Assembly: GCA_024636585.1 (NCBI GenBank)
Contig: JAGXGS010000071.1
Span: 1-64,000, forward strand
DNA from: Thiogranum sp.
Lineage (GTDB): Bacteria > Pseudomonadota > Gammaproteobacteria > DSM-19610
Direction of reading: 5' to 3'
Length of the DNA: 64,000 bases
The notes under the pieces were generated by a model. That model did not search any database and had not been told where the DNA came from. It worked only from the letters and a program-made list of their open reading frames with translations. Below are positions 1 to 64,000 of this stretch, one piece after another. Each line of letters opens with the position of its first letter. The stretch's first letter is position 1. The position numbers and the translations under genes are program-made.

Positions 1-113
1 CCGGGTACTTTCGCCGGCGCCGCGCTACGGTCTCCGATCGGCGGTCCAATGTACTGAGGCCCGCAGGCGCATAGCAGGCCGGATAACAGCAGTCCTGCCA
101 GCAAACGTGTCAA
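1..113 (-). CDS. nlpD: Lipoprotein N-terminus, probably NlpD (partial)
   Basis: Only the first 37 codons are inside the window; the gene runs off the left edge. It begins with TTG two bases after the DedA stop. The translation opens with a short basic and hydrophobic signal (LTRLLAGLLLSGL) and a lipobox L-C-A-C with the lipidated Cys at residue 17, followed by a Pro/Ala-rich stretch. This shows an exported lipoprotein. The NlpD name rests on context: in many gammaproteobacteria surE, pcm and sometimes a DedA/YqaA gene precede nlpD and rpoS. NlpD is an outer-membrane LysM/M23-family activator of cell-wall amidases, but neither domain is visible here. Another small lipoprotein is possible. Confidence 0.5.
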   Translation of the reverse strand, partial: MTRLLAGLLLSGLLCACGPQYIGPPIGDRSAAPAKVP

Positions 114-114
114 A

Positions 115-696
115 TCAGCTCCGCAATACCAGATAAGCAACGCCGCCCAGTCCTACCACACTCCAGCCAATCCACTCGACATAGAGCCTCAAACGGGCAG
201 CCATGCCCGCCCCGCCCCACGCCAGCAGCCCCGCAACCAGAAAAAACCGCGCTCCGCGACCAATCGCGGAAGCCAGCAGAAAAGGCAGAAACGCCATCCC
301 CAGCGCACCGGCGGAAATGGTAAAAACCTTGTAAGGAATCGGAGAAAACCCGGCAATGAGAATGGCCCAGAAACCCCACTCGTCAAACCAGCGTGACGCT
401 TGTGCATAGGCAGCCGCCCAACGTCCGCCCTCTCCGATCAGCGGCGCTACCCACTCGAGCGCAAAATAACCAATGGCGTAACCGGCTGCGCCACCGAGCA
501 CTGAAGTCAGTGTCGTCAGCGCCGCGAACCACCAGCCGCGATCTGGCTGAGCCAGGCACATCGGCATCAGCATTACATCGGGCGGAACCGGGAAAAAGGA
601 CGATTCTGCAAAACTCAGCGCACCCAGATAACGCGGCGCGTGCCGGTGTCGCGACCAGCCCAGCGTCATGTCGTACAGGCGCGTGAACAAACCCAT
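115..696 (-). CDS. DedA/YqaA-family inner-membrane protein
   Basis: The 193-residue protein starts at an ATG whose A is the last base of the pcm stop codon (TGATG), so it is coupled to pcm. It has the DedA/SNARE-associated (VTT) layout: an amphipathic N-terminal stretch, a conserved loop with ESSFFPVPPDVMLMP, a glycine-rich helix (GGAAGYAIGYF), the FSPIPYKVFTISAG segment and two C-terminal membrane helices. DedA proteins act in the inner membrane in membrane homeostasis; some recycle undecaprenyl phosphate or flip phospholipids. The shorter YqaA-like subfamily seen here has no settled substrate. Its place between pcm and the nlpD-like lipoprotein matches several gammaproteobacterial genomes. 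Longer upstream extensions of the frame run through pcm and are not coding. Confidence 0.85.
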   Translation of the reverse strand: MGLFTRLYDMTLGWSRHRHAPRYLGALSFAESSFFPVPPDVMLMPMCLAQPDRGWWFAALTTLTSVLGGAAGYAIGYFALEWVAPLIGEGGRWAAAYAQASRWFDEWGFWAILIAGFSPIPYKVFTISAGALGMAFLPFLLASAIGRGARFFLVAGLLAWGGAGMAARLRLYVEWIGWSVVGLGGVAYLVLRS

Positions 697-1325
697 CAGC
701 CGGCGCCTCCAAGCAAGGGCACGAAACTCACCGGCTCCAGATCGGTGCGTTCGTATACGCTCGGTGTACGCATTATCGAGACCAGAGTCTGACTGCCCTG
801 GGTGCCCAGCGGCATCACCAGGCGACCGCCGATGGCCAGTTGTTCGAGCAGCGGTTCGGGAATTTCGGCGCCGCCGGCGGTGACAATGATGGCATCGAAA
901 GGTTTGAACTGCGGCCAGCCGCAACTGCCATCGCTGTGCTGCACGCGGATATTGCGGTAGCCGAGCTGGCGAAACCGCTGACGCGCCTGCGTGGCCAGCG
1001 CTTCGATGCGCTCGCTGCTGTAAATCTTGGTTACCAGTTGCGCTAGAATCGCCGCCTGGTAGCCGGAACCGGTACCGACTTCCAGCACCGTGACCGGATC
1101 CACCTCCAGCAGCAACTCGGTCATACGTGCAACGATATACGGCTGCGAAATGGTCTGGCCGTATCCGATCGGCAGCGCCGTATCTTCGTAGGCACGGCTG
1201 GCCAGCGCTTCGTCAACGAACAGGTGCCGCGGTGTCGAAGCAATAACCTCCAGCACTGCATTATTAGTAATTCCTTCCTCACGCAGCCGCTGCACCAGTC
1301 GATCGCGGGTGCGCTGCGAAGTCAT
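696..1325 (-). CDS. pcm: Protein-L-isoaspartate O-methyltransferase
   Basis: This 209-residue enzyme methylates L-isoaspartyl residues in aged proteins with S-adenosylmethionine, starting their repair. The family start ([14 protein letters not shown]) is followed by the conserved [11 protein letters not shown] and [17 protein letters not shown] segments and the SAM-binding loop [14 protein letters not shown] chose ATG at 1325 because AAGGG lies seven bases upstream and the sequence aligns with family N-termini. A GTG at 1352, overlapping the surE stop as GTGA, would add nine residues and remains possible. It is encoded directly after surE, the usual stationary-phase survival pair. Confidence 0.95.
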
Positions 1326-1348
1326 GCCGATACCCTTGCTGAAGACGC

Positions 1349-2107
1349 TCACCTGCCGGTCCAGTCCTCGCCCAGGCAGCGCCGCACCGTGTCCAGCGCA
1401 TCATGCCGCGTCAGATCGACCTGGATCGGGGTTACCGAGACGAACCCGTTGCGTACCGCGTGAAAATCAGTGCCGGGACCGGAGTCCTGCTCGTTGCCGG
1501 CCGGGCCGACCCAGTAGATGGGACGTCCGCGCGGATCGGTTTCGCGAATCACCGGTTCGGCCCTGTGCCGGTTGCCGAGCCGCGTGACCTGCCAGCCGCG
1601 CAACTGTTCGAAGGGTACGCCGGGCACATTGACATTCAGAATCGTATTGGCTGGAATCGGTTCCAGGTTCAGGCGCTCCAGCAGTCTCAGGATTACAGTT
1701 GCAGCGGTTCCGTAATGATCCGAACCCGCGGACACCAGTGATACGGCAATCGCGGGCAGGCCCAGAAAACGCCCCTCCATGGCCGCCGCCACAGTCCCCG
1801 AATAGATCACATCGTCACCGAGATTGGCACCGGCGTTGATGCCGGACACCACCATGTCCGGTTCCCGGTCGAGCAGTCCGGTGATGGCCAGGTGAACGCA
1901 GTCGGTCGGAGTCCCGTCGACATAGGTGAAACCGTTGTCGGCGGTATGCGCCCGGATAGGGGAATCCAGTGTCAGTGAGTTGCTGGCACCGCTGCGATCG
2001 CGATCCGGAGCCACCACGGTTATTTCCGCCACAGTCTGCAGCGCGGTCGCCAGACAGCGCAGGCCGGGGGCGCGATAACCGTCGTCGTTACTGATTAAAA
2101 TATGCAT
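1349..2107 (-). CDS. surE: 5'/3'-nucleotidase SurE
   Basis: The 252-residue protein is a metal-dependent nucleoside monophosphate phosphatase that also attacks short polyphosphate. The metal site is visible: N7-D8-D9-G10 at the start, S39 in the DRSGAS loop, and the conserved [19 protein letters not shown] segment carrying the Asn ligand. Length matches the family (about 250 residues). The chosen ATG gives the typical [11 protein letters not shown]-terminus; the frame stays open farther upstream but that stretch overlaps the divergent smr gene. It is the first gene of the surE-pcm-DedA-nlpD group and is transcribed away from smr, so the 76-base gap at 2108-2183 must hold its promoter. Confidence 0.96.
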
Positions 2108-2145
2108 GGGACGCCAATAATACCGGACTACGAGCCCTTCGCCCA

Positions 2146-2173
2146 TTAACCTTTTCGGCTGAACGGGTACAAT
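2146..2173 (+). promoter_or_regulatory. Candidate promoter of the Smr gene, giving a very short leader
   Basis: A good -10 box (TACAAT, 2168-2173) follows a weak -35 (TTAACC, 2146-2151) at a 16-base spacing. Transcription would begin about seven bases after the -10 box, near 2180, only four bases before the ATG at 2184. No Shine-Dalgarno sequence precedes that ATG. This suggests a leaderless or near-leaderless mRNA. It is inferred from sequence only. Confidence 0.4.
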
Positions 2174-2183
2174 AGTGGCCGCC

Positions 2184-2720
2184 ATGAAAAAGCCTGACGA
2201 AGATGACATCACGCTGTTCCGCGACAGCATCGGCATAGTGAAGCCGGTGTCTGACGACCGGGTGCTGCGGGCGCGCCGGAACATCAGCCCTCGCCCGGTG
2301 TTTCGCGACATGGACGAGGCCGAGGTGCTGCGCGACCTGTTGTCCGAGGAGTTCGACGCCTATGACGTGGAAACCGGTGAAGAGCTGATCTATGTCCGAC
2401 CCGGGCTGCAACACCGCACAGTGAAAAAACTGCGCCGCGGCCGCATTGTCATCGATGCCGAAATCGATCTGCACGGCATGACGGTGCCGGTGGCGCGAGT
2501 TGCAATTGCGGAATTTCTGCACGACTGCCAGCGCCGACGGGTCCAGTGCGCGCGCATCGTGCATGGCAAAGGGCACGGTTCGCACCACCGCACGCCGGTT
2601 CTGAAAGGCAAGGTGGGCGGCTGGCTGCGACAACGCGACGAAGTGCTGGCTTACTGTTCGGCGCCGAATTTCGATGGCGGCACCGGCGCCATCTATGTGC
2701 TGCTGAAACGTCGGCACTAG
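2184..2720 (+). CDS. Smr-domain endonuclease-like protein (SmrA/SmrB type)
   Basis: The 178-residue protein has an acidic N-terminal region ([17 protein letters not shown]), the [17 protein letters not shown] segment typical of E. coli YdaL (SmrA) and YfcN (SmrB), and a C-terminal Smr domain from about residue 95 with IDLHGMTV and [11 protein letters not shown]. The DLHG and HGKG motifs form the presumed nuclease site. SmrB cleaves mRNA at collided ribosomes; SmrA homologues nick DNA in vitro. Which role applies here cannot be told from sequence. The ATG at 2184 is preferred over a GTG at 2175. It is a single gene, divergent from surE and ending seven bases before the convergent yggS. Confidence 0.85.
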
Positions 2721-2727
2721 CGCCACC

Positions 2728-3429
2728 TCAGGCACGCGCACCGAACAGGGCGCTGCCGACCCGCACCAGCGTAGCGCCCTCCTCGATGGCCATTTCATAG
2801 TCGCCACTCATGCCCATCGACAGCTCGCGGAACTCGCTGCCGAAGCGTCGCCGGCACTGCTCGAGCAGTTCGCGCAGGCGAGCAAAATTCTTCCGCGTGA
2901 CATCGGCCGGCGCATCGGCGCGGCCGATGGTCATCAGCCCGCAGAGCCGGATGCCCGCATGCGGCTGCGCAAGAATCGTTTCCGCCAGTGCAAACAGCCC
3001 GGACTCCGGCACGCCATGCTTGGCCGGATCATCCGCGATATTGACCTGCAGCAGCAGATTCACGGAGACACCCAGCCGGTCAGCTTCGGCGCCAATTCGC
3101 GCGGCGGTTCCGGCGCTGTCAATCGAGTGTACCCAGCTGAACTGACCCGGCACCAGGCGGGCCTTTTTCGATTGCAGATGACCGATAAAATGCCACTCGA
3201 GTCCGAGTTCGGCGAAGTGAGCAATTTTCACCAGCGCTTCCTGCATGCGACTTTCACCGAAGCGCGTTTGCCCGCAGTCGACGAGCTGTTGAAGGGCTGC
3301 GATGGGCTGAGTTTTTGATGCGGCAATCAGGTGTACGCTGTCGGCCCGGCGTCCGGCTCGCTGCGCGGCCTCGGCCATGCGTCGCCGCACGTCCTCCAAC
3401 CCGGAGGCAGCTTCATTCAAGGGTGTCAT
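2728..3429 (-). CDS. yggS: YggS/PLPHP-family pyridoxal phosphate homeostasis protein
   Basis: The 233-residue protein is a single-domain alanine-racemase-fold PLP carrier that affects vitamin B6 and amino-acid balance without known enzymatic turnover. The PLP lysine lies in LIAASKTQP (residues 32-40). FGESRMQEALVKI, EWHFIGHLQSKKARL and MGMSGDYEMAIEEGATLVRVGSALFG are all family signatures, and the length matches E. coli YggS (234). The ATG lies 17 bases inside the end of truD, so translation is probably coupled. YggS is more often next to proC or pilT; linkage to truD is less usual. Confidence 0.93.
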   Translation of the reverse strand: MTPLNEAASGLEDVRRRMAEAAQRAGRRADSVHLIAASKTQPIAALQQLVDCGQTRFGESRMQEALVKIAHFAELGLEWHFIGHLQSKKARLVPGQFSWVHSIDSAGTAARIGAEADRLGVSVNLLLQVNIADDPAKHGVPESGLFALAETILAQPHAGIRLCGLMTIGRADAPADVTRKNFARLRELLEQCRRRFGSEFRELSMGMSGDYEMAIEEGATLVRVGSALFGARA

Positions 3430-4474
3430 CCAGCACTACGATTTCGCGCAGCAGGCTGGTCGCATAACTGCCGGCGGGTAAAAAAAACTCCAGCACGCAA
3501 TCACCGGCCGCATCGAACTCCCAGCGCAAATCGGAAGGCAGCACCCGCAGGGCGCGTCTGGCCGCCTGGACGCGCGCCCGCCGCAGCGCCGCTATCCACG
3601 CCTCATACGGCTGTAGCCGGGCCGCTTCGTAGGCCGCGGCATCGCCGACCAGCAGCACTGCGCCATCACCACACAATGGTCCGGTCGGGTGCACTTCCAG
3701 TGCCGCGATTCGCCGCTCGGTTTCCAGATCCGGCACCTCGACGACGAAGCAGGCCGAACGGCCGGCCAGCTGCAGGGCGTCGCCAGGCAAGGCGCGGTCC
3801 CAGCATCGATCCTCGATGCGTGCCGCCAGCACCCGGTTAAAGAGAGCCGAACGCACCGCAGAGAGATACAGACCCCGCTTGTCACGCGGTAGCCGCACGC
3901 GTGGGTTGAGCAACAGTCGTTCCGCCTGCTGTAAATTGGCGCCGCCATGACCGAAGCGTTGCGAGCCGAAGCCATTCGGAATGCCGCCGTTCTTAACCTG
4001 CTGCAGGCGTTGTTCCAGATCTGCCACGGAACCCGTCAGCCCCCGCAGATGAATGCGGAATCGATTGCCGCGCAGGGCACCGGTTTTCAACTTGCGGTTA
4101 TGCCGGTGGGCTTCCAGCACCTGGAATTCATCGCTCCGCAGCGCCAGCCAGTCGGGGTCCGGCCGGCCCGGCAGATGCACCGAGAACCACTGCTCGGTTA
4201 CGGCACTGCGATCCTTTAGTCCCGCATAACTGACGGCGCCGACGCCGACCTCTGCGTACTGTGCAAGCTGGCGCAGCACCCACTGGGTGTTGGCATTGCG
4301 TTTGCGCACATACAACCAGCTGTGTTCGCCTTCTCCGGTCGGTGCTACCAACGGCACCTCAGTGACCTGAAAGTCTTCCGGTGTACTGCGAATGACTGCG
4401 TTGCTGACGGGTCCGCCCCACGCATACGGCAGTATCAGCGGGATTGGCTCCAGCGTGTCGACACGCGCGTTCAA
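3413..4474 (-). CDS. truD: tRNA pseudouridine(13) synthase TruD
   Basis: The 353-residue enzyme converts U13 of tRNA-Glu to pseudouridine. The catalytic aspartate is in the motif SYAGLKDRSAVTEQW near residue 87. The PEDFQVTEVPL segment near residue 33, the NGFGSQRFGHGGANL segment and the C-terminal ATSLLREIVVLDD are family features. The start is TTG overlapping the ispF stop as TTGA; no ATG or GTG is available nearby, and this start reproduces the normal N-terminus. Gene order ispD-ispF-truD is standard in gammaproteobacteria and is usually followed by surE; here yggS and the divergent smr lie between. Confidence 0.95.
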   Translation of the reverse strand: MNARVDTLEPIPLILPYAWGGPVSNAVIRSTPEDFQVTEVPLVAPTGEGEHSWLYVRKRNANTQWVLRQLAQYAEVGVGAVSYAGLKDRSAVTEQWFSVHLPGRPDPDWLALRSDEFQVLEAHRHNRKLKTGALRGNRFRIHLRGLTGSVADLEQRLQQVKNGGIPNGFGSQRFGHGGANLQQAERLLLNPRVRLPRDKRGLYLSAVRSALFNRVLAARIEDRCWDRALPGDALQLAGRSACFVVEVPDLETERRIAALEVHPTGPLCGDGAVLLVGDAAAYEAARLQPYEAWIAALRRARVQAARRALRVLPSDLRWEFDAAGDCVLEFFLPAGSYATSLLREIVVLDDTLE

Positions 4475-4953
4475 GCCGCGTCACCTGTTTCTATCAGCAC
4501 CACTGCAAAGGCTGCAATGCCTTCCCTGCGCCCGGTGAAACCCAGGTGTTCAGTGGTAGTGGCTTTAATATTGACCTGCGCCGGCTGCACCTGCAGATCC
4601 GCGGCAACAGTTGCACGCATGGCATCGATAAACGGCGCAAGCCGGGGTTCCTGCGCAACAATAGTCAGATCAACGTTACCGGTGCGGAGATCGCGCGCCT
4701 GCAGTTTGGCGGCCACATCGCGCAGCAGTTCGCGGCTGTCGACATTATGAAATTGCGCATCCGTGTCCGGAAAGTGCCGACCGATGTCGCCGAGGCCCGC
4801 CGCTCCCAAAAGGGCGTCGCACAGTGCGTGCAAGGCCACATCACCATCGGAGTGTGCAGCCAGGCTGCGGGCGTGAGGCACTTCGACGCCGCATAACATC
4901 AACCGCCCGCCATCCTGAAATGCATGCACATCGAAACCCTGACCAATTCTCAT
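4471..4953 (-). CDS. ispF: 2-C-methyl-D-erythritol 2,4-cyclodiphosphate synthase
   Basis: The 160-residue enzyme cyclises 4-diphosphocytidyl-methylerythritol 2-phosphate in the MEP isoprenoid pathway. Zinc ligands are in GFDVHAF (Asp and His) and in the AAHSDGDVALHALCDALLGA motif, and the C-terminal KATTTEHLGFTGRREGIAA is diagnostic. The trimeric enzyme is about 159 residues in E. coli. The ATG overlaps the ispD stop by four bases (ATGA), so the two consecutive pathway steps are coupled. The frame opens nine codons earlier but MRIGQGFDVHAF is the family start. Confidence 0.97.
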   Translation of the reverse strand: MRIGQGFDVHAFQDGGRLMLCGVEVPHARSLAAHSDGDVALHALCDALLGAAGLGDIGRHFPDTDAQFHNVDSRELLRDVAAKLQARDLRTGNVDLTIVAQEPRLAPFIDAMRATVAADLQVQPAQVNIKATTTEHLGFTGRREGIAAFAVVLIETGDAA

Positions 4954-5663
4954 AACCTGCCCTGCTGTTTCAAATACCACTCCGCCAGCGCCAGGTCTTC
5001 CGGGCGCGTAATCTTGATGTTGTCAGCGTGACCCTCGACCAGTAATGGCCGGTAGCCGGCATGTTCCATGGCCGACGCCTCATCGGTGACTTCGTAGCCG
5101 TCCGCCAGAGCCATTTGCAGCGCCGCCCGCAACGGTTCGAGCCGGAACATCTGCGGTGTCTGTGCGTGCCAGAGGGCATTCCGATCAATGGTGGCAGAGG
5201 CTCTGCCGCATGCATCGGCGCGCTTGATGGTGTCACAGACCGGCACAGCCAGCAGACCGCCGGTGCTGTCCGCCTCTGCAGTAACAGTGGCGAACAGTTT
5301 TTCCAGATCGGCCGCACGCACGCAGGGGCGCGCGGCATCGTGCACCAGCACCCAGGTATCCGGCGCCTGCTGCTGCGCCAGCATTTCCAGTCCGTTCAGG
5401 ACCGAATGGCAACGCTGGGCGCCACCAGGCGCTGCGATCAGCGCCGCCGGCGCGAAACGTTCAGCCAGGCTCTGCAGGGTCTCTTTATCGTCGTTGACCA
5501 GCACCACTCCGGCCAGCGCCGGAAGCTTCCACAGCGCTTCCAGGCTATGTTCCAGTACGGTGCGATCGCCGAGACGGAGAAACTGTTTGGGCTGCCCGGC
5601 ATGCATCCGCGAGCCGCTCCCGGCCGCCGGGACCACGGCCCAGCAGCGCGGATCACCGCTCAT
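4950..5663 (-). CDS. ispD: 2-C-methyl-D-erythritol 4-phosphate cytidylyltransferase
   Basis: The 237-residue enzyme joins CTP and methylerythritol phosphate, the MEP pathway step two reactions before IspF. The nucleotide loop VVPAAGSGSRM (residues 10-20) and KQFLRLGDRTVLEHSL, the VLVHDAARPCV motif, and the C-terminal VTDEASAMEHAG and NIKITRPEDL are visible. Its start lies 11 bases inside ftsB, and its end overlaps ispF, so ftsB-ispD-ispF-truD is one tightly packed unit. Confidence 0.97.
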   Translation of the reverse strand: MSGDPRCWAVVPAAGSGSRMHAGQPKQFLRLGDRTVLEHSLEALWKLPALAGVVLVNDDKETLQSLAERFAPAALIAAPGGAQRCHSVLNGLEMLAQQQAPDTWVLVHDAARPCVRAADLEKLFATVTAEADSTGGLLAVPVCDTIKRADACGRASATIDRNALWHAQTPQMFRLEPLRAALQMALADGYEVTDEASAMEHAGYRPLLVEGHADNIKITRPEDLALAEWYLKQQGRL

Positions 5664-5946
5664 CCGCAGACGTCGGTGTTTCGATGATCTGATAGAAGGT
5701 CTCGTCTTCGCGCATCATGCCCAGTTCCTCCCGGGCGCGCTCCTCGATGGCGCCGAGACCCTGCTTAAGGTCATCGACTTCCGCTTCCAGTGTCTGGTTT
5801 CGTTCGCGCAGCACCTGGTTTTCCTGCTTCTGCACCTGCACCTGCTGGTAAAGATCCCACACATCGGCAATGCTGCCGTCTCCGGCCCACAGCTTGTACT
5901 GCAACAGCACCAGTAAAACGATGAGTACGCGAACCAGCCAGCGCAC
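5653..5946 (-). CDS. ftsB: Cell division protein FtsB
   Basis: The 97-residue bitopic protein has a short cytoplasmic N-terminus, one membrane helix (about residues 4-20, LVRVLIVLLVLLQYKLW) and a periplasmic coiled coil (about residues 30-65) ending in AREELGMMREDETFYQI. The last motif is typical of FtsB, which joins FtsL and FtsQ in the divisome core and signals to FtsWI. The start is GTG. The position between eno and ispD is the conserved gammaproteobacterial location. Confidence 0.94.
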   Translation of the reverse strand: MRWLVRVLIVLLVLLQYKLWAGDGSIADVWDLYQQVQVQKQENQVLRERNQTLEAEVDDLKQGLGAIEERAREELGMMREDETFYQIIETPTSADER

Positions 5947-5997
5947 GTTCAGGACACGTCAGGCAGCGCGCCGGTCAGGCGGAGTGCACGCGCAGTC

Positions 5998-7308
<1,311 letters not shown>

Positions 7309-7315
7309 TTACAGA

Positions 7316-7321
7316 ATTATA
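7316..7321 (-). promoter_or_regulatory. Perfect -10 box upstream of eno
   Basis: The 55-base gap between kdsA and eno is AT-rich and holds a perfect TATAAT on the minus strand, about 30 bases before the eno start. No good -35 element lies at the expected spacing, so an activator or a weak internal promoter is likely. eno would then be transcribed both from pyrG-kdsA read-through and from here. Confidence 0.35.
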
Positions 7322-7342
7322 TTGATTTCGATTACCAGCAGT

Positions 7343-8179
7343 TTACAGCAGCCCCGCCTCGGCGAACGGTCGCGCTTTTACAGCCTCATCGATCTGTTTC
7401 AGGGTTTCCAGCAGTGCCAGCATCTGGTCCAGCGGCCAGGCATTGGGCCCGTCGCTCAAGGCAGTAGCCGGATCCGGGTGAGTCTCCATGAACAGACCGG
7501 AGACACCCGCCGCGATCGCCGCACGCGCCAGCACCGGCACATACTCGCGCTGCCCGCCCGAGGCACTGCCCTGCCCGCCCGGCAATTGCACGGAATGCGT
7601 CGCATCGAACACCACTGGCGCTCCGGTATCCCGCATGGCCGCGAGCGACCGCATGTCCGATACCAGATTGTTATAGCCGAAGGACACGCCGCGTTCGCAC
7701 ACCATGACCTGGTCATTGCCGGCGGCGCGCGCCTTGTCGACGACATTTTTCATGTCCCAGGGAGCCAGAAACTGACCCTTCTTGATATTCACTGGCTTGC
7801 CGGTGCGTGCCACATTCTGGATGAAGTTGGTCTGGCGGCACAGGAAGGCGGGCGTTTGCAGCACGTCCACCACCGAGGCGACTTCGTCCAACGGTGTGTC
7901 TTCGTGCACGTCGGTCAGCACCGGTACGCCGATTTCATCTTTCACCTTCTGCAGAATACGCAGACCTTCCTCGATGCCAGGACCGCGAAAGCTGTCTCCC
8001 GATGAACGGTTAGCCTTGTCGAAGGATGATTTATAGATAAAGGGAATACCCAGCTTGCCGGCGATCTCCTTGAGCTCACCAGCAGTCGACAGTGCAAGCG
8101 CTTCGCTTTCAATGACACAGGGACCGGCAATCAGAAAAAACGGAGCGTCGAGCCCCACCTTGAATCCACACAAATTCAT
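7343..8179 (-). CDS. kdsA: 3-deoxy-D-manno-octulosonate 8-phosphate synthase
   Basis: The 278-residue enzyme condenses phosphoenolpyruvate with arabinose 5-phosphate to make KDO 8-phosphate for the LPS inner core. Family motifs are [13 protein letters not shown] near the start, [46 protein letters not shown] and [12 protein letters not shown]. It is cytoplasmic and belongs to the DAHP synthase fold. Encoded between pyrG and eno, the normal location. It links with the lpxA/B/D genes elsewhere in this window as part of envelope lipid A-KDO synthesis. Confidence 0.97.
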
Positions 8180-8212
8180 GACTTAAAACCTTTGGAAATA
8201 CGTAAACAGGGA

Positions 8213-9963
<1,751 letters not shown>

Positions 9964-9980
9964 TGCAGAAGCGCGGCCAT

Positions 9981-11318
9981 TTATGCATTGCGATGCCACT
10001 TTAGCAGATAGCCCGACTCCCCTGCGGAGGCTGCAAAGCTTTCGGTGACACAATGCCCGGCCACCGCGGCCAGCTTTTCATCCACATATACCAGCGGAAC
10101 CCGGTCGCGCTCCCAGGGCGGCACACCCCAGTCCTGGAACAGGTGGCCGAGTCGCTGGTGGTGAGCGCGGCCGGCCGGCCGCAGCGTTTCACCGCCCTGG
10201 CGGAAACGCACTTCGATCGAGGCGCCCGGATCCGGCCTTCGCCAGCCGTCCCCAACGACAGATTGCACCGACAACTCTCCAGCGGCGCTTTCCAGGTGTA
10301 ACGGCTGCGGCGGTTGCCAGCCTGTTCGTGCCGTCCTGTCCTGGACGGTCAGAGGCGGCATGACAAACAGGCGTGTCCGATAGCGGCGCAGTTCCGCACC
10401 CGGCCATCGAACCAGCGGGCTGGCATCTTGCCGGCAGCCCGGAACTTCGCAACGCACCCGTTCAAGGACTACCTGCGAAGGAACCGGCAGCCCATTGATT
10501 TTAATCCAGTAACGCAGCAGGTTGCGCTGTCGTGCGGCTGACAGGGCCGTTAGCGCGACAACATTCAGGCAATCGGGACGCGCATCCCGACAGTCCGCGT
10601 AATCACGTTCCGCCAGCGCCGCAGCGATTTCAACCTGATCCGCCTGATGCGCCGCAGCACGCGCCAGCACACTGGCCATACCCGGCCAGCGCTGCCGCAG
10701 TTCCGGCATGATCCGCTGGCGCAACAGATTGCGGTCATAGCGCAGGTCGGTATTGCTGGGGTCTTCCACCCAGCGCAGGTGCTCCGCATGCGCATAGATT
10801 TCGATGTCGCTGCGCGACACCGACAACCAGGGCCGTACCAGCCACCCGCGTCCCAGCCGCATACGCGCCGGCATGGCCGCGAGACCGGCCGGCCCGGCAC
10901 CGCGCAGCAACTGCAACAAAAGAGTTTCCGCCTGATCGTCGCGATGCTGCGCAGTGAGCAACACGGCACCCTCAGGCAGCCATTCGGCCAGACCCTGATA
11001 GCGGGCGTCGCGCGCCGCCGCTTCCGGGCTTTCACCGGACCCGGCGCTGCCGGTGACCGTCAGTAGATGGAATGGTACGTCCAGCTCCGCGCAGACAGCA
11101 CGGCAGTGGATCCCCCAGTCGCCGGACTGCTGCTGAATCCGGTGATCGACGTGCACCGCAGCCAGCGGTCCGGGCAGTGTGTTGCGCCGTTCAGCCAGCA
11201 GGTGCAACAGGACATGGGAATCAATTCCGCCGCTGTAGGCCACCCAGTAAGCGGATGCTGCCGGCAGGTCATCCAGACTGCATTGCAGATCGCGCTTACT
11301 TCTCGACGAAGGCACCAT
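9981..11318 (-). CDS. tilS: tRNA(Ile)-lysidine synthase TilS
   Basis: The 445-residue enzyme modifies C34 of the CAU-anticodon tRNA-Ile to lysidine, switching it to read AUA. The PP-loop ATPase motif [14 protein letters not shown] is at about residues 29-42, followed by [20 protein letters not shown] and [15 protein letters not shown], ending in the C-terminal TilS domain ([31 protein letters not shown] in part). The ATG lies 23 bases inside the end of accA, so the pair is coupled, as in other gammaproteobacteria. Confidence 0.93.
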
Positions 11319-12255
11319 GCGCCATCAGGCGATCGTAACGCGCCTGCACCAGTTGATCCGTTGGCAAACGCTGTAGCTGCTCAAGATGATCGACCAGCAT
11401 GTTTCTGATGCGGCCGGCCATCTGGTCAACGTTGCGGTGCGCGCCGCCCAGCGGTTCCTCGATGATGCCATCGATCAGCCCCAATGATTGCAGACGTTTG
11501 GATGTGACACCGAGCGCTTCAGCCGCGTCTTTGGCTTTTTCGGCGCTTTTCCAGAGAATCGAGGCGCAACCTTCCGGTGAGATGACAGAGTAAATGCTGT
11601 ATTCCAGCATCAGCATACGATCACCGACCCCGATCGCCAGCGCACCACCGGAACCGCCCTCGCCGATAACCGTGCAAATGATCGGCGTCCTGAGACGGGC
11701 CATCACAAACAGATTACGGGCGATCGCCTCGCTCTGGCCACGTTCCTCGGCATCGATGCCGGGATAGGCACCGGGGGTATCGATGAAAGTCAGAATCGGC
11801 AGCTGGAAACGTTCCGCCAACTGCATCAGGCGCAGTGCCTTGCGGTAGCCCTCGGGCCGCGGCATACCGAAATTACGGCGGATCTTTTCCTTGGTATCGC
11901 GGCCTTTCTGCTGGCCGATTACCATCACCGGATTTCCTTCCAGGCGTGCCACACCCCCAACGATAGCGGGATCATCGGCATAGGCGCGGTCGCCGTGCAG
12001 TTCCTCGAATTCGGTAAAGATCTTGCTGAAGTAATCGAGTGCAAAGGGGCGCTGGGGATGCCGCGCCAGCTGGGAGATCTGCCAGGAATTGAGATTCGAG
12101 AAAATCGATTCGGTGAGCGACTTGCTCTTCGCCTGCAGCCGAACGATTTCCTCATTAATATTGATTTCGGCGTCATCGCCGACGTAACGCAACTCCTCGA
12201 TTTTGGCTTCGAGTTCCGCGATGGGCTGTTCAAATTCAAGAAAATTCAGATTCAT
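11296..12255 (-). CDS. accA: Acetyl-CoA carboxylase carboxyltransferase subunit alpha
   Basis: The 319-residue subunit pairs with AccD to transfer carboxyl from carboxybiotin to acetyl-CoA, the committed step of fatty acid synthesis. It begins [22 protein letters not shown] and contains [54 protein letters not shown] and [19 protein letters not shown], all diagnostic. Length equals E. coli AccA (319). In many relatives dnaE lies directly upstream; here a 4-kb group of accessory genes separates dnaE from accA. Confidence 0.98.
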
Positions 12256-12437
12256 TGATTAATGTCGGTCCGCATTGTTGTGCCAGCCAGGAGATTTTAC
12301 GGGAAGCGGGCTCCGGCTGCACTAGTCAGAAAACAGTGACTCCGTAGCGGGCGGATTGAAAAACATCTCGCGGTACTTTTCCACAGCTGTCAAAGAGAAT
12401 ACAGTGCGCCGATCTCCATCGGCAAAGGCCAGATTCA

Positions 12438-13025
12438 GTGAGCAACCATAACATGAATGCCATTCTGGAGCGGATCAAAGATCTGCAGGGCCAGCTCGAG
12501 GATGAACTCAATGCCCGTCAGGAACAGCTTGGCTACGAGCTACAGGACCGGAAGGTCCGCTTCACCCGGTCCATTCGCGAGCTGCACCGGGAATATAAGA
12601 CGGGGCTCCTCGAGTTTTTCGGCACCGCCTCCATCCGTCACGTTCTTGCCGCGCCCATCATCTATAGCCTTGTCGTGCCGCTGGCGCTGCTGGATCTTTC
12701 GGTGAGCATTTATCAGCACCTGTGTTTTCGTGCGTTTCGCATTCCACGCGTGCGGCGCAGTGATTACGTCATTGTTGACCGGCATCAGCTGTCCTACCTG
12801 AATGTCATCGAGAAAATCAATTGCGTTGATTGCGGCCACGGGAATGGTGTCATCGCATTTGCCGGGGAAATCGCCGCGCGCACCGAACAGTACTGGTGTC
12901 CGATTAAACATGCACGCCGGGTGCTGAACCCAAACAGCTGTTTCGCTCGTTTCGCCGATTACGGCGATGCAGCCGCTTTTCGTCGCTTGCAGCCCGACCT
13001 GCGCAAGGATCTGGGAGGCGATTGA
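12438..13025 (+). CDS. Unknown membrane protein with CxxC...CxxxH motif
   Basis: I do not recognise this 195-residue protein. Residues 7-55 are charged and helical (probable coiled coil: IKDLQGQLEDELNARQEQL). Residues 67-95 are strongly hydrophobic with a proline in the middle (APIIYSLVVPLALLDLSVSIYQ), probably one or two membrane passes. The C-terminal part has C129-x2-C132 followed by G-H-G-N-G and then YWCPIKH (C154, H158), which could bind zinc or another metal. The start is taken as GTG at 12438 because AAAGG lies upstream; an ATG at 12453 would remove five residues. It stands alone, divergent from accA and convergent with rlmJ, in the segment separating accA from dnaE. Confidence 0.75.
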   Translation: MSNHNMNAILERIKDLQGQLEDELNARQEQLGYELQDRKVRFTRSIRELHREYKTGLLEFFGTASIRHVLAAPIIYSLVVPLALLDLSVSIYQHLCFRAFRIPRVRRSDYVIVDRHQLSYLNVIEKINCVDCGHGNGVIAFAGEIAARTEQYWCPIKHARRVLNPNSCFARFADYGDAAAFRRLQPDLRKDLGGD

Positions 13026-13030
13026 AGCCG

Positions 13031-13891
13031 TCAACGCACAGGTCCGGCCTGGTCGCCAACCAGTTCGCGGATTCGATAATGTCCCTCACCTGCCTCGCCC
13101 AGCACGTTGGCGAGATACGGCAGCAGCAGTTCCATTTCATCGCGCAGTCCCCAGGGCGGATTGACCACCAGCATGCCGCAGGCGGTCATGCCATAGCCGC
13201 GGCTATCGCTGCGGATACCGAGTTCAAACAGCTGCACGCGGGGGATGCCGCTGGCGACAACTGACCGCTCCAACACCTCGATACGGTTGCGTTCCACGAC
13301 TGGATACCAGATGGCATAGACACCGGTGGCAAACCGGCGGTGCGCTTTCAGCAAAGTATCCACTACCGCCTGATAGTCAGTCTTGAGTTCATAGGACGGA
13401 TCCATGAGCACCAGTCCGCGACGCTCCAGTGGCGGCATCAGGCCAATACAGCCCTGGAATCCATCACCGGTAGTCACCCTGACGTTCCGCTGACCGGCAA
13501 ACGCCGCCTGCAGCAGGGCGGAATCCGTGGAATGTGCTTCGAACAGGCACAGCCGGTCGTTCTTGCGCAGCAACTGCGCAGCCAGCCACGGCGAACCCGG
13601 ATACCGATGGAGATCATCGGAATCATTGAAAGCACGCACCAGCCTCCGGTAGTCGATCAGCGCCCCCGGCAGGTCATCACGCGTCCATAGCTTCGCAATC
13701 CCGTTGGTGAATTCCAGGGTTTTCTGCGCCTGCGGGTCCTCCAGCAGATAGCCTCCGGCGCCCGCATGGGTATCGATGTAACACAGGGATTTGTCTTTGC
13801 GGGTCAGATAACGCAGCACCCGCACCAGCACCAGATGCTTGAGCACATCGGCGAAATTACCCGCATGAAATGTATGGCGATAACTCAACAT
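13031..13891 (-). CDS. rlmJ: 23S rRNA (adenine(2030)-N6)-methyltransferase RlmJ
   Basis: The 286-residue protein methylates A2030 of 23S rRNA with SAM. The family start MLSYRHTFHAGNFADVLKH is present, followed by YIDTHAGAGGYLL (SAM site), GSPWLAAQLLRKNDRL and the catalytic VLMDPSYELK, a variant of the N6-methylase DPPY motif. GMLVVNPPWGL near the C-terminus is also conserved. E. coli RlmJ is 280 residues. Single gene, convergent with the unknown membrane protein and divergent from the response regulator. Confidence 0.93.
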   Translation of the reverse strand: MLSYRHTFHAGNFADVLKHLVLVRVLRYLTRKDKSLCYIDTHAGAGGYLLEDPQAQKTLEFTNGIAKLWTRDDLPGALIDYRRLVRAFNDSDDLHRYPGSPWLAAQLLRKNDRLCLFEAHSTDSALLQAAFAGQRNVRVTTGDGFQGCIGLMPPLERRGLVLMDPSYELKTDYQAVVDTLLKAHRRFATGVYAIWYPVVERNRIEVLERSVVASGIPRVQLFELGIRSDSRGYGMTACGMLVVNPPWGLRDEMELLLPYLANVLGEAGEGHYRIRELVGDQAGPVR

Positions 13892-14012
13892 GTTGGCAAT
13901 GATAGGGGTAGCAGAGGCTATTTGTCTTTCTTATCAAGAAATTCGGTCCAAAACCGATACGTTTGGCTATTCGGTTTCGAATTCACATGTATTAACGGAA
14001 CAAGCGAATTGT

Positions 14013-15263
14013 ATGGACATGAAAACAGATCCGACCGCCTCGCTTCAATCGACTGAAGCCACAGAAAAACCTACCTTGCTGATCGTTGACGACTCCCGGC
14101 TGATGCGTCACACCCTGAAGAAGATGCTTAACGACGACTTCAATCTGGTGGAAGCCGTAGATGGGGAAGACGGTTGGGAAAAGCTGCTGGCGGAGCCACG
14201 GATCGAAGCTGTGTTCAGCGATTTATCCATGCCGAACCTCGACGGATATGGACTGCTGGAACGTATTCGCAAGGCCGCGGAAGCACGCATCAATATTCTG
14301 CCTTTCATCGTCATTACCGGAAAGGAAGGAGACGATCAATCGCTGCTGGAGGAAGTCAGGAAACATGGCGCCAATGACTTCGTCAGCAAGCCGTTCAAGA
14401 CCGATGACATCATTTCCAAAACCAGGGCATTTCTGACGCGATCCACAGAAACGCCAACAGAGACTCCAGTCGAAATCAGCGACGAGAGTGTTCGGCTGGC
14501 AGCCGAGGAAGACGCGCGCCTTATCGCAGAACAGGCCGAAGCACAGCGTTTGGCCGCCGAAGCCGAAGCTCAGCGTCTGGCCGAAGAAACTGCCCGTCAG
14601 GCCGCCGAGGACGAAGCACGCCGTATCGCCGAACAGGCCGAAGCGCAGCGTTTGGCCGCCGAAGCCGAAGCTCAACGCCTGGCTGAAGAAACTGCCCGTC
14701 AGGCCGCCGAGGAAGAAGCGCAGCGCGTCGCGGAACAGGCCGAAGCCCAGCGTTTAGCCGCCGAAGCCGAAGCTCAACGCCTGGCCGAAGACGCTGCCCG
14801 TCAGGCTGCCGAGGAAGAAGCGCGCCTTATCGCAGAACAGGCCGAAGCGCAGCGTCTAGCCGCCGAAGCCGAGGCTCAACGTCTGGCCGAAGACGCTGCC
14901 CGTCAGGCTGCCGAGGAAGAAGCGCAGCGCGTCGCGGAACAGGCCGAAGCGCAGCGTTTGGCCGCCGAAGCCGAAGCTCAACGCCTGGCTGAAGACGCTG
15001 CCCGTCAGGCTGCCGAGGAAGACGCGCGCCGTATCGCGGAACAGGCCGAAGCCGAAGCCCGGCGTCAGGCCGCTGTAACAGAGGCCCGACGCCAGGTAGA
15101 AGAAGCCGCCCAAAAGGCCGCTATCGAACCTCCTCCTTTCACGCTACTGGAGCGATTCGGCGTGCGTGTTGCACTGCCCTTCATACACATCAGCCATGTT
15201 GTGCTGGACATTCCATCGGATGAACAGTATGCAACCCTGCGCAAGCGCCTGAAGCGGAAGTAA
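14013..15263 (+). CDS. Response regulator with five-copy Ala/Glu-rich coiled-coil repeat
   Basis: The 416-residue protein has an N-terminal receiver domain (about 20-143): acidic pair D26-D27, phosphoacceptor D70 in FSDLSMPNLDG, T102 and K126 in SKPFK. From residue 164 to about 347 it consists of five 34-residue repeats built from AEQAEAQRLAAEAEAQRLAE-type blocks plus a partial sixth, predicted to be one long charged helix like TolA. The last 55 residues are different: a hydrophobic stretch (FGVRVALPFIHISHVVLDI) and a basic end (LRKRLKRK). There is no DNA-binding or enzymatic output domain. ATG 14013 is chosen; the frame is open upstream but runs into rlmJ, and a second ATG is at 14019. No histidine kinase is adjacent. 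The output, perhaps scaffolding or surface attachment, is unknown. Confidence 0.85.
   Translation: MDMKTDPTASLQSTEATEKPTLLIVDDSRLMRHTLKKMLNDDFNLVEAVDGEDGWEKLLAEPRIEAVFSDLSMPNLDGYGLLERIRKAAEARINILPFIVITGKEGDDQSLLEEVRKHGANDFVSKPFKTDDIISKTRAFLTRSTETPTETPVEISDESVRLAAEEDARLIAEQAEAQRLAAEAEAQRLAEETARQAAEDEARRIAEQAEAQRLAAEAEAQRLAEETARQAAEEEAQRVAEQAEAQRLAAEAEAQRLAEDAARQAAEEEARLIAEQAEAQRLAAEAEAQRLAEDAARQAAEEEAQRVAEQAEAQRLAAEAEAQRLAEDAARQAAEEDARRIAEQAEAEARRQAAVTEARRQVEEAAQKAAIEPPPFTLLERFGVRVALPFIHISHVVLDIPSDEQYATLRKRLKRK
14502..15053 (+). repeat. Five tandem 102-bp coding repeats plus a 42-bp partial copy
   Basis: A 102-base unit (34 codons) recurs five times in phase; the marker string TGCCCGTCAG begins at 14591, 14693, 14795, 14897 and 14999. 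Copies differ by scattered substitutions (for example ETARQ versus DAARQ, ARLIAEQ versus AQRVAEQ) but no indels. A partial sixth copy begins at 15012. The unit lies wholly inside the response regulator gene and keeps the reading frame, so copy-number change would alter the protein length without a frameshift. Confidence 0.95.
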
Positions 15264-15283
15264 TCGCAGCGTCGGACTGTCAG

Positions 15284-15862
15284 TCAGAACTTGACCTGGC
15301 CTGCGACATGATGCTTTCCCTCTACGTGCACAGTACTTGCCTGCGGCCCCATTTCACCGGATTCCTCGGCGAAGTGCACCTCGTCCCCCACGTGAAGTCG
15401 ATTGAAATCGGCATCCACCACGCTGTTGCGGTGAAAATACACCAGCCGTCCGTCGGCTGTTTCAATCCTGCCAAAGTTGCCGGCCGGAGATAGCTCGGCA
15501 ATACGCCCGTGCGGTGGTATCTGGTGGGTTTTCACCTTCTTGCGGCGACGTCGTACATGCGCCTCCAACTGACGCTGCATGGCATCGAAGGCGTCGCGAA
15601 TCGCTACGTAGATGTCTTCATAGGCGTGCTGATCATGCGGTTCCCGGTTGGCGACGAGTTCCGCACCCGGTATCCGCAGGTCAATACGGATGTGGTAAAG
15701 ATTGCCTTTGTTATGACGTTTGTGGTGCCAGTCTATCGATACCCGGCAGCTTATAATGTCGCTGTAAAATCGATCAAGCTTATCAACCTTCTCTCGGATC
15801 CGGGTCTCCACCGCTTCGGACCGTTCAAAATCTCTAAAAACGATTTCCAGAGGGATTTTCAT
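15284..15862 (-). CDS. HPF/RaiA-type ribosome-associated protein fused to a cold-shock-like domain
   Basis: The 192-residue protein has an N-terminal ribosome hibernation factor domain (about 1-105: PLEIVFRDFERSEAVETRIREKVDKL, then HIRIDLRIPGAELV and the DIYVAIRDAFDAMQRQLE helix), a basic linker (RRRRKKVK, 104-111) and a C-terminal OB/cold-shock-like domain (118-182) with NFGRIE resembling RNP1 and LVYFHRNSV resembling RNP2. HPF proteins bind the 30S decoding region and silence ribosomes; the cold-shock part should bind single-stranded RNA. GGGAGGA precedes the ATG. The gene is alone, convergent with the response regulator. The long HPF of other bacteria has a different C-terminal dimerisation domain. 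Confidence 0.85.
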   Translation of the reverse strand: MKIPLEIVFRDFERSEAVETRIREKVDKLDRFYSDIISCRVSIDWHHKRHNKGNLYHIRIDLRIPGAELVANREPHDQHAYEDIYVAIRDAFDAMQRQLEAHVRRRRKKVKTHQIPPHGRIAELSPAGNFGRIETADGRLVYFHRNSVVDADFNRLHVGDEVHFAEESGEMGPQASTVHVEGKHHVAGQVKF

Positions 15863-15904
15863 GCAGCTTGTCCTCCCGCATTAGCGCGCTCTGTTAGGAA
15901 CAAC

Positions 15905-15931
15905 AGCACACACCGCTTTTTGGCGTGTGCT
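15905..15931 (-). promoter_or_regulatory. Stem-loop in the 5' leader of the HPF/cold-shock gene
   Basis: On the minus strand AGCACACGCC and GGTGTGTGCT form a ten-pair stem with a single G-U wobble around a seven-base A-rich loop. On the plus strand the wobble becomes an A-C mismatch, so the structure fits the minus-strand RNA better. It lies 43 bases upstream of the HPF start. It is followed by no U-run, so it is more likely a leader structure than a terminator. The AT-rich stretch at 15931-15956 just upstream is the likely divergent promoter region. Confidence 0.4.
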
Positions 15932-15989
15932 TTAATTAATATTAGTCAGATTTTAATGTCCCACCACCCGAACGGACCAGGAGACAGTA

Positions 15990-16313
15990 ATGGAAGCAAG
16001 ATCTTGTCAGGCGGGAGGCAGAGATACAGGGACAGGCCGAATGTCATCTGCCTGTTTGTCAAATCAACAACCGGATGAACCGGAAATTCCACCCGGTTTC
16101 CCGCCCGAAGAACCGGCTCCGAACCCGCCACCGGGGATGCCGCCTGAACAGCCGGAGGAAATTCCCGGTGAACAGCCGCCGGAAGCGCCACCCCAACAGC
16201 CGATAGAGGTGCCTCCGGACAGCCCGCCGGAAACGCAAGCAGGACACTCGTCATTGCGATGCCTAGACCCGAAGGGTGAGGTACTCATGATGAACCCCGC
16301 AGGGATTCTATGA
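15990..16313 (+). CDS. Small proline-rich hypothetical protein
   Basis: The 107-residue frame starts with ATG six bases after a good Shine-Dalgarno (AGGAGA). Residues 27-84 are a low-complexity Pro/Glu/Gln array with repeats of the type PPE-x-P, PPGMPPEQPEEIP and PPEAPPQQP. There is no signal peptide or membrane segment. Short proline-rich proteins of this style are annotated in other gammaproteobacteria, but I know of no function. The last 20 residues (after ETQAG) lose the composition, so the true end or a frameshift is uncertain. It is convergent with dnaE, 26 bases away. Confidence 0.5.
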   Translation: MEARSCQAGGRDTGTGRMSSACLSNQQPDEPEIPPGFPPEEPAPNPPPGMPPEQPEEIPGEQPPEAPPQQPIEVPPDSPPETQAGHSSLRCLDPKGEVLMMNPAGIL

Positions 16314-16339
16314 GCGAAGCGCGGCAATCTGTTGATCGT

Positions 16340-19300
16340 CTAGTAAATTATTCTCACCCGCTCTTCGCCGGCCAGTTCGCGCAGCCGATGCAGCAGTTCA
16401 TCAGTCGGATGCACGCACCATTGTTCGCCGAGCGTGAGGTGCGCCTGAGCGGATGCGCCCTGATACTGGATGCCGACCGGGCAGCTGCCTTCGCAGAATG
16501 GTGATAATACCGTGGCCAGGGAACTGACGAAGCCGTTGCCGGCTTTTGTTTCGCCGACTTCGACTATGAGACGTTTGGCGTAGACTTCACGCGCCTGATC
16601 GAATTCGAAAATCTTGTCGGCATTGCAGCGCATGCTGCCGGAGAAGTCATCGAAGGCCAGCGTGCCCTGGATGACCAGCACCTTGTCGTTGGCCAGCAGC
16701 GCGCGATACTGATCGAACACTTTACTGAAAATGCGAATTTCCATACGTGCACTGCGATCATCGAGGGTGATGAACGCCATGCGCGCACCGCTCTGGGTAT
16801 TGCGGGTGCGAAAATCCACCACCAGACCCGCGATTACCACCGGCTTCTCCTGGCTTTTGTAACGCGAGGCACCGGCGCTGGGCGTCTCTTCGTTGAGTTC
16901 CGCCAGCGGCCCGCTGATGATGCTGGCGAGCTCGCTGCGGTAGCGGTCGATGGGGTGTCCGGTCAGGTACAGGCCGAGCGTTTCCTTTTCTCCCGCCAAT
17001 CGCTGCTGTTCGTCCCATTCAGGAACATCGAGAATCGTCGGTGTGTACTGCGCAGTTGGCGCGGCCAGGTCGCCGAACATATCGCTCTGGCCAGCGGCTG
17101 AATCACGCAATGCCTGCTCAGCGGATTTCAGTGCTTCAGGCAATTGTGCCATCAGCAGCGCACGGTGTTTGCCAACCTGGTCCAGTGCGCCAGCCTTGAT
17201 CAGCGCTTCGTAGACGCGCCGCGTGATCTTGCGTGAATCCACGCGCCGGCACAGGTCGAACAGTGACTGGAATGGACCGTTGGCCAGGCGCTCCTGGACG
17301 ATCACTTCAATGGCCGCTTCGCCGACGCCCTTCACGGCGCCCAGCCCGTACACTACCGTGCCATCCCCTTCCACACCGAACGCATAACCGGAGCGGTTGA
17401 TATCCGGTGCCACTACCTCGAGCTGCATGTGGCGGCATTCATCGATAAGGGTTACGACCTTGTCGGTGTTGTCCATATCCGCTGACAGAACCGCTGCCAT
17501 GAATGGCGCCGGATAATGAGTCTTCAGCCAGGCGGTCTGATAGGACACCAATGCGTAGGCAGCGGAATGGGATTTATTGAATCCGTAGCCGGCGAATTTT
17601 TCCATCAGGTCGAAAATATAGGTGGCAGTTTTTTCCTCCACCCCGCGTTTCAGCGCGCCTTCGGTGAAGATGGTGCGCTGCTTGGCCATTTCCTCCGGTT
17701 TCTTCTTGCCCATGGCGCGGCGCAACAGATCGGCGGCGCCCAGCGTGTAGCCGGCCAGCACCTGCGCGATCTGCATGACCTGTTCCTGATAAAGAATCAC
17801 GCCATAGGTGGGCTGCAGAATGACTTCAAGATCCGGATGCGGGTATTCGACCCTGGCGCCGTGTTTGCGATTGATGAAGTCGTCGACCATGCCGGATTGC
17901 AGGGGCCCGGGACGGAACAGGGCGACCAGCGCGATGATCTCCTCGAAGCAGTCGGGCTGCAGCCGTTTGATCAGATCCTTCATGCCGCGCGATTCCAGCT
18001 GGAATACTGCGGTAGTCTGATACGCCTTGAGCAGGTCGAAAGTCGCGGCATCTTCCAGCGGCAGCATGGTGATATCCAGCGGCGCTTCACCGCGTTCGCT
18101 GCGCTGTTTGTTGACGGTCTGCAAAGCCCAGTCGATGATCGTCAGGGTGCGGAGACCGAGAAAGTCGAATTTAACCAGGCCTACTGCTTCGACATCATCC
18201 TTGTCGAACTGGCTGACGATATTGATACCGCCCTGTTCGCAATAGATGGGGGTGAAGTCGGTCAATTTGGTTGGAGAAATGACCACGCCGCCGGCATGCT
18301 TGCCGGCGTTGCGTTTCAGCCCTTCCAGCGAACGCGCGAGATCCAGCAGCGTGCGCACCTCATCGTCCTCGTCATAAAGCGTCTGCAACGCTTCTTCCTG
18401 CTTGAGCGCCTTGTCCAGCGTTATACCGATTTCGAAGGGAACCAGTTTGGCAATACGGTCTACGAAACCATAGGGATGTCCGAGCACTCGCCCGACATCA
18501 CGCACCACAGCCTTGGCCGCCATGGAACCGTAAGTGATGATCTGCGATACCTTGTCGCGCCCGTAATGTTCAGCGACATACTCGATCACGCGGTCGCGCC
18601 CTTCCATGCAGAAGTCGACATCGAAGTCGGGCATCGACACACGCTCCGGATTAAGAAAGCGTTCAAACAGCAATTCGTATTTCAGCGGATCGAGATCCGT
18701 GATGGTCAGTACGTACGCCACCAGTGAACCGGCACCGGAACCACGTCCCGGTCCCACCGGCACGCCGTTGTTCTTGGCCCAGCGAATAAAATCCGCAACG
18801 ATCAGGAAGTAACCGGGGAAGCCCATGGATATGATGACATCCAGTTCGAGCTCCAGACGTTCATCGTAGGGCTTACGCAATTCCGCGAAACCCGGCGCCG
18901 CGGTATCGAATAACTTTGCCAGCCGCGCCTCGAGTCCCTCGCGCGCCTGGCTGCGGAAGTACTCCTCCATGGTCAAACCTTCCGGCACCGGAAAATCCGG
19001 AAGATAGTTTTCGCCGAGCGTCAGCTCCAGATTGCAGCGGCGGGCGATTTCGACGCTGTTTTCCAGCGCTTCCGGCAGATCTGAAAACAGTTCCTGCATT
19101 TCTTCCGGCGTGCGCAGGTATTGCTGATCGGAATGGCGATGCGCGCGGCGCGGGTCATCCAGCGTGCGGCTGTCATGGATGCACACCCGAGCCTCGTGGG
19201 CCTCGAACTCCTCGCGACGCAGAAAATGCACGTCATTGGTGGCCACCACCGGCGTGGCGAAGGCGCTCGCCAGGTCCACCGCAGCGTGCAGGTAATCGTC

Positions 19301-19930
19301 TTCCCCGTCGCGGCCGGTGCGTTGCACTTCGAGGTAATAATGATCCGGAAATAATTCCAGCCAGAACTGCAACCGCTGTTCGGCCAGTTCCCGGTTGCCG
19401 GCCAGCAAGGCTGCGCCCACATCGCCCTCTCTGCCGCCCGACAAAGCAATCAGTCCGGCGCTGGAACCCTGCAACCACTCGGGCCGGAGCATCGGGATCG
19501 ACTGGTGCTGGCCCTCGAGGTAAGTGCGCGAAACCAGCTCGGTGAGGTGCTTGTAGCCCTCGGCGTTTTTGCACAACAGCACCAGACGAAACGGCTTGTT
19601 GGGCTGATCCGGATTCCACAGGCGCATGTCCACGCCGATGATCGGTTTGACGCCGGCGGCCATCGCTGCGCGATAGAACTTGACCATCGCAAACAGGCTG
19701 CTCTGATCGGTAACCGCCACCGCCGGCATGCCCGCTTCGGCGACCGCTTTGACCAGCGGCTTGATGCGCACCACGCCATCCACCAGCGAATATTCGGTGT
19801 GTAAATGCAGATGAACAAAGCCCGGACCCATTGACGAAGTGTCAGGCTTTGCGGGCTCTGTTTCAAGGCTTGACATGCGCGTCATATCAGCACCGGGATC
19901 AGGTCTGGCCATGGGCATCCGCAGGCTCAT
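16340..19930 (-). CDS. dnaE: DNA polymerase III subunit alpha
   Basis: The 1196-residue replicative polymerase has the N-terminal PHP domain (FVHLHLHTEYSLVDGVVRI), the polymerase palm with GPGRGSGAGSLVAYVLTITDLDPL and the catalytic PDFDVDFCMEGRD, FQLESRGMKDL, RPGPLQSGMVDDFINRKHG and GYGFNKSHSAAYALVSYQTAWLKTHYP in part, then the OB domain near residue 1010 (VVIAGLVVDFRTRNTQSGARMAFI). ATG 19930 has GAGGG seven bases upstream but overlaps the hydrolase by 32 bases and gives a 35-residue extension before the family start; ATG 19885 or 19876 are alternatives. Encoded after rnhB and a hydrolase gene, close to the standard lpxB-rnhB-dnaE order. Confidence 0.97.
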   Translation of the reverse strand: MSLRMPMARPDPGADMTRMSSLETEPAKPDTSSMGPGFVHLHLHTEYSLVDGVVRIKPLVKAVAEAGMPAVAVTDQSSLFAMVKFYRAAMAAGVKPIIGVDMRLWNPDQPNKPFRLVLLCKNAEGYKHLTELVSRTYLEGQHQSIPMLRPEWLQGSSAGLIALSGGREGDVGAALLAGNRELAEQRLQFWLELFPDHYYLEVQRTGRDGEDDYLHAAVDLASAFATPVVATNDVHFLRREEFEAHEARVCIHDSRTLDDPRRAHRHSDQQYLRTPEEMQELFSDLPEALENSVEIARRCNLELTLGENYLPDFPVPEGLTMEEYFRSQAREGLEARLAKLFDTAAPGFAELRKPYDERLELELDVIISMGFPGYFLIVADFIRWAKNNGVPVGPGRGSGAGSLVAYVLTITDLDPLKYELLFERFLNPERVSMPDFDVDFCMEGRDRVIEYVAEHYGRDKVSQIITYGSMAAKAVVRDVGRVLGHPYGFVDRIAKLVPFEIGITLDKALKQEEALQTLYDEDDEVRTLLDLARSLEGLKRNAGKHAGGVVISPTKLTDFTPIYCEQGGINIVSQFDKDDVEAVGLVKFDFLGLRTLTIIDWALQTVNKQRSERGEAPLDITMLPLEDAATFDLLKAYQTTAVFQLESRGMKDLIKRLQPDCFEEIIALVALFRPGPLQSGMVDDFINRKHGARVEYPHPDLEVILQPTYGVILYQEQVMQIAQVLAGYTLGAADLLRRAMGKKKPEEMAKQRTIFTEGALKRGVEEKTATYIFDLMEKFAGYGFNKSHSAAYALVSYQTAWLKTHYPAPFMAAVLSADMDNTDKVVTLIDECRHMQLEVVAPDINRSGYAFGVEGDGTVVYGLGAVKGVGEAAIEVIVQERLANGPFQSLFDLCRRVDSRKITRRVYEALIKAGALDQVGKHRALLMAQLPEALKSAEQALRDSAAGQSDMFGDLAAPTAQYTPTILDVPEWDEQQRLAGEKETLGLYLTGHPIDRYRSELASIISGPLAELNEETPSAGASRYKSQEKPVVIAGLVVDFRTRNTQSGARMAFITLDDRSARMEIRIFSKVFDQYRALLANDKVLVIQGTLAFDDFSGSMRCNADKIFEFDQAREVYAKRLIVEVGETKAGNGFVSSLATVLSPFCEGSCPVGIQYQGASAQAHLTLGEQWCVHPTDELLHRLRELAGEERVRIIY

Positions 19931-21107
19931 CCAGCGCCCTCAGAAAGGTCCGGATTTCCGACAGCATTTCCTTGAATAACGGATTGTACGTCAGGCGCCG
20001 CACCACCCGACAGTCCGGCGTTTCGTCGAACATTTCGCCCAGGCAATCTTCCTTGCCCGCCTTGCAGCGCTGATAGTTATCCGGGTCGAGCCGGTAATAG
20101 TGGGTACAGAAACGCTGACTCCCATGCGCGCCGTAATGCGGGTTGTCGGGCGCCGGCAACAGCGAAGTATGCGCATAGCTTTTAATGTCTGCCGCAGGTT
20201 GCGAGGCCGGAATGACCTGCACATGCGGTGGCACGATCGACTGCCGGGTGCTGTACCAGAGCATGCGTCGGGGCATGCTGCGTAGCCTGCCGAACCAGTC
20301 GAGGATCGCCGCCGCGCTGATGGTTGCATCAGTGGCGCTGGCGGCGACGAACACCGGCGTCAGCAACGGCCGGCGCCTGCCCAGCCCGGCACATCTGCGA
20401 ATCAGCTTGCAGGCTTCCCCGATCCCGCGATTCGCCAGGGATTCGTATTTGAAACTGTCGGTATCCGGCTGCACATCGAACCAGGCCAGTCGCGTTACGC
20501 GCCGCCCCAGCCACGCCAGCGGAGCGGCCAGCATTGTCAACCGGCGCACCTGCAAGGCGGGAGCAAACAGATACAGCGCGCGGATGTCCTGATGACGCAA
20601 GGCCTGGTACAGATTCAGCGTCGCGCCGACGGAAAAACCCAGCAGGTGAATTTCATCGCTGCGCGCCCGCAGCAGCGCGAGCAGGTGTTCATGCGCCTCC
20701 AGCCAGTCTTCCCAGCGCGTGTGCAAAAGATCGCCGGGCCGGGTGCCGTGACCCGGCAACAGCATGCCCAGCACGCAGAAGCCTTCGGCCTGAAAAAAGG
20801 TCGCGATATCGCGCACCAGAAAGGGGGCATCAGTCAGACCATGGACCATCAGGATGGCGCGCGCTGGCCGGTTCGACGGCGCCGGCTCCAGCAGAAACGG
20901 ACTGTTACCATCGATTATCCACTCGCGCTGCGCAGTTTCGAGATCAGTGCGTCCCCGCTCGACATGCCGGCGGCCGGCGGCGACGTAGGCTTCGAGACTG
21001 TCGGTGCCGCGGTGAAACGGCGGATCGAAACGCGGCTGGTGCCGTGGCCCCAGTTCCTGCGCCACTGACAACGCGTGCAGCAGATTCCATACCCGACCCA
21101 CCGTCAC
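19899..21107 (-). CDS. Alpha/beta hydrolase, serine lipase or peptidase-like
   Basis: The 402-residue protein has an alpha/beta-hydrolase core from about residue 84: the oxyanion strand [32 protein letters not shown], the nucleophile elbow [11 protein letters not shown] (GxSxG), a candidate acid in [11 protein letters not shown] and a C-terminal histidine in SYAHTSLL. This resembles the monoacylglycerol lipase / S33 esterase group. The 80-residue N-terminal region and the cysteine-bearing C-terminal part ([22 protein letters not shown]) are unfamiliar. No signal peptide is seen. GTG start overlaps the rnhB stop (GTGA). It is inserted between rnhB and dnaE, which are usually adjacent. Substrate unknown. 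Confidence 0.8.
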
Positions 21108-21724
21108 TCGCCGTCGTTGCCGCAGGCTTCCAGTCGTTCCCGTACCGGCCCAAAGTGGCGCCGGTGGATCGGTGTTACACCCAGCTTCAGCAGCGCGTCG
21201 AGATGCTGCCTGCAGGTATATCCCTTGTGCTGGGCAAAACCGTAGCCGGGATAAATCTGTTCCATTTCGACCATCTCCCGGTCGCGTACCACCTTGGCGA
21301 GTATGGATGCCGCACTGATGGCGGGTACGCGATCATCACCCTTGATCAGTGCCTGGGCGCGGCACTCGAACGCGGGGCAGCGATTACCGTCGACCAGCAC
21401 CAGTTGCGGCGCCAGCAGCAGGCCGGCGACGGCACGCTGCATGGCCAGCAAGCTGGCGTGCAGAATATTGATGCGCTCGATTTCCTCGACTTCCGCGCGT
21501 GCGACCGACCAGGCCAGCGCCCGGTCGCGAATCTGTTCGGCCAACGCTTCGCGGCTTTGCGGTGTGAGTTTCTTGGAATCTCTCAGGCCCTCGATCGGCC
21601 GGGCCGGATCGAGAATCACCGCCGCCGCCATGACCGGTCCGGCCAACGGTCCGCGCCCCGCTTCATCCACACCTGCCATCGGCAGCAGATCCGGCGGGAA
21701 TTCAAAGTCAGCAGGTCCGGTCAC
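21104..21724 (-). CDS. rnhB: Ribonuclease HII
   Basis: The 206-residue enzyme removes ribonucleotides from DNA-RNA hybrids. The catalytic Asp-Glu pair is in [16 protein letters not shown] near residue 18, followed by [24 protein letters not shown] and the fourth acidic residue region [14 protein letters not shown]. The C-terminal [19 protein letters not shown] is conserved. It begins with GTG overlapping the lpxB stop (GTGA) and its own end overlaps the hydrolase start. Confidence 0.96.
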
Positions 21725-22878
21725 GACGCGATGCTCTCCAGAATGATCCGCGCTGCGCAGTCAGCGGCATTGCGGCGTAGTTGTGTGTGCAGGCTGCGAA
21801 ACGGCGCGACCTGCCGCGCCGCGGCAGCCGGGTTCTGCAGCAACTCCAGCACCGCCCCGGCGAGCTGTTGTGGGTTGGCGTCGCGCTGCAGAAACTCCGG
21901 CACCTGTGCGGTGCCGAGCAAATTATTCGGCAATGATACATGAGGCACCTGCAACAGGCGCCATGCCAGGTAGAAACTCAACGGATGCATGCGGTAGGCG
22001 ACCACCATCGGCCGCTCGAGCAGCAGGCATTCCAGGGTGGCGGTGCCGGAGGCCAGCAGCACCGCGTCGGCGGCTTCCATCGCCGCACGCGCTCCGCCGT
22101 CGAGCAGCCTGATCGGCAGCTGACCCGAATCCGCCTGCTGCATCGCCTGACGCACCAGCGGCAGCAGATCGGGACTGGCCACCGGCAATACAAATTGCAG
22201 ATCCGGCAAGGCCTTGCGCATCAGGACCGCCGCCTGCAGGAACACCGGCAGCAGGCGTTTGATTTCGGCGCCACGGCTCCCCGGTAGCAGCGCCACGCAA
22301 GCGGCCTCGGGATTCAGCCCTAACGCACGGCGCCCCTGCTGCGCATCCGGCGTCGGCCCGATTTCATCGGCCAGCGGATGACCGGTGCAGACCGCCGAAA
22401 TACCCTGTTGAGCATAAACATTCGTTTCGAATGGAAACAGCGTCAGCATCGTATCGACACTGCTGCCAATGCGCCGGGTACGGTAGCCGCGCCATGCCCA
22501 GACCGACGGGCTGACCCAGTGCAGGGTCGGAATACCGCGACGCTTGAGATGACGTTCCAGGCCCAGGTTGAAATCCGGCGCATCGATTCCGACGAACACC
22601 TGCGGCGGCTGTTCCAGCAGCGTGCGTCGTAACTTACGGCGCAGACGCAGCAGACGCGGGAGCTGCGCGGCAACTTCAACCAGCCCCATAACCGCCAGTT
22701 GCTCGGCGTGCAGCAATGCTTTGCAGCCGGCGGCGCGCATCTGCGGTCCGGCCACACCCTCGAAGGTCACCCGGGGGTGGCGCTTGCGGATCGCTTCCAT
22801 CAGCGCGGCACCGAGCCGGTCGCCCGACAGTTCTCCGGCCGCCAGTGCAATTCGCAGCGGTGCCGGCTCAGCGGACAA
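21721..22878 (-). CDS. lpxB: Lipid-A-disaccharide synthase
   Basis: The 385-residue GT19 enzyme joins UDP-2,3-diacylglucosamine to lipid X. Motifs: [106 protein letters not shown]. The frame has an ATG at 22938 but that would overlap lpxA by 71 bases. TTG at 22878 gives an N-terminus one residue longer than E. coli LpxB and an 11-base overlap, so I chose it. It is downstream of lpxD-fabZ-lpxA in the lipid A cluster. Confidence 0.95.
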
Positions 22879-23662
22879 TACTGCGGCTACAGTTTTGCAG
22901 GAAGTTGTACAACTTGCGGAGATCCGGGTTATCAGCATCGAGCTCCGCCAGTTGCTGAATCGCCTGCTCCAGCGGTAATCCGCAACGGTAAAGCGTGCGA
23001 TAACCCTGCTTCAGCGCCTGGATGCGGGTATCGGAAAAGCCGTTGCGTCGCAGGCCTTCGACATTCAGGCCACGTGGGCGCGCCCGACCTTCGCTGACTG
23101 TGATAAACGGGGGTACATCCTTGTTGATACGTGCGCCATAGGCGGTAAAGGAATAGTCGCCGATGCGACAGAACTGGTGTACCAGGGTGGCACCACCCAA
23201 CGTCACGTAATCATTGATCCTGACATGGCCGGCGAGCGTGGCGCTGTTGGCAAGTACAGTATGACTGCCGATCTGGCAATCATGGGCAATGTGCACATAC
23301 GCCATGATCCAGTTGTGGTCGCCGATGCGGGTGACGCCGCCTCCCTGTTCGGTGCCGCGGTTGATCGTAACGTATTCGCGAATCGTATTGCCGGCACCGA
23401 TTTCCAGTCGCGTCGGTTCACCGTCATACTTCTTGTCCTGGGGAGCTTCACCGACAGAGGCGAACTGATAAATGGATGTGTCGCGGCCGATCCGTGTCGT
23501 GCCGCGGATCACAACATGCGGACCGATCCAGGATCCTGCATCGATCTCGACGTCGGCATCGATGATGCTGTACGGACCGACAATGACATCGGCGGCGATG
23601 CGTGCTGCCGGATCAACGACAGCGGTTGGATGAATGAGCGAACCACTGCCGGTATTGATCAT
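22868..23662 (-). CDS. lpxA: UDP-N-acetylglucosamine acyltransferase
   Basis: The 264-residue trimeric left-handed beta-helix enzyme adds the first 3-hydroxyacyl chain of lipid A. Hexapeptide repeats fill residues 10-190. Visible motifs are IHPTAVVDPAARI, GPYSIIDADVEI, VGEAPQDKKYDGEPTRLEIG, NTIREYVTINRGT and the catalytic histidine region MAYVHIAHDCQIG. The C-terminal helical part (LNVEGLRRNGFS) contacts the acyl carrier protein. ATG start; 31 bases downstream of fabZ. Confidence 0.97.
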   Translation of the reverse strand: MINTGSGSLIHPTAVVDPAARIAADVIVGPYSIIDADVEIDAGSWIGPHVVIRGTTRIGRDTSIYQFASVGEAPQDKKYDGEPTRLEIGAGNTIREYVTINRGTEQGGGVTRIGDHNWIMAYVHIAHDCQIGSHTVLANSATLAGHVRINDYVTLGGATLVHQFCRIGDYSFTAYGARINKDVPPFITVSEGRARPRGLNVEGLRRNGFSDTRIQALKQGYRTLYRCGLPLEQAIQQLAELDADNPDLRKLYNFLQNCSRSIVR

Positions 23663-23693
23663 AGAAATCTGCCGTCAATCGAAGTCAGCGAGA

Positions 23694-24134
23694 TCAGGCG
23701 TCGATCTTGCGCTCCGTGCACATGATTACTGCGCTCGCGACCAGCTTGCCATCAACGCTGGCCTCGGCATCGAACACACCGATACCACGTTTCATTTTCT
23801 TGATCTCAACCGCCAGGCGTAACTGGTCACCAGGCTCGACCGGGCGCTTGAAGCGCGCCTTGTCGATTCCGACGAAATAATACAGCGAATCGCGCAACGC
23901 CTTTGGATCCCTGCCGCAAAATGCCAGCAATCCGGTTGCCTGCGCCATCGCTTCAAGGATCAGCACTCCGGGCATCACCGGCTTTTCGGGGAAATGTCCC
24001 TGGAAGTAAGGTTCATTGATGCTCACGTTCTTGATCGCGACCAACGACTTGTCGGCCTCATACTCCAGCACGCGATCCACTAGCAAGAACGGATAGCGGT
24101 GGGGAAGAATTTTTAGTATTTGATTAATATCCAT
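23694..24134 (-). CDS. fabZ: 3-hydroxyacyl-ACP dehydratase FabZ
   Basis: The 146-residue hot-dog-fold enzyme dehydrates 3-hydroxyacyl-ACP in fatty acid elongation. [16 protein letters not shown], the catalytic histidine in [22 protein letters not shown] with the catalytic glutamate in LEAMAQ, and [19 protein letters not shown] are present. It sits between lpxD and lpxA, which compete with it for the same 3-hydroxyacyl-ACP pool. Confidence 0.97.
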
Positions 24135-24176
24135 GGCCTGAAATTAGAACCGATTCGAAGTTAAAAGGCTACCGAT

Positions 24177-25205
24177 TTATCCTTGCCGATCAGTTTCCAG
24201 ACGCGCGACACGACGCAGCAGACTGCGCAGTTGTTTAAAGCAGACAGCATTGCGCCGCCATTGCACAGTCTCCATCAAAGGCGTTCCAGTGGAGTAACTG
24301 CCGGCGCTGGAAATAGAGCGTGTCACCAGAGACATGGCGGTGATATGAACATGATCGACAATTTCGATGTGACCGACCAGACCAGCGCCGCCGGCTATAG
24401 TGCAATGACTACCGATACGCGTACTGCCGGAGACCCCGACACAACCGGCGATCGCAGTATGCTCTCCGATTACCACGTTGTGGGCAATCTGCACCTGGTT
24501 ATCTATCTTTACACCGCGTCCGATCAGCGTGTCATCCACGGCGCCTCGATCGATCGTGGTGTTGGCGCCGATTTCGACATCATCGCCTATCTGGACACTG
24601 CCGATCTGCGGCACTTTTTCCCAATGACTATCGCTCTGCGCCAGGCCGAAACCGTCGGCCCCGATGACCACGCCCGGATGCAACAGGACGCGTTTACCGA
24701 CTTGCGCGCGCGCCAGTACCGTCACCCTCGCCACCAGTCGGCTTTCGGCGCCGATCCGGACACCCGGGCCAATCACACAGCCCGGCCCCAGATGTACGCG
24801 CGCCCCGATTTCGGCGCCTGCTTCAATGCTACAGAAGGCATCGATGCGTGCGCTTTTATGAATAGTCGCCGACCCGTTGATGGCGGCGCCGGGATGTACC
24901 CCGGCCTTCACCTCAACGCGTGGATGCAGAATCTGGGCGGCACGCGCATAGCAGGCATAGGGATTATCGCTGACCAGCGCCGGCACCGGGCAAGCCGCCG
25001 CATCTGCCACGGAAACGATCACCGCCGCCGCGCGGGTGCCGGCGAGATAACGGCGATACCGGGGACTGGCGAGAAAACTCAGCTCGCCGGGGCCGGCATT
25101 CTGCAGAGTGCCAACGCCATGCACCAGCGCGTCTCCAGCGCCGTGCAGCGTCGCGTTGACCTGCTCAGCCAGCTGCGCGACAGACAGCTCTACACGGGCG
25201 TTCAG
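24177..25205 (-). CDS. lpxD: UDP-3-O-acylglucosamine N-acyltransferase, apparently with a CTG start
   Basis: The enzyme adds the second 3-hydroxyacyl chain of lipid A. It has an N-terminal uridine-binding domain, a left-handed beta-helix (hexapeptides from about residue 125) and a C-terminal helix. Motifs: [45 protein letters not shown], and the catalytic histidine in [20 protein letters not shown]. The first conventional start (GTG 25124) would cut off 27 residues, although clear LpxD sequence ([19 protein letters not shown]) continues upstream in frame. No ATG, GTG or TTG lies between there and the in-frame TAA at 25241. CTG at 25205, two bases after the skp stop, gives a 342-residue protein (E. 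coli 341). Confidence 0.9.
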
Positions 25206-25206
25206 A

Positions 25207-25728
25207 TTATTTGCCGCCGCCCGCCTTGAAACTGGCCTTTAGCTTGCTCAGCACGTCTTCGGTAATGTCTACCTTGTCACTGGAATAGACCACGCCCTGT
25301 CCGAGAATCACGTCGAAGTTCTTTTCCTTGGCGAGTTCCACTGTCGCGTCGTACATCTGGCGCTGCAGCGACGAAAGTATTTCGTTTTTGCGGATATTCA
25401 GATCATCACGGAATTCATCCTGCGCGCGTTTGATTTCACGACGCTTGGACAGGATGTCGCGCTCCAGATTGCTACTCTCCTTTTCGCTCATCACTGCACC
25501 GTCACGGGACAGCTTGTCTTCCAGCGCACGGACGTCCTTCTGCAGCGCCACCAGATCTTTTTCCCGCGGTGCAAATTCGGTTTCTATATTGGTCTGTGCC
25601 GCCTTCGCCTGCGGCGCCTCTTCCATCAAACGGACGGTGTTCACCACTCCGACGCGTGTTTCCGCCTGCACCGGCAGGGCCACGGCGGCCAGCGCCACTA
25701 TTCCGATCAGTACACTATAATTTTTCAA
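25207..25728 (-). CDS. skp: Periplasmic chaperone Skp/OmpH
   Basis: The 173-residue protein has a signal peptide ([22 protein letters not shown], probable cleavage after A22), a short strand [12 protein letters not shown] and a long charged coiled-coil (about 40-140) typical of the trimeric 'jellyfish' chaperone that holds outer-membrane proteins in transit to BamA. The start is TTG; AGGAGA seven bases upstream (25741-25736) strongly supports it, and the frame gives a normal signal. bamA-skp-lpxD is the conserved order. Confidence 0.93.
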
Positions 25729-25778
25729 CTTGAACTCTCCTTTTTTTACAACTCATACTAGACATGCTGGTGTCAGCC

Positions 25779-28058
25779 TCAGAAACCGGCTCCCAGCGTG
25801 AACTGAAATTCCTGCAGATCATCGCCCGACTGATCATTGAACGGCTGCGCAATGCTGATAGCCAGTGGACCGACCGGCGACAGCCAGGTTCCCGCAATAC
25901 CCACTGACATACGCAGGTCGTTGACATCGAAATTCTCGGTGCCCGGAAATACGTTTCCGATATCGTAGAAAGCGCTTAACCTGACACTGTTGGTTTCAGT
26001 AAGGAACGGCGGCGGAAAACTGATCGCCAGTGTGCCGACGGTACGAAAACTTCCGCCCAACGGATCGTTGGTGGAATCGCGAGGCCCCAGCGAATTATCC
26101 TCGTAGCCGCGCACCGAGCGCACACCACCTGCAAAGAAGTTTTCGAAGAAAGGCAGGGAATCGAAATCGCCGAATCCATCACCCCAGCCGACTTCGCCCT
26201 GAGCCTCCAGTACCAGCAGGTTGGTCAGCGGTATATAACGCTCCATTTTCCCGGTGATTTTATAGTACTCGAGTTCCGAGCCCGGAACCTTGGCTTCGAG
26301 GCTGATGCTCTGAATGCCACCCTTGGTCGGAAACACCCTGCGATTGCGGGTGTCGTGCGCCCAGCTGCCGGTGATGCCGAAGGTTTTGAAGCTGTCGCCG
26401 TTCTGGTCCACAAAAGCCCTGACCTCATTCGAGGCGAAGTTCGAAAGTTTAAGTTTGAGACTGTCCGCGGTAAACCCGAAGCGGAATGTATCGGTTTCGC
26501 TGACTGGGAAACCATAGGTCATGTTAGCCCCATAGGTGTCAGTCGAATACCGGGTAATGTTAGCCTCATCGGCATCTGTTTCGCGATAGAACATCCCGAA
26601 GCCCCGGCTAATGCCGTCGATGGTGTAATACGGATTCAGATACGAAAAACTGTACAGGCGATTGACGGCACTGTTGTTGATGGCGGCACTGACACGTCGC
26701 CCGGTGCCCAGGAAATTGTTCTGGGAAATACTGCCGTTGAGCAGCACGCCAGAGGTCTGTGAAAAACCGATACCGAGCGAAATGCTTCCTGAGGGTTGTT
26801 CCGTCACTGAATAATTGACATCGACCTGATCGGGCGATGCGGGTACCGCCGGCGTCTCCACATTGACCTGTTCAAAAAAACCGAGGCGCTGCAGGCGGGT
26901 GCGGGAACGTTCGACTTTCTGTGCCGAAAACCAGCCGCCTTCCATCTGGCGCATTTCCTGGCGCAACACATCGTCGCGGGTCTTGATATTGCCGGAAAAG
27001 TTGATGCGCCGTACATACACCCGCTTGCCCGGATCGACGAAAAAGGTCAGTGCGACTTCACGCGTCTCTTCATTGACATCCGGTACGGTGTTGACGTTGG
27101 CAAAGGCATAACCGCGGTTGCCGAGCTTGTCGGACAGGCGCGTTACGGTACTTGTCACCTGCTTGCGCGAGAACACTTCTCCGGCATTGATCTGGAACTC
27201 CGGGAACAACTCCTCGGGCGGCAGTACCAGGTCACCGGACAACTTGATATCGCTGACGCGATACTGCGCGCCTTCGCTCACGTTGATGGTGATGTAAATA
27301 TCTTTCTTGTCCGGAGTAATTGCTACCTGGGTCGACTCGATGTTGAACTTTATATAGCCGCGATCCTGATACCAGGAGCGCAGGGTTTCGAGATCGGCTG
27401 CCAGCTTCTGCTTGGAATACTGATCATTCTTGGTATAGAACGAGAAAAATCCGGAGGTGCTCTGCTCGAACTGGTCGAGCAGAGTTTCATCCTTGAATTC
27501 GTCGTTACCGACGATATTGATCTGCTTGATCCGCGCGACTACGCCCTCGGATACATCGATCAGGATTCCGACCCGATTGCGATCCAGCGGTGTCACCGTG
27601 GTTTCGATGTTCACGCCATACTTGCCGCGACTGAAATATTGCCGCTCCAGTTCCTGCTCCACTTTTTCGAGCAGCGAACGGTTGAACACCTGGCCTTCCG
27701 CGAAGCCGATGTCGCGCAATGAATCGAGCAACGGTTCAGTCTCGATATCCTTGTTACCTTTCAGCTTGATGCTGGAAATGGCCGGACGCTCAACCACCTT
27801 CACCACCAGCACGCCGTTTTCCCTTTCCAGCTCGATATCCTTGAAATAGCCGGACCTGAACAATGAACGGATCGCGCGCTCCGACTCCTGTTCGTCGAAC
27901 CGGTCTCCAACCTTGACCGGCAGGTAATTGAATACCGTGCCCGGTGCAATGCGTTGCAACCCCTCGACCCGGATATCCGCAATTTCGAAGGACTCAAAGG
28001 CCTGGGCGCTGGAACACAGGGCCATGGCGATAATCAGGGGTTTCAAACGGCTAAGCAT
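25779..28058 (-). CDS. bamA: Outer membrane assembly factor BamA
   Basis: The 759-residue Omp85 protein inserts beta-barrel proteins into the outer membrane. It has a signal peptide (MLSRLKPLIIAMALCSSAQA), five POTRA domains (about 23-420: FEIADIRVEGLQRIAPGTVF, then SSIKLKGNKDIETEPL, IKQINIVGNDEF, YRVSDIKLSGDL and YVRRINFSGNIKTRDDV), and a 16-strand barrel from about residue 425. The barrel contains VRGYEDNSLGPRD, the conserved RGF/Y loop-6 motif, and ends in phenylalanine (TLGAGF), as outer-membrane barrels do. Confidence 0.97.
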   Translation of the reverse strand: MLSRLKPLIIAMALCSSAQAFESFEIADIRVEGLQRIAPGTVFNYLPVKVGDRFDEQESERAIRSLFRSGYFKDIELERENGVLVVKVVERPAISSIKLKGNKDIETEPLLDSLRDIGFAEGQVFNRSLLEKVEQELERQYFSRGKYGVNIETTVTPLDRNRVGILIDVSEGVVARIKQINIVGNDEFKDETLLDQFEQSTSGFFSFYTKNDQYSKQKLAADLETLRSWYQDRGYIKFNIESTQVAITPDKKDIYITINVSEGAQYRVSDIKLSGDLVLPPEELFPEFQINAGEVFSRKQVTSTVTRLSDKLGNRGYAFANVNTVPDVNEETREVALTFFVDPGKRVYVRRINFSGNIKTRDDVLRQEMRQMEGGWFSAQKVERSRTRLQRLGFFEQVNVETPAVPASPDQVDVNYSVTEQPSGSISLGIGFSQTSGVLLNGSISQNNFLGTGRRVSAAINNSAVNRLYSFSYLNPYYTIDGISRGFGMFYRETDADEANITRYSTDTYGANMTYGFPVSETDTFRFGFTADSLKLKLSNFASNEVRAFVDQNGDSFKTFGITGSWAHDTRNRRVFPTKGGIQSISLEAKVPGSELEYYKITGKMERYIPLTNLLVLEAQGEVGWGDGFGDFDSLPFFENFFAGGVRSVRGYEDNSLGPRDSTNDPLGGSFRTVGTLAISFPPPFLTETNSVRLSAFYDIGNVFPGTENFDVNDLRMSVGIAGTWLSPVGPLAISIAQPFNDQSGDDLQEFQFTLGAGF

Positions 28059-28078
28059 ATCAGTCTCGGAGAAAACGG

Positions 28079-29449
28079 TCAGGTTCCAAACAGTCGCGAC
28101 AGGTCATTATAGAAAGCAACGCCCATCAGAAGCAGCAACAATACGATACCGAGTTGTTGCCCGACTTGCATCGCCTGTTCGGTGAGTGGCTTGCCGCGCA
28201 CCCATTCGATCAGGTTGTATAACAGGTGGCCACCATCCAGGATCGGGATCGGAAGCAGATTCAGAACGCCCAGACTGATACTGACGATGGCAAGAAACTT
28301 CAGGAAACTCGCCATGCCGATGCTCGCCGAATAGCCCGCATACTGGGCAATGCTGATCGGGCCACTGATGTTTTCCACCGATGCATGGCCCGACAACATG
28401 CCCCACAAGGTGCGCAAAGTGAGTGCCGACATTTGCCAGGTTTTGAGCACCGACTTGCCGGTCGCCTCCAGCGGACCGTAGCGGATCTCAGTGCGGGTCG
28501 GATGGTCGGCCGGGTCCGGCGGTTGCACGTAGGCGCCGATCTGACCAATTTCGTTGCCTTCAGCATCCTGTGCTGCGCGCGGGACCAGTTGCAGGTCCAC
28601 TTCACCATCGCCGCGCTGCACCCGAACCTGCAGGGCCTGTCCCGGACGGGCGCGCACATAGTCGACCCATGCCGACCAGTCCGGCACCGGATCCCCGTCC
28701 ACCGCCAGTATCCGGTCTCCGGCCTCGAGGCCGGCCTGCTCTGCCGGTGAGTCCTCAACCACTCGTTCAATTATCGCTGGCAGACTCGGCCGCCAGACGG
28801 ACAGGCCCAGATTATTCAGCAGGCCGCGCTTGTCGAGTATGTTGTCCACGCTGCCGAAATCGAGCGTCAGCAGACGCTGCTCCCCGTCCTCGCCACGTAC
28901 CAGCAGATCCACCTCGTCGCGTGCCAGCGCTGCATCGAGAAGTTCGAGAGTCGCAGTATCCCAGATCGGTGTAGGCCGCCCGTCGATCGCCAGCAACTCG
29001 TCGCCATGGAGCAAACCGGCTTCAGCGGCCGGAGACCGGGGTTCGATGTCGCCGAGCACCGGCTTCAGACCCGGTACACCGCTGACGAACATCACCCAGT
29101 AAGCAAGGATCGCAAACAGAAAGTTGAACAATGGGCCGGCACAGATTACCGATGAACGCACCCACAATGGCTTGCGATTGAACGCCCGGTGGCGTTCCGG
29201 CTCCGCGACTGGCGCTTCGCGCTCGTCGAGCATCTTGACGTAACCGCCAAGGGGCAGAAATCCGACTGCAAACTCTGTGGCATCGGCGCCGAACCGACGT
29301 TGGTATATGGGCTTTCCGAAGCCGATGGAAAAGCGCAGGACCTTGACGCCCAGTCGCCGGGCGACCCAGAAATGTCCGAACTCATGGACTGCCACCAGCA
29401 CGCCGATCGCGACCAGAAACGCCAGCAGCGATACACCGAACGCGTTCAT
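28079..29449 (-). CDS. rseP: Site-2 protease RseP
   Basis: The 456-residue inner-membrane zinc protease cuts RseA within the membrane to free sigma E. The HExxH motif is in [18 protein letters not shown] (residues 17-34), with two periplasmic PDZ domains (about 125-300: [20 protein letters not shown] and [22 protein letters not shown]) and the third metal ligand region [18 protein letters not shown]. It has four membrane segments. Its start overlaps the dxr stop by four bases (ATGA). Position upstream of bamA is standard. Confidence 0.97.
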
Positions 29450-30654
29450 GATGACATCCGCCGGTGTGCAGTGCCGCCGACCAGCTCCTGCGCATAGCTT
29501 CTCGCCGCCGCATCGTCTTCAAGAATCACCGCCAGCGAATCGGCCGCATGCACATCCAGTCGTGATAGTGTCGCTTCAATGACGTGGGGAATACCGGTAT
29601 AGGCCAGCCGCCCGTCCAGGAACGCCTGTACCGCCACTTCGTTAGCGGCATTGAGCACGGCCGCGGCTGTGCCGCCCTGCTGCAGGGCCTGCTGGGCCAG
29701 CTGCAGGCAGGGAAACCGCTGCACATCGGGCGCTTCAAAATCCAGCCGTGCGATCTTCAACATATTCAAAGGTTCGACGCCGGCGGCAATGCGCTGTGGC
29801 CAGGCCAGCGCATGCGCAATCGGCGTGCGCATGTCAGGGTTGCCGAGTTGCGCCAGCACCGAACCGTCACGGAATTGCACCATCGAATGAATGACGCTCT
29901 GTGGATGTATGACAACCTGAATCAGCTCCGGTGGCAGGGCAAACAGCCAGCAGGCTTCGATCAATTCCAGTCCCTTGTTCATCATGGTGGCGCTGTCGAC
30001 TGAAATCTTGCGCCCCATGCTCCAGTTCGGATGCGCGCAGGCCTGCTCCGGCGTTATGTCCGCGAGAGCCGCCAGTGGCGTGGTGCGGAACGGGCCTCCG
30101 GACGCGGTGAGCATCACGCTCTCGACCCCATCGGGCGTGCCGTGTCCCGGCACGAAGCCGGCCGGCATGCACTGGAAGATTGCGTTGTGCTCGCTGTCGA
30201 CCGGCAGCAGCACAGCGCCACCATCATGCACTTCCTGCATGAACAGTGCACCGGACATCACCAGTGCTTCCTTGTTGGCGAGCAACACGCGCTTGCCGCA
30301 GCGCGCGGCTTCCAGAGTCGGTAGCAGACCGGCGGCGCCAACGATCGCTGCCATGACGATTTCGACATTCGCGAGCCCGGCAACCTGCAACAGCGCTGCA
30401 TCGCCGCCCAGCACCTGCACATCAGGCGCCTGGTCGTGCAGACGCCGATGCAGTTGCTCTGCCGCATCGCTATCCGCCATCACTGCATACCGGGGACGAT
30501 GTGCGAGGCATTGCTGCAGCAGGCCGTCGACATCCCGGTTGGCAGTCAACGCCACCGCCCGATAACGATCCGGATTACGCGCAATCACATCGAGCGTGCT
30601 GAGTCCGATAGAGCCGGTCGCCCCGAGCACCGTCACACCAATGGGCGTACTCAC
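29446..30654 (-). CDS. dxr: 1-deoxy-D-xylulose 5-phosphate reductoisomerase
   Basis: The 402-residue NADPH enzyme makes methylerythritol 4-phosphate, the substrate of IspD in this same window. The Rossmann motif [18 protein letters not shown] is at the N-terminus; [59 protein letters not shown] in part and [10 protein letters not shown] are family motifs with the metal and substrate residues. GTG start overlaps the cdsA stop (GTGA). Confidence 0.97.
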
Positions 30655-31472
30655 AGGTCGATCCAGCGCAGACCGAACAGGAATACCGGCGCTGCCGCGA
30701 GCAGACTGTCGATACGATCGAGCACGCCGCCATGGCCGGGAATCAGCTGTCCGGAGTCTTTGATGCCACGCTGGCGCTTGAGCAGGCTTTCAAGCAGATC
30801 ACCGGCGATAGAAAACAATACCGTAACCAGGCTGACCAGCACCAGGCTGGCAAACACAGCGCCTTCTAATCCGATAAAACGCGCATAACCGGTCGCGACG
30901 CCGAGACAGACTATCAGCCCTCCGAGCACGCCTTCCCAGGTCTTGCCGGGACTGACCAGCGGCGCCAGTTTGGTGCGGCCCCAGTGACGGCCGGCGAAAT
31001 AGGCGCCGCTGTCCGCGCTCCACACCAGCACCAGCAGATACAGGACCCAGTGCGGACCCTGATCCGGCCGGCCATGCAACACCGCCAGTGCCAGCCAGGC
31101 ACTGGCCAGCAGTCCGATGCCGAGCGCAGCCTTGACAATCCGGTACTGCGGCGACGGGTCCGCGCCGAGTACCGGGTGGGTTATCCAGAACAGGGTAAAC
31201 AACCACCAGGCCATGGCGATCCAGAGCACCGTATTCACCAGCCATTCCACCTGCGCCTGTTGCCAGATCAGCATCAGCACAACCAGCAATGCAGCCATGA
31301 ACAGCGCGCGTGCAGTCTGGTGCGGCAATGCCGCGAGGGATGTCCATTCCCAGCCGGCCAGCAGCATGATCAGAGCCACCACCAGTGCAAAACCGGCCCC
31401 ATCGAGGTTCAGCACGCCGAACACCACCAGCGGGATCAGGATCAGCGCACTGAGAATCCGCTGCTTAAGCAC
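30651..31472 (-). CDS. cdsA: Phosphatidate cytidylyltransferase
   Basis: The 273-residue integral membrane enzyme makes CDP-diacylglycerol from phosphatidic acid and CTP. About eight hydrophobic segments are visible. The diagnostic C-terminal signature is present: [32 protein letters not shown] in part and [37 protein letters not shown] in part, with the metal-binding aspartates. I chose GTG at 31472 (start [16 protein letters not shown]), which overlaps uppS by eight bases; the longer frame upstream runs antiparallel to nothing sensible and lies inside uppS. Confidence 0.95.
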
Positions 31473-32235
31473 TGCCGGGCCTTTCCACCTGGTCTCCGGT
31501 CTGACCAAAGCGACGTTGACGACCGCTGAACGAGCGCAGTGCATCGGCAAATGCGGTCTCATCGAAATCCGGCCACAAGGAATCAGTAAAGTACAATTCG
31601 GTATAAGCCAGTTGCCAGAGCAGATAGTTGCTGATGCGCTGTTCACCGCCGGTGCGGATAAACAGATCGGGTTCCGGAAGATCGGCATTACAGAGTTCGC
31701 GACCGACGGCATCGGCATCGATCTGTTGCGGGTCGAGCGACCCTTCGGCAACCCGGACAGCCAGCCGCCGGGCGGCTTCGGCCAGATCCCAGCGACCGCC
31801 ATAATTCACGGCAATGACCAGAGTGAGCTTGTCGTTGTGCGCGGTCTGTTGTTCTGCCGCATCCATCAGGGTGCGCAGCTTGGGATCGAATGCACTGCGA
31901 TCGCCGATAAAGCGCATGCGCACGCCGTTACGATCGAGTCGGGTTATTTCTTTTTTCAGGGTGTGCACGAACAGGTCCATGAGCAGGCCGACTTCGGTCT
32001 TCGGCCGGCGCCAGTTTTCGCTGGAAAACGCGAACAAAGTAAGCGCTTCGATGCCCCGGTTCAGACAGGCTTCCACGACCCGGCGTACCGCCTTGACGCC
32101 CTCGCGATGTCCCATGTAGCGCGGCAGGTTGCGTTGCTTCGCCCAGCGTCCGTTGCCATCCATAATCATGGCAACGTGTCGCGGCAGGCGCTGCTCCGCT
32201 GTCTCGCTATCGGCTTGGATGTTTTCCTGTGCCAT
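31465..32235 (-). CDS. uppS: Undecaprenyl diphosphate synthase
   Basis: The 256-residue cis-prenyltransferase elongates farnesyl diphosphate to the C55 carrier lipid of cell-wall and O-antigen synthesis. HVAMIMDGNGRWAK carries the catalytic aspartate, followed by GHREGVKAVRRVVE, TLFAFSSENWRRP, NYGGRWDLAEAARRLA, PDLFIRTGGEQRISNYLLWQ and ELYFTDSLWPDFDE. ATG 32235 is preferred; a GTG at 32271 would add 12 residues. frr, uppS and cdsA follow one another in the usual order. Confidence 0.96.
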   Translation of the reverse strand: MAQENIQADSETAEQRLPRHVAMIMDGNGRWAKQRNLPRYMGHREGVKAVRRVVEACLNRGIEALTLFAFSSENWRRPKTEVGLLMDLFVHTLKKEITRLDRNGVRMRFIGDRSAFDPKLRTLMDAAEQQTAHNDKLTLVIAVNYGGRWDLAEAARRLAVRVAEGSLDPQQIDADAVGRELCNADLPEPDLFIRTGGEQRISNYLLWQLAYTELYFTDSLWPDFDETAFADALRSFSGRQRRFGQTGDQVERPGSA

Positions 32236-32278
32236 GCTGTGAATCGATTGTGTCCCGGACTCCGGTTGCACCGGAGTG

Positions 32279-32836
32279 CTAGATTTCCATCAATTCCGCT
32301 TCTTTCACCGCCAGCACCTTGTCGATCTTCTCGATGAATTCGTCGGTCAGTTTTTGAATGGCCTCTTCGGCACGGCGCGCATCATCTTCGGAAATATCCC
32401 GGGCCTTGAGCAGTTCCTTGAAATCATTGTTGGCATCGCGGCGGATGTTGCGCACCGCGACGCGCGCGCCCTCGCCCTCGGCACGCACGACGCGCACCAT
32501 ATCCTTGCGGCGTTCTTCAGTCAGCTGCGGCATCGGAATCCGGATCGCGGTACCCGCGGTGTTCGGGTTCAGTCCGAGGTCCGACTTCATGATCGCCTTT
32601 TCGATAGCCTGCACCATGGGTTTTTCCCAGGGCACGATCATGAGCGTGCGTGAATCCTCGACCGACACATTGGCAGCCTGCGCCAGCGGAACTTCGGAAC
32701 CATAATAGTCCACCTTGATATGATCGAGCAGGCTCGGGTGCGCTCGTCCGGTGCGGATTTTGCTCAGATCCTGTTTCAGCGCCTCGACACTCTTGCCCAT
32801 GCGATCCCGCGCATCCGCCTTGATATCCTCAATCAT
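32279..32836 (-). CDS. frr: Ribosome recycling factor
   Basis: The 185-residue protein releases post-termination ribosomes together with [37 protein letters not shown] in part, [27 protein letters not shown] in part, and [18 protein letters not shown] are family blocks. Length equals E. coli Frr (185). Five bases separate it from pyrH. Confidence 0.98.
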
Positions 32837-32841
32837 CGCGA

Positions 32842-33561
32842 TTACTCCACCAGAGTTCCAATTGTCTCACCACATACCACCCGTCGCAGGTTTCCTGTTT
32901 CATGCAGGTTGAAAACCCGCACCGGCATCTTGTGATCCCGACATAATACCAGCGCCGTCGCGTCCATCACCCCCAGCTTCCTGGTGATCGCCTCATCATA
33001 GTCGAGTCGATCATAGCGTTTGGCATCGGGATGTTTGGCCGGATCAGCATCGTAGATGCCGTCTACCTGGGTAGCCTTGAGCATTATGTCCGCGCCAATC
33101 TCGATGGCGCGCAGGCTGGCTGCGGAATCCGTTGTGAAAAACGGATTGCCGGTGCCGGCGGCGAACAGCACCACGCGGCCCTTTTCAAGGTGACGTACTG
33201 CGCGTCTGCGGATGTAGTCCTCGCAGACCTGATTGATCTTGATCGCCGACAGGACCCGCACCGGGGTGCCGAATTTTTCTATCGCATCCTGCAGCGCCAG
33301 CGCATTGATGACAGTTGCAAGCATACCCATCTGGTCGGCGGTGACACGATCCATACCGGCCTCTGCCAGGCCGGCGCCGCGAAATATATTTCCGCCTCCG
33401 ACTACCAGTCCGACCTGTAACTGCATCTCAACCAGTTCGTGAATTTCCTGGGCGATACGTCTTATGACCGCTGGCTTGATGCCATATTCGCCGTCACCCA
33501 TCAACGCTTCGCCGCTGAGTTTCAGAAGGATGCGCCGGTAGGCAAGCTGGTTATTTTCCAT
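32842..33561 (-). CDS. pyrH: UMP kinase
   Basis: The 239-residue hexameric kinase phosphorylates UMP; it belongs to the amino-acid kinase fold. [75 protein letters not shown] in part, and [13 protein letters not shown] are diagnostic. UTP/GTP allosteric control is known for the family. It lies downstream of a strong terminator that follows tsf. Confidence 0.98.
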
Positions 33562-33640
33562 AATCCTGTCTTTACAGTCAGTTAGAAGTTTATGTTAACT
33601 TGATATGTCACGTCAGGCCACAGTTTGTGCTGCAGGTACA

Positions 33641-33667
33641 AAACGGGGTCGCATTGCGACCCCGTTT
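33641..33667 (-). terminator. Rho-independent terminator after tsf
   Basis: AAACGGGGTCGC and GCGACCCCGTTT form a perfect 12-base-pair stem with a three-base loop, followed on the minus strand by TTTTG. It sits 64 bases past the tsf stop and 80 bases before pyrH, in the 169-base gap between them. It should end or attenuate the rpsB-tsf transcript and separate it from pyrH. Confidence 0.88.
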
Positions 33668-33730
33668 AGCATAGCGGGAAGCATGGTGGGCGTCCCGGGC
33701 CAAAGCAACCTGTAAAACGCCAACAACTGC

Positions 33731-34615
33731 CTAGCTGCCCTGCACCTGCGCCATGACCTCTTCAGCAAAGTTCTCGACCTTCTTCTCGACACCTTCGCCA
33801 AGTTCCAGTCGATCGAAGCCGTGTACGGTGGCGCCCTTTTCCTTGAGCACCTGGGCAACCGTCTGATCCGGATTTTTCACGAATGGCTGACCCAGCAGAG
33901 TGATCTCGCCGAGAAACTTGCGCAGCCGACCGACAACCATTTTTTCGATGATGTCAGCAGGCTTGCCGCTGGCCTGCGCCTGCGCCGAGAAAATTTCTTT
34001 CTCCTTGTCGAGCATGTCCTGCGATACGCCGTTTTCATCCAGACACACCGGCTTGCTTGCCGCTATATGCATGGCGATGTCCCTGGCCAGCGCTTCGTCA
34101 CCACCTTCCACTTCCACCAGCACGCCGATACGGCTGCCGTGCAAGTAGCTGAACAGTTTGCCACTGCCGGCGACGCGTCGGTTGAAACGACGCACGTTGA
34201 TGTTTTCACCAATCGTGGCGATCAGTCCACGGCGGGCTTCCTCGACCGTTTCACCGCCATCGTTCAGCGGCAGGCTCATCAGAGCTTCCACATCGGCCGG
34301 AGCATCCAGAAGAATCCGCCGGGCGACGGCTTCCGCAAAATTGCGGAACTCGTCTTTCTGGGCAACGAAGTCGGTCTCGGAGTTGACCTCGGCGACCACA
34401 GCGCTGCCGGCATCGTCGCTGACCTCTACCGTGACCACACCTTCCGCCGCCACCCGACCTGCTTTCTTGTCGGCTTTGGCGAGACCGGATTTGCGCAGCG
34501 CCTCGGCAGCCGCGTCCATATCCCCGCTGGCTTCCACCAGTGCGTTCTTGCATTCCATCATGCCGCAGCCGGTGCGTTGACGCAGTTCCTTGACCTGCGC
34601 TGCTGAAATTGCCAT
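33731..34615 (-). CDS. tsf: Elongation factor Ts
   Basis: The 294-residue guanine nucleotide exchange factor regenerates EF-Tu-GTP. The N-terminal UBA-like domain ([34 protein letters not shown] in part) and the core with [17 protein letters not shown], the TDFV exchange motif, are visible. The last part includes [23 protein letters not shown] in part. Encoded 46 bases after rpsB, the universal pair. Confidence 0.98.
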
Positions 34616-34661
34616 GCCTTGTACCTCTTTAACTTAACTTTCTGTCCGTTGAAACGACGCC

Positions 34662-35408
34662 TCAGGCGCCGCGATTTTCGCCGACTTCGACGAATTCATC
34701 CTCGGCACTGCCGCCGACCTGCGCCATGGCGCCACGGCCTTCGTCGACCGCATCCGCCGCGCCGCGCACATACAGCTGCACCGCGCGAATCGAATCGTCG
34801 TTGCCCGGGATGACATAATCGATATGTTCCGGAGAATTATTGGAATCGACCACCCCGATCACCGGTATACCGAGCTTGCGGGCTTCGGCGATGGCAATCT
34901 TTTCATGACCGACGTCGATCACGAACAATGCGTCAGGCAGACGATTCATATCCTTGATGCCGCCGAGGCTGCGATTCAGCTTGTCTTTCTCGCGCGTCAG
35001 CATCAGTGCTTCTTTCTTGTTGATCTTCTCGAAGGTGCCATCCTCTTCCATGACTTCCAGCTCCTTGAGCCGACGGATCGACTGGCGCACGGTCTTGAAA
35101 TTGGTGAGCATGCCGCCCAACCAGCGGTGATCGACGAAAGGCATCTTGCAACGCAGCGCTTCAGCGCGCAGCGTCTCGCGAGCGGAGCGCTTGGTGCCAA
35201 CGAACAACACGGTGCCCTTGTTGGCTACCAGCTTGCCCATGAAATTCATGGCGTCATTGAACAGTGGCAGCGTTTTTTCCAGATTGATGATGTGGATTTT
35301 GCTGCGTTCCCCGAAGATGTACGGGGCCATTCTTGGATTCCAGAAACGGGACTGATGCCCGAAATGGACGCCAGCTTCCAACATCTGGCGCATGCTTACG
35401 CTTGACAT
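34662..35408 (-). CDS. rpsB: 30S ribosomal protein S2
   Basis: The 248-residue protein binds the 30S head-body junction. [30 protein letters not shown] in part, [37 protein letters not shown] in part and [16 protein letters not shown] are diagnostic. ATG 35408 is the family start; the open frame upstream belongs to the leader. S2 is often feedback-regulated through its own mRNA leader, and this gene has a long structured one. Confidence 0.98.
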
Positions 35409-35588
35409 AATATTAAAACCTCTTTGTAAGGGTTGGGCCTCCATACGTCCCATGCAGCAACCCGTGAAAAGCAACTTTTCCGGGCACCCGGCTGAATGTG
35501 CCGACGTATGTGTGGATTTGTGATCAAGGAGCCCGCGGGCTCCGCTTTCATGCACCAGGACCTCGCATTGCAAGGGCCTGTTAACAAG
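35409..35588 (-). promoter_or_regulatory. rpsB mRNA leader with a 16-base perfect palindrome
   Basis: About 180 bases lie between the predicted transcription start near 35588 and the rpsB ATG. They contain GGAGCCCGCGGGCTCC (35528-35543), a perfect palindrome, and further GC-rich complementary stretches such as CCGGGTGCCCGG near 35483. AGAGG precedes the ATG. In E. coli, S2 represses the rpsB-tsf operon through its leader; a comparable role is inferred here. No coding sequence is likely in this stretch. Confidence 0.5.
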
Positions 35589-35594
35589 CGCGCT

Positions 35595-35623
35595 TTTATA
35601 CCATACACTACCCGGAACAGCAA
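35595..35623 (-). promoter_or_regulatory. Strong sigma70-type promoter of rpsB-tsf
   Basis: On the minus strand TTGCTG (35623-35618) and TATAAA (35600-35595) are separated by exactly 17 bases. The bases after the -10 box are GCGCGC, a GC-rich discriminator as found at promoters under stringent (ppGpp) control. This fits a ribosomal protein operon. Confidence 0.75.
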
Positions 35624-35702
35624 TTATCCCGGCAACTTAGCCTTAACTCAGCTAGTCTGACCCGAACGAATGCCCATCCCCCATGGACGGCAACTGGAAG
35701 TC

Positions 35703-36470
35703 ATGAGCGTATCTATAAAAACTCCCGAGGAAATCGAACTGATGCGGGTTGCCGGCCGCCTCGCCGCCGACGTACTGCAAATGATCGAACCGCACGTCCA
35801 GGCCGGTGCGACTACCGCCGACCTGGATCAGCTGTGCCACAATTATATAGTCAACGAACAGGGCGCGATCCCCGCCCCGCTCAACTATCGCGGCTTTCCG
35901 AAATCCGTCTGCACCACGCTGAATCACCAGGTCTGCCACGGTATTCCGGGCGACCGGCGCCTTAAAAACGGCGATGTACTGAATATCGATGTCACCGTCA
36001 TCAAGGACGGCTTCCACGGCGACACCAGCAAGATGTTTTTCGTCGGCGAGCCGTCGTTGATCGCGCGCCGCCTGGCGGCAGTCACCTATGAGTGCATGGC
36101 GCTCGGCATCCGCATGGTCAAGCCCGGTGTACGGCTCGGCGATATCGGACATGCGATTCAGCGGCACGCCGAGGCGCACAACTATTCGGTGGTACGCGAA
36201 TACTGTGGCCACGGGATCGGCCGCGAATTCCATGAAGACCCACAGGTGCTGCATTATGGCCGGCCCGGGACCGGCATGGCGCTGGAGACCGGCATGACAT
36301 TCACTATTGAACCGATGATCAACGTGGGCAAGCGCCATACCAAGCTGCTCAAAGACGGCTGGACGGTAGTAACCAAGGATCACAGCCTGTCGGCGCAGTG
36401 GGAACACACCGTACTGGTCACGCCGAACGGGTACGACGTGCTGACGCTGCGTCCCGACGAAGCGATCTGA
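35703..36470 (+). CDS. map: Methionine aminopeptidase type I
   Basis: The 255-residue metalloenzyme removes initiator methionine. It starts MSVSIKTPEEIELMRVAGRLA and has the five metal ligands: D in VLNIDVTVIKDGFHGDTSKMF (two Asp), H in EYCGHGIGREFHEDP, E in TFTIEPMIN and E in AQWEHTVLVT. ATG 35703 is the family start; an in-frame ATG at 35670 would add eleven atypical residues. Divergent from rpsB and followed 19 bases later by glnD, the same order as in E. coli. Confidence 0.97.
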   Translation: MSVSIKTPEEIELMRVAGRLAADVLQMIEPHVQAGATTADLDQLCHNYIVNEQGAIPAPLNYRGFPKSVCTTLNHQVCHGIPGDRRLKNGDVLNIDVTVIKDGFHGDTSKMFFVGEPSLIARRLAAVTYECMALGIRMVKPGVRLGDIGHAIQRHAEAHNYSVVREYCGHGIGREFHEDPQVLHYGRPGTGMALETGMTFTIEPMINVGKRHTKLLKDGWTVVTKDHSLSAQWEHTVLVTPNGYDVLTLRPDEAI

Positions 36471-36489
36471 GCCGGGCGGCCATCGATCA

Positions 36490-39162
36490 ATGACCGAGGC
36501 GGCGCTGCAGGATCACAACCGACCGTACCAGGAATGGTTCGATCTCGACCTGCTGGAACGGGCATTCGCGGGACCGGAGGTGTCGCTGCATACCTGCCGC
36601 ACTTTCCTGGACAGCTCGCAGCAGATTCTGTCCGAACGATTCCTTGGCGGCAGTGATATCGAGGCGCTGATCCAGGCGCGCAGCTGGTTGATCGATCAAC
36701 TGCTGAGGCGCTGCTGGAAACGCCTGCTCGGCGACTTCGACGGCGCCCTGGTAGCGGTCGGCGGTTACGGACGCAGCGAGCTGCTGCCGGGTTCCGACAT
36801 CGACATCATGGTGCTGCTGGGCCGTCCCGCCAACGGCGACACCGGGCAGCGTATCGAAGCCTTTCTGATGCTGCTGTGGGACATCGGTCTCGAGGTCGGG
36901 CACAGCGTACGTACCCTCGACGACTGCACTCAGCAGGCGGGCGCTGACATCACCATCGCCACCAATCTCATGGAAGCACGACGGCTGATCGGATCGTCGA
37001 CGCTGTATGAGACCATGCGCGACCGCGTTGGCCCTGCTCAGCTGTGGCCGAGCCGCGAATTCTTCGAGGCGAAACTGGCCGAGCAGAAACAACGCTATCA
37101 GCGTTTCGACGACGCCATGTACAACCTCGAACCGAATGTGAAAGAAGGCCCCGGGGGGCTGCGCGATGCGCAGATGATCGGCTGGGTGCTGAAACGGCAT
37201 TTCGGCTCCGAACGGCTCTCCGATGTCGTGGAGCGCGGTTTCCTTACCCCGGCTGAATATTCCGCGCTGATGGATGGTCAACGCTTTCTCTGGAAAGTCC
37301 GCTTCGGCCTGCACCAGATGACCGGGCGCCGCGAAGACCGCCTGCTGTTCGACCACCAGCGCACGCTGGCGCGGCAATTTGAATACCAGGACCATGACCA
37401 CAAGCTGGCCGTCGAATGGTTCATGCGCGATTACTACTGGGCGATTCAGGAACTGAGTCGTTTGAATGAAATGCTCCTGCAGCTGTTCCAGGAGGTCATT
37501 CTGTACGCCGACGATCCCGGCGATCCGGTGCCTATCAACCGCCGCTTTCAGGCGCGGCGCGGATTCCTCGAAGTCAGCAACGAACATATTTTCAAACGCT
37601 ATCCGTTTGCCTTGCTGGAGCTGTTCCTGATAATGCAGCAGCAACCAGGATTAAAAGGTGTCCAGGCTTCCACGATCCGCCTGGTGCGTGACCACCGTTA
37701 CCTGATCGATGACAGCTTCCGCGCCGACATCCGCACCCGCAGCCTGTTCATGGAGATCTTCCGACAGCCGCGCGGGGTGACTCAGGAGCTGCGGCGCATG
37801 AATCGTTATGGCGTGCTCGCCGCCTATTATCCGGGCTTCGGCGACATTGTCGGACAGATGCAGTATGACCTGTTTCATGCCTATACCGTCGATGAACACA
37901 CGCTGTTCGTGGTGCGCAACCTGCGGCGTTTTTCAGCACCTAAAAGCGCTGATGAACTGCCGTTCTGCAGCCGTATTGCCGGCACCATACCGAAACGCGA
38001 ACTGCTTTATCTGGCCGGTTTTTTTCACGATATCGGTAAAGGGCGCGGCGGCAATCATTCGCAACTCGGCGCCACCGATGCCCGGGAATTCCTGCACCAG
38101 CATGGCCTGAGTGACTACGACTGCAATCTGGTTGCCTGGCTGGTGGAAAATCATCTGTTGATGTCGCAGACAGCCCAGCGGCGCGACATTTCCGACCCCG
38201 ATGTCATCAATGAATTCACCCGCCAGATCGGTTCACGCACCCGCCTGGACTATCTGTACCTGCTCACAGTCGGCGATATTCGCGGCACCAATCCTACCCT
38301 CTGGAACAGCTGGAAAGATGCACTGTTGAAGGACCTTTACCTTGCCACCCGAGGCGCCCTGCAGCGCGGCCTGGAAAATCCGCTGCACCGCGACGAGTTG
38401 ATCGAGGATATCAAGACAGCAGCCCGCCGCAACCTTATCGAGCAAGGTATCGATGAGGAACTGTTGAACCAGCTCTGGCAGAGTTTTCCGGCTGAGTATT
38501 TCCTGCGCCACAGCGCCGGCGAAGTCAGCTGGCATACGCAGGTGATTCTGGCCAGCGGCAGTACCGAAGGGGTGCGCGTCGATTTGCGTGCCACTACCGA
38601 GCGCGGCGGCAGCGCGCTGTTCATTTATGCGCCGGTGACGGATCGTTTGTTCAGCCGCACCACCGCGCTGCTCAGCCGGATGGGCCTGACGGTCACCGAT
38701 GCGCGCATCATTACCACTGAACGCGGCTATGCGCTGGATACCTATGTGTTTCTCGATGCCTCCGGAAAGCCGGTGCTGGACGTCTATCAGTCCCGCGAAC
38801 TGGTGACACGCATGGAACAGGAACTTGCATCAAAAAGTACAGGGGCGCTGGCGGTTACGCGACCGATGCCGCGGCGTGCCACGCATTTCAGGGTCGAGAC
38901 CCAGGTGCGATTTCATCTTGACCGCACCGGCACCCGTACTATCGTCGAGCTGTTCACGACTGATTATCCCGGTCTGCTGTCAGAAGTGGCGCGCGTCTTT
39001 CAGGATCAGGACACGGTGCTGGAGAACGCCCGAATCGCGACGTTCGGCGCCCAGGCGGAAGATGTTTTTTACGTCGTCAACAGTGCTGGCGAACCATTGA
39101 CTGATGCGCAGCAGACGCGCCTGCGCGACGCACTGGTGGCAATGCTCGACGCCACCGGCTAG
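36490..39162 (+). CDS. glnD: Bifunctional PII uridylyltransferase/uridylyl-removing enzyme
   Basis: The 890-residue sensor of glutamine uridylylates and deuridylylates PII. The nucleotidyltransferase motif VAVGGYGRSELLPGSDIDIMVL is at residues 88-109 with D103 and D105; KEGPGGLRDAQMIGWVLKRHFG in part follows. The HD hydrolase domain has YLAGFFHDIGKGRGGNHSQLGA in part, near residue 520. Two C-terminal ACT domains bind glutamine (SALFIYAPVTDRLFSRTTALLSRMG in part and TIVELFTTDYPGLLSEVARVF). Length is the same as the E. coli enzyme. Its stop overlaps the convergent VOC gene by four bases. Confidence 0.98.
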   Translation: MTEAALQDHNRPYQEWFDLDLLERAFAGPEVSLHTCRTFLDSSQQILSERFLGGSDIEALIQARSWLIDQLLRRCWKRLLGDFDGALVAVGGYGRSELLPGSDIDIMVLLGRPANGDTGQRIEAFLMLLWDIGLEVGHSVRTLDDCTQQAGADITIATNLMEARRLIGSSTLYETMRDRVGPAQLWPSREFFEAKLAEQKQRYQRFDDAMYNLEPNVKEGPGGLRDAQMIGWVLKRHFGSERLSDVVERGFLTPAEYSALMDGQRFLWKVRFGLHQMTGRREDRLLFDHQRTLARQFEYQDHDHKLAVEWFMRDYYWAIQELSRLNEMLLQLFQEVILYADDPGDPVPINRRFQARRGFLEVSNEHIFKRYPFALLELFLIMQQQPGLKGVQASTIRLVRDHRYLIDDSFRADIRTRSLFMEIFRQPRGVTQELRRMNRYGVLAAYYPGFGDIVGQMQYDLFHAYTVDEHTLFVVRNLRRFSAPKSADELPFCSRIAGTIPKRELLYLAGFFHDIGKGRGGNHSQLGATDAREFLHQHGLSDYDCNLVAWLVENHLLMSQTAQRRDISDPDVINEFTRQIGSRTRLDYLYLLTVGDIRGTNPTLWNSWKDALLKDLYLATRGALQRGLENPLHRDELIEDIKTAARRNLIEQGIDEELLNQLWQSFPAEYFLRHSAGEVSWHTQVILASGSTEGVRVDLRATTERGGSALFIYAPVTDRLFSRTTALLSRMGLTVTDARIITTERGYALDTYVFLDASGKPVLDVYQSRELVTRMEQELASKSTGALAVTRPMPRRATHFRVETQVRFHLDRTGTRTIVELFTTDYPGLLSEVARVFQDQDTVLENARIATFGAQAEDVFYVVNSAGEPLTDAQQTRLRDALVAMLDATG

Positions 39163-39545
39163 CGGCTTTCAATCAGCTCGATACCGTTACCGTCGGGATC
39201 GCGACAAAACAGGGCACGGCGTCCCGAACGGCTGCGGGTAAATGCGATGCCGGCACGATTCAGCCGCTGCTCGAGGGCATCCAGATCACCAATCCGTAGC
39301 GCCAGGTGTCGGTCGCGCCCGACATGTGCGGGACGTCCCTCGACCGGATCGACACCAGCAAGCACCAGCAGATGGATTTGCTGGCCCGCACCAACCTCCA
39401 GCCAGGCGCCGGGAAAACCCAGGTCGGGACGCTGCGGATCCGTCGCCATGCCCAGCACATCGACATAAAAGTGCAGGGCTTGCGCCAGATCTTCGACGAT
39501 CAGACTGCCATGATGAATGCCGAGAAAATTATCCGTGCTGCTCAT
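39159..39545 (-). CDS. VOC-family (glyoxalase/dioxygenase fold) protein
   Basis: The 128-residue protein has the paired beta-alpha-beta-beta-beta modules of vicinal oxygen chelate proteins. Likely metal ligands are His in FLGIHHGSLIVED near residue 10, His in DRHLALRIGDLDAL and Glu in the final DPDGNGIELIE. ALHFYVDVLGM and RALFCRDPDGNG are characteristic. Substrate is not predictable; glyoxalase, thiol transferase or dioxygenase activity are all possible. ATG 39545 overlaps the EamA gene end by 17 bases, so the two are probably an operon. Confidence 0.85.
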   Translation of the reverse strand: MSSTDNFLGIHHGSLIVEDLAQALHFYVDVLGMATDPQRPDLGFPGAWLEVGAGQQIHLLVLAGVDPVEGRPAHVGRDRHLALRIGDLDALEQRLNRAGIAFTRSRSGRRALFCRDPDGNGIELIESR

Positions 39546-40425
39546 GTTCCAGAACCTGGACGTGGGCCGCCACATAGGCTGCCGTCAAAATCAGCAGGCC
39601 GCCGAGCCATTCCTGTGGCAGCACCTGTTCATCGGTCAGCAACAGCGATGACACCGCGCCGACGATCAACTCGAACAACAGTATGACTGCGGAACGGTGC
39701 ACCGGCATACGACTGACGCCGTAAATCACAGTGACTGTCATGATGAAAAAACCGAACCAGCCGAGCATCAATGCGCCACCCCATACCCGCAACGCGACCT
39801 CCGGTATGGCACGGCCCGCCAGCAGAATCCAGACGCCGGCGACCAGCACCACACCCAGCCAGCTGGCGGCTGACTTGCTGGCGGTGGTAACAGTGTGCAT
39901 TTTGCGCACCATGACATTGGCAAAGGCAAAAGCGAAACCCGATGAGACGGCCAGCCAGTCCGCAGGATCACGCGGCCAGGGCATGCCGAGAGCGGGATCC
40001 CACAGCATGATGACAGCGCCCGCCAGCGCCACCACGAACACCACCAGACCGACTTTGCCGGGATGTTCGCCCAGCACTACCCAGCCCATGATCAGCGCCC
40101 ACAGAGGTGACAGGTAGAACAGCAGTAATACCCGCATTACCGTGCCGTCGAGCACCGCCAGCACGAAGGCGACATTGCACCAGCCGACCGCCAGCGTCAT
40201 CAGGGTCAGCACCAGCGGTTCGCGCAGCCAGTCGCGCCGGCCCCGCCACAGCCATGGCAGCCCGATCAGCAGACAGGCACCATAACTGGCCAGAGTCAGC
40301 CACAGGCCGCTCAGCCCCTGCCCTTCCAGCAACCGTAATGGATACCATACCAGGCCCCAGAGACTGGCCGTCAGCAACAGACTCAGGATCGGCAGTGCCC
40401 GGTGTTCCGCGTTGGACGACATCAT
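39529..40425 (-). CDS. EamA-family (drug/metabolite) transporter
   Basis: The 298-residue protein has ten predicted membrane helices arranged as two EamA repeats (about 8-140 and 155-290). Typical features are SLWGLVWYPLRLLEGQGLSG near the start, FYLSPLWALIMGWVVLGEHPG at the end of repeat one and LLFELIVGAVSSLLLTDEQVLPQEWLGG in part at the end of repeat two. Such proteins export or import amino acids, nucleosides or other small metabolites; the substrate is unknown. Adjacent ATGs at 40425 and 40422 both fit. Divergent from dapC. Confidence 0.88.
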   Translation of the reverse strand: MMSSNAEHRALPILSLLLTASLWGLVWYPLRLLEGQGLSGLWLTLASYGACLLIGLPWLWRGRRDWLREPLVLTLMTLAVGWCNVAFVLAVLDGTVMRVLLLFYLSPLWALIMGWVVLGEHPGKVGLVVFVVALAGAVIMLWDPALGMPWPRDPADWLAVSSGFAFAFANVMVRKMHTVTTASKSAASWLGVVLVAGVWILLAGRAIPEVALRVWGGALMLGWFGFFIMTVTVIYGVSRMPVHRSAVILLFELIVGAVSSLLLTDEQVLPQEWLGGLLILTAAYVAAHVQVLEHEQHG

Positions 40426-40471
40426 AAGATTCCGTATACTTCCTGTTCTTTGCGCATTGCATCGTCCATTC

Positions 40472-41668
40472 ATGAATCCATATCTAGCACGCCTGCAGCC
40501 TTACCCGTTCGAGCGCATGACCCGGTTGTACGCGGGCAGCACACCGCCACGAGACCGCGACACCATACGCCTCTCGATCGGTGAACCCAAACACCCTACG
40601 CCTTCATTCATCGCCGAGGCGGTTATCGAACACCTGCATGGACTGTCCGTGTATCCGGCAACCCGCGGCAGCGATGCACTGCGGGAAGCGATATGCGACT
40701 GGCTGGTGCAACGCTTCGGTGTGCCGGTGGCCAGCCTCGATGCGCAGCGCCATGTGCTGCCGGTCAATGGAACCCGGGAAGCGCTGTTTGCGATTGCGCA
40801 GTGCCTGGTGGATGCGCGGACCCGGCCGCTGGTGATGATGCCGAACCCTTTTTATCAGATCTACGAAGGCGCTGCATTGCTGGCTGGCGCCGAAGCGTAC
40901 TTTGTTGACACCCGCGCTGACAATGGTTATCTGCCGGATTTCGACGCCGTGCCCGAGGCAGTGTGGCAACGCTGCCAGATTCTGTACCTGTGTTCTCCGG
41001 GTAATCCGACCGGTCAGGTACTCGACATATCGACACTGCAGGCTCTGATTGCGCGCGCGCATCGGTATGATTTCACGCTGATCGCCGATGAATGCTACTC
41101 GGAAATCTACCGCGATGAAGAGCGTCCGCCACCCGGGTTGCTGGCGGCTGCCGCGGCCATGGGCAACAACGACTACCGCAATTGCCTGGTGTTTCACAGC
41201 CTGTCCAAACGCTCCAATGCACCGGGATTGCGCTCCGGTTTCGTGGCCGGCGATGCCGGGTTGATCGAAGCATTTTTGCGCTATCGAACCTATCATGGCA
41301 GCGCCATGCCGCCGCCCACCCAGGATGCAAGCCTGCGAGCCTGGCGGGACGAAGCGCATGTGGTGGAAAACCGCCGCCTGTATCGGGAAAAATTTACCGC
41401 GGTAGCGGCTATACTGGCGCCGGTTCTGGATGTAGTGCTCCCGCCCGCCGGTTTTTACCTGTGGCAACCGGTCCCCATCGACGATCAGCAGTTTTCGCTG
41501 CAGCTCTACCAGCAGCAGAACGTCATCGTATTGCCGGGCACTTACCTGGCGCGCGCAGGCCAGGCCGAAAATCCGGGTCAGGGACATGTGCGCATGGCGC
41601 TGGTGGCGCCACTGGATGACTGCATCGATGCGGCGCAGCGCATTCGCGCCTTTATAGAACAACGATAA
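40472..41668 (+). CDS. dapC: Succinyldiaminopimelate transaminase
   Basis: The 398-residue fold-type I PLP aminotransferase converts N-succinyl-2-amino-6-ketopimelate to succinyl-diaminopimelate. Residues visible: IRLSIGEPKHPTP, YPATRGSDALREAI, CSPGNPTGQVLDI, the LIADECYSEIY aspartate that pairs with PLP and the Schiff-base lysine in VFHSLSKRSNAPGLRSGFV. DapC assignment rests on similarity to the gammaproteobacterial DapC group and on being followed directly by dapD and dapE. Confidence 0.93.
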   Translation: MNPYLARLQPYPFERMTRLYAGSTPPRDRDTIRLSIGEPKHPTPSFIAEAVIEHLHGLSVYPATRGSDALREAICDWLVQRFGVPVASLDAQRHVLPVNGTREALFAIAQCLVDARTRPLVMMPNPFYQIYEGAALLAGAEAYFVDTRADNGYLPDFDAVPEAVWQRCQILYLCSPGNPTGQVLDISTLQALIARAHRYDFTLIADECYSEIYRDEERPPPGLLAAAAAMGNNDYRNCLVFHSLSKRSNAPGLRSGFVAGDAGLIEAFLRYRTYHGSAMPPPTQDASLRAWRDEAHVVENRRLYREKFTAVAAILAPVLDVVLPPAGFYLWQPVPIDDQQFSLQLYQQQNVIVLPGTYLARAGQAENPGQGHVRMALVAPLDDCIDAAQRIRAFIEQR

Positions 41669-41689
41669 AATTTAAATCAGGAGAACATC

Positions 41690-42511
41690 ATGAGTGACTT
41701 ACAGTCGACTATCGAAGCAGCCTTTGAGCACCGCGCCGACATTACCCCGCGCAGCGTCGACACCCACGTGAAAGAAGCCACCGAGGAAGCCATTCGCATG
41801 CTCGACAGTGGCGAAGCGCGCGTGGCGGAAAAACGCGACGGCACCTGGGTCGTCAATGACTGGTTGAAAAAAGCCGTGCTGCTGTCATTCCGCATTCAGG
41901 ACAATGAGTTCATGAAAGGCGGCTTCACCAACTATTACGACAAGGTGACATCGAAATATGCGGATCATAATGCCCGCGAATTTCGTAACGGTGGAGTACG
42001 CGTGGTGCCACCGGCAACGGCGCGCTTTGGATCCTATCTGGCACCCGGCGTGGTTCTGATGCCTTCTTACGTGAACATCGGCGCGTACGTGGACAGCGGT
42101 ACCATGGTGGACACCTGGGCCACTGTCGGCTCCTGCGCCCAGATTGGCAAAAACGTGCACCTGTCCGGCGGCGTCGGTATTGGCGGGGTGCTGGAACCGA
42201 TACAGGCCGCACCGACCATCATCGAAGACAACTGCTTCATCGGCGCACGCTCCGAGGTGGTCGAAGGCGTGATCGTCGAGGAAGGCTCAGTCATTTCCAT
42301 GGGCGTGTATATCGGTCAGAGCACCCGCATTTACGATCGTGAGAAGGACGAGGTCATGTATGGCCGGATTCCGGCCGGTTCCGTGGTGGTGTCCGGTAAC
42401 CTGCCATCGAAAGACGGCAAGTACAGTTTGTATTGCGCGGTAATCGTCAAAAAGGTCGACGAGAAAACCCGTTCCAAAGTCGGTATCAACGAATTGCTGC
42501 GGGACATCTAG
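41690..42511 (+). CDS. dapD: Tetrahydrodipicolinate N-succinyltransferase
   Basis: The 273-residue trimeric left-handed beta-helix enzyme succinylates tetrahydrodipicolinate using succinyl-CoA, the step before DapC. Family features are [14 protein letters not shown]-like helical start, [24 protein letters not shown] in part, [45 protein letters not shown] in part and the end [24 protein letters not shown] precedes the ATG by a normal distance. E. coli DapD is 274 residues. Confidence 0.97.
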
Positions 42512-42855
42512 TGATCACGATCTACGGCATCAAAAACTGCGACACCATGAAGAAAGCCATGCGCTGGCTGGACGAACAGGGTATCGATTACCGTTTTCAT
42601 GATTATCGCAAGGATGGAATCGACGCCGGACAGCTGCGCGGCTGGGAGCGGGAACTTGGCTGGGAAGCGCTGCTGAACCGGCGCGGGCAGTTGTGGCGCA
42701 AGCTTTCCCAGGCAGACCGCGACAACATCGACCAGGCCACGGCAATGCAGTTGATGCTCGATAATCCCGGCATCATCAAGCGGCCGCTGATCGATACCGG
42801 CACCCAACGCAAACTCGGCTTCGATCCCGCCGACTATGCGGCGTTGTTCGATTGA
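42511..42855 (+). CDS. yffB: ArsC/Spx-family reductase-like protein (YffB type)
   Basis: The 114-residue thioredoxin-fold protein starts ITIYGIKNCDTMKKAMRWLDEQG and ends with PGIIKRPLIDTG and LGFDPADYAALF, matching E. coli YffB. The single redox Cys (C10) in KNCDT has no resolving partner, so it would use glutathione or work as a non-arsenate thiol protein. It begins with GTG overlapping the last base of the dapD stop (TAGTG) and precedes dapE, as yffB does in E. coli. The functional link to lysine synthesis is unknown. Confidence 0.9.
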   Translation: MITIYGIKNCDTMKKAMRWLDEQGIDYRFHDYRKDGIDAGQLRGWERELGWEALLNRRGQLWRKLSQADRDNIDQATAMQLMLDNPGIIKRPLIDTGTQRKLGFDPADYAALFD

Positions 42856-44064
<1,209 letters not shown>

Positions 44065-44102
44065 AAGCACCTCATCGCCAGGAACAACGCAAGGAAACAC
44101 AC

Positions 44103-44975
44103 ATGAACAGAACACTTCGTGGCTATTTGTTTCTGGCACTGCTGCTGCCGCTTCTGGGCGCCTGCAGCATGGGACAGATGGTGGCGCGCAGTTCGGTTTC
44201 CATCCTCGATGGTGGCGTCGATGCACTGAATGCGGAAACCGATATGCAACTGGCGGCAGCGGCCATTCCTGCGAACCTGAAACTGATCGAAGGACTGATC
44301 CGGGAAGATCCGGGCAACGTGGACTTGCTAAGTAATGCGGCGCAGGGCTTCTATGGATATGCCTTCGGATTCACCGAACTGGAAAGCCCGCAGCGTGCGC
44401 TGGCGCTGTATGCGCGCGGCACCGACTATGGAATGCGCGCTCTGCAAACCTTCGGACTGGACATCGATCTGTACACGGCGAATCCCGATGCAATCGACCG
44501 GGCGCTGGAAAAGCTGCCGCGCACTGCGGTGCCGTCGCTGTTCTGGACCTCCTCATGCTGGGCCAAACAAATCGATCTGAATCGCACCGATCCGGCGCTG
44601 CTCGCCCAGATGGCCAGCACTGAACGCCTGATGAACCGGGTGATGCAACTGCAGCCGGATTTTTATCACGGCGGCGTTTATCTGTACTACGGGGTCTACT
44701 ATGGCAGCCGCGCACCGATGTTTGGCGGTGATTTCGAACGCGCCGAGATGAATTTCTCGTTGGCCCGTGAGGTCACGCGCAACAGACTGCTGATTGTCGA
44801 TGTGCTGCAGGCAGAGTATCTGGAGCGCCAGCGCCTGGATGCCAGCCAGTTCCGCAGCCTGCTCGAAGGGGTCATTGCTGAACCGGTTGGCAGCTTCCCC
44901 GAAATGGCACTGGTGAATCAGATTGCCCGCGAACGCGCCCGGCACCTGCTCGCCCTGGAAACGGAGTGGTTCTGA
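44103..44975 (+). CDS. TatT-type TRAP transporter-associated lipoprotein
   Basis: The 290-residue protein has a lipoprotein signal (MNRTLRGYLFLALLLPLLGAC, lipobox LGAC, C21) and an all-helical body with degenerate TPR-like repeats (NLKLIEGLIREDPGNVDLLSNAAQ, ALALYARGTDYGMRALQTFG). This matches the TRAP transporter TAtT component family, first described as T. pallidum TatT, a trimer that binds the solute receptor and may pass hydrophobic ligands to it. The next gene is the DctP-type receptor, overlapping by one base (TGATG). AAGGA precedes the ATG. Confidence 0.85.
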   Translation: MNRTLRGYLFLALLLPLLGACSMGQMVARSSVSILDGGVDALNAETDMQLAAAAIPANLKLIEGLIREDPGNVDLLSNAAQGFYGYAFGFTELESPQRALALYARGTDYGMRALQTFGLDIDLYTANPDAIDRALEKLPRTAVPSLFWTSSCWAKQIDLNRTDPALLAQMASTERLMNRVMQLQPDFYHGGVYLYYGVYYGSRAPMFGGDFERAEMNFSLAREVTRNRLLIVDVLQAEYLERQRLDASQFRSLLEGVIAEPVGSFPEMALVNQIARERARHLLALETEWF

Positions 44976-45994
44976 TGTATAGAAAGATTTCCGGCTGGCT
45001 CGCCATGCTGCTGGTCGCCGCAATGCTGCCTGCGCAGGCTGCGGCAGCGCCTGAATACCTCATAAAGTTCGCTACCCTGGCACCGCCTGGCTCGACCTGG
45101 ATGAACCTGCTGGAGGAATGGGATCAGCAGGTCAGGGAACAAAGCCAGGGCCGCCTGGGCTTCAAGTTCTATCCCGGCGGCGTACAGGGCGATGAGCCGG
45201 ATATCCTGAAAAAGATGCGCTTCAATCAGTTGCATGGTGGCGCATTCAGCGGCTATGGGATCGGCTACATGTATTCTCCGGCACGTGTCATGGAGCTGCC
45301 GTTCCTGTTTGAGGATTTCGACGAAATCGATTACGTGCGCGGACAGTTCATGGAAGAGTTCGAAACCGGCTTTCGTGCCGGTGGATATGAACTGCTGGGC
45401 TGGATGGAAATCGGCTTCGTGCATATGTTTTCAAAAGAGCCGGTCCACTCACTGGAAGACATGAGATCCCGGCGTGTCTGGCTCTGGCAGGGCGATCCGA
45501 TGGGCAAGGCGTTTTTCAATGCCAGCGGTATTTCTCCGGTTCCATTATCGATCGTCGACGTGTACACCAGTCTTTCAACAGGCTTGATCGATACAGTCTA
45601 CTGCACGCCACTGGCAGCCATTGCCCTGCAATGGTTCACCAAAACGGGCTATGTAAGCGATGTCTCGCTCACTAACGCCATCGGTGGGCTGGTGGTATCG
45701 AATGCTTTCTTCAATAAATTACCGGGAGATCTGCAGGCGCTGCTCCGCGACACCGGCCGCGAAGCGGGTGAAAAACTGATCGCGGCAACACGGGCAGACA
45801 ACGAAAAGAGCGTGCTGGAACTCAAGGCACGCGGTCTCGAGTTCATCGAACCCGGAGCCGGGTTCAGCGAACCGGAATTAATAGAACTGCGTGATCGCGC
45901 TGCCCGGGAACTGATCGACAGCGACTATATTCCAGCCGCAACCTTCGAGAAAACCCGCGCGCTGTTGAAGCAGCACCGTTCCGACCAGCCATAG
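44975..45994 (+). CDS. dctP: DctP-family TRAP solute-binding protein (TatP-like)
   Basis: The 339-residue periplasmic receptor has a signal peptide (MYRKISGWLAMLLVAAMLPAQAAAA) and the DctP fold: IKFATLAPPGSTWMNLLEEW near the N-terminus, LGFKFYPGGVQGDEPDILKKM, the ligand-site stretch SRRVWLWQGDPMGKAFFNASG, and LSTGLIDTVYCTPLAAIALQW. The usual conserved Arg of acid-binding DctP proteins is not obvious at R-x-x in the ligand loop, so the substrate may not be a simple dicarboxylate. Pairing with TatT fits the TatP subgroup. Confidence 0.88.
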   Translation: MYRKISGWLAMLLVAAMLPAQAAAAPEYLIKFATLAPPGSTWMNLLEEWDQQVREQSQGRLGFKFYPGGVQGDEPDILKKMRFNQLHGGAFSGYGIGYMYSPARVMELPFLFEDFDEIDYVRGQFMEEFETGFRAGGYELLGWMEIGFVHMFSKEPVHSLEDMRSRRVWLWQGDPMGKAFFNASGISPVPLSIVDVYTSLSTGLIDTVYCTPLAAIALQWFTKTGYVSDVSLTNAIGGLVVSNAFFNKLPGDLQALLRDTGREAGEKLIAATRADNEKSVLELKARGLEFIEPGAGFSEPELIELRDRAARELIDSDYIPAATFEKTRALLKQHRSDQP

Positions 45995-46026
45995 GCACAC
46001 CCATGCAACCAGCGGTTTGACCGAAG

Positions 46027-46500
46027 ATGGAATTGCTACACAGCCTCCGTGACAGGCTGGTTCAGATGGAAACCGTGCTGGCCGCGCTCAGCCTGCTCCT
46101 GTTACTGCTGCTGGCGGTACTGCAAATTGTCGCGCGTAATTTTTTCGACACCGGCATTGCGTCTGCCGACACCCTGACGCGCTATCTGGTTTTATATGTC
46201 ACGTTCTTTGGTGCGGCGGTCGCCATCGACCGCGACCGGCATATAAAGATCGATGCCATTTCCACACTGTTATCGCCGCAGGCACTGCGCAAGCTATACC
46301 GACCGTTGCGCGCTGTTGCCGCGCTGGTCTGTGTTTTCCTGAGTAACGCAGCGATACGTTTCTGGCTGGATGAGGTCAATTACGCCGCCGCTCACGAACG
46401 CTGGCAGATTTATGTTGGCTTCGTCATACCGCTGGGTTTTGTCCTGCTGACCCTGCAGTTCGTGTTTGCAGCCCTGCTCGGCCCGGGTGATGAACAATGA
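46027..46500 (+). CDS. dctQ: TRAP transporter small permease
   Basis: The 157-residue membrane protein has four predicted helices (about 16-38, 48-68, 88-108 and 125-150). The DctQ signature includes VLQIVARNFFDTGIASADTLTRYLVLYVTFFGAAVAIDRDRHIKIDA in part, with the conserved arginine and histidine near the end of helix two. It stabilises the large subunit. It overlaps dctM by four bases (ATGA). Confidence 0.93.
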   Translation: MELLHSLRDRLVQMETVLAALSLLLLLLLAVLQIVARNFFDTGIASADTLTRYLVLYVTFFGAAVAIDRDRHIKIDAISTLLSPQALRKLYRPLRAVAALVCVFLSNAAIRFWLDEVNYAAAHERWQIYVGFVIPLGFVLLTLQFVFAALLGPGDEQ

Positions 46501-47756
46501 CGTTCGTTGTCATCGCCGTGCTGGTGACGCTGGCATTGATCGGTCTGCCGTTGTTCGTAGTGCTGGGTGCCGCCAGTCTGTTCTTTGCGCAACAGGGCGG
46601 TCTCGAATCGGCGGTGCTGATTGTCGAACTCAACCGGCTCGCATCCTCGCCTAATCTGACGGCGATTCCGCTGTTCACTTTCGCCGGCGTGGTGCTGGCG
46701 GCCGGCGGAGCACCACAACGCCTGATTCGACTCTTCAACGCCCTGCTCGGCTGGATGCCGGGCGGTCTGGCGGCGGTCACGATAACCGCCTGCGCGTTCT
46801 TCACGTCATTTTCAGGCGCCTCCGGTGTAACCATCCTGGCGCTGGGCGGACTGCTGTTCCCGATGCTGGTCGGGGCGCAGTATCCGCAACGCTTCTCGCT
46901 GGGTCTGTTGACCACCTCCGGTTCGCTTGGGCTGCTGTTTCCGCCGAGTCTTGCAATTCTCCTGTATGGAATCGTGGCCGGCGTCAATATCGATGAGCTG
47001 TTTCTGGCGGGAATCGTCCCTGGCCTGCTGCTGATGCTGATGCTGGGCCTGTATGCCCTGTACATCGGTGTTCGCGCCAATGTGCCGCGCCACAGCTATT
47101 CCGGCGCCAACCTGCTCGGTGCACTGCGTCAGGGCATGGGTGACATTCTGCTTCCGGTGTTCATTGTGGTGGGTATATTCGGCGGCTTTGTCACTGTCAG
47201 CGAAGCGGCTGCCTGTACCGCTCTGTATGTGCTGGCGCTGGAACGGCTGGTGCACCGTTCCATTGCCCTGCGTAGCCAGCTTGTACCGCTGCTGGCCGAC
47301 ACCGCGGTTCTGGTCGGTAGCATCCTGATCATTCTCGGCGTAGCCATGGGGCTGACAAATCTGCTGGTCGACGCGCAACTGCCCATGCGACTGCTCGCCT
47401 GGATGGAAAACAGCATCGACAGTCAGCTGAAATTTCTTATTCTGTTGAATATCTTCCTGCTCGTGGTCGGCGCAATGATGGATATTTTTTCTGCCACGGT
47501 CGTGATCGTCCCGTTGATCCTGCCGCTGGCGCAACGCTACGGCATCGACCCCGTGCACCTGGGTATTATTTTTCTCGCCAACCTGGAAATCGGTTACTCG
47601 ACGCCGCCAGTGGGTATTAACCTGTTTATTGCCAGTCAGCGCTTCAACAAGCCGGTACTGTTGTTGTTCCGGGCGGCACTACCATTTCTACTGCTGATGC
47701 TGGTGTGGCTGAGCATGGTGACTTACCTGCCCGTGCTGTCGACCTGGTGGCAATAG
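46497..47756 (+). CDS. dctM: TRAP transporter large permease
   Basis: The 419-residue protein has about twelve hydrophobic segments and is the sodium-coupled transport subunit. Signatures: PLFVVLGAASLFFAQ, AIPLFTFAGVVLAAGGAPQRLI, SFSGASGVTILALGGLLFPMLV, SGSLGLLFPPSLAILLYGIVAGVNIDELFLAG in part and the C-terminal LANLEIGYSTPPVGINLF. The SGAS and PPxGxN motifs bind sodium and substrate in the family. Last gene of the tatT-dctP-dctQ-dctM operon; convergent with the next gene. Confidence 0.95.
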   Translation: MTFVVIAVLVTLALIGLPLFVVLGAASLFFAQQGGLESAVLIVELNRLASSPNLTAIPLFTFAGVVLAAGGAPQRLIRLFNALLGWMPGGLAAVTITACAFFTSFSGASGVTILALGGLLFPMLVGAQYPQRFSLGLLTTSGSLGLLFPPSLAILLYGIVAGVNIDELFLAGIVPGLLLMLMLGLYALYIGVRANVPRHSYSGANLLGALRQGMGDILLPVFIVVGIFGGFVTVSEAAACTALYVLALERLVHRSIALRSQLVPLLADTAVLVGSILIILGVAMGLTNLLVDAQLPMRLLAWMENSIDSQLKFLILLNIFLLVVGAMMDIFSATVVIVPLILPLAQRYGIDPVHLGIIFLANLEIGYSTPPVGINLFIASQRFNKPVLLLFRAALPFLLLMLVWLSMVTYLPVLSTWWQ

Positions 47757-47775
47757 AGGATTCGGCACCTGTCAT

Positions 47776-48048
47776 TCATAGTGAGCCCTGGCGCACGGCA
47801 GCGTCCATGGCCTCCAGCGCCGCTTCCCAGGCGTCACCTTCATTGCCGTTTTGCGCCATTAATTCCATCAACTCATAAGCCAGCTGGCGGTGCTCATTAT
47901 CGAGATCGCGTAACTTGCGCAAGGTGTACAGGTAACCGGTCTTCTCCATTCGCAGGGTACTGACCAGTGCATAGAGACTGAGGCTGTCGGCGCTGTGGGG
48001 ATTAGCGGTGATGATGGCAACCAGCCGGTTGAGAACATCGTCTGACAT
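47776..48048 (-). CDS. Small helical conserved hypothetical protein next to tsaB
   Basis: I do not recognise this 90-residue protein. It starts MSDDVLNRLVAIITANPHSADSL and is predicted wholly alpha-helical and soluble, with acidic character and no Cys. ELMELMAQNGNEGDAWEAALEAMDAAV forms the last helices. It begins one base after the tsaB stop, so it is co-translated with tsaB. Presence of a good frame, normal codon use and tight spacing support it as a gene; no function is suggested beyond association with tsaB. Confidence 0.75.
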   Translation of the reverse strand: MSDDVLNRLVAIITANPHSADSLSLYALVSTLRMEKTGYLYTLRKLRDLDNEHRQLAYELMELMAQNGNEGDAWEAALEAMDAAVRQGSL

Positions 48049-48049
48049 A

Positions 48050-48745
48050 TCAGGCTCCAGGTTTGTTTGCGACATTGTCGCGCAGATAGACCGGAATCGC
48101 CTGTTGCGCCGGTACCGTGAACCCCTGCTGAAACAGGGCTTCGGCAAGCGCTGCGACCGCCGCAGCGCGCGGATAGCAGTCGGCATAAATGCGTTGCGGC
48201 ATGCCACAGCGGGTACCCAGCACGTCGCCATAGCTGCCCCAGCCAGTCCCCGCGCCAATCCATGTGTCGATCTGCGCGCGAGTCTCCGGCAGCGGCACGT
48301 CAGCGGCAGCGCAAACCCGCTCTGCCCCGATCAGCTCGACCAGATCCTTGCCGGTGCGTTGATAGACACCCCAGTAAACTTCCTGCATGCGAGCATCGAT
48401 GGCTGCCATCACCGCATCGCCATCCTGCGTTTGAAGCGCAGTCCGGGCCAGTGCGGCAAGGGTTGAAACCGGCACTACCGGCAGATCGGCACCGAAGGCA
48501 ATGCCCTGGGCGATTCCGGCGGCAATTCGCAGTCCGGTAAAGGAACCGGGACCGCGCCCGAAGGCAACGGCATCGAGCTGTTGCGGTTTCAGATCCGCCT
48601 CCTGCAGCAATGCGTCGACGAACGGGAGTATCAGCATGGCATGGCGGCGCGGTGCCAGTTCATAGCGTTCCCGCACTTCGCCGTTGATCAGCAGCGCGGC
48701 TGAGCAGGCTTCGGTTGCCGTCTCGATGGCCAGTATGCATGTCAT
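48050..48745 (-). CDS. tsaB: tRNA threonylcarbamoyladenosine protein TsaB
   Basis: The 231-residue ASKHA-fold protein partners TsaD and TsaE to make t6A37 in tRNAs reading ANN codons. MTCILAIETATEACSAALLI, LLQEADLKPQQLDAVAFGRGPGSFTGLRIAAGIAQGIAFG in part and the D-A-R-M-Q-E-V-Y segment are the family core. TsaB is the regulatory, non-catalytic paralogue of TsaD. It is seven bases downstream of the helicase gene, so it probably shares its transcript. Confidence 0.96.
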   Translation of the reverse strand: MTCILAIETATEACSAALLINGEVRERYELAPRRHAMLILPFVDALLQEADLKPQQLDAVAFGRGPGSFTGLRIAAGIAQGIAFGADLPVVPVSTLAALARTALQTQDGDAVMAAIDARMQEVYWGVYQRTGKDLVELIGAERVCAAADVPLPETRAQIDTWIGAGTGWGSYGDVLGTRCGMPQRIYADCYPRAAAVAALAEALFQQGFTVPAQQAIPVYLRDNVANKPGA

Positions 48746-48751
48746 GGCAGC

Positions 48752-50710
48752 TTACAGTTTGTCCACGTCACCGGCCTGGAAAAATTCCACCACGTCACTG
48801 TACTCGCGGGTGCGGCGCATCGCCGGAAGACTGTTCAGAAAGACACGGCCGTAACCTTTTGACAACAGGCGCGGATCACAGATCACCAGCACCCCGCGGT
48901 CGTTGACGTCGCGTATCAGGCGGCCGACGCCCTGCTTGAGCATGATCACCGCGTGCGGCAGTTGCTCATCGCGGAAGGGATTACCGCCGGCCTGTTTTAA
49001 TGCGTCGATACGTGCCTGCCATACCGGATCACCCGGTGAAGCAAACGGCAGCTTGTCGATGATCACACAGGATAATGCCTCGCCACGCACGTCTACGCCT
49101 TCCCAGAAACTGCTGGTTCCCAGCAGCACCGCGTTACCCAGTTCGCGAAATCGCTCCAGCAATTCGTTGCGCGGCGCGGTGCCCTGCACCAGCAATGGAA
49201 AGTTGCAGACCTCCTTGAGACGACGGTGCGCAGTGCCGAGCGCGCGATAGCTGGTGAACAGTACGAAAGTGCGGCCACGCGCTGCGCGAATAATCTGCTC
49301 GGCATGATCGAGCACGCCATCCGTATAGCCTTCCTGGGCCGGGTCCGGCAAGCCCTGCGGGACGTAAAAAAGCGCGCAATTTTTATAATCGAAGGGGCTG
49401 TCCAGCTGCAGCATTTCAGCGGCTTCGAGCCCGAGTTTGCCGGCGAAGTGATCGAAGCTGTTGTTCACAGACAGCGTTGCTGAGGTGAATATCCAGCGGC
49501 TCGGTAATTCACGCCGCTGATTGCTGAAATGTTCGGATACGTCGAGGGGCGTGAGATTGATACGGAACGACTGGCGCCAGGTCTCAAACCAGTGGACATG
49601 GTTGGCCGGCGGCTGTTCAGTGGTCTGGCGCAGCGCCCCCTGTAAACGCACTGCCCTTTGATAGCAGTTGTCCAGACCGCGGCTGCGCTCAGCCTGTTCC
49701 TGCAACGCCGCAGTGAGCGCATCGAGCGCAGCGCGCAGCGCCGGCAGCGCCTCTGGATCAGCCCCGCCAACCGCCTTTTGAGACCAGGGCGCCCGTTGCT
49801 CACCGGCGCCCATCCCGAGACGCACCGCCTGGACACGCTGCTCCAGTTGTTCAGCCAGCTCAGGCAGACCTTTAAGGTCGGCGGTTTCTCGCAGATATTC
49901 CGCACGACTGTCCAGCGCAAGTTCCTGCAACTGACGGCTCGACAGGCTGATGCCGAAGAAGCGTGCTGCAGTGTCCGGCAACTGGTGTGCTTCATCGATG
50001 ATGAAAGCGTCGGCGCCCGGCAGCAATTCGCCGAACCCTTCTTCCTTAAGCGCCAGGTCGGCACACAACAGGTGATGATTGATCACCACCAGGTCGGCTT
50101 CCTGGGCAGCGCGACGGGCTTTCAGTACATGGCATTTGGAAAACCATTCGCACTGCTGGCCCAGGCAGTTCTCCGCTGTGGATGTCACCCGCGGCCAGAT
50201 CGGCGCATCTTCCGGAATAGACGATAGTTCAGCAATGTCACCGCTGCGTGTACGTCCCGACCAATCGTGCACCTGCTCGAGCTGCGCGGCCTGCTGGCGG
50301 TTCGGCGGGCGGCCTTCGCTGCGTGCCACGATCAGTCGGTGGTGACACAGATAGTTGGCGCGGCCTTTCAGCAGCGCAGTCTTGAGGGGCACGCCGAGTG
50401 CCGACTGGACAGTCGGAAGATCGCGGTGAAACAGTTGATCCTGAAGGTGCCGGGTGCCGGTTGAAACAATGACGTTGAGACCGGACAGCAATGCCGGCAC
50501 CAGATACGCATAGGTTTTTCCAGTGCCGGTACCGGCCTCGACAATCAGTGGAACATCCTGCTCCAGCGCCCGCTCCACCGCCTCGGCCATCTGCTGTTGT
50601 TGGGCGCGTGCGGCAAATCCAGGAACGTCACTGGCCAGCGCGCCGTCTTCGCCCAGGCAGGCGGAGGCGCGTCGGGTGCTATCGTTGAGAGATTCGGAAT
50701 TGCTGTTCAA
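48752..50710 (-). CDS. yoaA: DinG/YoaA-family iron-sulfur DNA helicase
   Basis: The 652-residue XPD-like superfamily 2 helicase moves 5' to 3' on DNA. Walker A is EAGTGTGKTYAYLVPAL near residue 58. Four cysteines suited to a 4Fe-4S cluster are in RANYLCHHRL and ENCLGQQCEWFSKCHV. The DEAH box is FIIDEAHQLPDTAARF. Helicase motifs IV-VI include SFWEGVDVRGEALSCVIIDKLPFA in part and GVGRLIRDVNDRGVLVICDPR. Length and features fit YoaA (636 residues in E. coli) better than DinG. YoaA works with the polymerase subunit chi in replication repair. Located upstream of tsaB as in E. coli (yoaA-tsaB). Confidence 0.93.
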   Translation of the reverse strand: MNSNSESLNDSTRRASACLGEDGALASDVPGFAARAQQQQMAEAVERALEQDVPLIVEAGTGTGKTYAYLVPALLSGLNVIVSTGTRHLQDQLFHRDLPTVQSALGVPLKTALLKGRANYLCHHRLIVARSEGRPPNRQQAAQLEQVHDWSGRTRSGDIAELSSIPEDAPIWPRVTSTAENCLGQQCEWFSKCHVLKARRAAQEADLVVINHHLLCADLALKEEGFGELLPGADAFIIDEAHQLPDTAARFFGISLSSRQLQELALDSRAEYLRETADLKGLPELAEQLEQRVQAVRLGMGAGEQRAPWSQKAVGGADPEALPALRAALDALTAALQEQAERSRGLDNCYQRAVRLQGALRQTTEQPPANHVHWFETWRQSFRINLTPLDVSEHFSNQRRELPSRWIFTSATLSVNNSFDHFAGKLGLEAAEMLQLDSPFDYKNCALFYVPQGLPDPAQEGYTDGVLDHAEQIIRAARGRTFVLFTSYRALGTAHRRLKEVCNFPLLVQGTAPRNELLERFRELGNAVLLGTSSFWEGVDVRGEALSCVIIDKLPFASPGDPVWQARIDALKQAGGNPFRDEQLPHAVIMLKQGVGRLIRDVNDRGVLVICDPRLLSKGYGRVFLNSLPAMRRTREYSDVVEFFQAGDVDKL

Positions 50711-50713
50711 TGC

Positions 50714-51223
50714 TTAGAGTCCGGAGCGATTATCCCAGACCTCGTCTTCGATAACGCCTTCTTCGCGCGTCCATACCAGGTGCGCGATAATTTTGAAACG
50801 TGCCACTGTCATGGCGCCGCGCTTTTTTCGCGCACTGCCACCGCCATCTTCCATGGCGTCGAGTATGTCGTCGCGCTCCGCTTCGAATATTTCAAAGGGC
50901 TCGTAATTCTCATCCATGACCACCAGCAGCACGCTGTCCCAGTCCTGTTCGAGCTTGAGCTGTCCGACCCGCTGTCCGGCCTTGTCTTCATCGAAAATCA
51001 CCCGGCCCTTGATCTGGATATGCTTGCCCGCGCGACTGCCCCGACCTACTGCGTCATAGCCACCCGGTTTGTCCTTGCACAGCTCCAGGTCCAGCAGACG
51101 CGCTGCATCATGTTCGGCGATTTCGCCACTCACGCCGGGCAACGGCTTACCGGTCGTTCTGCGGAATTCAGCCGCCAGACGCCGTGCCTCGGAGATCAGT
51201 TTTTCAACGGAATATACGCTCAC
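50714..51223 (-). CDS. Small PD-(D/E)xK nuclease-like protein (DUF6998-like)
   Basis: The 169-residue protein resembles the uncharacterised DUF6998 group as I remember it. GVSGEIAEHDAARLLDL (E34), GYDAVG (D57) and HIQIKGR (Q70, K72) appear in the spacing of a PD-(D/E)xK nuclease core: helix Glu, strand Asp, then Q-x-K. The middle (WDSVLLVVMDENYEPFEIFEAE) continues such a fold, and a basic loop SARKKRGAM precedes the last helix. Function is unknown; the nuclease idea is inference. It ends three bases before the helicase start, so the two are probably co-transcribed. Confidence 0.7.
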   Translation of the reverse strand: MSVYSVEKLISEARRLAAEFRRTTGKPLPGVSGEIAEHDAARLLDLELCKDKPGGYDAVGRGSRAGKHIQIKGRVIFDEDKAGQRVGQLKLEQDWDSVLLVVMDENYEPFEIFEAERDDILDAMEDGGGSARKKRGAMTVARFKIIAHLVWTREEGVIEDEVWDNRSGL

Positions 51224-51322
51224 GGCCGTGCTTTCTGTTGTTGCGCCAAGTCAGGCTACCCCTGTTCTGCCGCGCATTATACACAAGGCGAGCATAGCCC
51301 ACCCGCCAGCCGTGTGCCCGCT

Positions 51323-51823
51323 TTATTGCAGCGCCGCAGCCCGGCGTTCGGCATCCCGGGCGCCGGCGCTGTCCTGCAGCATGTGGCGGGCCGCCGCGAT
51401 CATGCGCCAGTTGTGCGCCTGCAAGCGCTGATCCGTGGTCGCCAACGCGTTCGACTTCAATGCCAGCTGCACGGTCTGCTGAGGCTGCTCCTGCTCGAGA
51501 CGCAGCGCCGCGAGCTGACTCCACAATCGCGCGTTGCGGGGATCGATGCGCAATGCGCGCTCGATGGTTGCGGCCGCACTTCCTGTGTCGCCGGCGCTAC
51601 GGTAGGCATCAGCCCGGTCCAGCAGCGCTACGACGGCACCGTTGGCGGGCGCGCCAGAGCTTTGTGGTTCACTGCGCTCGGCCTCAGACTGTTCCTGGTA
51701 AACGGGAGGCGCAGAACCCTCGGTCACCGGTGGCGTGCCAGTACGCAAGGGCGCATTGGAACAGGCGCTGATCAGCACGGCTCCTATGGTCGCCATGGTC
51801 CCACGCAATAATAATTTTCTCAT
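51323..51823 (-). CDS. TPR lipoprotein, probable LpoP-like PBP1b activator
   Basis: The 166-residue protein has a lipoprotein signal (MRKLLLRGTMATIGAVLISAC, lipobox ISAC, C21), a disordered Pro/Ser/Glu linker (about 22-62) and two to three TPR-like helix pairs (ALLDRADAYRSAGDTGSAAATIERALRIDPRNARLW in part). The ATG overlaps the mrcB stop by four bases (ATGA). In Pseudomonas aeruginosa a TPR lipoprotein, LpoP, encoded next to PBP1b activates it; architecture and position here match, so the same role is inferred. Gene end and the following 99 bases to 51223's gene are otherwise empty. Confidence 0.75.
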   Translation of the reverse strand: MRKLLLRGTMATIGAVLISACSNAPLRTGTPPVTEGSAPPVYQEQSEAERSEPQSSGAPANGAVVALLDRADAYRSAGDTGSAAATIERALRIDPRNARLWSQLAALRLEQEQPQQTVQLALKSNALATTDQRLQAHNWRMIAAARHMLQDSAGARDAERRAAALQ

Positions 51824-54126
51824 CGTATTAAATCCTGCAGCCAGCGCAATGGCCGGCCCTGTGCGCACCCTGCCCGTGGCGGCTTGGGCGCGGTTTCGAT
51901 AAACGGTAATTGTATGACATCGGCGCAGCCGTTGTCGGCAAGGCCGCCGCTGGAACGGTCGACCTGATACCACTTGATGGATTCCGGCTCAAGCACCTGC
52001 TGACCTGCCACACCGGCACTCGCGTACAGATTCGCCCACACCTGCATGGCGCCCGCTGCGCCGGTCAGCCCCATGGGCTTGTTGTCATCGCGGCCCATCC
52101 AGATGACACCGAGTTTTTCGCCGTCATACCCGGCATACCAGCTGTCGCGCAAATCATTGGTGGTGCCGGTCTTGCCAGCCAGCCCCATTCGCGCAGGAAA
52201 GCGCCGGTTCAGCGCACTGGCGGTACCCTCCTCGACCACCGTTTGCAGGGCCCGGTTGATCAGGAAGGCCGGCTCCGCGTCGATTACGCGCGTAACGCTG
52301 AGCGCATAGCGCTGCAAGGGCTGACCTTCGGCATCCAGCACCTCGCGAATGCTGCGCAAGGGTATCTGGTATCCGCCACTGGCAAAATTCAGGTACATGC
52401 GGGTGACATCCAGCGGGCTAAGATCGGTCGCACCCAGAAACAGGGAAGGATAAGGATTCAGCGGTTCCTCGACCGATAGCCTTCGCAGCGTTGCGATGAC
52501 CTGCTGCGCACCCAACTCGAGTCCGAGTCGCGCCGTGGCGACGTTATAGGAATGCGCGAGCGCCTGGTACAGCAATACCTGACCGTGAGACACCTTGTCG
52601 TAATTCTGCGGCTCCCAGAGATTCCCTGCCTGCTCGAACTGCAGTGCCTCATCATCAACGAGCGTGGCCAGATTATAGTCTTCGAGCTGCTCCAGTGCGG
52701 TCAGGTAGATCGCCGGTTTGACCAGCGAACCGATGTGTCGGCGTGCATCCAGGGCCCGATTGAATCCGGCAAAGCCGGCCTGGCGCCCACCGGCCAAAGC
52801 CAGCACCTCACCGTTTGATGAATGCGTGACAACGCCCGCGCCCTGCAGATCCGGATGCTTCTCCAGCAGCGGTGCAATCTGCTGATCGAGACTTCTCTGC
52901 AACGCCCACTGCACCTGAGGATCCAGCGTCGTAAAGATGCTGAGACCGTCGCTGACCAGATCCGAGTCATTGTAATCGCGGCGTAGCTGGCGGCGCACCA
53001 GGTCCAGGAATGCCGGAAAACTTTTACTGGTTCCGCTCGCCGCCCTGACCAGGCCGAGCGATTCCCCGCGCGCCCGACGGTATTCCTCTGCACTGATGAT
53101 GTCCTGATCCTTCATCACCTGCAGAACCAGATTGCGTCGATCCAGGACCCGCTCGGGGTGGCGGCGCGGATCGTAGTAAGAAGGTCCCTTGACGATCGCG
53201 ACCAGCATCGCGAGCTGGGCCGTGCTGAGTTCGTCGAGCGGACGCTGGAAAAAGAAACGGCTGCCGAGACCGAAGCCGTGAATAGCGCGCTGTCCGTCCT
53301 GGGCAAGATAGATTTCATTCAGGTAGGCTTCGAGGATTTCGTCCTTGTCGTAACGTCGCTCCAGCAACAGAGACATGATCGCCTCATTGAACTTGCGCCA
53401 GTAGCTGCGCTGGTTGGTCAGGAAAAAGTTCTTCACCAGTTGCTGGGTGAGCGTGCTGCCACCCTGCACCCGCTCACCGGAACGCATGTTTACCCAGAAT
53501 GCACGCGCAATTGCGCGCGGTGACACGCCATAGTGGTCATAGAAATTCCGGTCCTCGATGGTCATCAGGGCCTGAATCAGTATCTCGGGCACCTCATCGA
53601 TCTGCAGCAGCATGCGATCTTCCTGGCGTGCCGTGTGGATACTGCCGATTTCCAGCGGATCCAGACGCGCCAGCGCAAGCTCCGCGCCACTGCTGTCATC
53701 CTGCAGTCGCTGAATCCCATCCGACGAAAAGCTCGCTCGCACAGCACGCGAAGGCTCATTGCCATCCCAGAACTGGAAAGGCCGGCTGATCAACTGGAAT
53801 CGATTACCACTGCGGGACACTTCGCCGGGGCGCCGCGCAACCGAAGTGGCCCGATAACCTAACGCCTTGAGTTCATCAGCAAATTGTTCCGGGGTCAGCT
53901 TGACTCCGACATACAGTTCCAGCGGCCGCGCATAAACGCGCGCCGGCAATGACCAGCGCTTGCCCTCGAACTGGCGATACACCTGGAAATCCAGGAAGGC
54001 GACGTACGCTGTGGCAATGACGAGCGACCCCAGCAGCAGTTTGATCCAGGGAAAGCCGGAGGTTTTTCTGTTTCGGGAGTTTTTCTTCGAACGCTTGCGG
54101 CGATTGGGAGATTTTTTTGGCGGCAT
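51820..54126 (-). CDS. mrcB: Penicillin-binding protein 1B
   Basis: The 768-residue bifunctional peptidoglycan synthase has a basic cytoplasmic tail (1-24), one membrane helix (about 26-48), a UB2H-like domain, a GT51 glycosyltransferase domain with the catalytic Glu in MTIEDRNFYDHYGV and GGSTLTQQLVKNFFL, and a transpeptidase domain with S-x-x-K in GSLVKPAIYL, S-x-N in HSYNVATARL and K-T-G in AGKTGTTNDLRDSWYAGY. The C-terminus is short. E. coli PBP1b is 844 residues, so this is nearer the Pseudomonas type, consistent with a LpoP-like activator downstream. Confidence 0.97.
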   Translation of the reverse strand: MPPKKSPNRRKRSKKNSRNRKTSGFPWIKLLLGSLVIATAYVAFLDFQVYRQFEGKRWSLPARVYARPLELYVGVKLTPEQFADELKALGYRATSVARRPGEVSRSGNRFQLISRPFQFWDGNEPSRAVRASFSSDGIQRLQDDSSGAELALARLDPLEIGSIHTARQEDRMLLQIDEVPEILIQALMTIEDRNFYDHYGVSPRAIARAFWVNMRSGERVQGGSTLTQQLVKNFFLTNQRSYWRKFNEAIMSLLLERRYDKDEILEAYLNEIYLAQDGQRAIHGFGLGSRFFFQRPLDELSTAQLAMLVAIVKGPSYYDPRRHPERVLDRRNLVLQVMKDQDIISAEEYRRARGESLGLVRAASGTSKSFPAFLDLVRRQLRRDYNDSDLVSDGLSIFTTLDPQVQWALQRSLDQQIAPLLEKHPDLQGAGVVTHSSNGEVLALAGGRQAGFAGFNRALDARRHIGSLVKPAIYLTALEQLEDYNLATLVDDEALQFEQAGNLWEPQNYDKVSHGQVLLYQALAHSYNVATARLGLELGAQQVIATLRRLSVEEPLNPYPSLFLGATDLSPLDVTRMYLNFASGGYQIPLRSIREVLDAEGQPLQRYALSVTRVIDAEPAFLINRALQTVVEEGTASALNRRFPARMGLAGKTGTTNDLRDSWYAGYDGEKLGVIWMGRDDNKPMGLTGAAGAMQVWANLYASAGVAGQQVLEPESIKWYQVDRSSGGLADNGCADVIQLPFIETAPKPPRAGCAQGRPLRWLQDLIR

Positions 54127-54241
54127 TCAAATACAACATCATCTAATAGCGGCACAGAAGCCATAGTATACCTGTGTCTCACCCGCTTTGATGCCGTCGC
54201 CTGACGGCTACAGCTGTTTTTTTTGCGGCGGCAGAACCCCC

Positions 54242-55357
54242 TCAGTCGATGCTGGCTTTACCGGTCTCCGCAAGATACCGGGCCTGCAGCTTGTTATACT
54301 GTTTTTCCAGCTCTTCTATGGCTGCGTCCTTGAATTCCAGCAGTGCCTCCAGTTCCTGGAGCTTGATTTCCAGCTCCGGTTCGGAGCTATCGGCTGCTTC
54401 GGGCACCGGCGCCGCGGCTCTGTCAGCATCCTGCTTATCCAGATGAGCCTGAATCTCCGCCAGCTCATCGCGAAGCATCGAATTCTCGTCCTCGAGAACT
54501 GCAACGCAGCCGGTCAGTTCGTCGTTGGTGTGCTGAATACTGGCGAGCGCCTCTTCCAGCTCACTGGCTTTGGTGGCGTTGGGAGCCAGCTCTCTGATCA
54601 GATTGTGCAGACTGGCGATGGTGGTCTGTTGCTTGTCGACCATGTTCTTCAGACCGGATAACTGTGCGGTGTCGGGGCTACGCACGATGGTTCCGGAGCC
54701 GCCTTTTTTCTCGGCTTTCAGCCGTTCGTTCTCGGCTTCCAGAATTCCCATACAATGATGCAATTCACGACTTTGCTTTTCGAACTCGTCTAGCTTCTCC
54801 AGAATGCTGTCGAGATCGGGGATTTCATCACTGCTTTCTTTCAGGCGCGTGCGCAACAGCTTCATGGAATCCTGTTGATTGTTGATCACCTGCCGGAGGT
54901 GATCGAGCTCTTCAGTCTGGGTATCGTGCAGTTGACGCGCAGGCTCCGCGGGCTCGACCTCTGCGTTCGCGGATTCCGCTTCCGGTAGCAGCCGCGCGAT
55001 CAGTTCCTGGATACCCGCGGCAAGCCGTTTCTGGAACTCGACAGGATTTTTTTCCACTTCCCGCGCCTGCAACTCCAGCTCCAGAAATTGTGTGCGCAGG
55101 GTCAGCATTTTCACGGCATCGGGGTGTTTTTCACGCGCCTGGGCTGCCTGATCGATTAGCCCCTGGTTGCGGAGAATCTCATCCCGCAGATAATAATCGA
55201 ATCCCGTTCGTTCAGGTGCAACCACAGCATTTTTCAATTGGTACTGCAGAGACTGCACCTGGGCTGCGAGTTTTTTGCTGCGAATGATGAAAATCAACGC
55301 TACGACAAGCAGGACCAGAGCCAGCTCCAATACACCAAGCAGCGCAAAGAGATTCAT
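54242..55357 (-). CDS. Membrane-anchored coiled-coil protein of unknown function
   Basis: The 371-residue protein has one N-terminal membrane helix (NLFALLGVLELALVLLVVALIFI, about 2-24) followed by RSKK, so the rest should be cytoplasmic. It then has long Glu/Gln/Leu-rich coiled-coil blocks at about 25-50, 140-225 and 240-365 separated by Pro/Ala linkers (EVEPAEPARQ; AAPVPEAADSSEPE). ATG 55357 is chosen; another ATG lies 15 bases upstream. The upstream gene encodes a VWA membrane protein 36 bases away and they probably form an operon. No known domain recognised; it may tether or organise a complex. The 115 bases between it and mrcB (54127-54241) show no gene. Confidence 0.8.
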   Translation of the reverse strand: MNLFALLGVLELALVLLVVALIFIIRSKKLAAQVQSLQYQLKNAVVAPERTGFDYYLRDEILRNQGLIDQAAQAREKHPDAVKMLTLRTQFLELELQAREVEKNPVEFQKRLAAGIQELIARLLPEAESANAEVEPAEPARQLHDTQTEELDHLRQVINNQQDSMKLLRTRLKESSDEIPDLDSILEKLDEFEKQSRELHHCMGILEAENERLKAEKKGGSGTIVRSPDTAQLSGLKNMVDKQQTTIASLHNLIRELAPNATKASELEEALASIQHTNDELTGCVAVLEDENSMLRDELAEIQAHLDKQDADRAAAPVPEAADSSEPELEIKLQELEALLEFKDAAIEELEKQYNKLQARYLAETGKASID

Positions 55358-55393
55358 ACTGGAACCTGTCATCGTCGTTTTCCAGAGCCCCGG

Positions 55394-56995
55394 TTATTCC
55401 TCGGCCTCTTCTTCGTCGCTAGCAGCGGCAGCGGCTTTCTTCCGCCGCCTGATGAACCACCAGACCCCGAAGCCGATCGCACCGAACATCACATTCACAC
55501 CGACAAACAGGCCCATTGCGAGCACCAGGTTAATACCCTCTTCTTCCGGCTGAACTATCGGCGCTTCCGTTTCTGCATCCGGCTCCACTTCCGTCTCGAC
55601 CCCCACATCCTGCAGTTCCGGCTCAGGCTCAGGCTCCGGTTCGCTGACCGGCTCTGCCTCGAGCAGCGGAACCACTTCAGGCACTGGAAGCGGTGCTGCA
55701 CCGTCCGGCGCTTCGACCTGGAAATGCAGGCTTTTCTGGCGCTGGAATGTTGCGCTGGTGACGATCAGATTGAGCTTGTAAGGCCCGGGATTCACATAGC
55801 TCAGGGTGTTTGTATAAATGCTGTCTGCGGTTTTGCGATCCCCGAATTCACCCTGGTCGAACAATTCAAAGCGCGCCTTCGCACCGCTCGGTTCGATGAT
55901 CTCCATTTCAAACGTGGTATTCGTCAGTACGGCTTCCCGGTCCAGGATTTCACCATCCTGTTCCAGCCAGGCTTCCAGCGTCAGGCCTTCATCGATCGCG
56001 ATATTCGTCTTCAGTTCTTTGTGGGCCAGCTTCATGTCGGTCACGATGTAGGCGCGATTGCGGCCATCTGTCGAGACCAGGTTCCATTTGCCCGGCGCTG
56101 GATCTGGTATCGTGATCATGTCGAAATTTTGTGCCAGGAACCACTTGAGCTTCTCGCTGGCATCGTCTGAAGTCAAAGTGTTGCCATTCGGATCCTCCAG
56201 GTAAATTCGCACATCCTCGCGCTCTTTCGACGCGACAATAGTCACTTCTTCAATCGATGCATCGATAACAAAGCTGTTGTCTTCAATAGGCAGCATATCC
56301 GGCTGCTTGGCGCTTTCGAAGATTGCGCTGAACACTTCATGTAAATCGCTGTCATTTCGAGCCAGCTTGAACAGGGCATCAGTGCGCCGGGCTATCTCTT
56401 TCAGCAGCTCGACGTCAGAAGATTCAGTGAACGCTATCGTAAACACCTTGATGCCCTTACGACGCGCGTCCGTCAGAAGTTCATCGCGCAGCCGAGCCGT
56501 CAGGTCCATCTCTTCATCGCTGTCTCCGACGTCCATTTTTCCGTCTGACATCAGCACCAGCATCTTTTCCTGTTGTGGTTGTCCCTCGTTTTCAAGCATC
56601 GCAATACCCTGCTCCAGCCCGGCATGCAGGTTGGTGTACACCCCTTTCGATGACACCTTGTCCGCGGCTGAGAGCATGCGATTGTTGGTATTCCCTGTGG
56701 CCATGGTAAGGCGCAATACCGGATAGCCCTGATCACTGAAACTGATCAGGCCGGCGCGATCGCCGGTGCCCAGCAAGGACATGAAAAGTTTGGCTGCCGG
56801 AATGCGCAGTTTTCTCGGATCGTTTTTGGCCATACTCCCGGAACTGTCCATGATCAGCACCGCGTCAACCCCGGCGATTTTGTCCTGGGCGGCAGATGCC
56901 GTAGCAATGCCCCAGAACACAGCCAGACCGAAAAAGCAGAGACAGAAGAATACCGAGCGCGGGATACTGGAACTAAGCGGAAATTGCCTGATCAT
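55394..56995 (-). CDS. VWA-domain membrane protein with TIGR03503-like region
   Basis: The 533-residue protein has a signal sequence (hydrophobic 13-34, cleavage near ASA-A36), a von Willebrand A domain (about 42-235) with an intact MIDAS D50-x-S-G-S (LIMDSSGSM) and VLMSDGKMD, a beta-rich middle region (about 240-425: DNSFVIDASIEEVTIVAS, ITIPDPAPGKWNLVSTDG) that recalls the TIGR03503 family from memory, an acidic Pro/Glu linker (EPVSEPEPEPEPEL), a membrane helix near 494-515 and a tail RRRKK then DEEEAEE. Topology puts the VWA part in the periplasm. It could bind protein ligands via metal; no partner is known apart from the coiled-coil protein downstream. Confidence 0.82.
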   Translation of the reverse strand: MIRQFPLSSSIPRSVFFCLCFFGLAVFWGIATASAAQDKIAGVDAVLIMDSSGSMAKNDPRKLRIPAAKLFMSLLGTGDRAGLISFSDQGYPVLRLTMATGNTNNRMLSAADKVSSKGVYTNLHAGLEQGIAMLENEGQPQQEKMLVLMSDGKMDVGDSDEEMDLTARLRDELLTDARRKGIKVFTIAFTESSDVELLKEIARRTDALFKLARNDSDLHEVFSAIFESAKQPDMLPIEDNSFVIDASIEEVTIVASKEREDVRIYLEDPNGNTLTSDDASEKLKWFLAQNFDMITIPDPAPGKWNLVSTDGRNRAYIVTDMKLAHKELKTNIAIDEGLTLEAWLEQDGEILDREAVLTNTTFEMEIIEPSGAKARFELFDQGEFGDRKTADSIYTNTLSYVNPGPYKLNLIVTSATFQRQKSLHFQVEAPDGAAPLPVPEVVPLLEAEPVSEPEPEPEPELQDVGVETEVEPDAETEAPIVQPEEEGINLVLAMGLFVGVNVMFGAIGFGVWWFIRRRKKAAAAASDEEEAEE

Positions 56996-57126
56996 CCTGG
57001 ATATGTCCTTATAAGCCTATGTTTTAGATCGCTTTAATACGGAGTTCGGACCAGCACCGAAACTCCGCCCCCTGTAACGGCGGGGTCAATAATTAATTTA
57101 GGATTCAAGCGGTTAAAACAACAATG

Positions 57127-57786
57127 TCAGGAGGAATACCGCTCCAGCCGATAAATTTTTTCCACCAGATGCGTGAGCCCGCGGTCGCGAAATTTGCTTT
57201 CGGTGGACAAAATATTTTCACTGTACAACAGGGTGACCGACCAGTCCGGCTCAAACAGCTCGCGCACTTCCTGCTCCGCCACGGCAAACGGCGGTCCGTT
57301 CATTTGTTCCTGGGAATACTCCATGGTCAGCAATAACATCACCGCGTCGGGTAACAACTCGCCCAGGTGTCGGGCGAAGTCCGCCCGCATCGGCGGCGGC
57401 AACGCAATCAGCGAGGCGCGATCGTAAACCGCGCGCACCTGCTCCACCTGGGCCGGCTGAAGAGCGAAGAAATCACCGCAAAGTAGTGTGATTACTTCAC
57501 TCCTGTAAACCTTGAATGCGCCGTCCGATACCAGGTCGAAATCGTAATTATTTTCGCAGAAGAAATCGGTCACCGCCCGCTCGCTGAGTTCAACTCCCAG
57601 CACCCGGCAGCCCTGTTCGGCCAACCAGCGCATGTCATGGCTTTTACCACACAGCGGCACCAGAACTTCTGTTCCCGGTTTCACAGACAGCGTTTGCCAG
57701 TATTGTTTTAAATGCGGGTTGAACTCCTGCTGGTGAAATCCCACCAGATTCTGTTCCCAACGTTCGAGCCAGAATGTCTTTTCCAT
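57127..57786 (-). CDS. tpm: Thiopurine S-methyltransferase
   Basis: The 219-residue SAM-dependent enzyme of the TPMT family has WLERWEQNLVGFHQQEFNPHL near the start, VLVPLCGKSHDMRWLAEQG (SAM loop) and GVELSERAVTDFF. YDRASLIALPPPMRADFARHL and DAVMLLLTMEYSQEQMNGPPFAV are further TPMT blocks. Bacterial members methylate selenium, tellurite or thiopurines. The ATG shares a base with the cysG stop (TGATG), making it the last gene of the siroheme operon. The 131-base gap after it to the VWA gene (56996-57126) has only a weak GC-rich stem near 57066-57088 and no gene. Confidence 0.92.
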   Translation of the reverse strand: MEKTFWLERWEQNLVGFHQQEFNPHLKQYWQTLSVKPGTEVLVPLCGKSHDMRWLAEQGCRVLGVELSERAVTDFFCENNYDFDLVSDGAFKVYRSEVITLLCGDFFALQPAQVEQVRAVYDRASLIALPPPMRADFARHLGELLPDAVMLLLTMEYSQEQMNGPPFAVAEQEVRELFEPDWSVTLLYSENILSTESKFRDRGLTHLVEKIYRLERYSS

Positions 57787-59225
57787 CAGATGTGCGGCTT
57801 GCCTCCGAATGGCCGTGGGTCAGCACCCGGCACCGGTTCGAACCAGTGCAGCTTTTCATGCAACTCGACCACATTGCCCACGATGATGATGGTCGGCGGT
57901 TTCAGGGCCTCCCGCTGCACAGTGGCTTCGAGTTCCTCCAGATCAGTAATAACAACCCGCTGGTTCTGGGTTGTGCCCTGCTGCACCAGAGCCACCGGCA
58001 TCGATGCCGGCAGACCGTGCGCTATGAGTTCGCGCGACATAATACCAACGCCATGCAACCCCATGTAAAACACAATAGTCTGATTCGGGTGCGCCAGCGC
58101 ATCCCAGTTGAGATCAACGGAGCCGTCCTGCAGATGCCCGGTGACGAATACTACCGACTGCGCGTAATCCCGGTGCGTGAGTGGAATGCCCGAATAGGTT
58201 GCGCAACCGGACGCGGCGGTAATGCCCGGGACCACCTGAAAGGTCACGCCGTTCTCCATGAGGGTAGAGATCTCTTCGCCGCCACGGCCAAAGATAAACG
58301 GATCACCGCCTTTCAGTCGCACCACGCGCTTGCCTTCCTGAGCCAGACGCACCAGCAGCTGATTGATGTTTTCCTGGGACAGGGTGTGATTATCACGCTC
58401 TTTTCCGACATAGATGCGCTCCGCGTCCCGCCGTGCCAGGTCGAGAATCGGCGGTGCGACCAGCCGGTCATACACGACCACGTCTGCCATCTGCATGAGG
58501 CGCAGGGCGCGGAAGGTCAGGAGATCCGGATCACCGGGGCCAGCGCCAACCAGATACACCTCGCCGACCGGAAGCGGCTCGCCCTCGGTTTCCTCGAGTG
58601 CCTTCGTAAGATGCTCGCGGGCCATGTCATCGCGCCCGGCGAATAACAGTTCGGCGACTTCACCCTGCAGAATGTTCTCCCAGAACTGGCGACGCTGATC
58701 CACCGTGCCGAAGCGTTCCTTTACCTGATCGCGGAAGCTGTCCACCAGACGCGCCAGGCGCCCATAGGCAGCCGGGATATAACTTTCCAGACGTGCCCGC
58801 AACAGCCGCGCCAACACCGGCGAAGCGCCACCGGTGGAAATCGCCACCTGCACCGGCGACCGGTCAATGGTAGAAGGCACGATAAAGTTGCACAGTTCCG
58901 GCTGATCCACAACGTTGACCGGCAGGTTGCGCTGCCTGGCCAGCTCAGATACCTGTTGATTGACAGCTGCCTTGTCAGTTCCAGCGATTACCAGCACCTT
59001 CCCATCGAGGTCGCTTTCGGAAAACTGCCGGTCGCTGTGGCCGATACGTCCATCGCGCGCCAGCGCCGACAGCTCATCGCAGAGCCGAGGCGCTACCACC
59101 TGCACCCGTGCACCGGCACGTAACAGCGCCGTGACCTTGCGCGCTGCCACACCGCCACCGCCAACCACCAAGCAGTCGCGGTCTTCCAGATCGAGAAAAA
59201 CAGGAAAGAATCGCACGCTCACCAC
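57786..59225 (-). CDS. cysG: Siroheme synthase
   Basis: The 479-residue trifunctional enzyme makes siroheme from uroporphyrinogen III. The N-terminal precorrin-2 dehydrogenase/ferrochelatase module (about 1-205) has the NAD loop CLVVGGGGVAARKVTALL, CNFIVPSTIDRSPVQVAISTGGASPVLARLLR in part. The C-terminal methyltransferase module (about 218-460) has VYLVGAGPGDPDLLTFRALRLMQ, VVYDRLV, RLKGGDPFIFGRGGEE and VVPGITAASGCATYSGIPLTHRDYA in part. Start is one of three GTGs (59225, 59222, 59216). Siroheme serves assimilatory and dissimilatory sulfite and nitrite reductases, which matters next to the DsrS-like gene. Confidence 0.96.
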   Translation of the reverse strand: MVSVRFFPVFLDLEDRDCLVVGGGGVAARKVTALLRAGARVQVVAPRLCDELSALARDGRIGHSDRQFSESDLDGKVLVIAGTDKAAVNQQVSELARQRNLPVNVVDQPELCNFIVPSTIDRSPVQVAISTGGASPVLARLLRARLESYIPAAYGRLARLVDSFRDQVKERFGTVDQRRQFWENILQGEVAELLFAGRDDMAREHLTKALEETEGEPLPVGEVYLVGAGPGDPDLLTFRALRLMQMADVVVYDRLVAPPILDLARRDAERIYVGKERDNHTLSQENINQLLVRLAQEGKRVVRLKGGDPFIFGRGGEEISTLMENGVTFQVVPGITAASGCATYSGIPLTHRDYAQSVVFVTGHLQDGSVDLNWDALAHPNQTIVFYMGLHGVGIMSRELIAHGLPASMPVALVQQGTTQNQRVVITDLEELEATVQREALKPPTIIIVGNVVELHEKLHWFEPVPGADPRPFGGKPHI

Positions 59226-59226
59226 C

Positions 59227-59502
59227 TCAGGTCCTGGTTGCCTTCAAAACCGGCTCCAGTAAAGGATCCAGTTCGCCAGCGCGCTCAAGCGCCGCCAGCT
59301 CATCGTAACCACCGACGTGATAATCGCCGATATATATTTGTGGCACGGTACTCCGGCCGGTCAGCTTTTCCATTTCGTTCCACTTTTGCCGGTCACTGTC
59401 GACCGCGATTCGTTCGACTGGCACACCCTTGCTGTTCAACAAGCGATCCGCACTGATGCAATAGGGACAAAAGCGCGTGCAATACATCACTACATTTGAC
59501 AT
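59227..59502 (-). CDS. grxC: Glutaredoxin (dithiol, GrxC-type)
   Basis: The 91-residue thioredoxin-fold reductase has the CPYC active site (MYCTRFCPYCISADRLLNSKG), TVPQIYIGDYHVGGYDELAALE and a typical length for Grx3. It reduces glutathione mixed disulfides. It is immediately upstream of cysG (one base apart). Most GrxC genes lie near secB or gpsA, so this siroheme/DsrS setting is unusual. Confidence 0.94.
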   Translation of the reverse strand: MSNVVMYCTRFCPYCISADRLLNSKGVPVERIAVDSDRQKWNEMEKLTGRSTVPQIYIGDYHVGGYDELAALERAGELDPLLEPVLKATRT

Positions 59503-59505
59503 TGA

Positions 59506-60057
59506 TTACCCATCCCGCTGAAGAATCTTTATACCACCTGTTTCTATCCGTTCAAACGGATCACTCAGATGCTGCTGCACAACACGTTCGACATACGTGT
59601 CGATATGTTCGTCTCCCGCGTGTTTGCGGAATATCGTAAGTAACAGATCGAACCGGGCCCGGTTAGGGGTCAGGTGTCGCGCCAATTGCTCGCGGGCATC
59701 CTTATGCCCCGGTCGCACCTGCGGCAGACTGTATACTGTCGACTGCATAGTCTGCACCTGCACGCTGGCGAAAAACGGCCGCAGGCGCTGCCGCACCTCA
59801 TCGCGGACCAGGCTGGTTCCCAGCCACACGAGTTGCTCCAGCACTTCCACCAGCGCAGCCTCCATGGCTTCGCGCTCAACGCAATAATCGAGCGCTGGAT
59901 AGTAGCCAAGCGATTCAGCGCTGACATAGGCATCCATCTGCTGCGCCAGTTGTTCACCGACATTGCGCGGGCTGAACGGAGAATGCCGTTCGAACATGCT
60001 GTTCGGAATCTCCACGGTTGCACTGATGACTGCGCGTACTGCAGTAAGTCCAGCCAA
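59506..60057 (-). CDS. Conserved unknown protein in the DsrS-cysG operon
   Basis: I do not recognise this protein of up to 183 residues. It is soluble and helical with a single cysteine (DYCVERE) and no signal. Notable stretches are FSPRNVGEQLAQQMDAYVSAESLGYYPALDYCVERE and FRKHAGDEHIDTYVERVVQQHL. A TTG at 60057 with GGGAG ten bases before is chosen; an ATG at 59997 would remove 20 residues. It lies between the DsrS-like gene (six bases) and grxC (three bases) and so is part of one transcript. Confidence 0.7.
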   Translation of the reverse strand: MAGLTAVRAVISATVEIPNSMFERHSPFSPRNVGEQLAQQMDAYVSAESLGYYPALDYCVEREAMEAALVEVLEQLVWLGTSLVRDEVRQRLRPFFASVQVQTMQSTVYSLPQVRPGHKDAREQLARHLTPNRARFDLLLTIFRKHAGDEHIDTYVERVVQQHLSDPFERIETGGIKILQRDG

Positions 60058-60063
60058 AAACTG

Positions 60064-61197
60064 TTACTCCCTGCCGCGCAGACGCGCCAACTGTTGCTGG
60101 ATTGGCGCGATAACCGGCTCTACTTTTTTGCGCATCAAGGAGCCGATAGCGTCGGTTCGGGAGAATATCGGTGTCACCAGGTGATCGCCAGCCCAGGCCA
60201 GTGCGAACAGCGCGCGAACATCGTCGCGGCATTCCGGCAGCGCCTCCAGCACCTGCTGTACGGCTTTGGTAGTAACACAGACAGGTGGCGCATCAAGTAA
60301 TTCTTCGGCATCGCTGATGATAGTGTCCATATCAGCTGCGGCATCCTGACTGGGACAGATACAGCCAAAATAGGCACGAATGGATTTCAGCGCTTGCACT
60401 ACCACATCCTGGTTGGAAGGCCGGGCAAAAACCGTGGCGGCGGTATCGAGATAGACCTGGCCGTTGACGCCGAGGCAGCGGCAGAGTTGTCTGGCCACCG
60501 GGTTGCCGGCAGCCACCAGCGCGTCCAGCGCTGCGACGACCGCAGCGCGATCTTTACGTGCGGCACCCGCTTCCGGCAAGGCATCAGGAAGCGCATCCAT
60601 GAAGCCCACATAGTAGGAATTCTTCCGCTTCGCCGAGCGCCAGAGCTTGTCGCGAACATCCGCTTCGATAAGACCGGGTTGCAACACGAGACGAACCGTC
60701 TCGATCATTGCTGTCGGTTCGGTTTCGAACGGCAGGTACTCGACCAGATGTGCCGCAAGCTCCGGACCCATCGAGCCTTCCACCACCGACTGCTTCTCCA
60801 GCATCCGGCGTGCATTATCGGCCACCGGCATCGCCCACCAGGCTCGCCGAGCCATATCATCACTGAGGCCACTGGCGTAAACCACGGCGACCACTGCTTC
60901 AGGCTCGCCGAGTAGCAACAACTGCTCCAGACTGTCATCGCGCGCCTGCCCCATGCGCGTCCAGCGCCGCAAAAAAATCGGATAGCCCCCGGGCGAACCC
61001 AGCACCTGGCTGGAAAGCAACTCACGGACTTTTTTGAGGTACTGGTCGTCGCGCCCACGCGGATTCAGTTTGACGCTAGCCTCCCCCTTATCGGACAGTG
61101 CATACACAGTCATGGAAGATTCATCGATGCGCACCGCCTGCAACGAGTTCGCCAGTAATACATTCAGACGCAGCGAATCTTCGGCAGACAGTTCCAT
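60064..61197 (-). CDS. dsrS: DsrS-like protein, sulfur metabolism associated
   Basis: The 377-residue soluble protein begins MELSAEDSLRLNVLLANSLQAVRIDESSMTVYALS, continues GSPGGYPIFLRRWTRMGQ, LLLLGEPEAVVAVVYASGL, RRAWWAMPVADNARRMLE and LPFETEPTAMIETVRLVLQPGLIEADVRDKLWR. This matches my memory of DsrS, the last product of the dsr operon of purple sulfur bacteria, whose precise function in sulfur oxidation is unsettled. It has several cysteines (QLCRCLG, FGCICPS, PECRDD). dsrAB, which normally define the pathway, are not in this window. Its ATG overlaps the Sel1 gene stop by one base. Confidence 0.65.
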   Translation of the reverse strand: MELSAEDSLRLNVLLANSLQAVRIDESSMTVYALSDKGEASVKLNPRGRDDQYLKKVRELLSSQVLGSPGGYPIFLRRWTRMGQARDDSLEQLLLLGEPEAVVAVVYASGLSDDMARRAWWAMPVADNARRMLEKQSVVEGSMGPELAAHLVEYLPFETEPTAMIETVRLVLQPGLIEADVRDKLWRSAKRKNSYYVGFMDALPDALPEAGAARKDRAAVVAALDALVAAGNPVARQLCRCLGVNGQVYLDTAATVFARPSNQDVVVQALKSIRAYFGCICPSQDAAADMDTIISDAEELLDAPPVCVTTKAVQQVLEALPECRDDVRALFALAWAGDHLVTPIFSRTDAIGSLMRKKVEPVIAPIQQQLARLRGRE

Positions 61198-61634
61198 CAG
61201 CGCTCGAAGCCCGCCGCGCGGTAGAGTTCATTGGCCTTGTCGAGATCCTTTGGGACACCGATCCCTTCCTCGTACATCATAGCCATGGTCGTCAATGATC
61301 CTACCAGCCCCTGGTCGGCGGCTTTCTGGAACCATTCAAGGGCTTTGGCCGGATCTTTCTCCAGGCATTCTCCTTCGAGATACATGAAGCCCAGGCCGTG
61401 TTGCGCAATCGCATAACCGGAATCAGCTGCCGCCTGCATCCAGCGCACCGCCAGTCCATCGTGCTGGGCAACGCCCAGACCATTCTGGTACATGATAGCG
61501 AGCCGATGCTGGGCCTCCGGATGCCCCTGACTGGCGAACGGTGACAACAGCTGTGCGGCCCGGGAAAAATGTTTGGCCTCAAAGGCAGACATGCCACTGG
61601 CAAGCTCGACGTCCTGATTGTTCATATCTGTCAT
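61197..61634 (-). CDS. Sel1-repeat protein
   Basis: The 145-residue protein consists of an entry helix (GMSAFEAKHFSRAAQLLSPFASQG) and three Sel1-like repeats (AQHRLAIMYQNGLGVAQHD, AQHGLGFMYLEGECLEKDPAKALEWFQKAADQG, SLTTMAMMYEEGIGVPKDLDKANELYRAAG, all in part). Such repeats bind other proteins. No signal peptide, so cytoplasmic. A good GGGAG lies before the ATG. It is the first gene of the operon ending in tpm and overlaps the DsrS-like gene by one base. Confidence 0.88.
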   Translation of the reverse strand: MTDMNNQDVELASGMSAFEAKHFSRAAQLLSPFASQGHPEAQHRLAIMYQNGLGVAQHDGLAVRWMQAAADSGYAIAQHGLGFMYLEGECLEKDPAKALEWFQKAADQGLVGSLTTMAMMYEEGIGVPKDLDKANELYRAAGFER

Positions 61635-61657
61635 CGTTCTCTCCCGGAAAATAGGCC

Positions 61658-61686
61658 ATTATATAGGCTCGTTCTTTCCTGACCAA
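61658..61686 (-). promoter_or_regulatory. Sigma70-type promoter of the Sel1-dsrS-cysG operon
   Basis: The minus strand has TTGGTC (61686-61681), a 17-base spacer and a perfect TATAAT (61663-61658), 24 bases before the first ATG. Predicted leader is about 17 bases and holds the GGGAG ribosome site. Confidence 0.65.
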
Positions 61687-61992
61687 ATAACTCGGGATTT
61701 CGACGGAGTGCCAACCGACACTGCAGTTTCGGACACAGGCTTAATTCCATAGTTTGTAAGCGGGTTTATCTCACTGGGGATATATAGCGAAATACTGATA
61801 TGCCTGTATACTCTCGCGCCATCCCATGGACGCTGGCAATGGTTCAGCACCAGCGAACGGACCGGGTGGTATGAGCCTGTTGCGCTCCCGCCCGCATCGC
61901 CAGAGAACTGCGTAACGCGTGATAACCGGTGATCAGAGGTCGCACTTCTGATTGTTAAAGATTCAAAAACCTTGTCAAAGGAGATCGCAACA
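61687..61992. other. Intergenic region between divergent operons
   Basis: About 306 bases separate the minus-strand operon promoter from the small plus-strand gene. I see no credible gene; the short minus-strand frame at 61659-61850 lacks a ribosome site and homology-like features. Near the right edge ATCAGA (61932-61937) and TCTGAT (61947-61952) form a short stem-loop just upstream of AAAGGAG, which could lie in the leader of the small gene. The plus-strand promoter is not clear. Confidence 0.6.
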
Positions 61993-62190
61993 ATGGATCC
62001 AATGTACTACGACTTTACGACCACCATGGAAAAGGAAGCGGTAAACGACGACTATATCCAGGGCTGGCAAAGTGGCTTTCTGTTGAACCCGCAGCGCGAA
62101 GAGCAGCGTCGTACCGAAGCCTATGAAGCCGGTTACGAAGATGGTAAGGCACGCAATACCGATAACTACAAGGGATGGGTTGGCAAGTAA
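61993..62190 (+). CDS. Small 65-residue protein with repeated GW/GY-x-x-G motifs
   Basis: The protein starts MDPMYYDFTTTMEKEAV and has two similar segments: DDYIQGWQSGFLLNP and RTEAYEAGYEDGKARNTDNYKGW. The (G)W/Y-x-x-G-(F/K) motifs faintly resemble ribosome modulation factor (AHQRGYQAGIAGRS), but the composition is much more acidic and the match is weak. AAGGAG is nine bases upstream. It stands alone between two divergent or convergent units and has its own strong terminator, which suggests an independently expressed, perhaps abundant small protein. Function unknown. Confidence 0.75.
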   Translation: MDPMYYDFTTTMEKEAVNDDYIQGWQSGFLLNPQREEQRRTEAYEAGYEDGKARNTDNYKGWVGK

Positions 62191-62218
62191 ACTCTGGCCA
62201 ACAGCCGCGTAACAAGAA

Positions 62219-62248
62219 AAAACGGGCCAATGGCCCGTTTTCTTTTTT
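62219..62248 (+). terminator. Strong bidirectional rho-independent terminator
   Basis: AAAACGGGCC and GGCCCGTTTT form a ten-pair stem with a three-base loop, followed by CTTTTTT on the plus strand. Upstream A-runs give a U-rich tail on the minus strand too. It lies 28 bases after the small gene stop and 16 bases from the end of the convergent TolA-like gene and probably serves both. Confidence 0.93.
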
Positions 62249-62263
62249 AGCACCTGACAGGTT

Positions 62264-63196
62264 TCAACGGCAGGTTGAGAGGAACTTGGCGGAGGGTCCG
62301 TCACAGGGATTGGATGAGAATTTGCTGTTCATACTGTCGGCTCCGGCGTCAGTTGCAGCGCCTGCTGAATCTTCCTGCGTTGATTGCCCGGCAACTTGCT
62401 CCGGACTCGGCACTGTTTCTCTCAGCCGGCTCTGTTCAGCCTGCAAAGTCTCGGCCGCCAGCGCGCGCTCGCGTTCCGCCTGCAGGGCTTTCTGTTGGGC
62501 TTCGAGCAGTTTCTGTTTTTCCAGTGCGGCGCGACGTTCCAGGGCAGCGCGCTCAAGTCGTTCGCTCGCCATCTTCTGTTCTGTGGCACTGCGTTGCTCT
62601 TCCAGCGCCTGCCGAGCGGCACGCTCACTGGCCAGCTTCTGCTCCGCATCCTGGCGCGCCTGCTCGAGCGCTACACGTTCAGCCTTGAGTTGCTGTTCAA
62701 TGGCCAGGCGTGCCTTTTCAAGCGCAGCACGTTCCTCCGCCAGTTTCTTTTCATCCGCCAGGCGCTGTTTTTCGAGTTCAGCCCGTGCATCGCGCTCTTC
62801 TTTCAGCTGCTGCTCCGCTTCACGGCGCTGCTCGTCATTAAGAGCAGCTTCCTTTTTGGCTGCGAGGAGACTCTCTTCCTTCTGCCGGCGGAGTGCGTCG
62901 AACTGGTCCTGCGCTGCATCCACGGCAGACTGATCATTTGCCTGCTGTTGTGGCGAGGTAGCAACCGGATTGCCTTCAGCAGCTGTCGCGCTTTCTGCCT
63001 GCAGGACTGCTGGCTTCGACGTCCAGATATCCCTGATTAGCCAGAGAGTGCTGCCGGCAAGTACAACGACGCCCACCAGCAACCAGAGCGCGCCTTTATC
63101 TCCCTTGACCTCCTCCACAACCGGGTCGGAATCACCGGCACCTGTTGCTTCAGTCTCGTCAATCTCAGCATGAGTGGAATGGGGTTCGCGTTCCAT
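62264..63196 (-). CDS. TolA-like membrane protein with C-terminal two-cysteine motif
   Basis: The 310-residue protein has an acidic cytoplasmic N-terminus, one membrane helix (about 36-54, GALWLLVGVVVLAGSTLWL), a spacer (60-92) and a long Ala/Glu/Arg/Gln coiled coil (about 93-258) as in TolA. The orientation predicts a periplasmic coiled coil. The last 19 residues form a motif with N296-P-C298-D-G-P-S-A and S-T-C309, the two cysteines ten residues apart. The same motif ends the upstream neighbour. TolA itself has a different globular domain III and lies with tolB/pal, so this is not ordinary TolA. Function unknown. Confidence 0.8.
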   Translation of the reverse strand: MEREPHSTHAEIDETEATGAGDSDPVVEEVKGDKGALWLLVGVVVLAGSTLWLIRDIWTSKPAVLQAESATAAEGNPVATSPQQQANDQSAVDAAQDQFDALRRQKEESLLAAKKEAALNDEQRREAEQQLKEERDARAELEKQRLADEKKLAEERAALEKARLAIEQQLKAERVALEQARQDAEQKLASERAARQALEEQRSATEQKMASERLERAALERRAALEKQKLLEAQQKALQAERERALAAETLQAEQSRLRETVPSPEQVAGQSTQEDSAGAATDAGADSMNSKFSSNPCDGPSAKFLSTCR

Positions 63197-63249
63197 AGTG
63201 GCAATCTTCCATCAAGTCAGCATGTTAGGCATGGACGCGGTTGCCAATA

Positions 63250-63275
63250 CGGCACTCGCTTCCACGCGAGTGCCG
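63250..63275. other. Ten-pair inverted repeat between the two TolA-like genes
   Basis: CGGCACTCGC and GCGAGTGCCG form a perfect ten-base-pair stem with a six-base loop, about 54 bases upstream of the downstream gene's ATG and 89 bases past the upstream gene's stop. There is no following U-run on either strand, so a rho-independent terminator is unlikely; an RNA leader structure or operator is possible. The rest of the 167-base gap (63197-63363) shows no gene. Confidence 0.5.
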
Positions 63276-63363
63276 GTTTAGCGTCCGTCCCTCAATATTC
63301 TTTAAAAGCAGCAGGATAGCTTTATCTGACGATGGATTTTCGGGTGCAGCGCGGCGATCTCAA

Positions 63364-64000
63364 CTACGGTTTCTTCGCAAGGCAGGTGGACATAAACCGC
63401 GCGGAGGGACCTTCGCAGGGGTTGGCCTGGAATCGGGTAGGTTCAGTGGTCACAGCGGGTTCAGGTTCCCCTTTTTCCGGAGCATCGCTGATTTGTGGCT
63501 GAGTCGCCAACGCAGCAGTAGCCGGCGCCTGCTGCACCTGCGCCGGGAATGACGTCGCGTCGCGGTCTGCCGCTGCGCGTTCGGCAGCCAGTCTTTCTGC
63601 CTCGGCTCTTGCTTTCAGCATGCGCTCGTTTTCTATGCGCGCCTTCTGTTCCATCGCCAGTCGCGCTCTTAACTGCTCAGCCAGTCTGCGTTCGGCTTCA
63701 CGGCGCTCGCGCTCCATGCGGGCGACTTCTTCCCTTGCCCTGGCCAGGCGCTCCGATTCGCGTTGCAGTGTGTCATCGCGTACTGGCACCACCTCCACCT
63801 GCTCCTTTATCACCTGTATAGTCACTGCCTGCTGATTTTCCGGTATAACTTCGTCAGGCGACAGTGCAGCCTCTACCGGAACAGGAGCGTGAGCAGGTGC
63901 TTCCATGACTGAAGAAACAGGTCTGGTTTCTTTCAGCTCAGTCGGCTCAGTCGAGGGACGAACAGGTAATCTGACAGGTGGCGACGAGATTGCTGGCGAG
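63364..64000 (-). CDS. Second TolA-like coiled-coil protein, partial
   Basis: The frame is open to the right edge of the window (at least 211 codons), so the start is missing. The visible part has a proline-rich stretch (SPPVRLPVRPSTEPTE), a charged coiled coil (about 105 codons, RESERLARAREEVARMERE and on) and a Pro/Ala/Glu spacer. It ends FQANPCEGPSARFMSTC then LAKKP, a near copy of the C-terminal motif of the next gene with the same ten-residue spacing between cysteines. A membrane anchor would be upstream and is not seen. The two genes are tandem paralogues by their C-termini. Confidence 0.8.
   Translation of the reverse strand, partial: SPAISSPPVRLPVRPSTEPTELKETRPVSSVMEAPAHAPVPVEAALSPDEVIPENQQAVTIQVIKEQVEVVPVRDDTLQRESERLARAREEVARMERERREAERRLAEQLRARLAMEQKARIENERMLKARAEAERLAAERAAADRDATSFPAQVQQAPATAALATQPQISDAPEKGEPEPAVTTEPTRFQANPCEGPSARFMSTCLAKKP

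What the first reader, a model, noticed from the sequence alone, without database searches (positions are those of the whole stretch)
14013..15263. Response regulator with a TolA-like repeat helix and no output domain
Seen: a complete receiver domain (D26, D27, D70, T102, K126) joined to five perfect-length 34-residue repeats and a distinct C-terminal end with a hydrophobic patch and basic tail. Known: most receivers carry DNA-binding or enzymatic outputs. Inference: phosphorylation may control a long rigid helix that works as spacer, scaffold or tether. The 102-bp in-frame units also predict strain-to-strain length variation.
Basis: partly seen in the sequence, partly recalled or inferred. 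Interest (0 to 1): 0.6.

Follow-up and report, generated by a model that had tools for sequence, protein, structure and literature searches.

The report
Receiver switch on a long arm
A bacterial signalling switch that lacks any usual working part carries instead a very long helical arm ending in a small conserved cap, and its relatives keep switch and cap while the middle part is exchanged, which suggests a switch whose job is to be held at the right place.

Summary
Window 14013-15263 encodes 416 aa: a complete receiver (D26, D27, D70, T102, K126), five 34-residue repeats predicted as one helix (158-370), and a hydrophobic/basic C-terminal end. 'TolA-like' is composition only. Relatives change the reading. 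Two family members (277 and 367 aa) share the receiver (60% identity) and C-terminal end but have helices of other sequence and length. The wider relatives, 76 of 91 frames examined, are receiver + mostly degenerate GGDEF; 42 of the 76 end in a cap (LLPLL..N..L.LG.D...L..RL) that also matches the two helix-bearing relatives. The window's own copy matches only through them. On receiver trees the GGDEF-less proteins with long spacers (helix, coiled coil plus transmembrane segment, acidic linker) form one supported group. In five of eight coiled-coil/acidic genomes an HDOD gene lies directly downstream (one split over two contigs), in a sixth beside it; none near the three helix forms. Best reading: an orphan phospho-switch on a length-tolerant arm, placed by its cap, working like RomR of Myxococcus but not a RomR (no MglB, no Trp). 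The rigid-ruler idea is weakened, the tether/spacer idea strengthened; function is inferred. New variant of a known kind.

The parts
14013..15263 (+). whole gene, 416 aa plus stop; start may be the ATG at 14019
14070..14438 (+). receiver (REC) domain, residues 20-142, with D26, D27, D70, T102, K126
   Evidence: Pfam Response_reg 23-136 E 8e-20; AlphaFold2 elements 21-142; Foldseek matches are receivers, best 3nhm TMt 0.88
14220..14222 (+). codon of D70, the expected phosphorylation site
   Evidence: sequence position; invariant in the three close homologues
14439..14483 (+). hinge, residues 143-157, low-confidence and presumably flexible
   Evidence: pLDDT under 50 at 143-159
14484..15122 (+). 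predicted single continuous helix, residues 158-370, rich in Ala, Glu, Arg, Gln
   Evidence: composition
14499..15008 (+). five 34-residue (102-bp) tandem units, residues 163-332
15009..15110 (+). sixth, degenerate unit, residues 333-366
15126..15260 (+). C-terminal cap, residues 372-416: hydrophobic segment 382-400 and basic tail RKRLKRK
   Evidence: conserved in two relatives; profile-profile match to the cap of REC-GGDEF proteins

Best explanation
An orphan, phosphorylatable receiver placed by its C-terminal cap. The receiver (shown by sequence, fold prediction and conserved active site) is joined by a flexible hinge to a long, salt-bridged helix that serves as a length-tolerant arm (helix predicted, tolerance inferred from relatives), and the arm ends in a short helix-turn-helix cap that docks the protein on a membrane surface or a protein partner (cap conservation shown, docking inferred). 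Phosphorylation by a kinase encoded elsewhere changes the receiver's surface, so that a partner is bound or released at the place where the cap sits (inferred). The middle part is exchangeable: in the wider family it is a mostly degenerate GGDEF, in nearer relatives a coiled coil with a transmembrane segment or an acidic linker, in this branch the Ala/Glu/Arg helix.
For: Receiver and cap are kept while the middle varies: window, G018 (367 aa) and G019 (277 aa); helix 213 residues in the window's model and 80 in G019's. The helix-branch cap profile A3, searched in 369 class genomes, hit among 8 foreign places at E<=0.01 the C-termini of two proteins (G150 E 2.8e-4; G280 E 4.1e-3) that the receiver profile found independently. 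In the reverse direction the cap profile A4, built without helix proteins, has as its best hit in G018 the helix protein's cap (E 8.7e-5) and in G019 the helix protein's cap second only to a REC-GGDEF protein (E 1.0e-4); hhalign A3 against A4: probability 91%, E 9.7e-7, 32 columns. Two short proteins carry REC plus cap without any GGDEF (L155, L169). GGDEF-less long-spacer receivers form one group: 11 of 89 rows, 99/97, one of them (L130) with a GGDEF-like part after all; 10 of 78 rows, 99/95, after leaving out 11 long rows. The 4 intact coiled-coil members have a clear hydrophobic transmembrane-like stretch (L124, L125, L133, L130). RomR, a studied receiver of the same outline, needs linker and C-terminal helix for polar placement (PMC3441718, section read).
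Against: The window's own cap does not match A4: no hit at E<=10 in G000, 2.5 bits, and 42 of 2000 shuffles do as well; its membership rests on the two relatives (38-40% identity over about 50 residues). The cap is not recognised in 34 of 50 GGDEF rows outside the A4 seed. The coiled-coil and acidic members, nearer on the receiver tree, show no A4 cap, so cap and receiver histories are not simply parallel. Cap structure is low confidence in the window's model, better in G019's. No kinase was identified: a histidine kinase near the gene in G018 is missing at the same place in G019. Nothing about localisation was tested. Trees rest on 128-130 columns.
Confidence: 0.5

Rival explanations
1. Receiver that drives oligomerisation: the long helix is half of a coiled coil or bundle, phosphorylation dimerises the receivers and zips the arms into a filament or scaffold, as proposed for receiver plus coiled-coil proteins of Myxococcus.
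For: Nearest relatives on the receiver tree carry long coiled coils. Many receivers dimerise when phosphorylated (recalled). The hydrophobic moment at 9 turns per 34 residues (95.3 degrees) is 0.29, so a right-handed bundle is not excluded.
Against: No hydrophobic seam at the classic coiled-coil angles: moment 0.04-0.06 at 98-103 degrees over 190 residues; 34 is not a sum of heptads and hendecads (arithmetic); charged i,i+3 and i,i+4 pairs abound. Only the monomer was modelled.
Confidence: 0.17
2. Trans-acting partner of an HDOD protein: the receiver has no own output because it controls a separate HDOD protein, with the spacer only holding the two at the membrane.
For: HDOD gene directly downstream on the same strand in G308, G062, G338, G309 and, on a separate contig that begins inside the receiver gene, G205; divergent beside it in G366; that is 6 of the 8 coiled-coil/acidic genomes. 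The own genome has 10 HDOD matches, and one of them falls in a supported group with the acidic-type linked HDODs. HDOD also occurs as a fused output of receivers (recalled).
Against: No HDOD in the window, in 18.5 kb of G018 or 12.5 kb of G019 around the helix form; none on G353's 17.3-kb contig; G145 cannot be judged (contig end). The linked HDODs do not form one group.
Confidence: 0.2
3. Phosphate sink or CheY-like switch with an inert tail: the receiver alone does the work and the repeats are a tolerated expansion.
For: Complete receiver. Repeats of low complexity expand easily; length differs between close relatives.
Against: The far C-terminal end is conserved across the repeats, the frame is kept through five units with an excess of silent change, and the whole outline recurs in three genomes of two genera.
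Confidence: 0.1
4. Spacer of exact length (ruler) bridging two fixed structures.
For: Regular 34-residue units; one uninterrupted predicted helix of about 32 nm at 0.15 nm per residue (rise recalled).
Against: Predicted helices of 213 and 80 residues in homologues and in-frame gaps of 231 and 39 nt between two close relatives.
Confidence: 0.03

Closest known systems
RomR of Myxococcus xanthus (PMC3441718, PMC3420945)
   Same: Receiver with a phosphorylatable Asp, then a linker that is not conserved in length or composition, then a conserved short alpha-helical C-terminal region; no classical output domain (PMC3441718, passages, section 7 read).
   Different: RomR's linker is described as unstructured and its C-terminal region as Glu-rich with invariant Trp and Pro; here the linker is a predicted helix, the cap is hydrophobic/basic without Trp, and MglB (PF03259) was found in 0 of 8 genomes.
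FrzS of Myxococcus xanthus (PMC1974792, abstract in the listing); AglZ (recalled)
   Same: Receiver-like domain joined to a long extension, concerned with placement in the cell (the coiled coil of FrzS and AglZ is recalled).
   Different: The FrzS receiver lacks the Asp phosphorylation site according to that abstract; here D70 and the other active-site residues are present. The window's helix lacks a coiled-coil seam.
REC-GGDEF response regulators (PleD type) of the same class
   Same: Receiver of the same subfamily (E about 1e-40 with profile A2) and, in 42 of 76 examined, the C-terminal cap recognised by A4.
   Different: A Pfam GGDEF domain sits between (5 of 5 scanned; 76 of 76 by a home-made profile); a GGDEF-like signature was found by a simple pattern in 5 of 77. 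The window has none.
Receiver + coiled coil + transmembrane proteins and receiver + acidic linker proteins found here (L124, L125, L133, L088, L093)
   Same: Same receiver group on the trees; no GGDEF; hydrophobic or amphipathic C-terminal part.
   Different: Other spacers, no A4 cap, and usually an HDOD neighbour.
TolA domain II
   Same: Ala/Glu/charged repeat composition (resemblance recalled).
   Different: No TolA family match; no N-terminal transmembrane segment; receiver in front.

Membership tests
Response regulator receiver (PF00072) | receiver fold with acidic pocket, phospho-Asp, Thr/Ser and Lys | tested here: met
   PF00072 E 8e-20; D26 D27 D70 T102 K126 invariant with two relatives; receiver fold in model and Foldseek
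Response regulator with known output domain | recognised output domain after the receiver | tested here: not met
   no other Pfam family at E<=0.001; no NCBIfam family reaches its cut-off among the 25 shown of 72
REC-GGDEF (PleD type) | GGDEF domain | tested here: not met
   no GGDEF in P0001 or by home-made profile in the three helix proteins
REC - variable middle - C-terminal cap group described here | receiver of the A2 subfamily | tested here: met
   A2 is built from it; nearest wider group on the tree 99/97 and 99/95
REC - variable middle - C-terminal cap group described here | cap recognised by the A4 profile | tested here: inconclusive
   met in G018 and G019 (E 8.7e-5, 1.0e-4); window copy itself not found at E<=10, 42 of 2000 shuffles as good
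RomR | receiver, variable linker, conserved short C-terminal helix | tested here: met
   outline only:
RomR | C-terminal region Glu-rich with invariant Trp and Pro | tested here: not met
   no Trp in residues 372-416 and basic end; definition from PMC3441718
RomR | co-occurrence with MglA/MglB | tested here: not met
   PF03259 in 0 of 8 genomes, own genome 83% complete; MglA not searched
FrzS / AglZ | receiver-like domain without the phosphorylation site, plus coiled coil | tested here: not met
   D70 present; no seam at coiled-coil angles
TolA | TolA sequence domains | tested here: not met
single alpha-helix (SAH) proteins | stable monomeric helix in solution | not testable with these tools
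   only predicted: one helix 158-370, charged i,i+3 and i,i+4 pairs

The most novel reading that the evidence does not exclude
Within one gammaproteobacterial receiver subfamily the output domain has been dropped and the spacer itself became the output: a branch of phospho-switches in which transmembrane coiled coils, acidic linkers and 12-32 nm single helices are interchangeable arms, each ending in a membrane- or partner-binding end, so that what phosphorylation controls is where a switch is presented and not what enzyme or DNA-binding part is turned on.
Probability: 0.3. Interest if true: 0.7.

Novelty: new variant of a known kind. Interest (0 to 1): 0.45.

Why it matters
Receivers without an output domain are usually read as CheY-like shuttles. 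Here a whole branch keeps receiver and C-terminal end while exchanging the middle, which points to placement as the output and offers a natural set of spacers of very different kind and length for testing how much the arm matters. The conserved cap, which Pfam does not name in the ten relatives scanned, marks many receiver-GGDEF proteins of the class and gives a handle for finding their partners, and the HDOD neighbourhood of the coiled-coil and acidic branch gives a first partner to test.

Tried and rejected
TolA homology: no match. TALE-repeat homology: the 34-residue units score against TAL effector chains in the PDB (best E 1.5e-8) with zero matched stretches that pass on their own; I read this as a period coincidence, since the window's units have no Gly or Pro and are modelled as one helix. 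No TAL sequence was fetched.

RomR-MglAB pathway: rejected for lack of MglB in 8 of 8 genomes. Cognate kinase by neighbourhood: a 464-aa kinase (4HB_MCP, HisKA, HATPase) two genes from the receiver in G018 is absent from the same place in G019, so not taken as partner. Kinase by co-occurrence was not done.

Weak C-terminal hits in the same genus (G004, G007, G015, G016, E 0.2-0.9) proved to be an unrelated 179-aa family without receiver. Most rows beyond G018 and G019 were likewise unrelated (L012 by its frames).

My first tree label 'ACID' for L130 was wrong: it has a GGDEF-like part, a coiled coil and a transmembrane stretch. L090 and L092 are cut by contig ends just after the receiver and were labelled coiled-coil only because their receivers match L124 and L125. 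L086 and L098 are cut copies of L124 and L125 and were dropped before the trees (91 to 89 rows). Not every row was fetched.

The HDOD tree did not give one group of receiver-linked HDODs. Synteny of the window's neighbours with the 19 receiver loci: no hits. Paper searches for membrane-anchored response regulators gave 0 papers; searches gave listings only, nothing used.

Full report
What is there. The 416-aa protein at 14013-15263 (+) is real and as described: a complete receiver, a hinge, five exact 34-residue units plus a degenerate sixth, and a hydrophobic/basic end. AlphaFold2 with three rows gives a receiver, one helix from 158 to 370 (pLDDT about 95 through most of it) and an uncertain end. 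For the 277-aa relative from G019 it gives a receiver, a low-confidence hinge, a helix of 80 residues, then helices 241-262 and 265-276, that is, a helix-turn-helix end. Foldseek lists only receiver structures among the 50 rows printed.

Close relatives. The last 45 residues, searched in 56 related genomes, gave two true homologues, G019 (E 6.9e-4) and G018 (E 0.011); the other 13 genomes with matches at E<=1, apart from the own genome, that I read were unrelated. With the profile A3 made from the three ends, 3 of the 20 genomes of the family have it (own, G018, G019; the next best has E 0.09). In the own genus it is 1 of 17. The receivers are 60% identical. The helices differ in sequence and length: 277, 367 and 416 aa in all. 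Between G018 and G019, whose flanks are about 90% identical in DNA, the helix region shows in-frame gaps of 231 and 39 nt. Gene neighbours differ: rlmJ, an S30AE/cold-shock protein and dnaE in the window; a Host_attach protein and an adk-like gene in G018/G019 (adk named by eye).

Wider relatives. The receiver profile A2 finds one strong match (E about 1e-34 to 1e-44) in nearly every family genome: 19 of 20 have a match at E<=1e-25. Apart from the three helix proteins these are receiver + GGDEF-like proteins (the family's G007 has none). G019 has both kinds, G018 and the own genome (83% complete) only the helix kind. In the class, 73 of 369 genomes have a match. From the loci that I fetched I took 91 different frames over 85 bits: 76 with a GGDEF-like part, 3 helix, 7 coiled-coil (2 of them cut copies, 2 cut by contig ends), 3 first called acidic (one wrongly), 2 short. 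Five of the GGDEF kind scanned with Pfam all hit PF00990 (E 1e-21 to 1e-30). A simple pattern found a GGDEF-like signature in 5 of 77, so most look degenerate (pattern search, not a site-by-site alignment).

The cap. The same short end recurs at the C-terminus of many of the GGDEF proteins and of the two short ones: consensus G....L.P.L..LL...LPLL...N..L.LG.D.....L..RL. The link to the helix proteins was tested both ways. A3 found the ends of two receiver-GGDEF proteins among its 8 foreign matches in 369 genomes. A4, built from 28 rows without helix proteins, found the helix proteins' ends as first hit in G018 and second in G019. Profile against profile gives 91% and E 9.7e-7 over 32 columns. 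Against this, the window's own end is too far diverged to be found directly, A4 recognises only 42 of 76 GGDEF rows (16 of the 50 outside its seed), and none of the coiled-coil or acidic rows.

Trees. On 89 receivers (128 columns) the three helix proteins form a group (99/92), and with 5 coiled-coil and 3 'acidic' rows a group of 11 (99/97). Without 11 long rows the group is 10 of 78 (99/95), and helix plus acidic are sisters (98/86). The column number is small and the root unknown, so 'one group' is safer than 'one loss of GGDEF'. The L124, L125, L133 and L130 proteins each have a transmembrane-like stretch (mean hydropathy 1.8-2.5); L093 ends in an amphipathic stretch (1.39); the window's patch scores 1.48 and the two relatives' 1.2, below the usual 1.6 for a transmembrane segment (recalled), so surface binding is likelier than insertion.

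Neighbours. HDOD genes lie directly downstream, same strand, in G308, G062, G338 and G309; in G205 downstream of the receiver gene's end on another contig; and divergent in G366. G353 has none on 17.3 kb and G145 cannot be judged. That is 6 of 8 genomes, in 4 of 6 genera as coded by the tool (G308/G062 and G309/G205 share genera, as do G353/G145, hence 4 of 5 if G145 is counted with G353). Of ten GGDEF-type loci with long flanks, 3 have an HDOD (L121, L122, L129). Around the helix form there is none (window 64 kb, G018 18.5 kb, G019 12.5 kb).

Mechanism. The most economical account is a phospho-switch placed by its end through an arm whose kind and length hardly matter. Shown: intact receiver, predicted helix, conserved end, exchangeable middle. 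Inferred: phosphorylation at D70, docking by the end, action on a partner. The nearest studied case is RomR, in which receiver, variable linker and conserved C-terminal helix are also the only parts, and linker and C-terminal helix each suffice for polar targeting (PMC3441718: passages, section 7). It is not a RomR: no Trp, no Glu-rich end, no MglB. I read the abstract of PMC3420945 and search listings only for the other papers. My paper searches listed no description of this receiver-helix-cap outline; they cover open-licence papers only.

Verdict. Observation confirmed; interpretation partly supported; new variant of a known kind; interest 0.45, because the family context makes placement as output testable, while function and partner remain unknown.

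Noticed in passing
window 54245-56995 (-): A single-transmembrane coiled-coil protein (54245-55372) next to a von Willebrand A protein (55397-56995). VWA homologues (25-29% identity, E 1e-36 to 1e-44) sit, also beside a small membrane coil protein, directly next to the receiver-HDOD pair in G308 and G062 (L127, L128). In the window they are 40 kb from the receiver.
   Followed up: partly
window 12438-13025 (+): 195-aa protein with an N-terminal coil, a hydrophobic stretch and Cys pairs; no Pfam family and no NCBIfam family above its cut-off.
   Followed up: no
L155 (G318) and L169 (G327): Natural minimal forms: receiver plus cap with about 92-112 residues after the receiver and no GGDEF; good material for studying the cap.
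   Followed up: partly
L101, L104, L135: Receiver-GGDEF proteins that end in a different, short amphipathic basic stretch (such as GIFRRILSSIASLFRRS), reached through a disordered-looking linker.
   Followed up: no
L112:11623-13014 (G018): Histidine kinase (4HB_MCP, HisKA, HATPase) two genes from the helix receiver, absent at the same place in the closely related G019.
   Followed up: partly
window 14223-14675 (-) and 14856-15113 (-): Open frames on the other strand of the repeats; they look like shadows of the biased codon pattern, not genes.
   Followed up: no

Follow-up and report, generated by a model that had tools for sequence, protein, structure and literature searches.

Two neighboring genes with a shared C-terminal end

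The window analyzed here is a stretch of 64,000 nucleotides (G000:C7:1-64000) that is part of a 117-kb contig. At its right end are two minus-strand genes, A and B (Table 1). The sequence-only reading had noted that the encoded proteins share the end pattern xFxxNPCxGPSAxFxSTC with equal cysteine spacing, and both open reading frames (ORFs) and both tails were confirmed. A terminates in KFSSNPCDGPSAKFLSTCR and B in RFQANPCEGPSARFMSTCLAKKP, each with a C-x10-C motif (C298/C309 in A and C621/C632 in full-length B). The clear N-terminal membrane helix ascribed to one of the proteins is that of A, where it starts at residue 36 with a mean hydropathy of 2.3.

Table 1. Positions of genes A and B, their parts and the adjacent features in the window
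Feature	Position	Strand	Description or evidence
Gene A	62264..63196	-	TM + coiled coil + tail, 310 aa, no AAA domain; ORF
Membrane helix of A, residues 36-54	63035..63091	-	Mean hydropathy of 2.29 across its 19 residues
Charged coiled-coil stalk of A, about residues 95-262	62411..62914	-	Sequence; TIGR02794 sub-cut-off match over the coil
Tail of A with Cys298 and Cys309	62267..62326	-	HMM 3.1e-12; AF2 pLDDT about 85
Gene B, C-terminal third (about residues 427-637)	63364..64000	-	Rest beyond the window, to C7:65277
Tail of B with Cys621 and Cys632 (full-protein numbering)	63382..63441	-	HMM 1.9e-12
Sel1-repeat gene without signal peptide and without tail	61197..61634	-	PF08238; marker of the conserved neighborhood by synteny
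Spacer at the site of c1 and c2 in relatives	61640..62260	.	c1-c2 pair of G000 is on another contig (C14)

When the contig was read rightward past the window edge, as the sequence-only reading had advised, full-length B was found to comprise 637 amino acid residues and to start at C7:65277 (MYDLYYGL...). Its N-terminal AAA_22 ATPase domain (PF13401; 88.5 bits, E 6e-25) is followed by a transmembrane (TM) segment near residue 376, then by a coil and finally by the tail. The AAA domain, the TM and one end of the coil lie outside of the window, and because B is cut by the window edge, its AAA domain and hence its ExeA-type architecture had been missed. With an N-terminal AAA_22 domain followed by one TM, B is of the ExeA/GspA type, while A has no AAA domain. 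Similar to ExeA/GspA, B contains the MYxxFYGLxxxPFxxxPDPxF AAA_22 ATPase, a single TM and a predicted periplasmic C-terminal part. Different from ExeA/GspA, however, B has a coil and the two-cysteine tail in place of a peptidoglycan-binding domain (no PF01471 was found in B by Pfam search), and the recurrent neighbor of the tail genes is a porin gene rather than a secretin gene or gspB. The Pfam search found no SPOR (PF05036) match in A or B. The nearest NCBIfam model was TIGR03015 (XrtA/PEP-CTERM ATPase), whose 270.3 bits were below the cut-off of 324.5.

Both proteins had also been described as TolA-like, which held for the coil and not for TolA membership. A resembles TolA in its N-terminal TM and long charged coil, but it lacks the TolA C-terminal domain and scored 29.3 bits with TIGR02794 (cut-off 59.45; the longer ORF of B was not listed), and membership of A was rejected. 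B differs from TolA in its AAA domain and is ExeA-like.

The TM of A aligned with the TMs of AAA-type orthologs in other members of the genus, with scores reaching 104, while shuffled sequences gave maxima of 40–48. The alignment with the G015 ortholog, KGDKGALWLLVGVVVLAGSTLWLIRD to RGERGALWLLLGVVVMAGGTGWLMRD, scored 104, with a shuffle maximum of 41. No alignment was found between the TM of A and the diverged TM of B. Given that the TM of A is alignable to those of the AAA-type orthologs, A looks like an AAA-less copy of an ExeA-type protein's C-terminal half, so that the duplication proposed earlier for the pair would be a partial one. Among the genus members found, the A/B tandem was present only in G000 and G002. 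Between these two genomes, the tail of A was 85% identical and its remainder 43%; for B, the identities were 73% for the ATPase, 36% for the middle part and 70% for the tail.

Two further observations concern the surroundings. A gene at 13890-15263 (+) of the window encodes a protein that resembles response regulators; it contains a long series of AEAQRLAEETARQAAE-type repeats, and its C-terminus is different and carries no tail. Just past the window, dsrA-, dsrB- and dsrE-like ORFs were recognized by reading translations by eye (L004 12684-15654); they suggest that the organism may be a sulfur oxidizer with reverse Dsr.

Forms, carriers and range of the tail

A scan of 84,980 genomes with the strict pattern NPCxGPxAxFxxTC identified 16 contigs, and on each of the 16 the tail lies at the C-terminus of an encoded protein. 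The tail HMM retrieved both copies of the window's own genome (per-genome E-values of about 7e-14 to 3e-12) and, at E<1e-4, tails in 15 of 369 Gammaproteobacteria genomes from several families. In a 398-genome phylum sample, it found no tail outside the window's own genome. The host range comprises sulfur-oxidizing and related Gammaproteobacteria. A third pattern match in the own genome (on C54) lies antisense to a different ORF and lacks a match to the second cysteine, and was treated as a chance match. Weak HMM matches above about 1e-4 (L078-L084 and L090) had no full motif at the C-terminus and were dropped.

The HMM searches yielded 37 distinct tails, A and B plus 35 more, all of the form F-x-x-[ND]-P-C-x10-C and ending 0–5 residues before the stop. 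We defined the tail family by this form, placed no more than about 5 residues from the stop, and A and B both belong to it. The F, P, C, A and C residues were invariant in the 37 tails, and F/Y, S and T were nearly so. The conserved small domain postulated in the sequence-only reading is thus found well outside the contig and in many families, and in view of this recurrence and of the HMM scores of both copies, the likeness of the ends of A and B is no coincidence. Pfam and PDB sequence searches gave no match covering the tail, and literature searches on the motif found nothing relevant. As the earlier reading had supposed, no known family in the libraries searched is defined by the motif, and the tail of about 18 residues is undescribed there. 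When the last 45 residues of A were modeled with AF2, pLDDT was about 85 in the tail and lower in the residues preceding it, and the stretch from one cysteine to the other contained a short helix; the tail is therefore predicted to fold locally.

The neighborhood and architecture check advised earlier revealed four carrier architectures: AAA-TM-coil (ExeA-type), TM-coil, signal peptide-Sel1-coil (PF08238) and Ser/Thr kinase-TM-coil (PF00069). By their TM or signal peptide, all carriers would place the tail in the periplasm. In one genus, tail genes are situated amid type VI secretion genes, with TssJ and TssK homologs in G119 (L098) and TssF and TssG homologs in G334 (L106), and the G334 carrier is a Ser/Thr kinase.

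A short, strictly C-terminal element on unrelated proteins could also be a sorting or processing signal that is cleaved or modified, similar to PEP-CTERM or GlyGly-CTERM. We consider this very improbable, because the motif is not followed by a hydrophobic helix or a basic stretch, many carriers already have a TM of their own, and no processing enzyme was among the recurrent neighbors. Located where a coil ends, the two invariant cysteines might instead cap it, their interchain bonds locking dimers or trimers or acting as a redox switch, with conservation reflecting oligomerization. This possibility is rather improbable too. F, P, A, F/Y and S are as strongly conserved as the cysteines, the linkers between coil and tail vary greatly in length and composition, and oligomerization alone gives no reason to track a porin, as the tail does (see below).

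ExeA-type paralogs within the genus end in SPOR (G000, L163) or in PG_binding_1 (PF01471; G008, L164). With either domain at the same place, the tail appears to replace a known envelope-binding end. Similar to the tail, SPOR is one periplasmic module shared by different carriers, namely ATPase-SPOR (DamX-like) proteins and SPOR-ended Sel1 or TM-coil proteins, and the L163 protein of the window's own genome is such an AAA-TM-SPOR paralog. SPOR, however, folds as a domain of about 75 residues, whereas the tail is about 18 residues long, contains two cysteines and does not match SPOR in sequence.

The porin c1, the PstS-like c2 and co-occurrence of c1 with the tail

Clustering of flanking genes identified a porin, c1, as the recurrent partner of the tail genes and a second partner, c2, a secreted protein of 140 amino acid residues that matches one PstS lobe. 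PF13609 was above its cut-off in two of the three c1 members tested. The own-genome c1 (C14:19049-20236, 503 bits, in a c1-c2 pair) was modeled by AF2 with a pLDDT of 91 and a pTM of 0.88, and its fold matches general porins; a PDB search with c1 gave no match by sequence, the porins being matched by fold.

At about 20 loci, c1 adjoins the tail gene or is within a few genes or a few kb of it. Gene orders included c1-c2-tail, tail-c1-c2, c1-tail without nearby c2, and convergent arrangements. In G002, G007, G008, G015 and G017, c1-c2 lies between the Sel1 gene and the tail gene(s); in G000, no c1-c2 is present between A and the Sel1 gene. A c2 fragment is located beside the tail gene at a contig end of G016. 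Among the tail genomes of the class scan, c1 was within a few kb of the tail gene in 11 of 15; tail genomes with no c1 that close were G000, G334 and G350. Two side observations were made at these loci: AAA-type and Sel1-type tail genes are convergent, tail to tail, at L095 5411-8223 and L018 307-3353, and in G327 (L094 7223-7225) the Sel1-tail frame is followed, after just one TAA, by a porin ORF in the same frame.

Because c2 adjoins c1 at many tail loci and at all chemoreceptor loci read (see below), and resembles a PstS lobe, the tail might partner c2 or a c1-c2 complex; tail proteins would then stand in for a chemoreceptor within a ligand-sensing unit. This is improbable, given that the tail loci read in G119, G155, G362, G267 and G318 and at L029 lack c2 and have the tail gene directly after c1. 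As c1 adjoins the tail even at loci without c2, the partner that stays constant is c1.

Families that lack tails usually have the c1-c2 homologs beside a methyl-accepting chemotaxis protein gene, as in ten of the loci read, and this set of a porin, a one-lobe PstS-like protein and a chemoreceptor recurs across many gammaproteobacterial families (L146-L148, L150 and L153-L158). The porin and PstS-like genes are homologous and side by side in both settings; the third gene, however, encodes a tail-less chemoreceptor in these sets and a tail protein in the tail lineages. In the porin tree, tail-associated and chemoreceptor-associated porins cluster apart. Thus, c1-c2 looks like a reusable envelope module with a variable third member. 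Literature searches on the porin signature and on the porin/PstS-like/chemoreceptor gene set found nothing relevant.

Among the 369 Gammaproteobacteria genomes, c1 (>380 bits) was found in 16, the tail in 15 and both in 14, an association with a Fisher value of 2e-22 that ignores ancestry and uses a c1 HMM built from tail-gene neighbors. A kinase-type tail occurs without c1 in G334 (79% complete), and c1 occurs without a tail in G041 and G188. In G350, c1 is beside a chemoreceptor gene and the tail is elsewhere in the genome. At five Acidiferrobacterales-like AAA loci (L023-L026 and L032), no c1 was within the 8 kb read.

Of 20 genomes in the window's family, a strong c1 was found in precisely the 11 with the tail, and the remaining 9 lack both, with a weak partial c1 match in tail-less G019. 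Absences generally are weakened by MAG incompleteness, as G004, G006, G013, G019 and G334 are 71–80% complete. Tail-less ATPase orthologs in the same gene order were identified in G014 (483 amino acid residues), G005 (478), G003 (447) and G013, in which the coil stops just short of the expected tail site, and they occur only in genomes without c1. The tree of the ATPase and flanking genes requires about three label changes (2–4 in bootstraps), and joint loss of tail and c1 in the genus may be a single deletion because the genes are adjacent. The co-occurrence within the family is therefore supportive, not proof.

Proposed role of the tail

From these observations, a functional link between the tail and c1 is quite likely. 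The sequence-only reading had offered an outer-membrane or a peptidoglycan partner; the former is the better-supported reading, with c1 as the candidate from neighborhood and co-occurrence. The best reading overall, which we put only just short of an even chance, is that a disulfide-closed tail docks or couples envelope proteins to the c1 porin. The tail would be a short docking module at the C-terminus, exposed to the periplasm and probably closed by a disulfide, the latter being suggested by cysteine spacing, invariance and compartment. Long helical stalks would hold it out from ExeA-type ATPases, their AAA-less copies, secreted Sel1 scaffolds and a membrane kinase, and the stalk tip would most likely be docked by the tail to the c1 outer-membrane porin encoded alongside. 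Such docking could tether or position c1, or couple inner-membrane ATP-driven or signaling proteins to it, and ATP hydrolysis may have a role in this. That the tail docks directly to c1 we put slightly below an even chance.

Several observations speak for docking: a C-x10-C motif that does not vary among 37 distinct proteins of four architectures and lies at their very end, the local AF2 fold of the tail, the proximity of c1 in about 20 loci, the match in presence, the restriction of tail-less ATPase orthologs to genomes without c1, the general-porin fold of c1 and the swap with SPOR or PG_binding_1 in paralogs. A possible precedent is the assembly of the outer-membrane channel ExeD by ExeA-ExeB, in which the periplasmic domain of ExeA helps (PMC4098917).

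The same swap in paralogs fits a tail that works as SPOR or PG_binding_1 do, anchoring its carriers generally in the envelope by way of peptidoglycan, a lipid or lipoprotein of the outer membrane, or some other shared receptor, with the link to c1 reflecting a shared envelope operon. The carriers do different jobs, and tail genes are not beside c1 in G334, G350 and, for the AAA-type genes, G155 and G362. However, peptidoglycan-binding domains are usually larger than about 20 residues, so that the tail is small for one, and a general anchor need not track one porin, while tail presence closely matches c1. We regard a general anchor as unlikely, although not negligibly so. Extending the docking reading, the tail could be a previously unknown, cystine-closed tag that plugs an AAA ATPase, a Ser/Thr kinase and a Sel1 scaffold into one porin family, an energized or regulated porin replacing the pairing with a chemoreceptor; this we hold possible yet doubtful.

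If docking to c1 is right, the tail could be used as a tag to predict from sequence the envelope proteins that are connected to a specific porin, and c1 would exemplify a passive pore linked to an ATPase or kinase of the inner membrane. ExeA-type ATPases swap their periplasmic end among a peptidoglycan-binding domain, SPOR and the two-cysteine tail, perhaps according to the outer-membrane partner. Finally, with the widespread set of porin, PstS-like protein and chemoreceptor, a role in sensing becomes testable.
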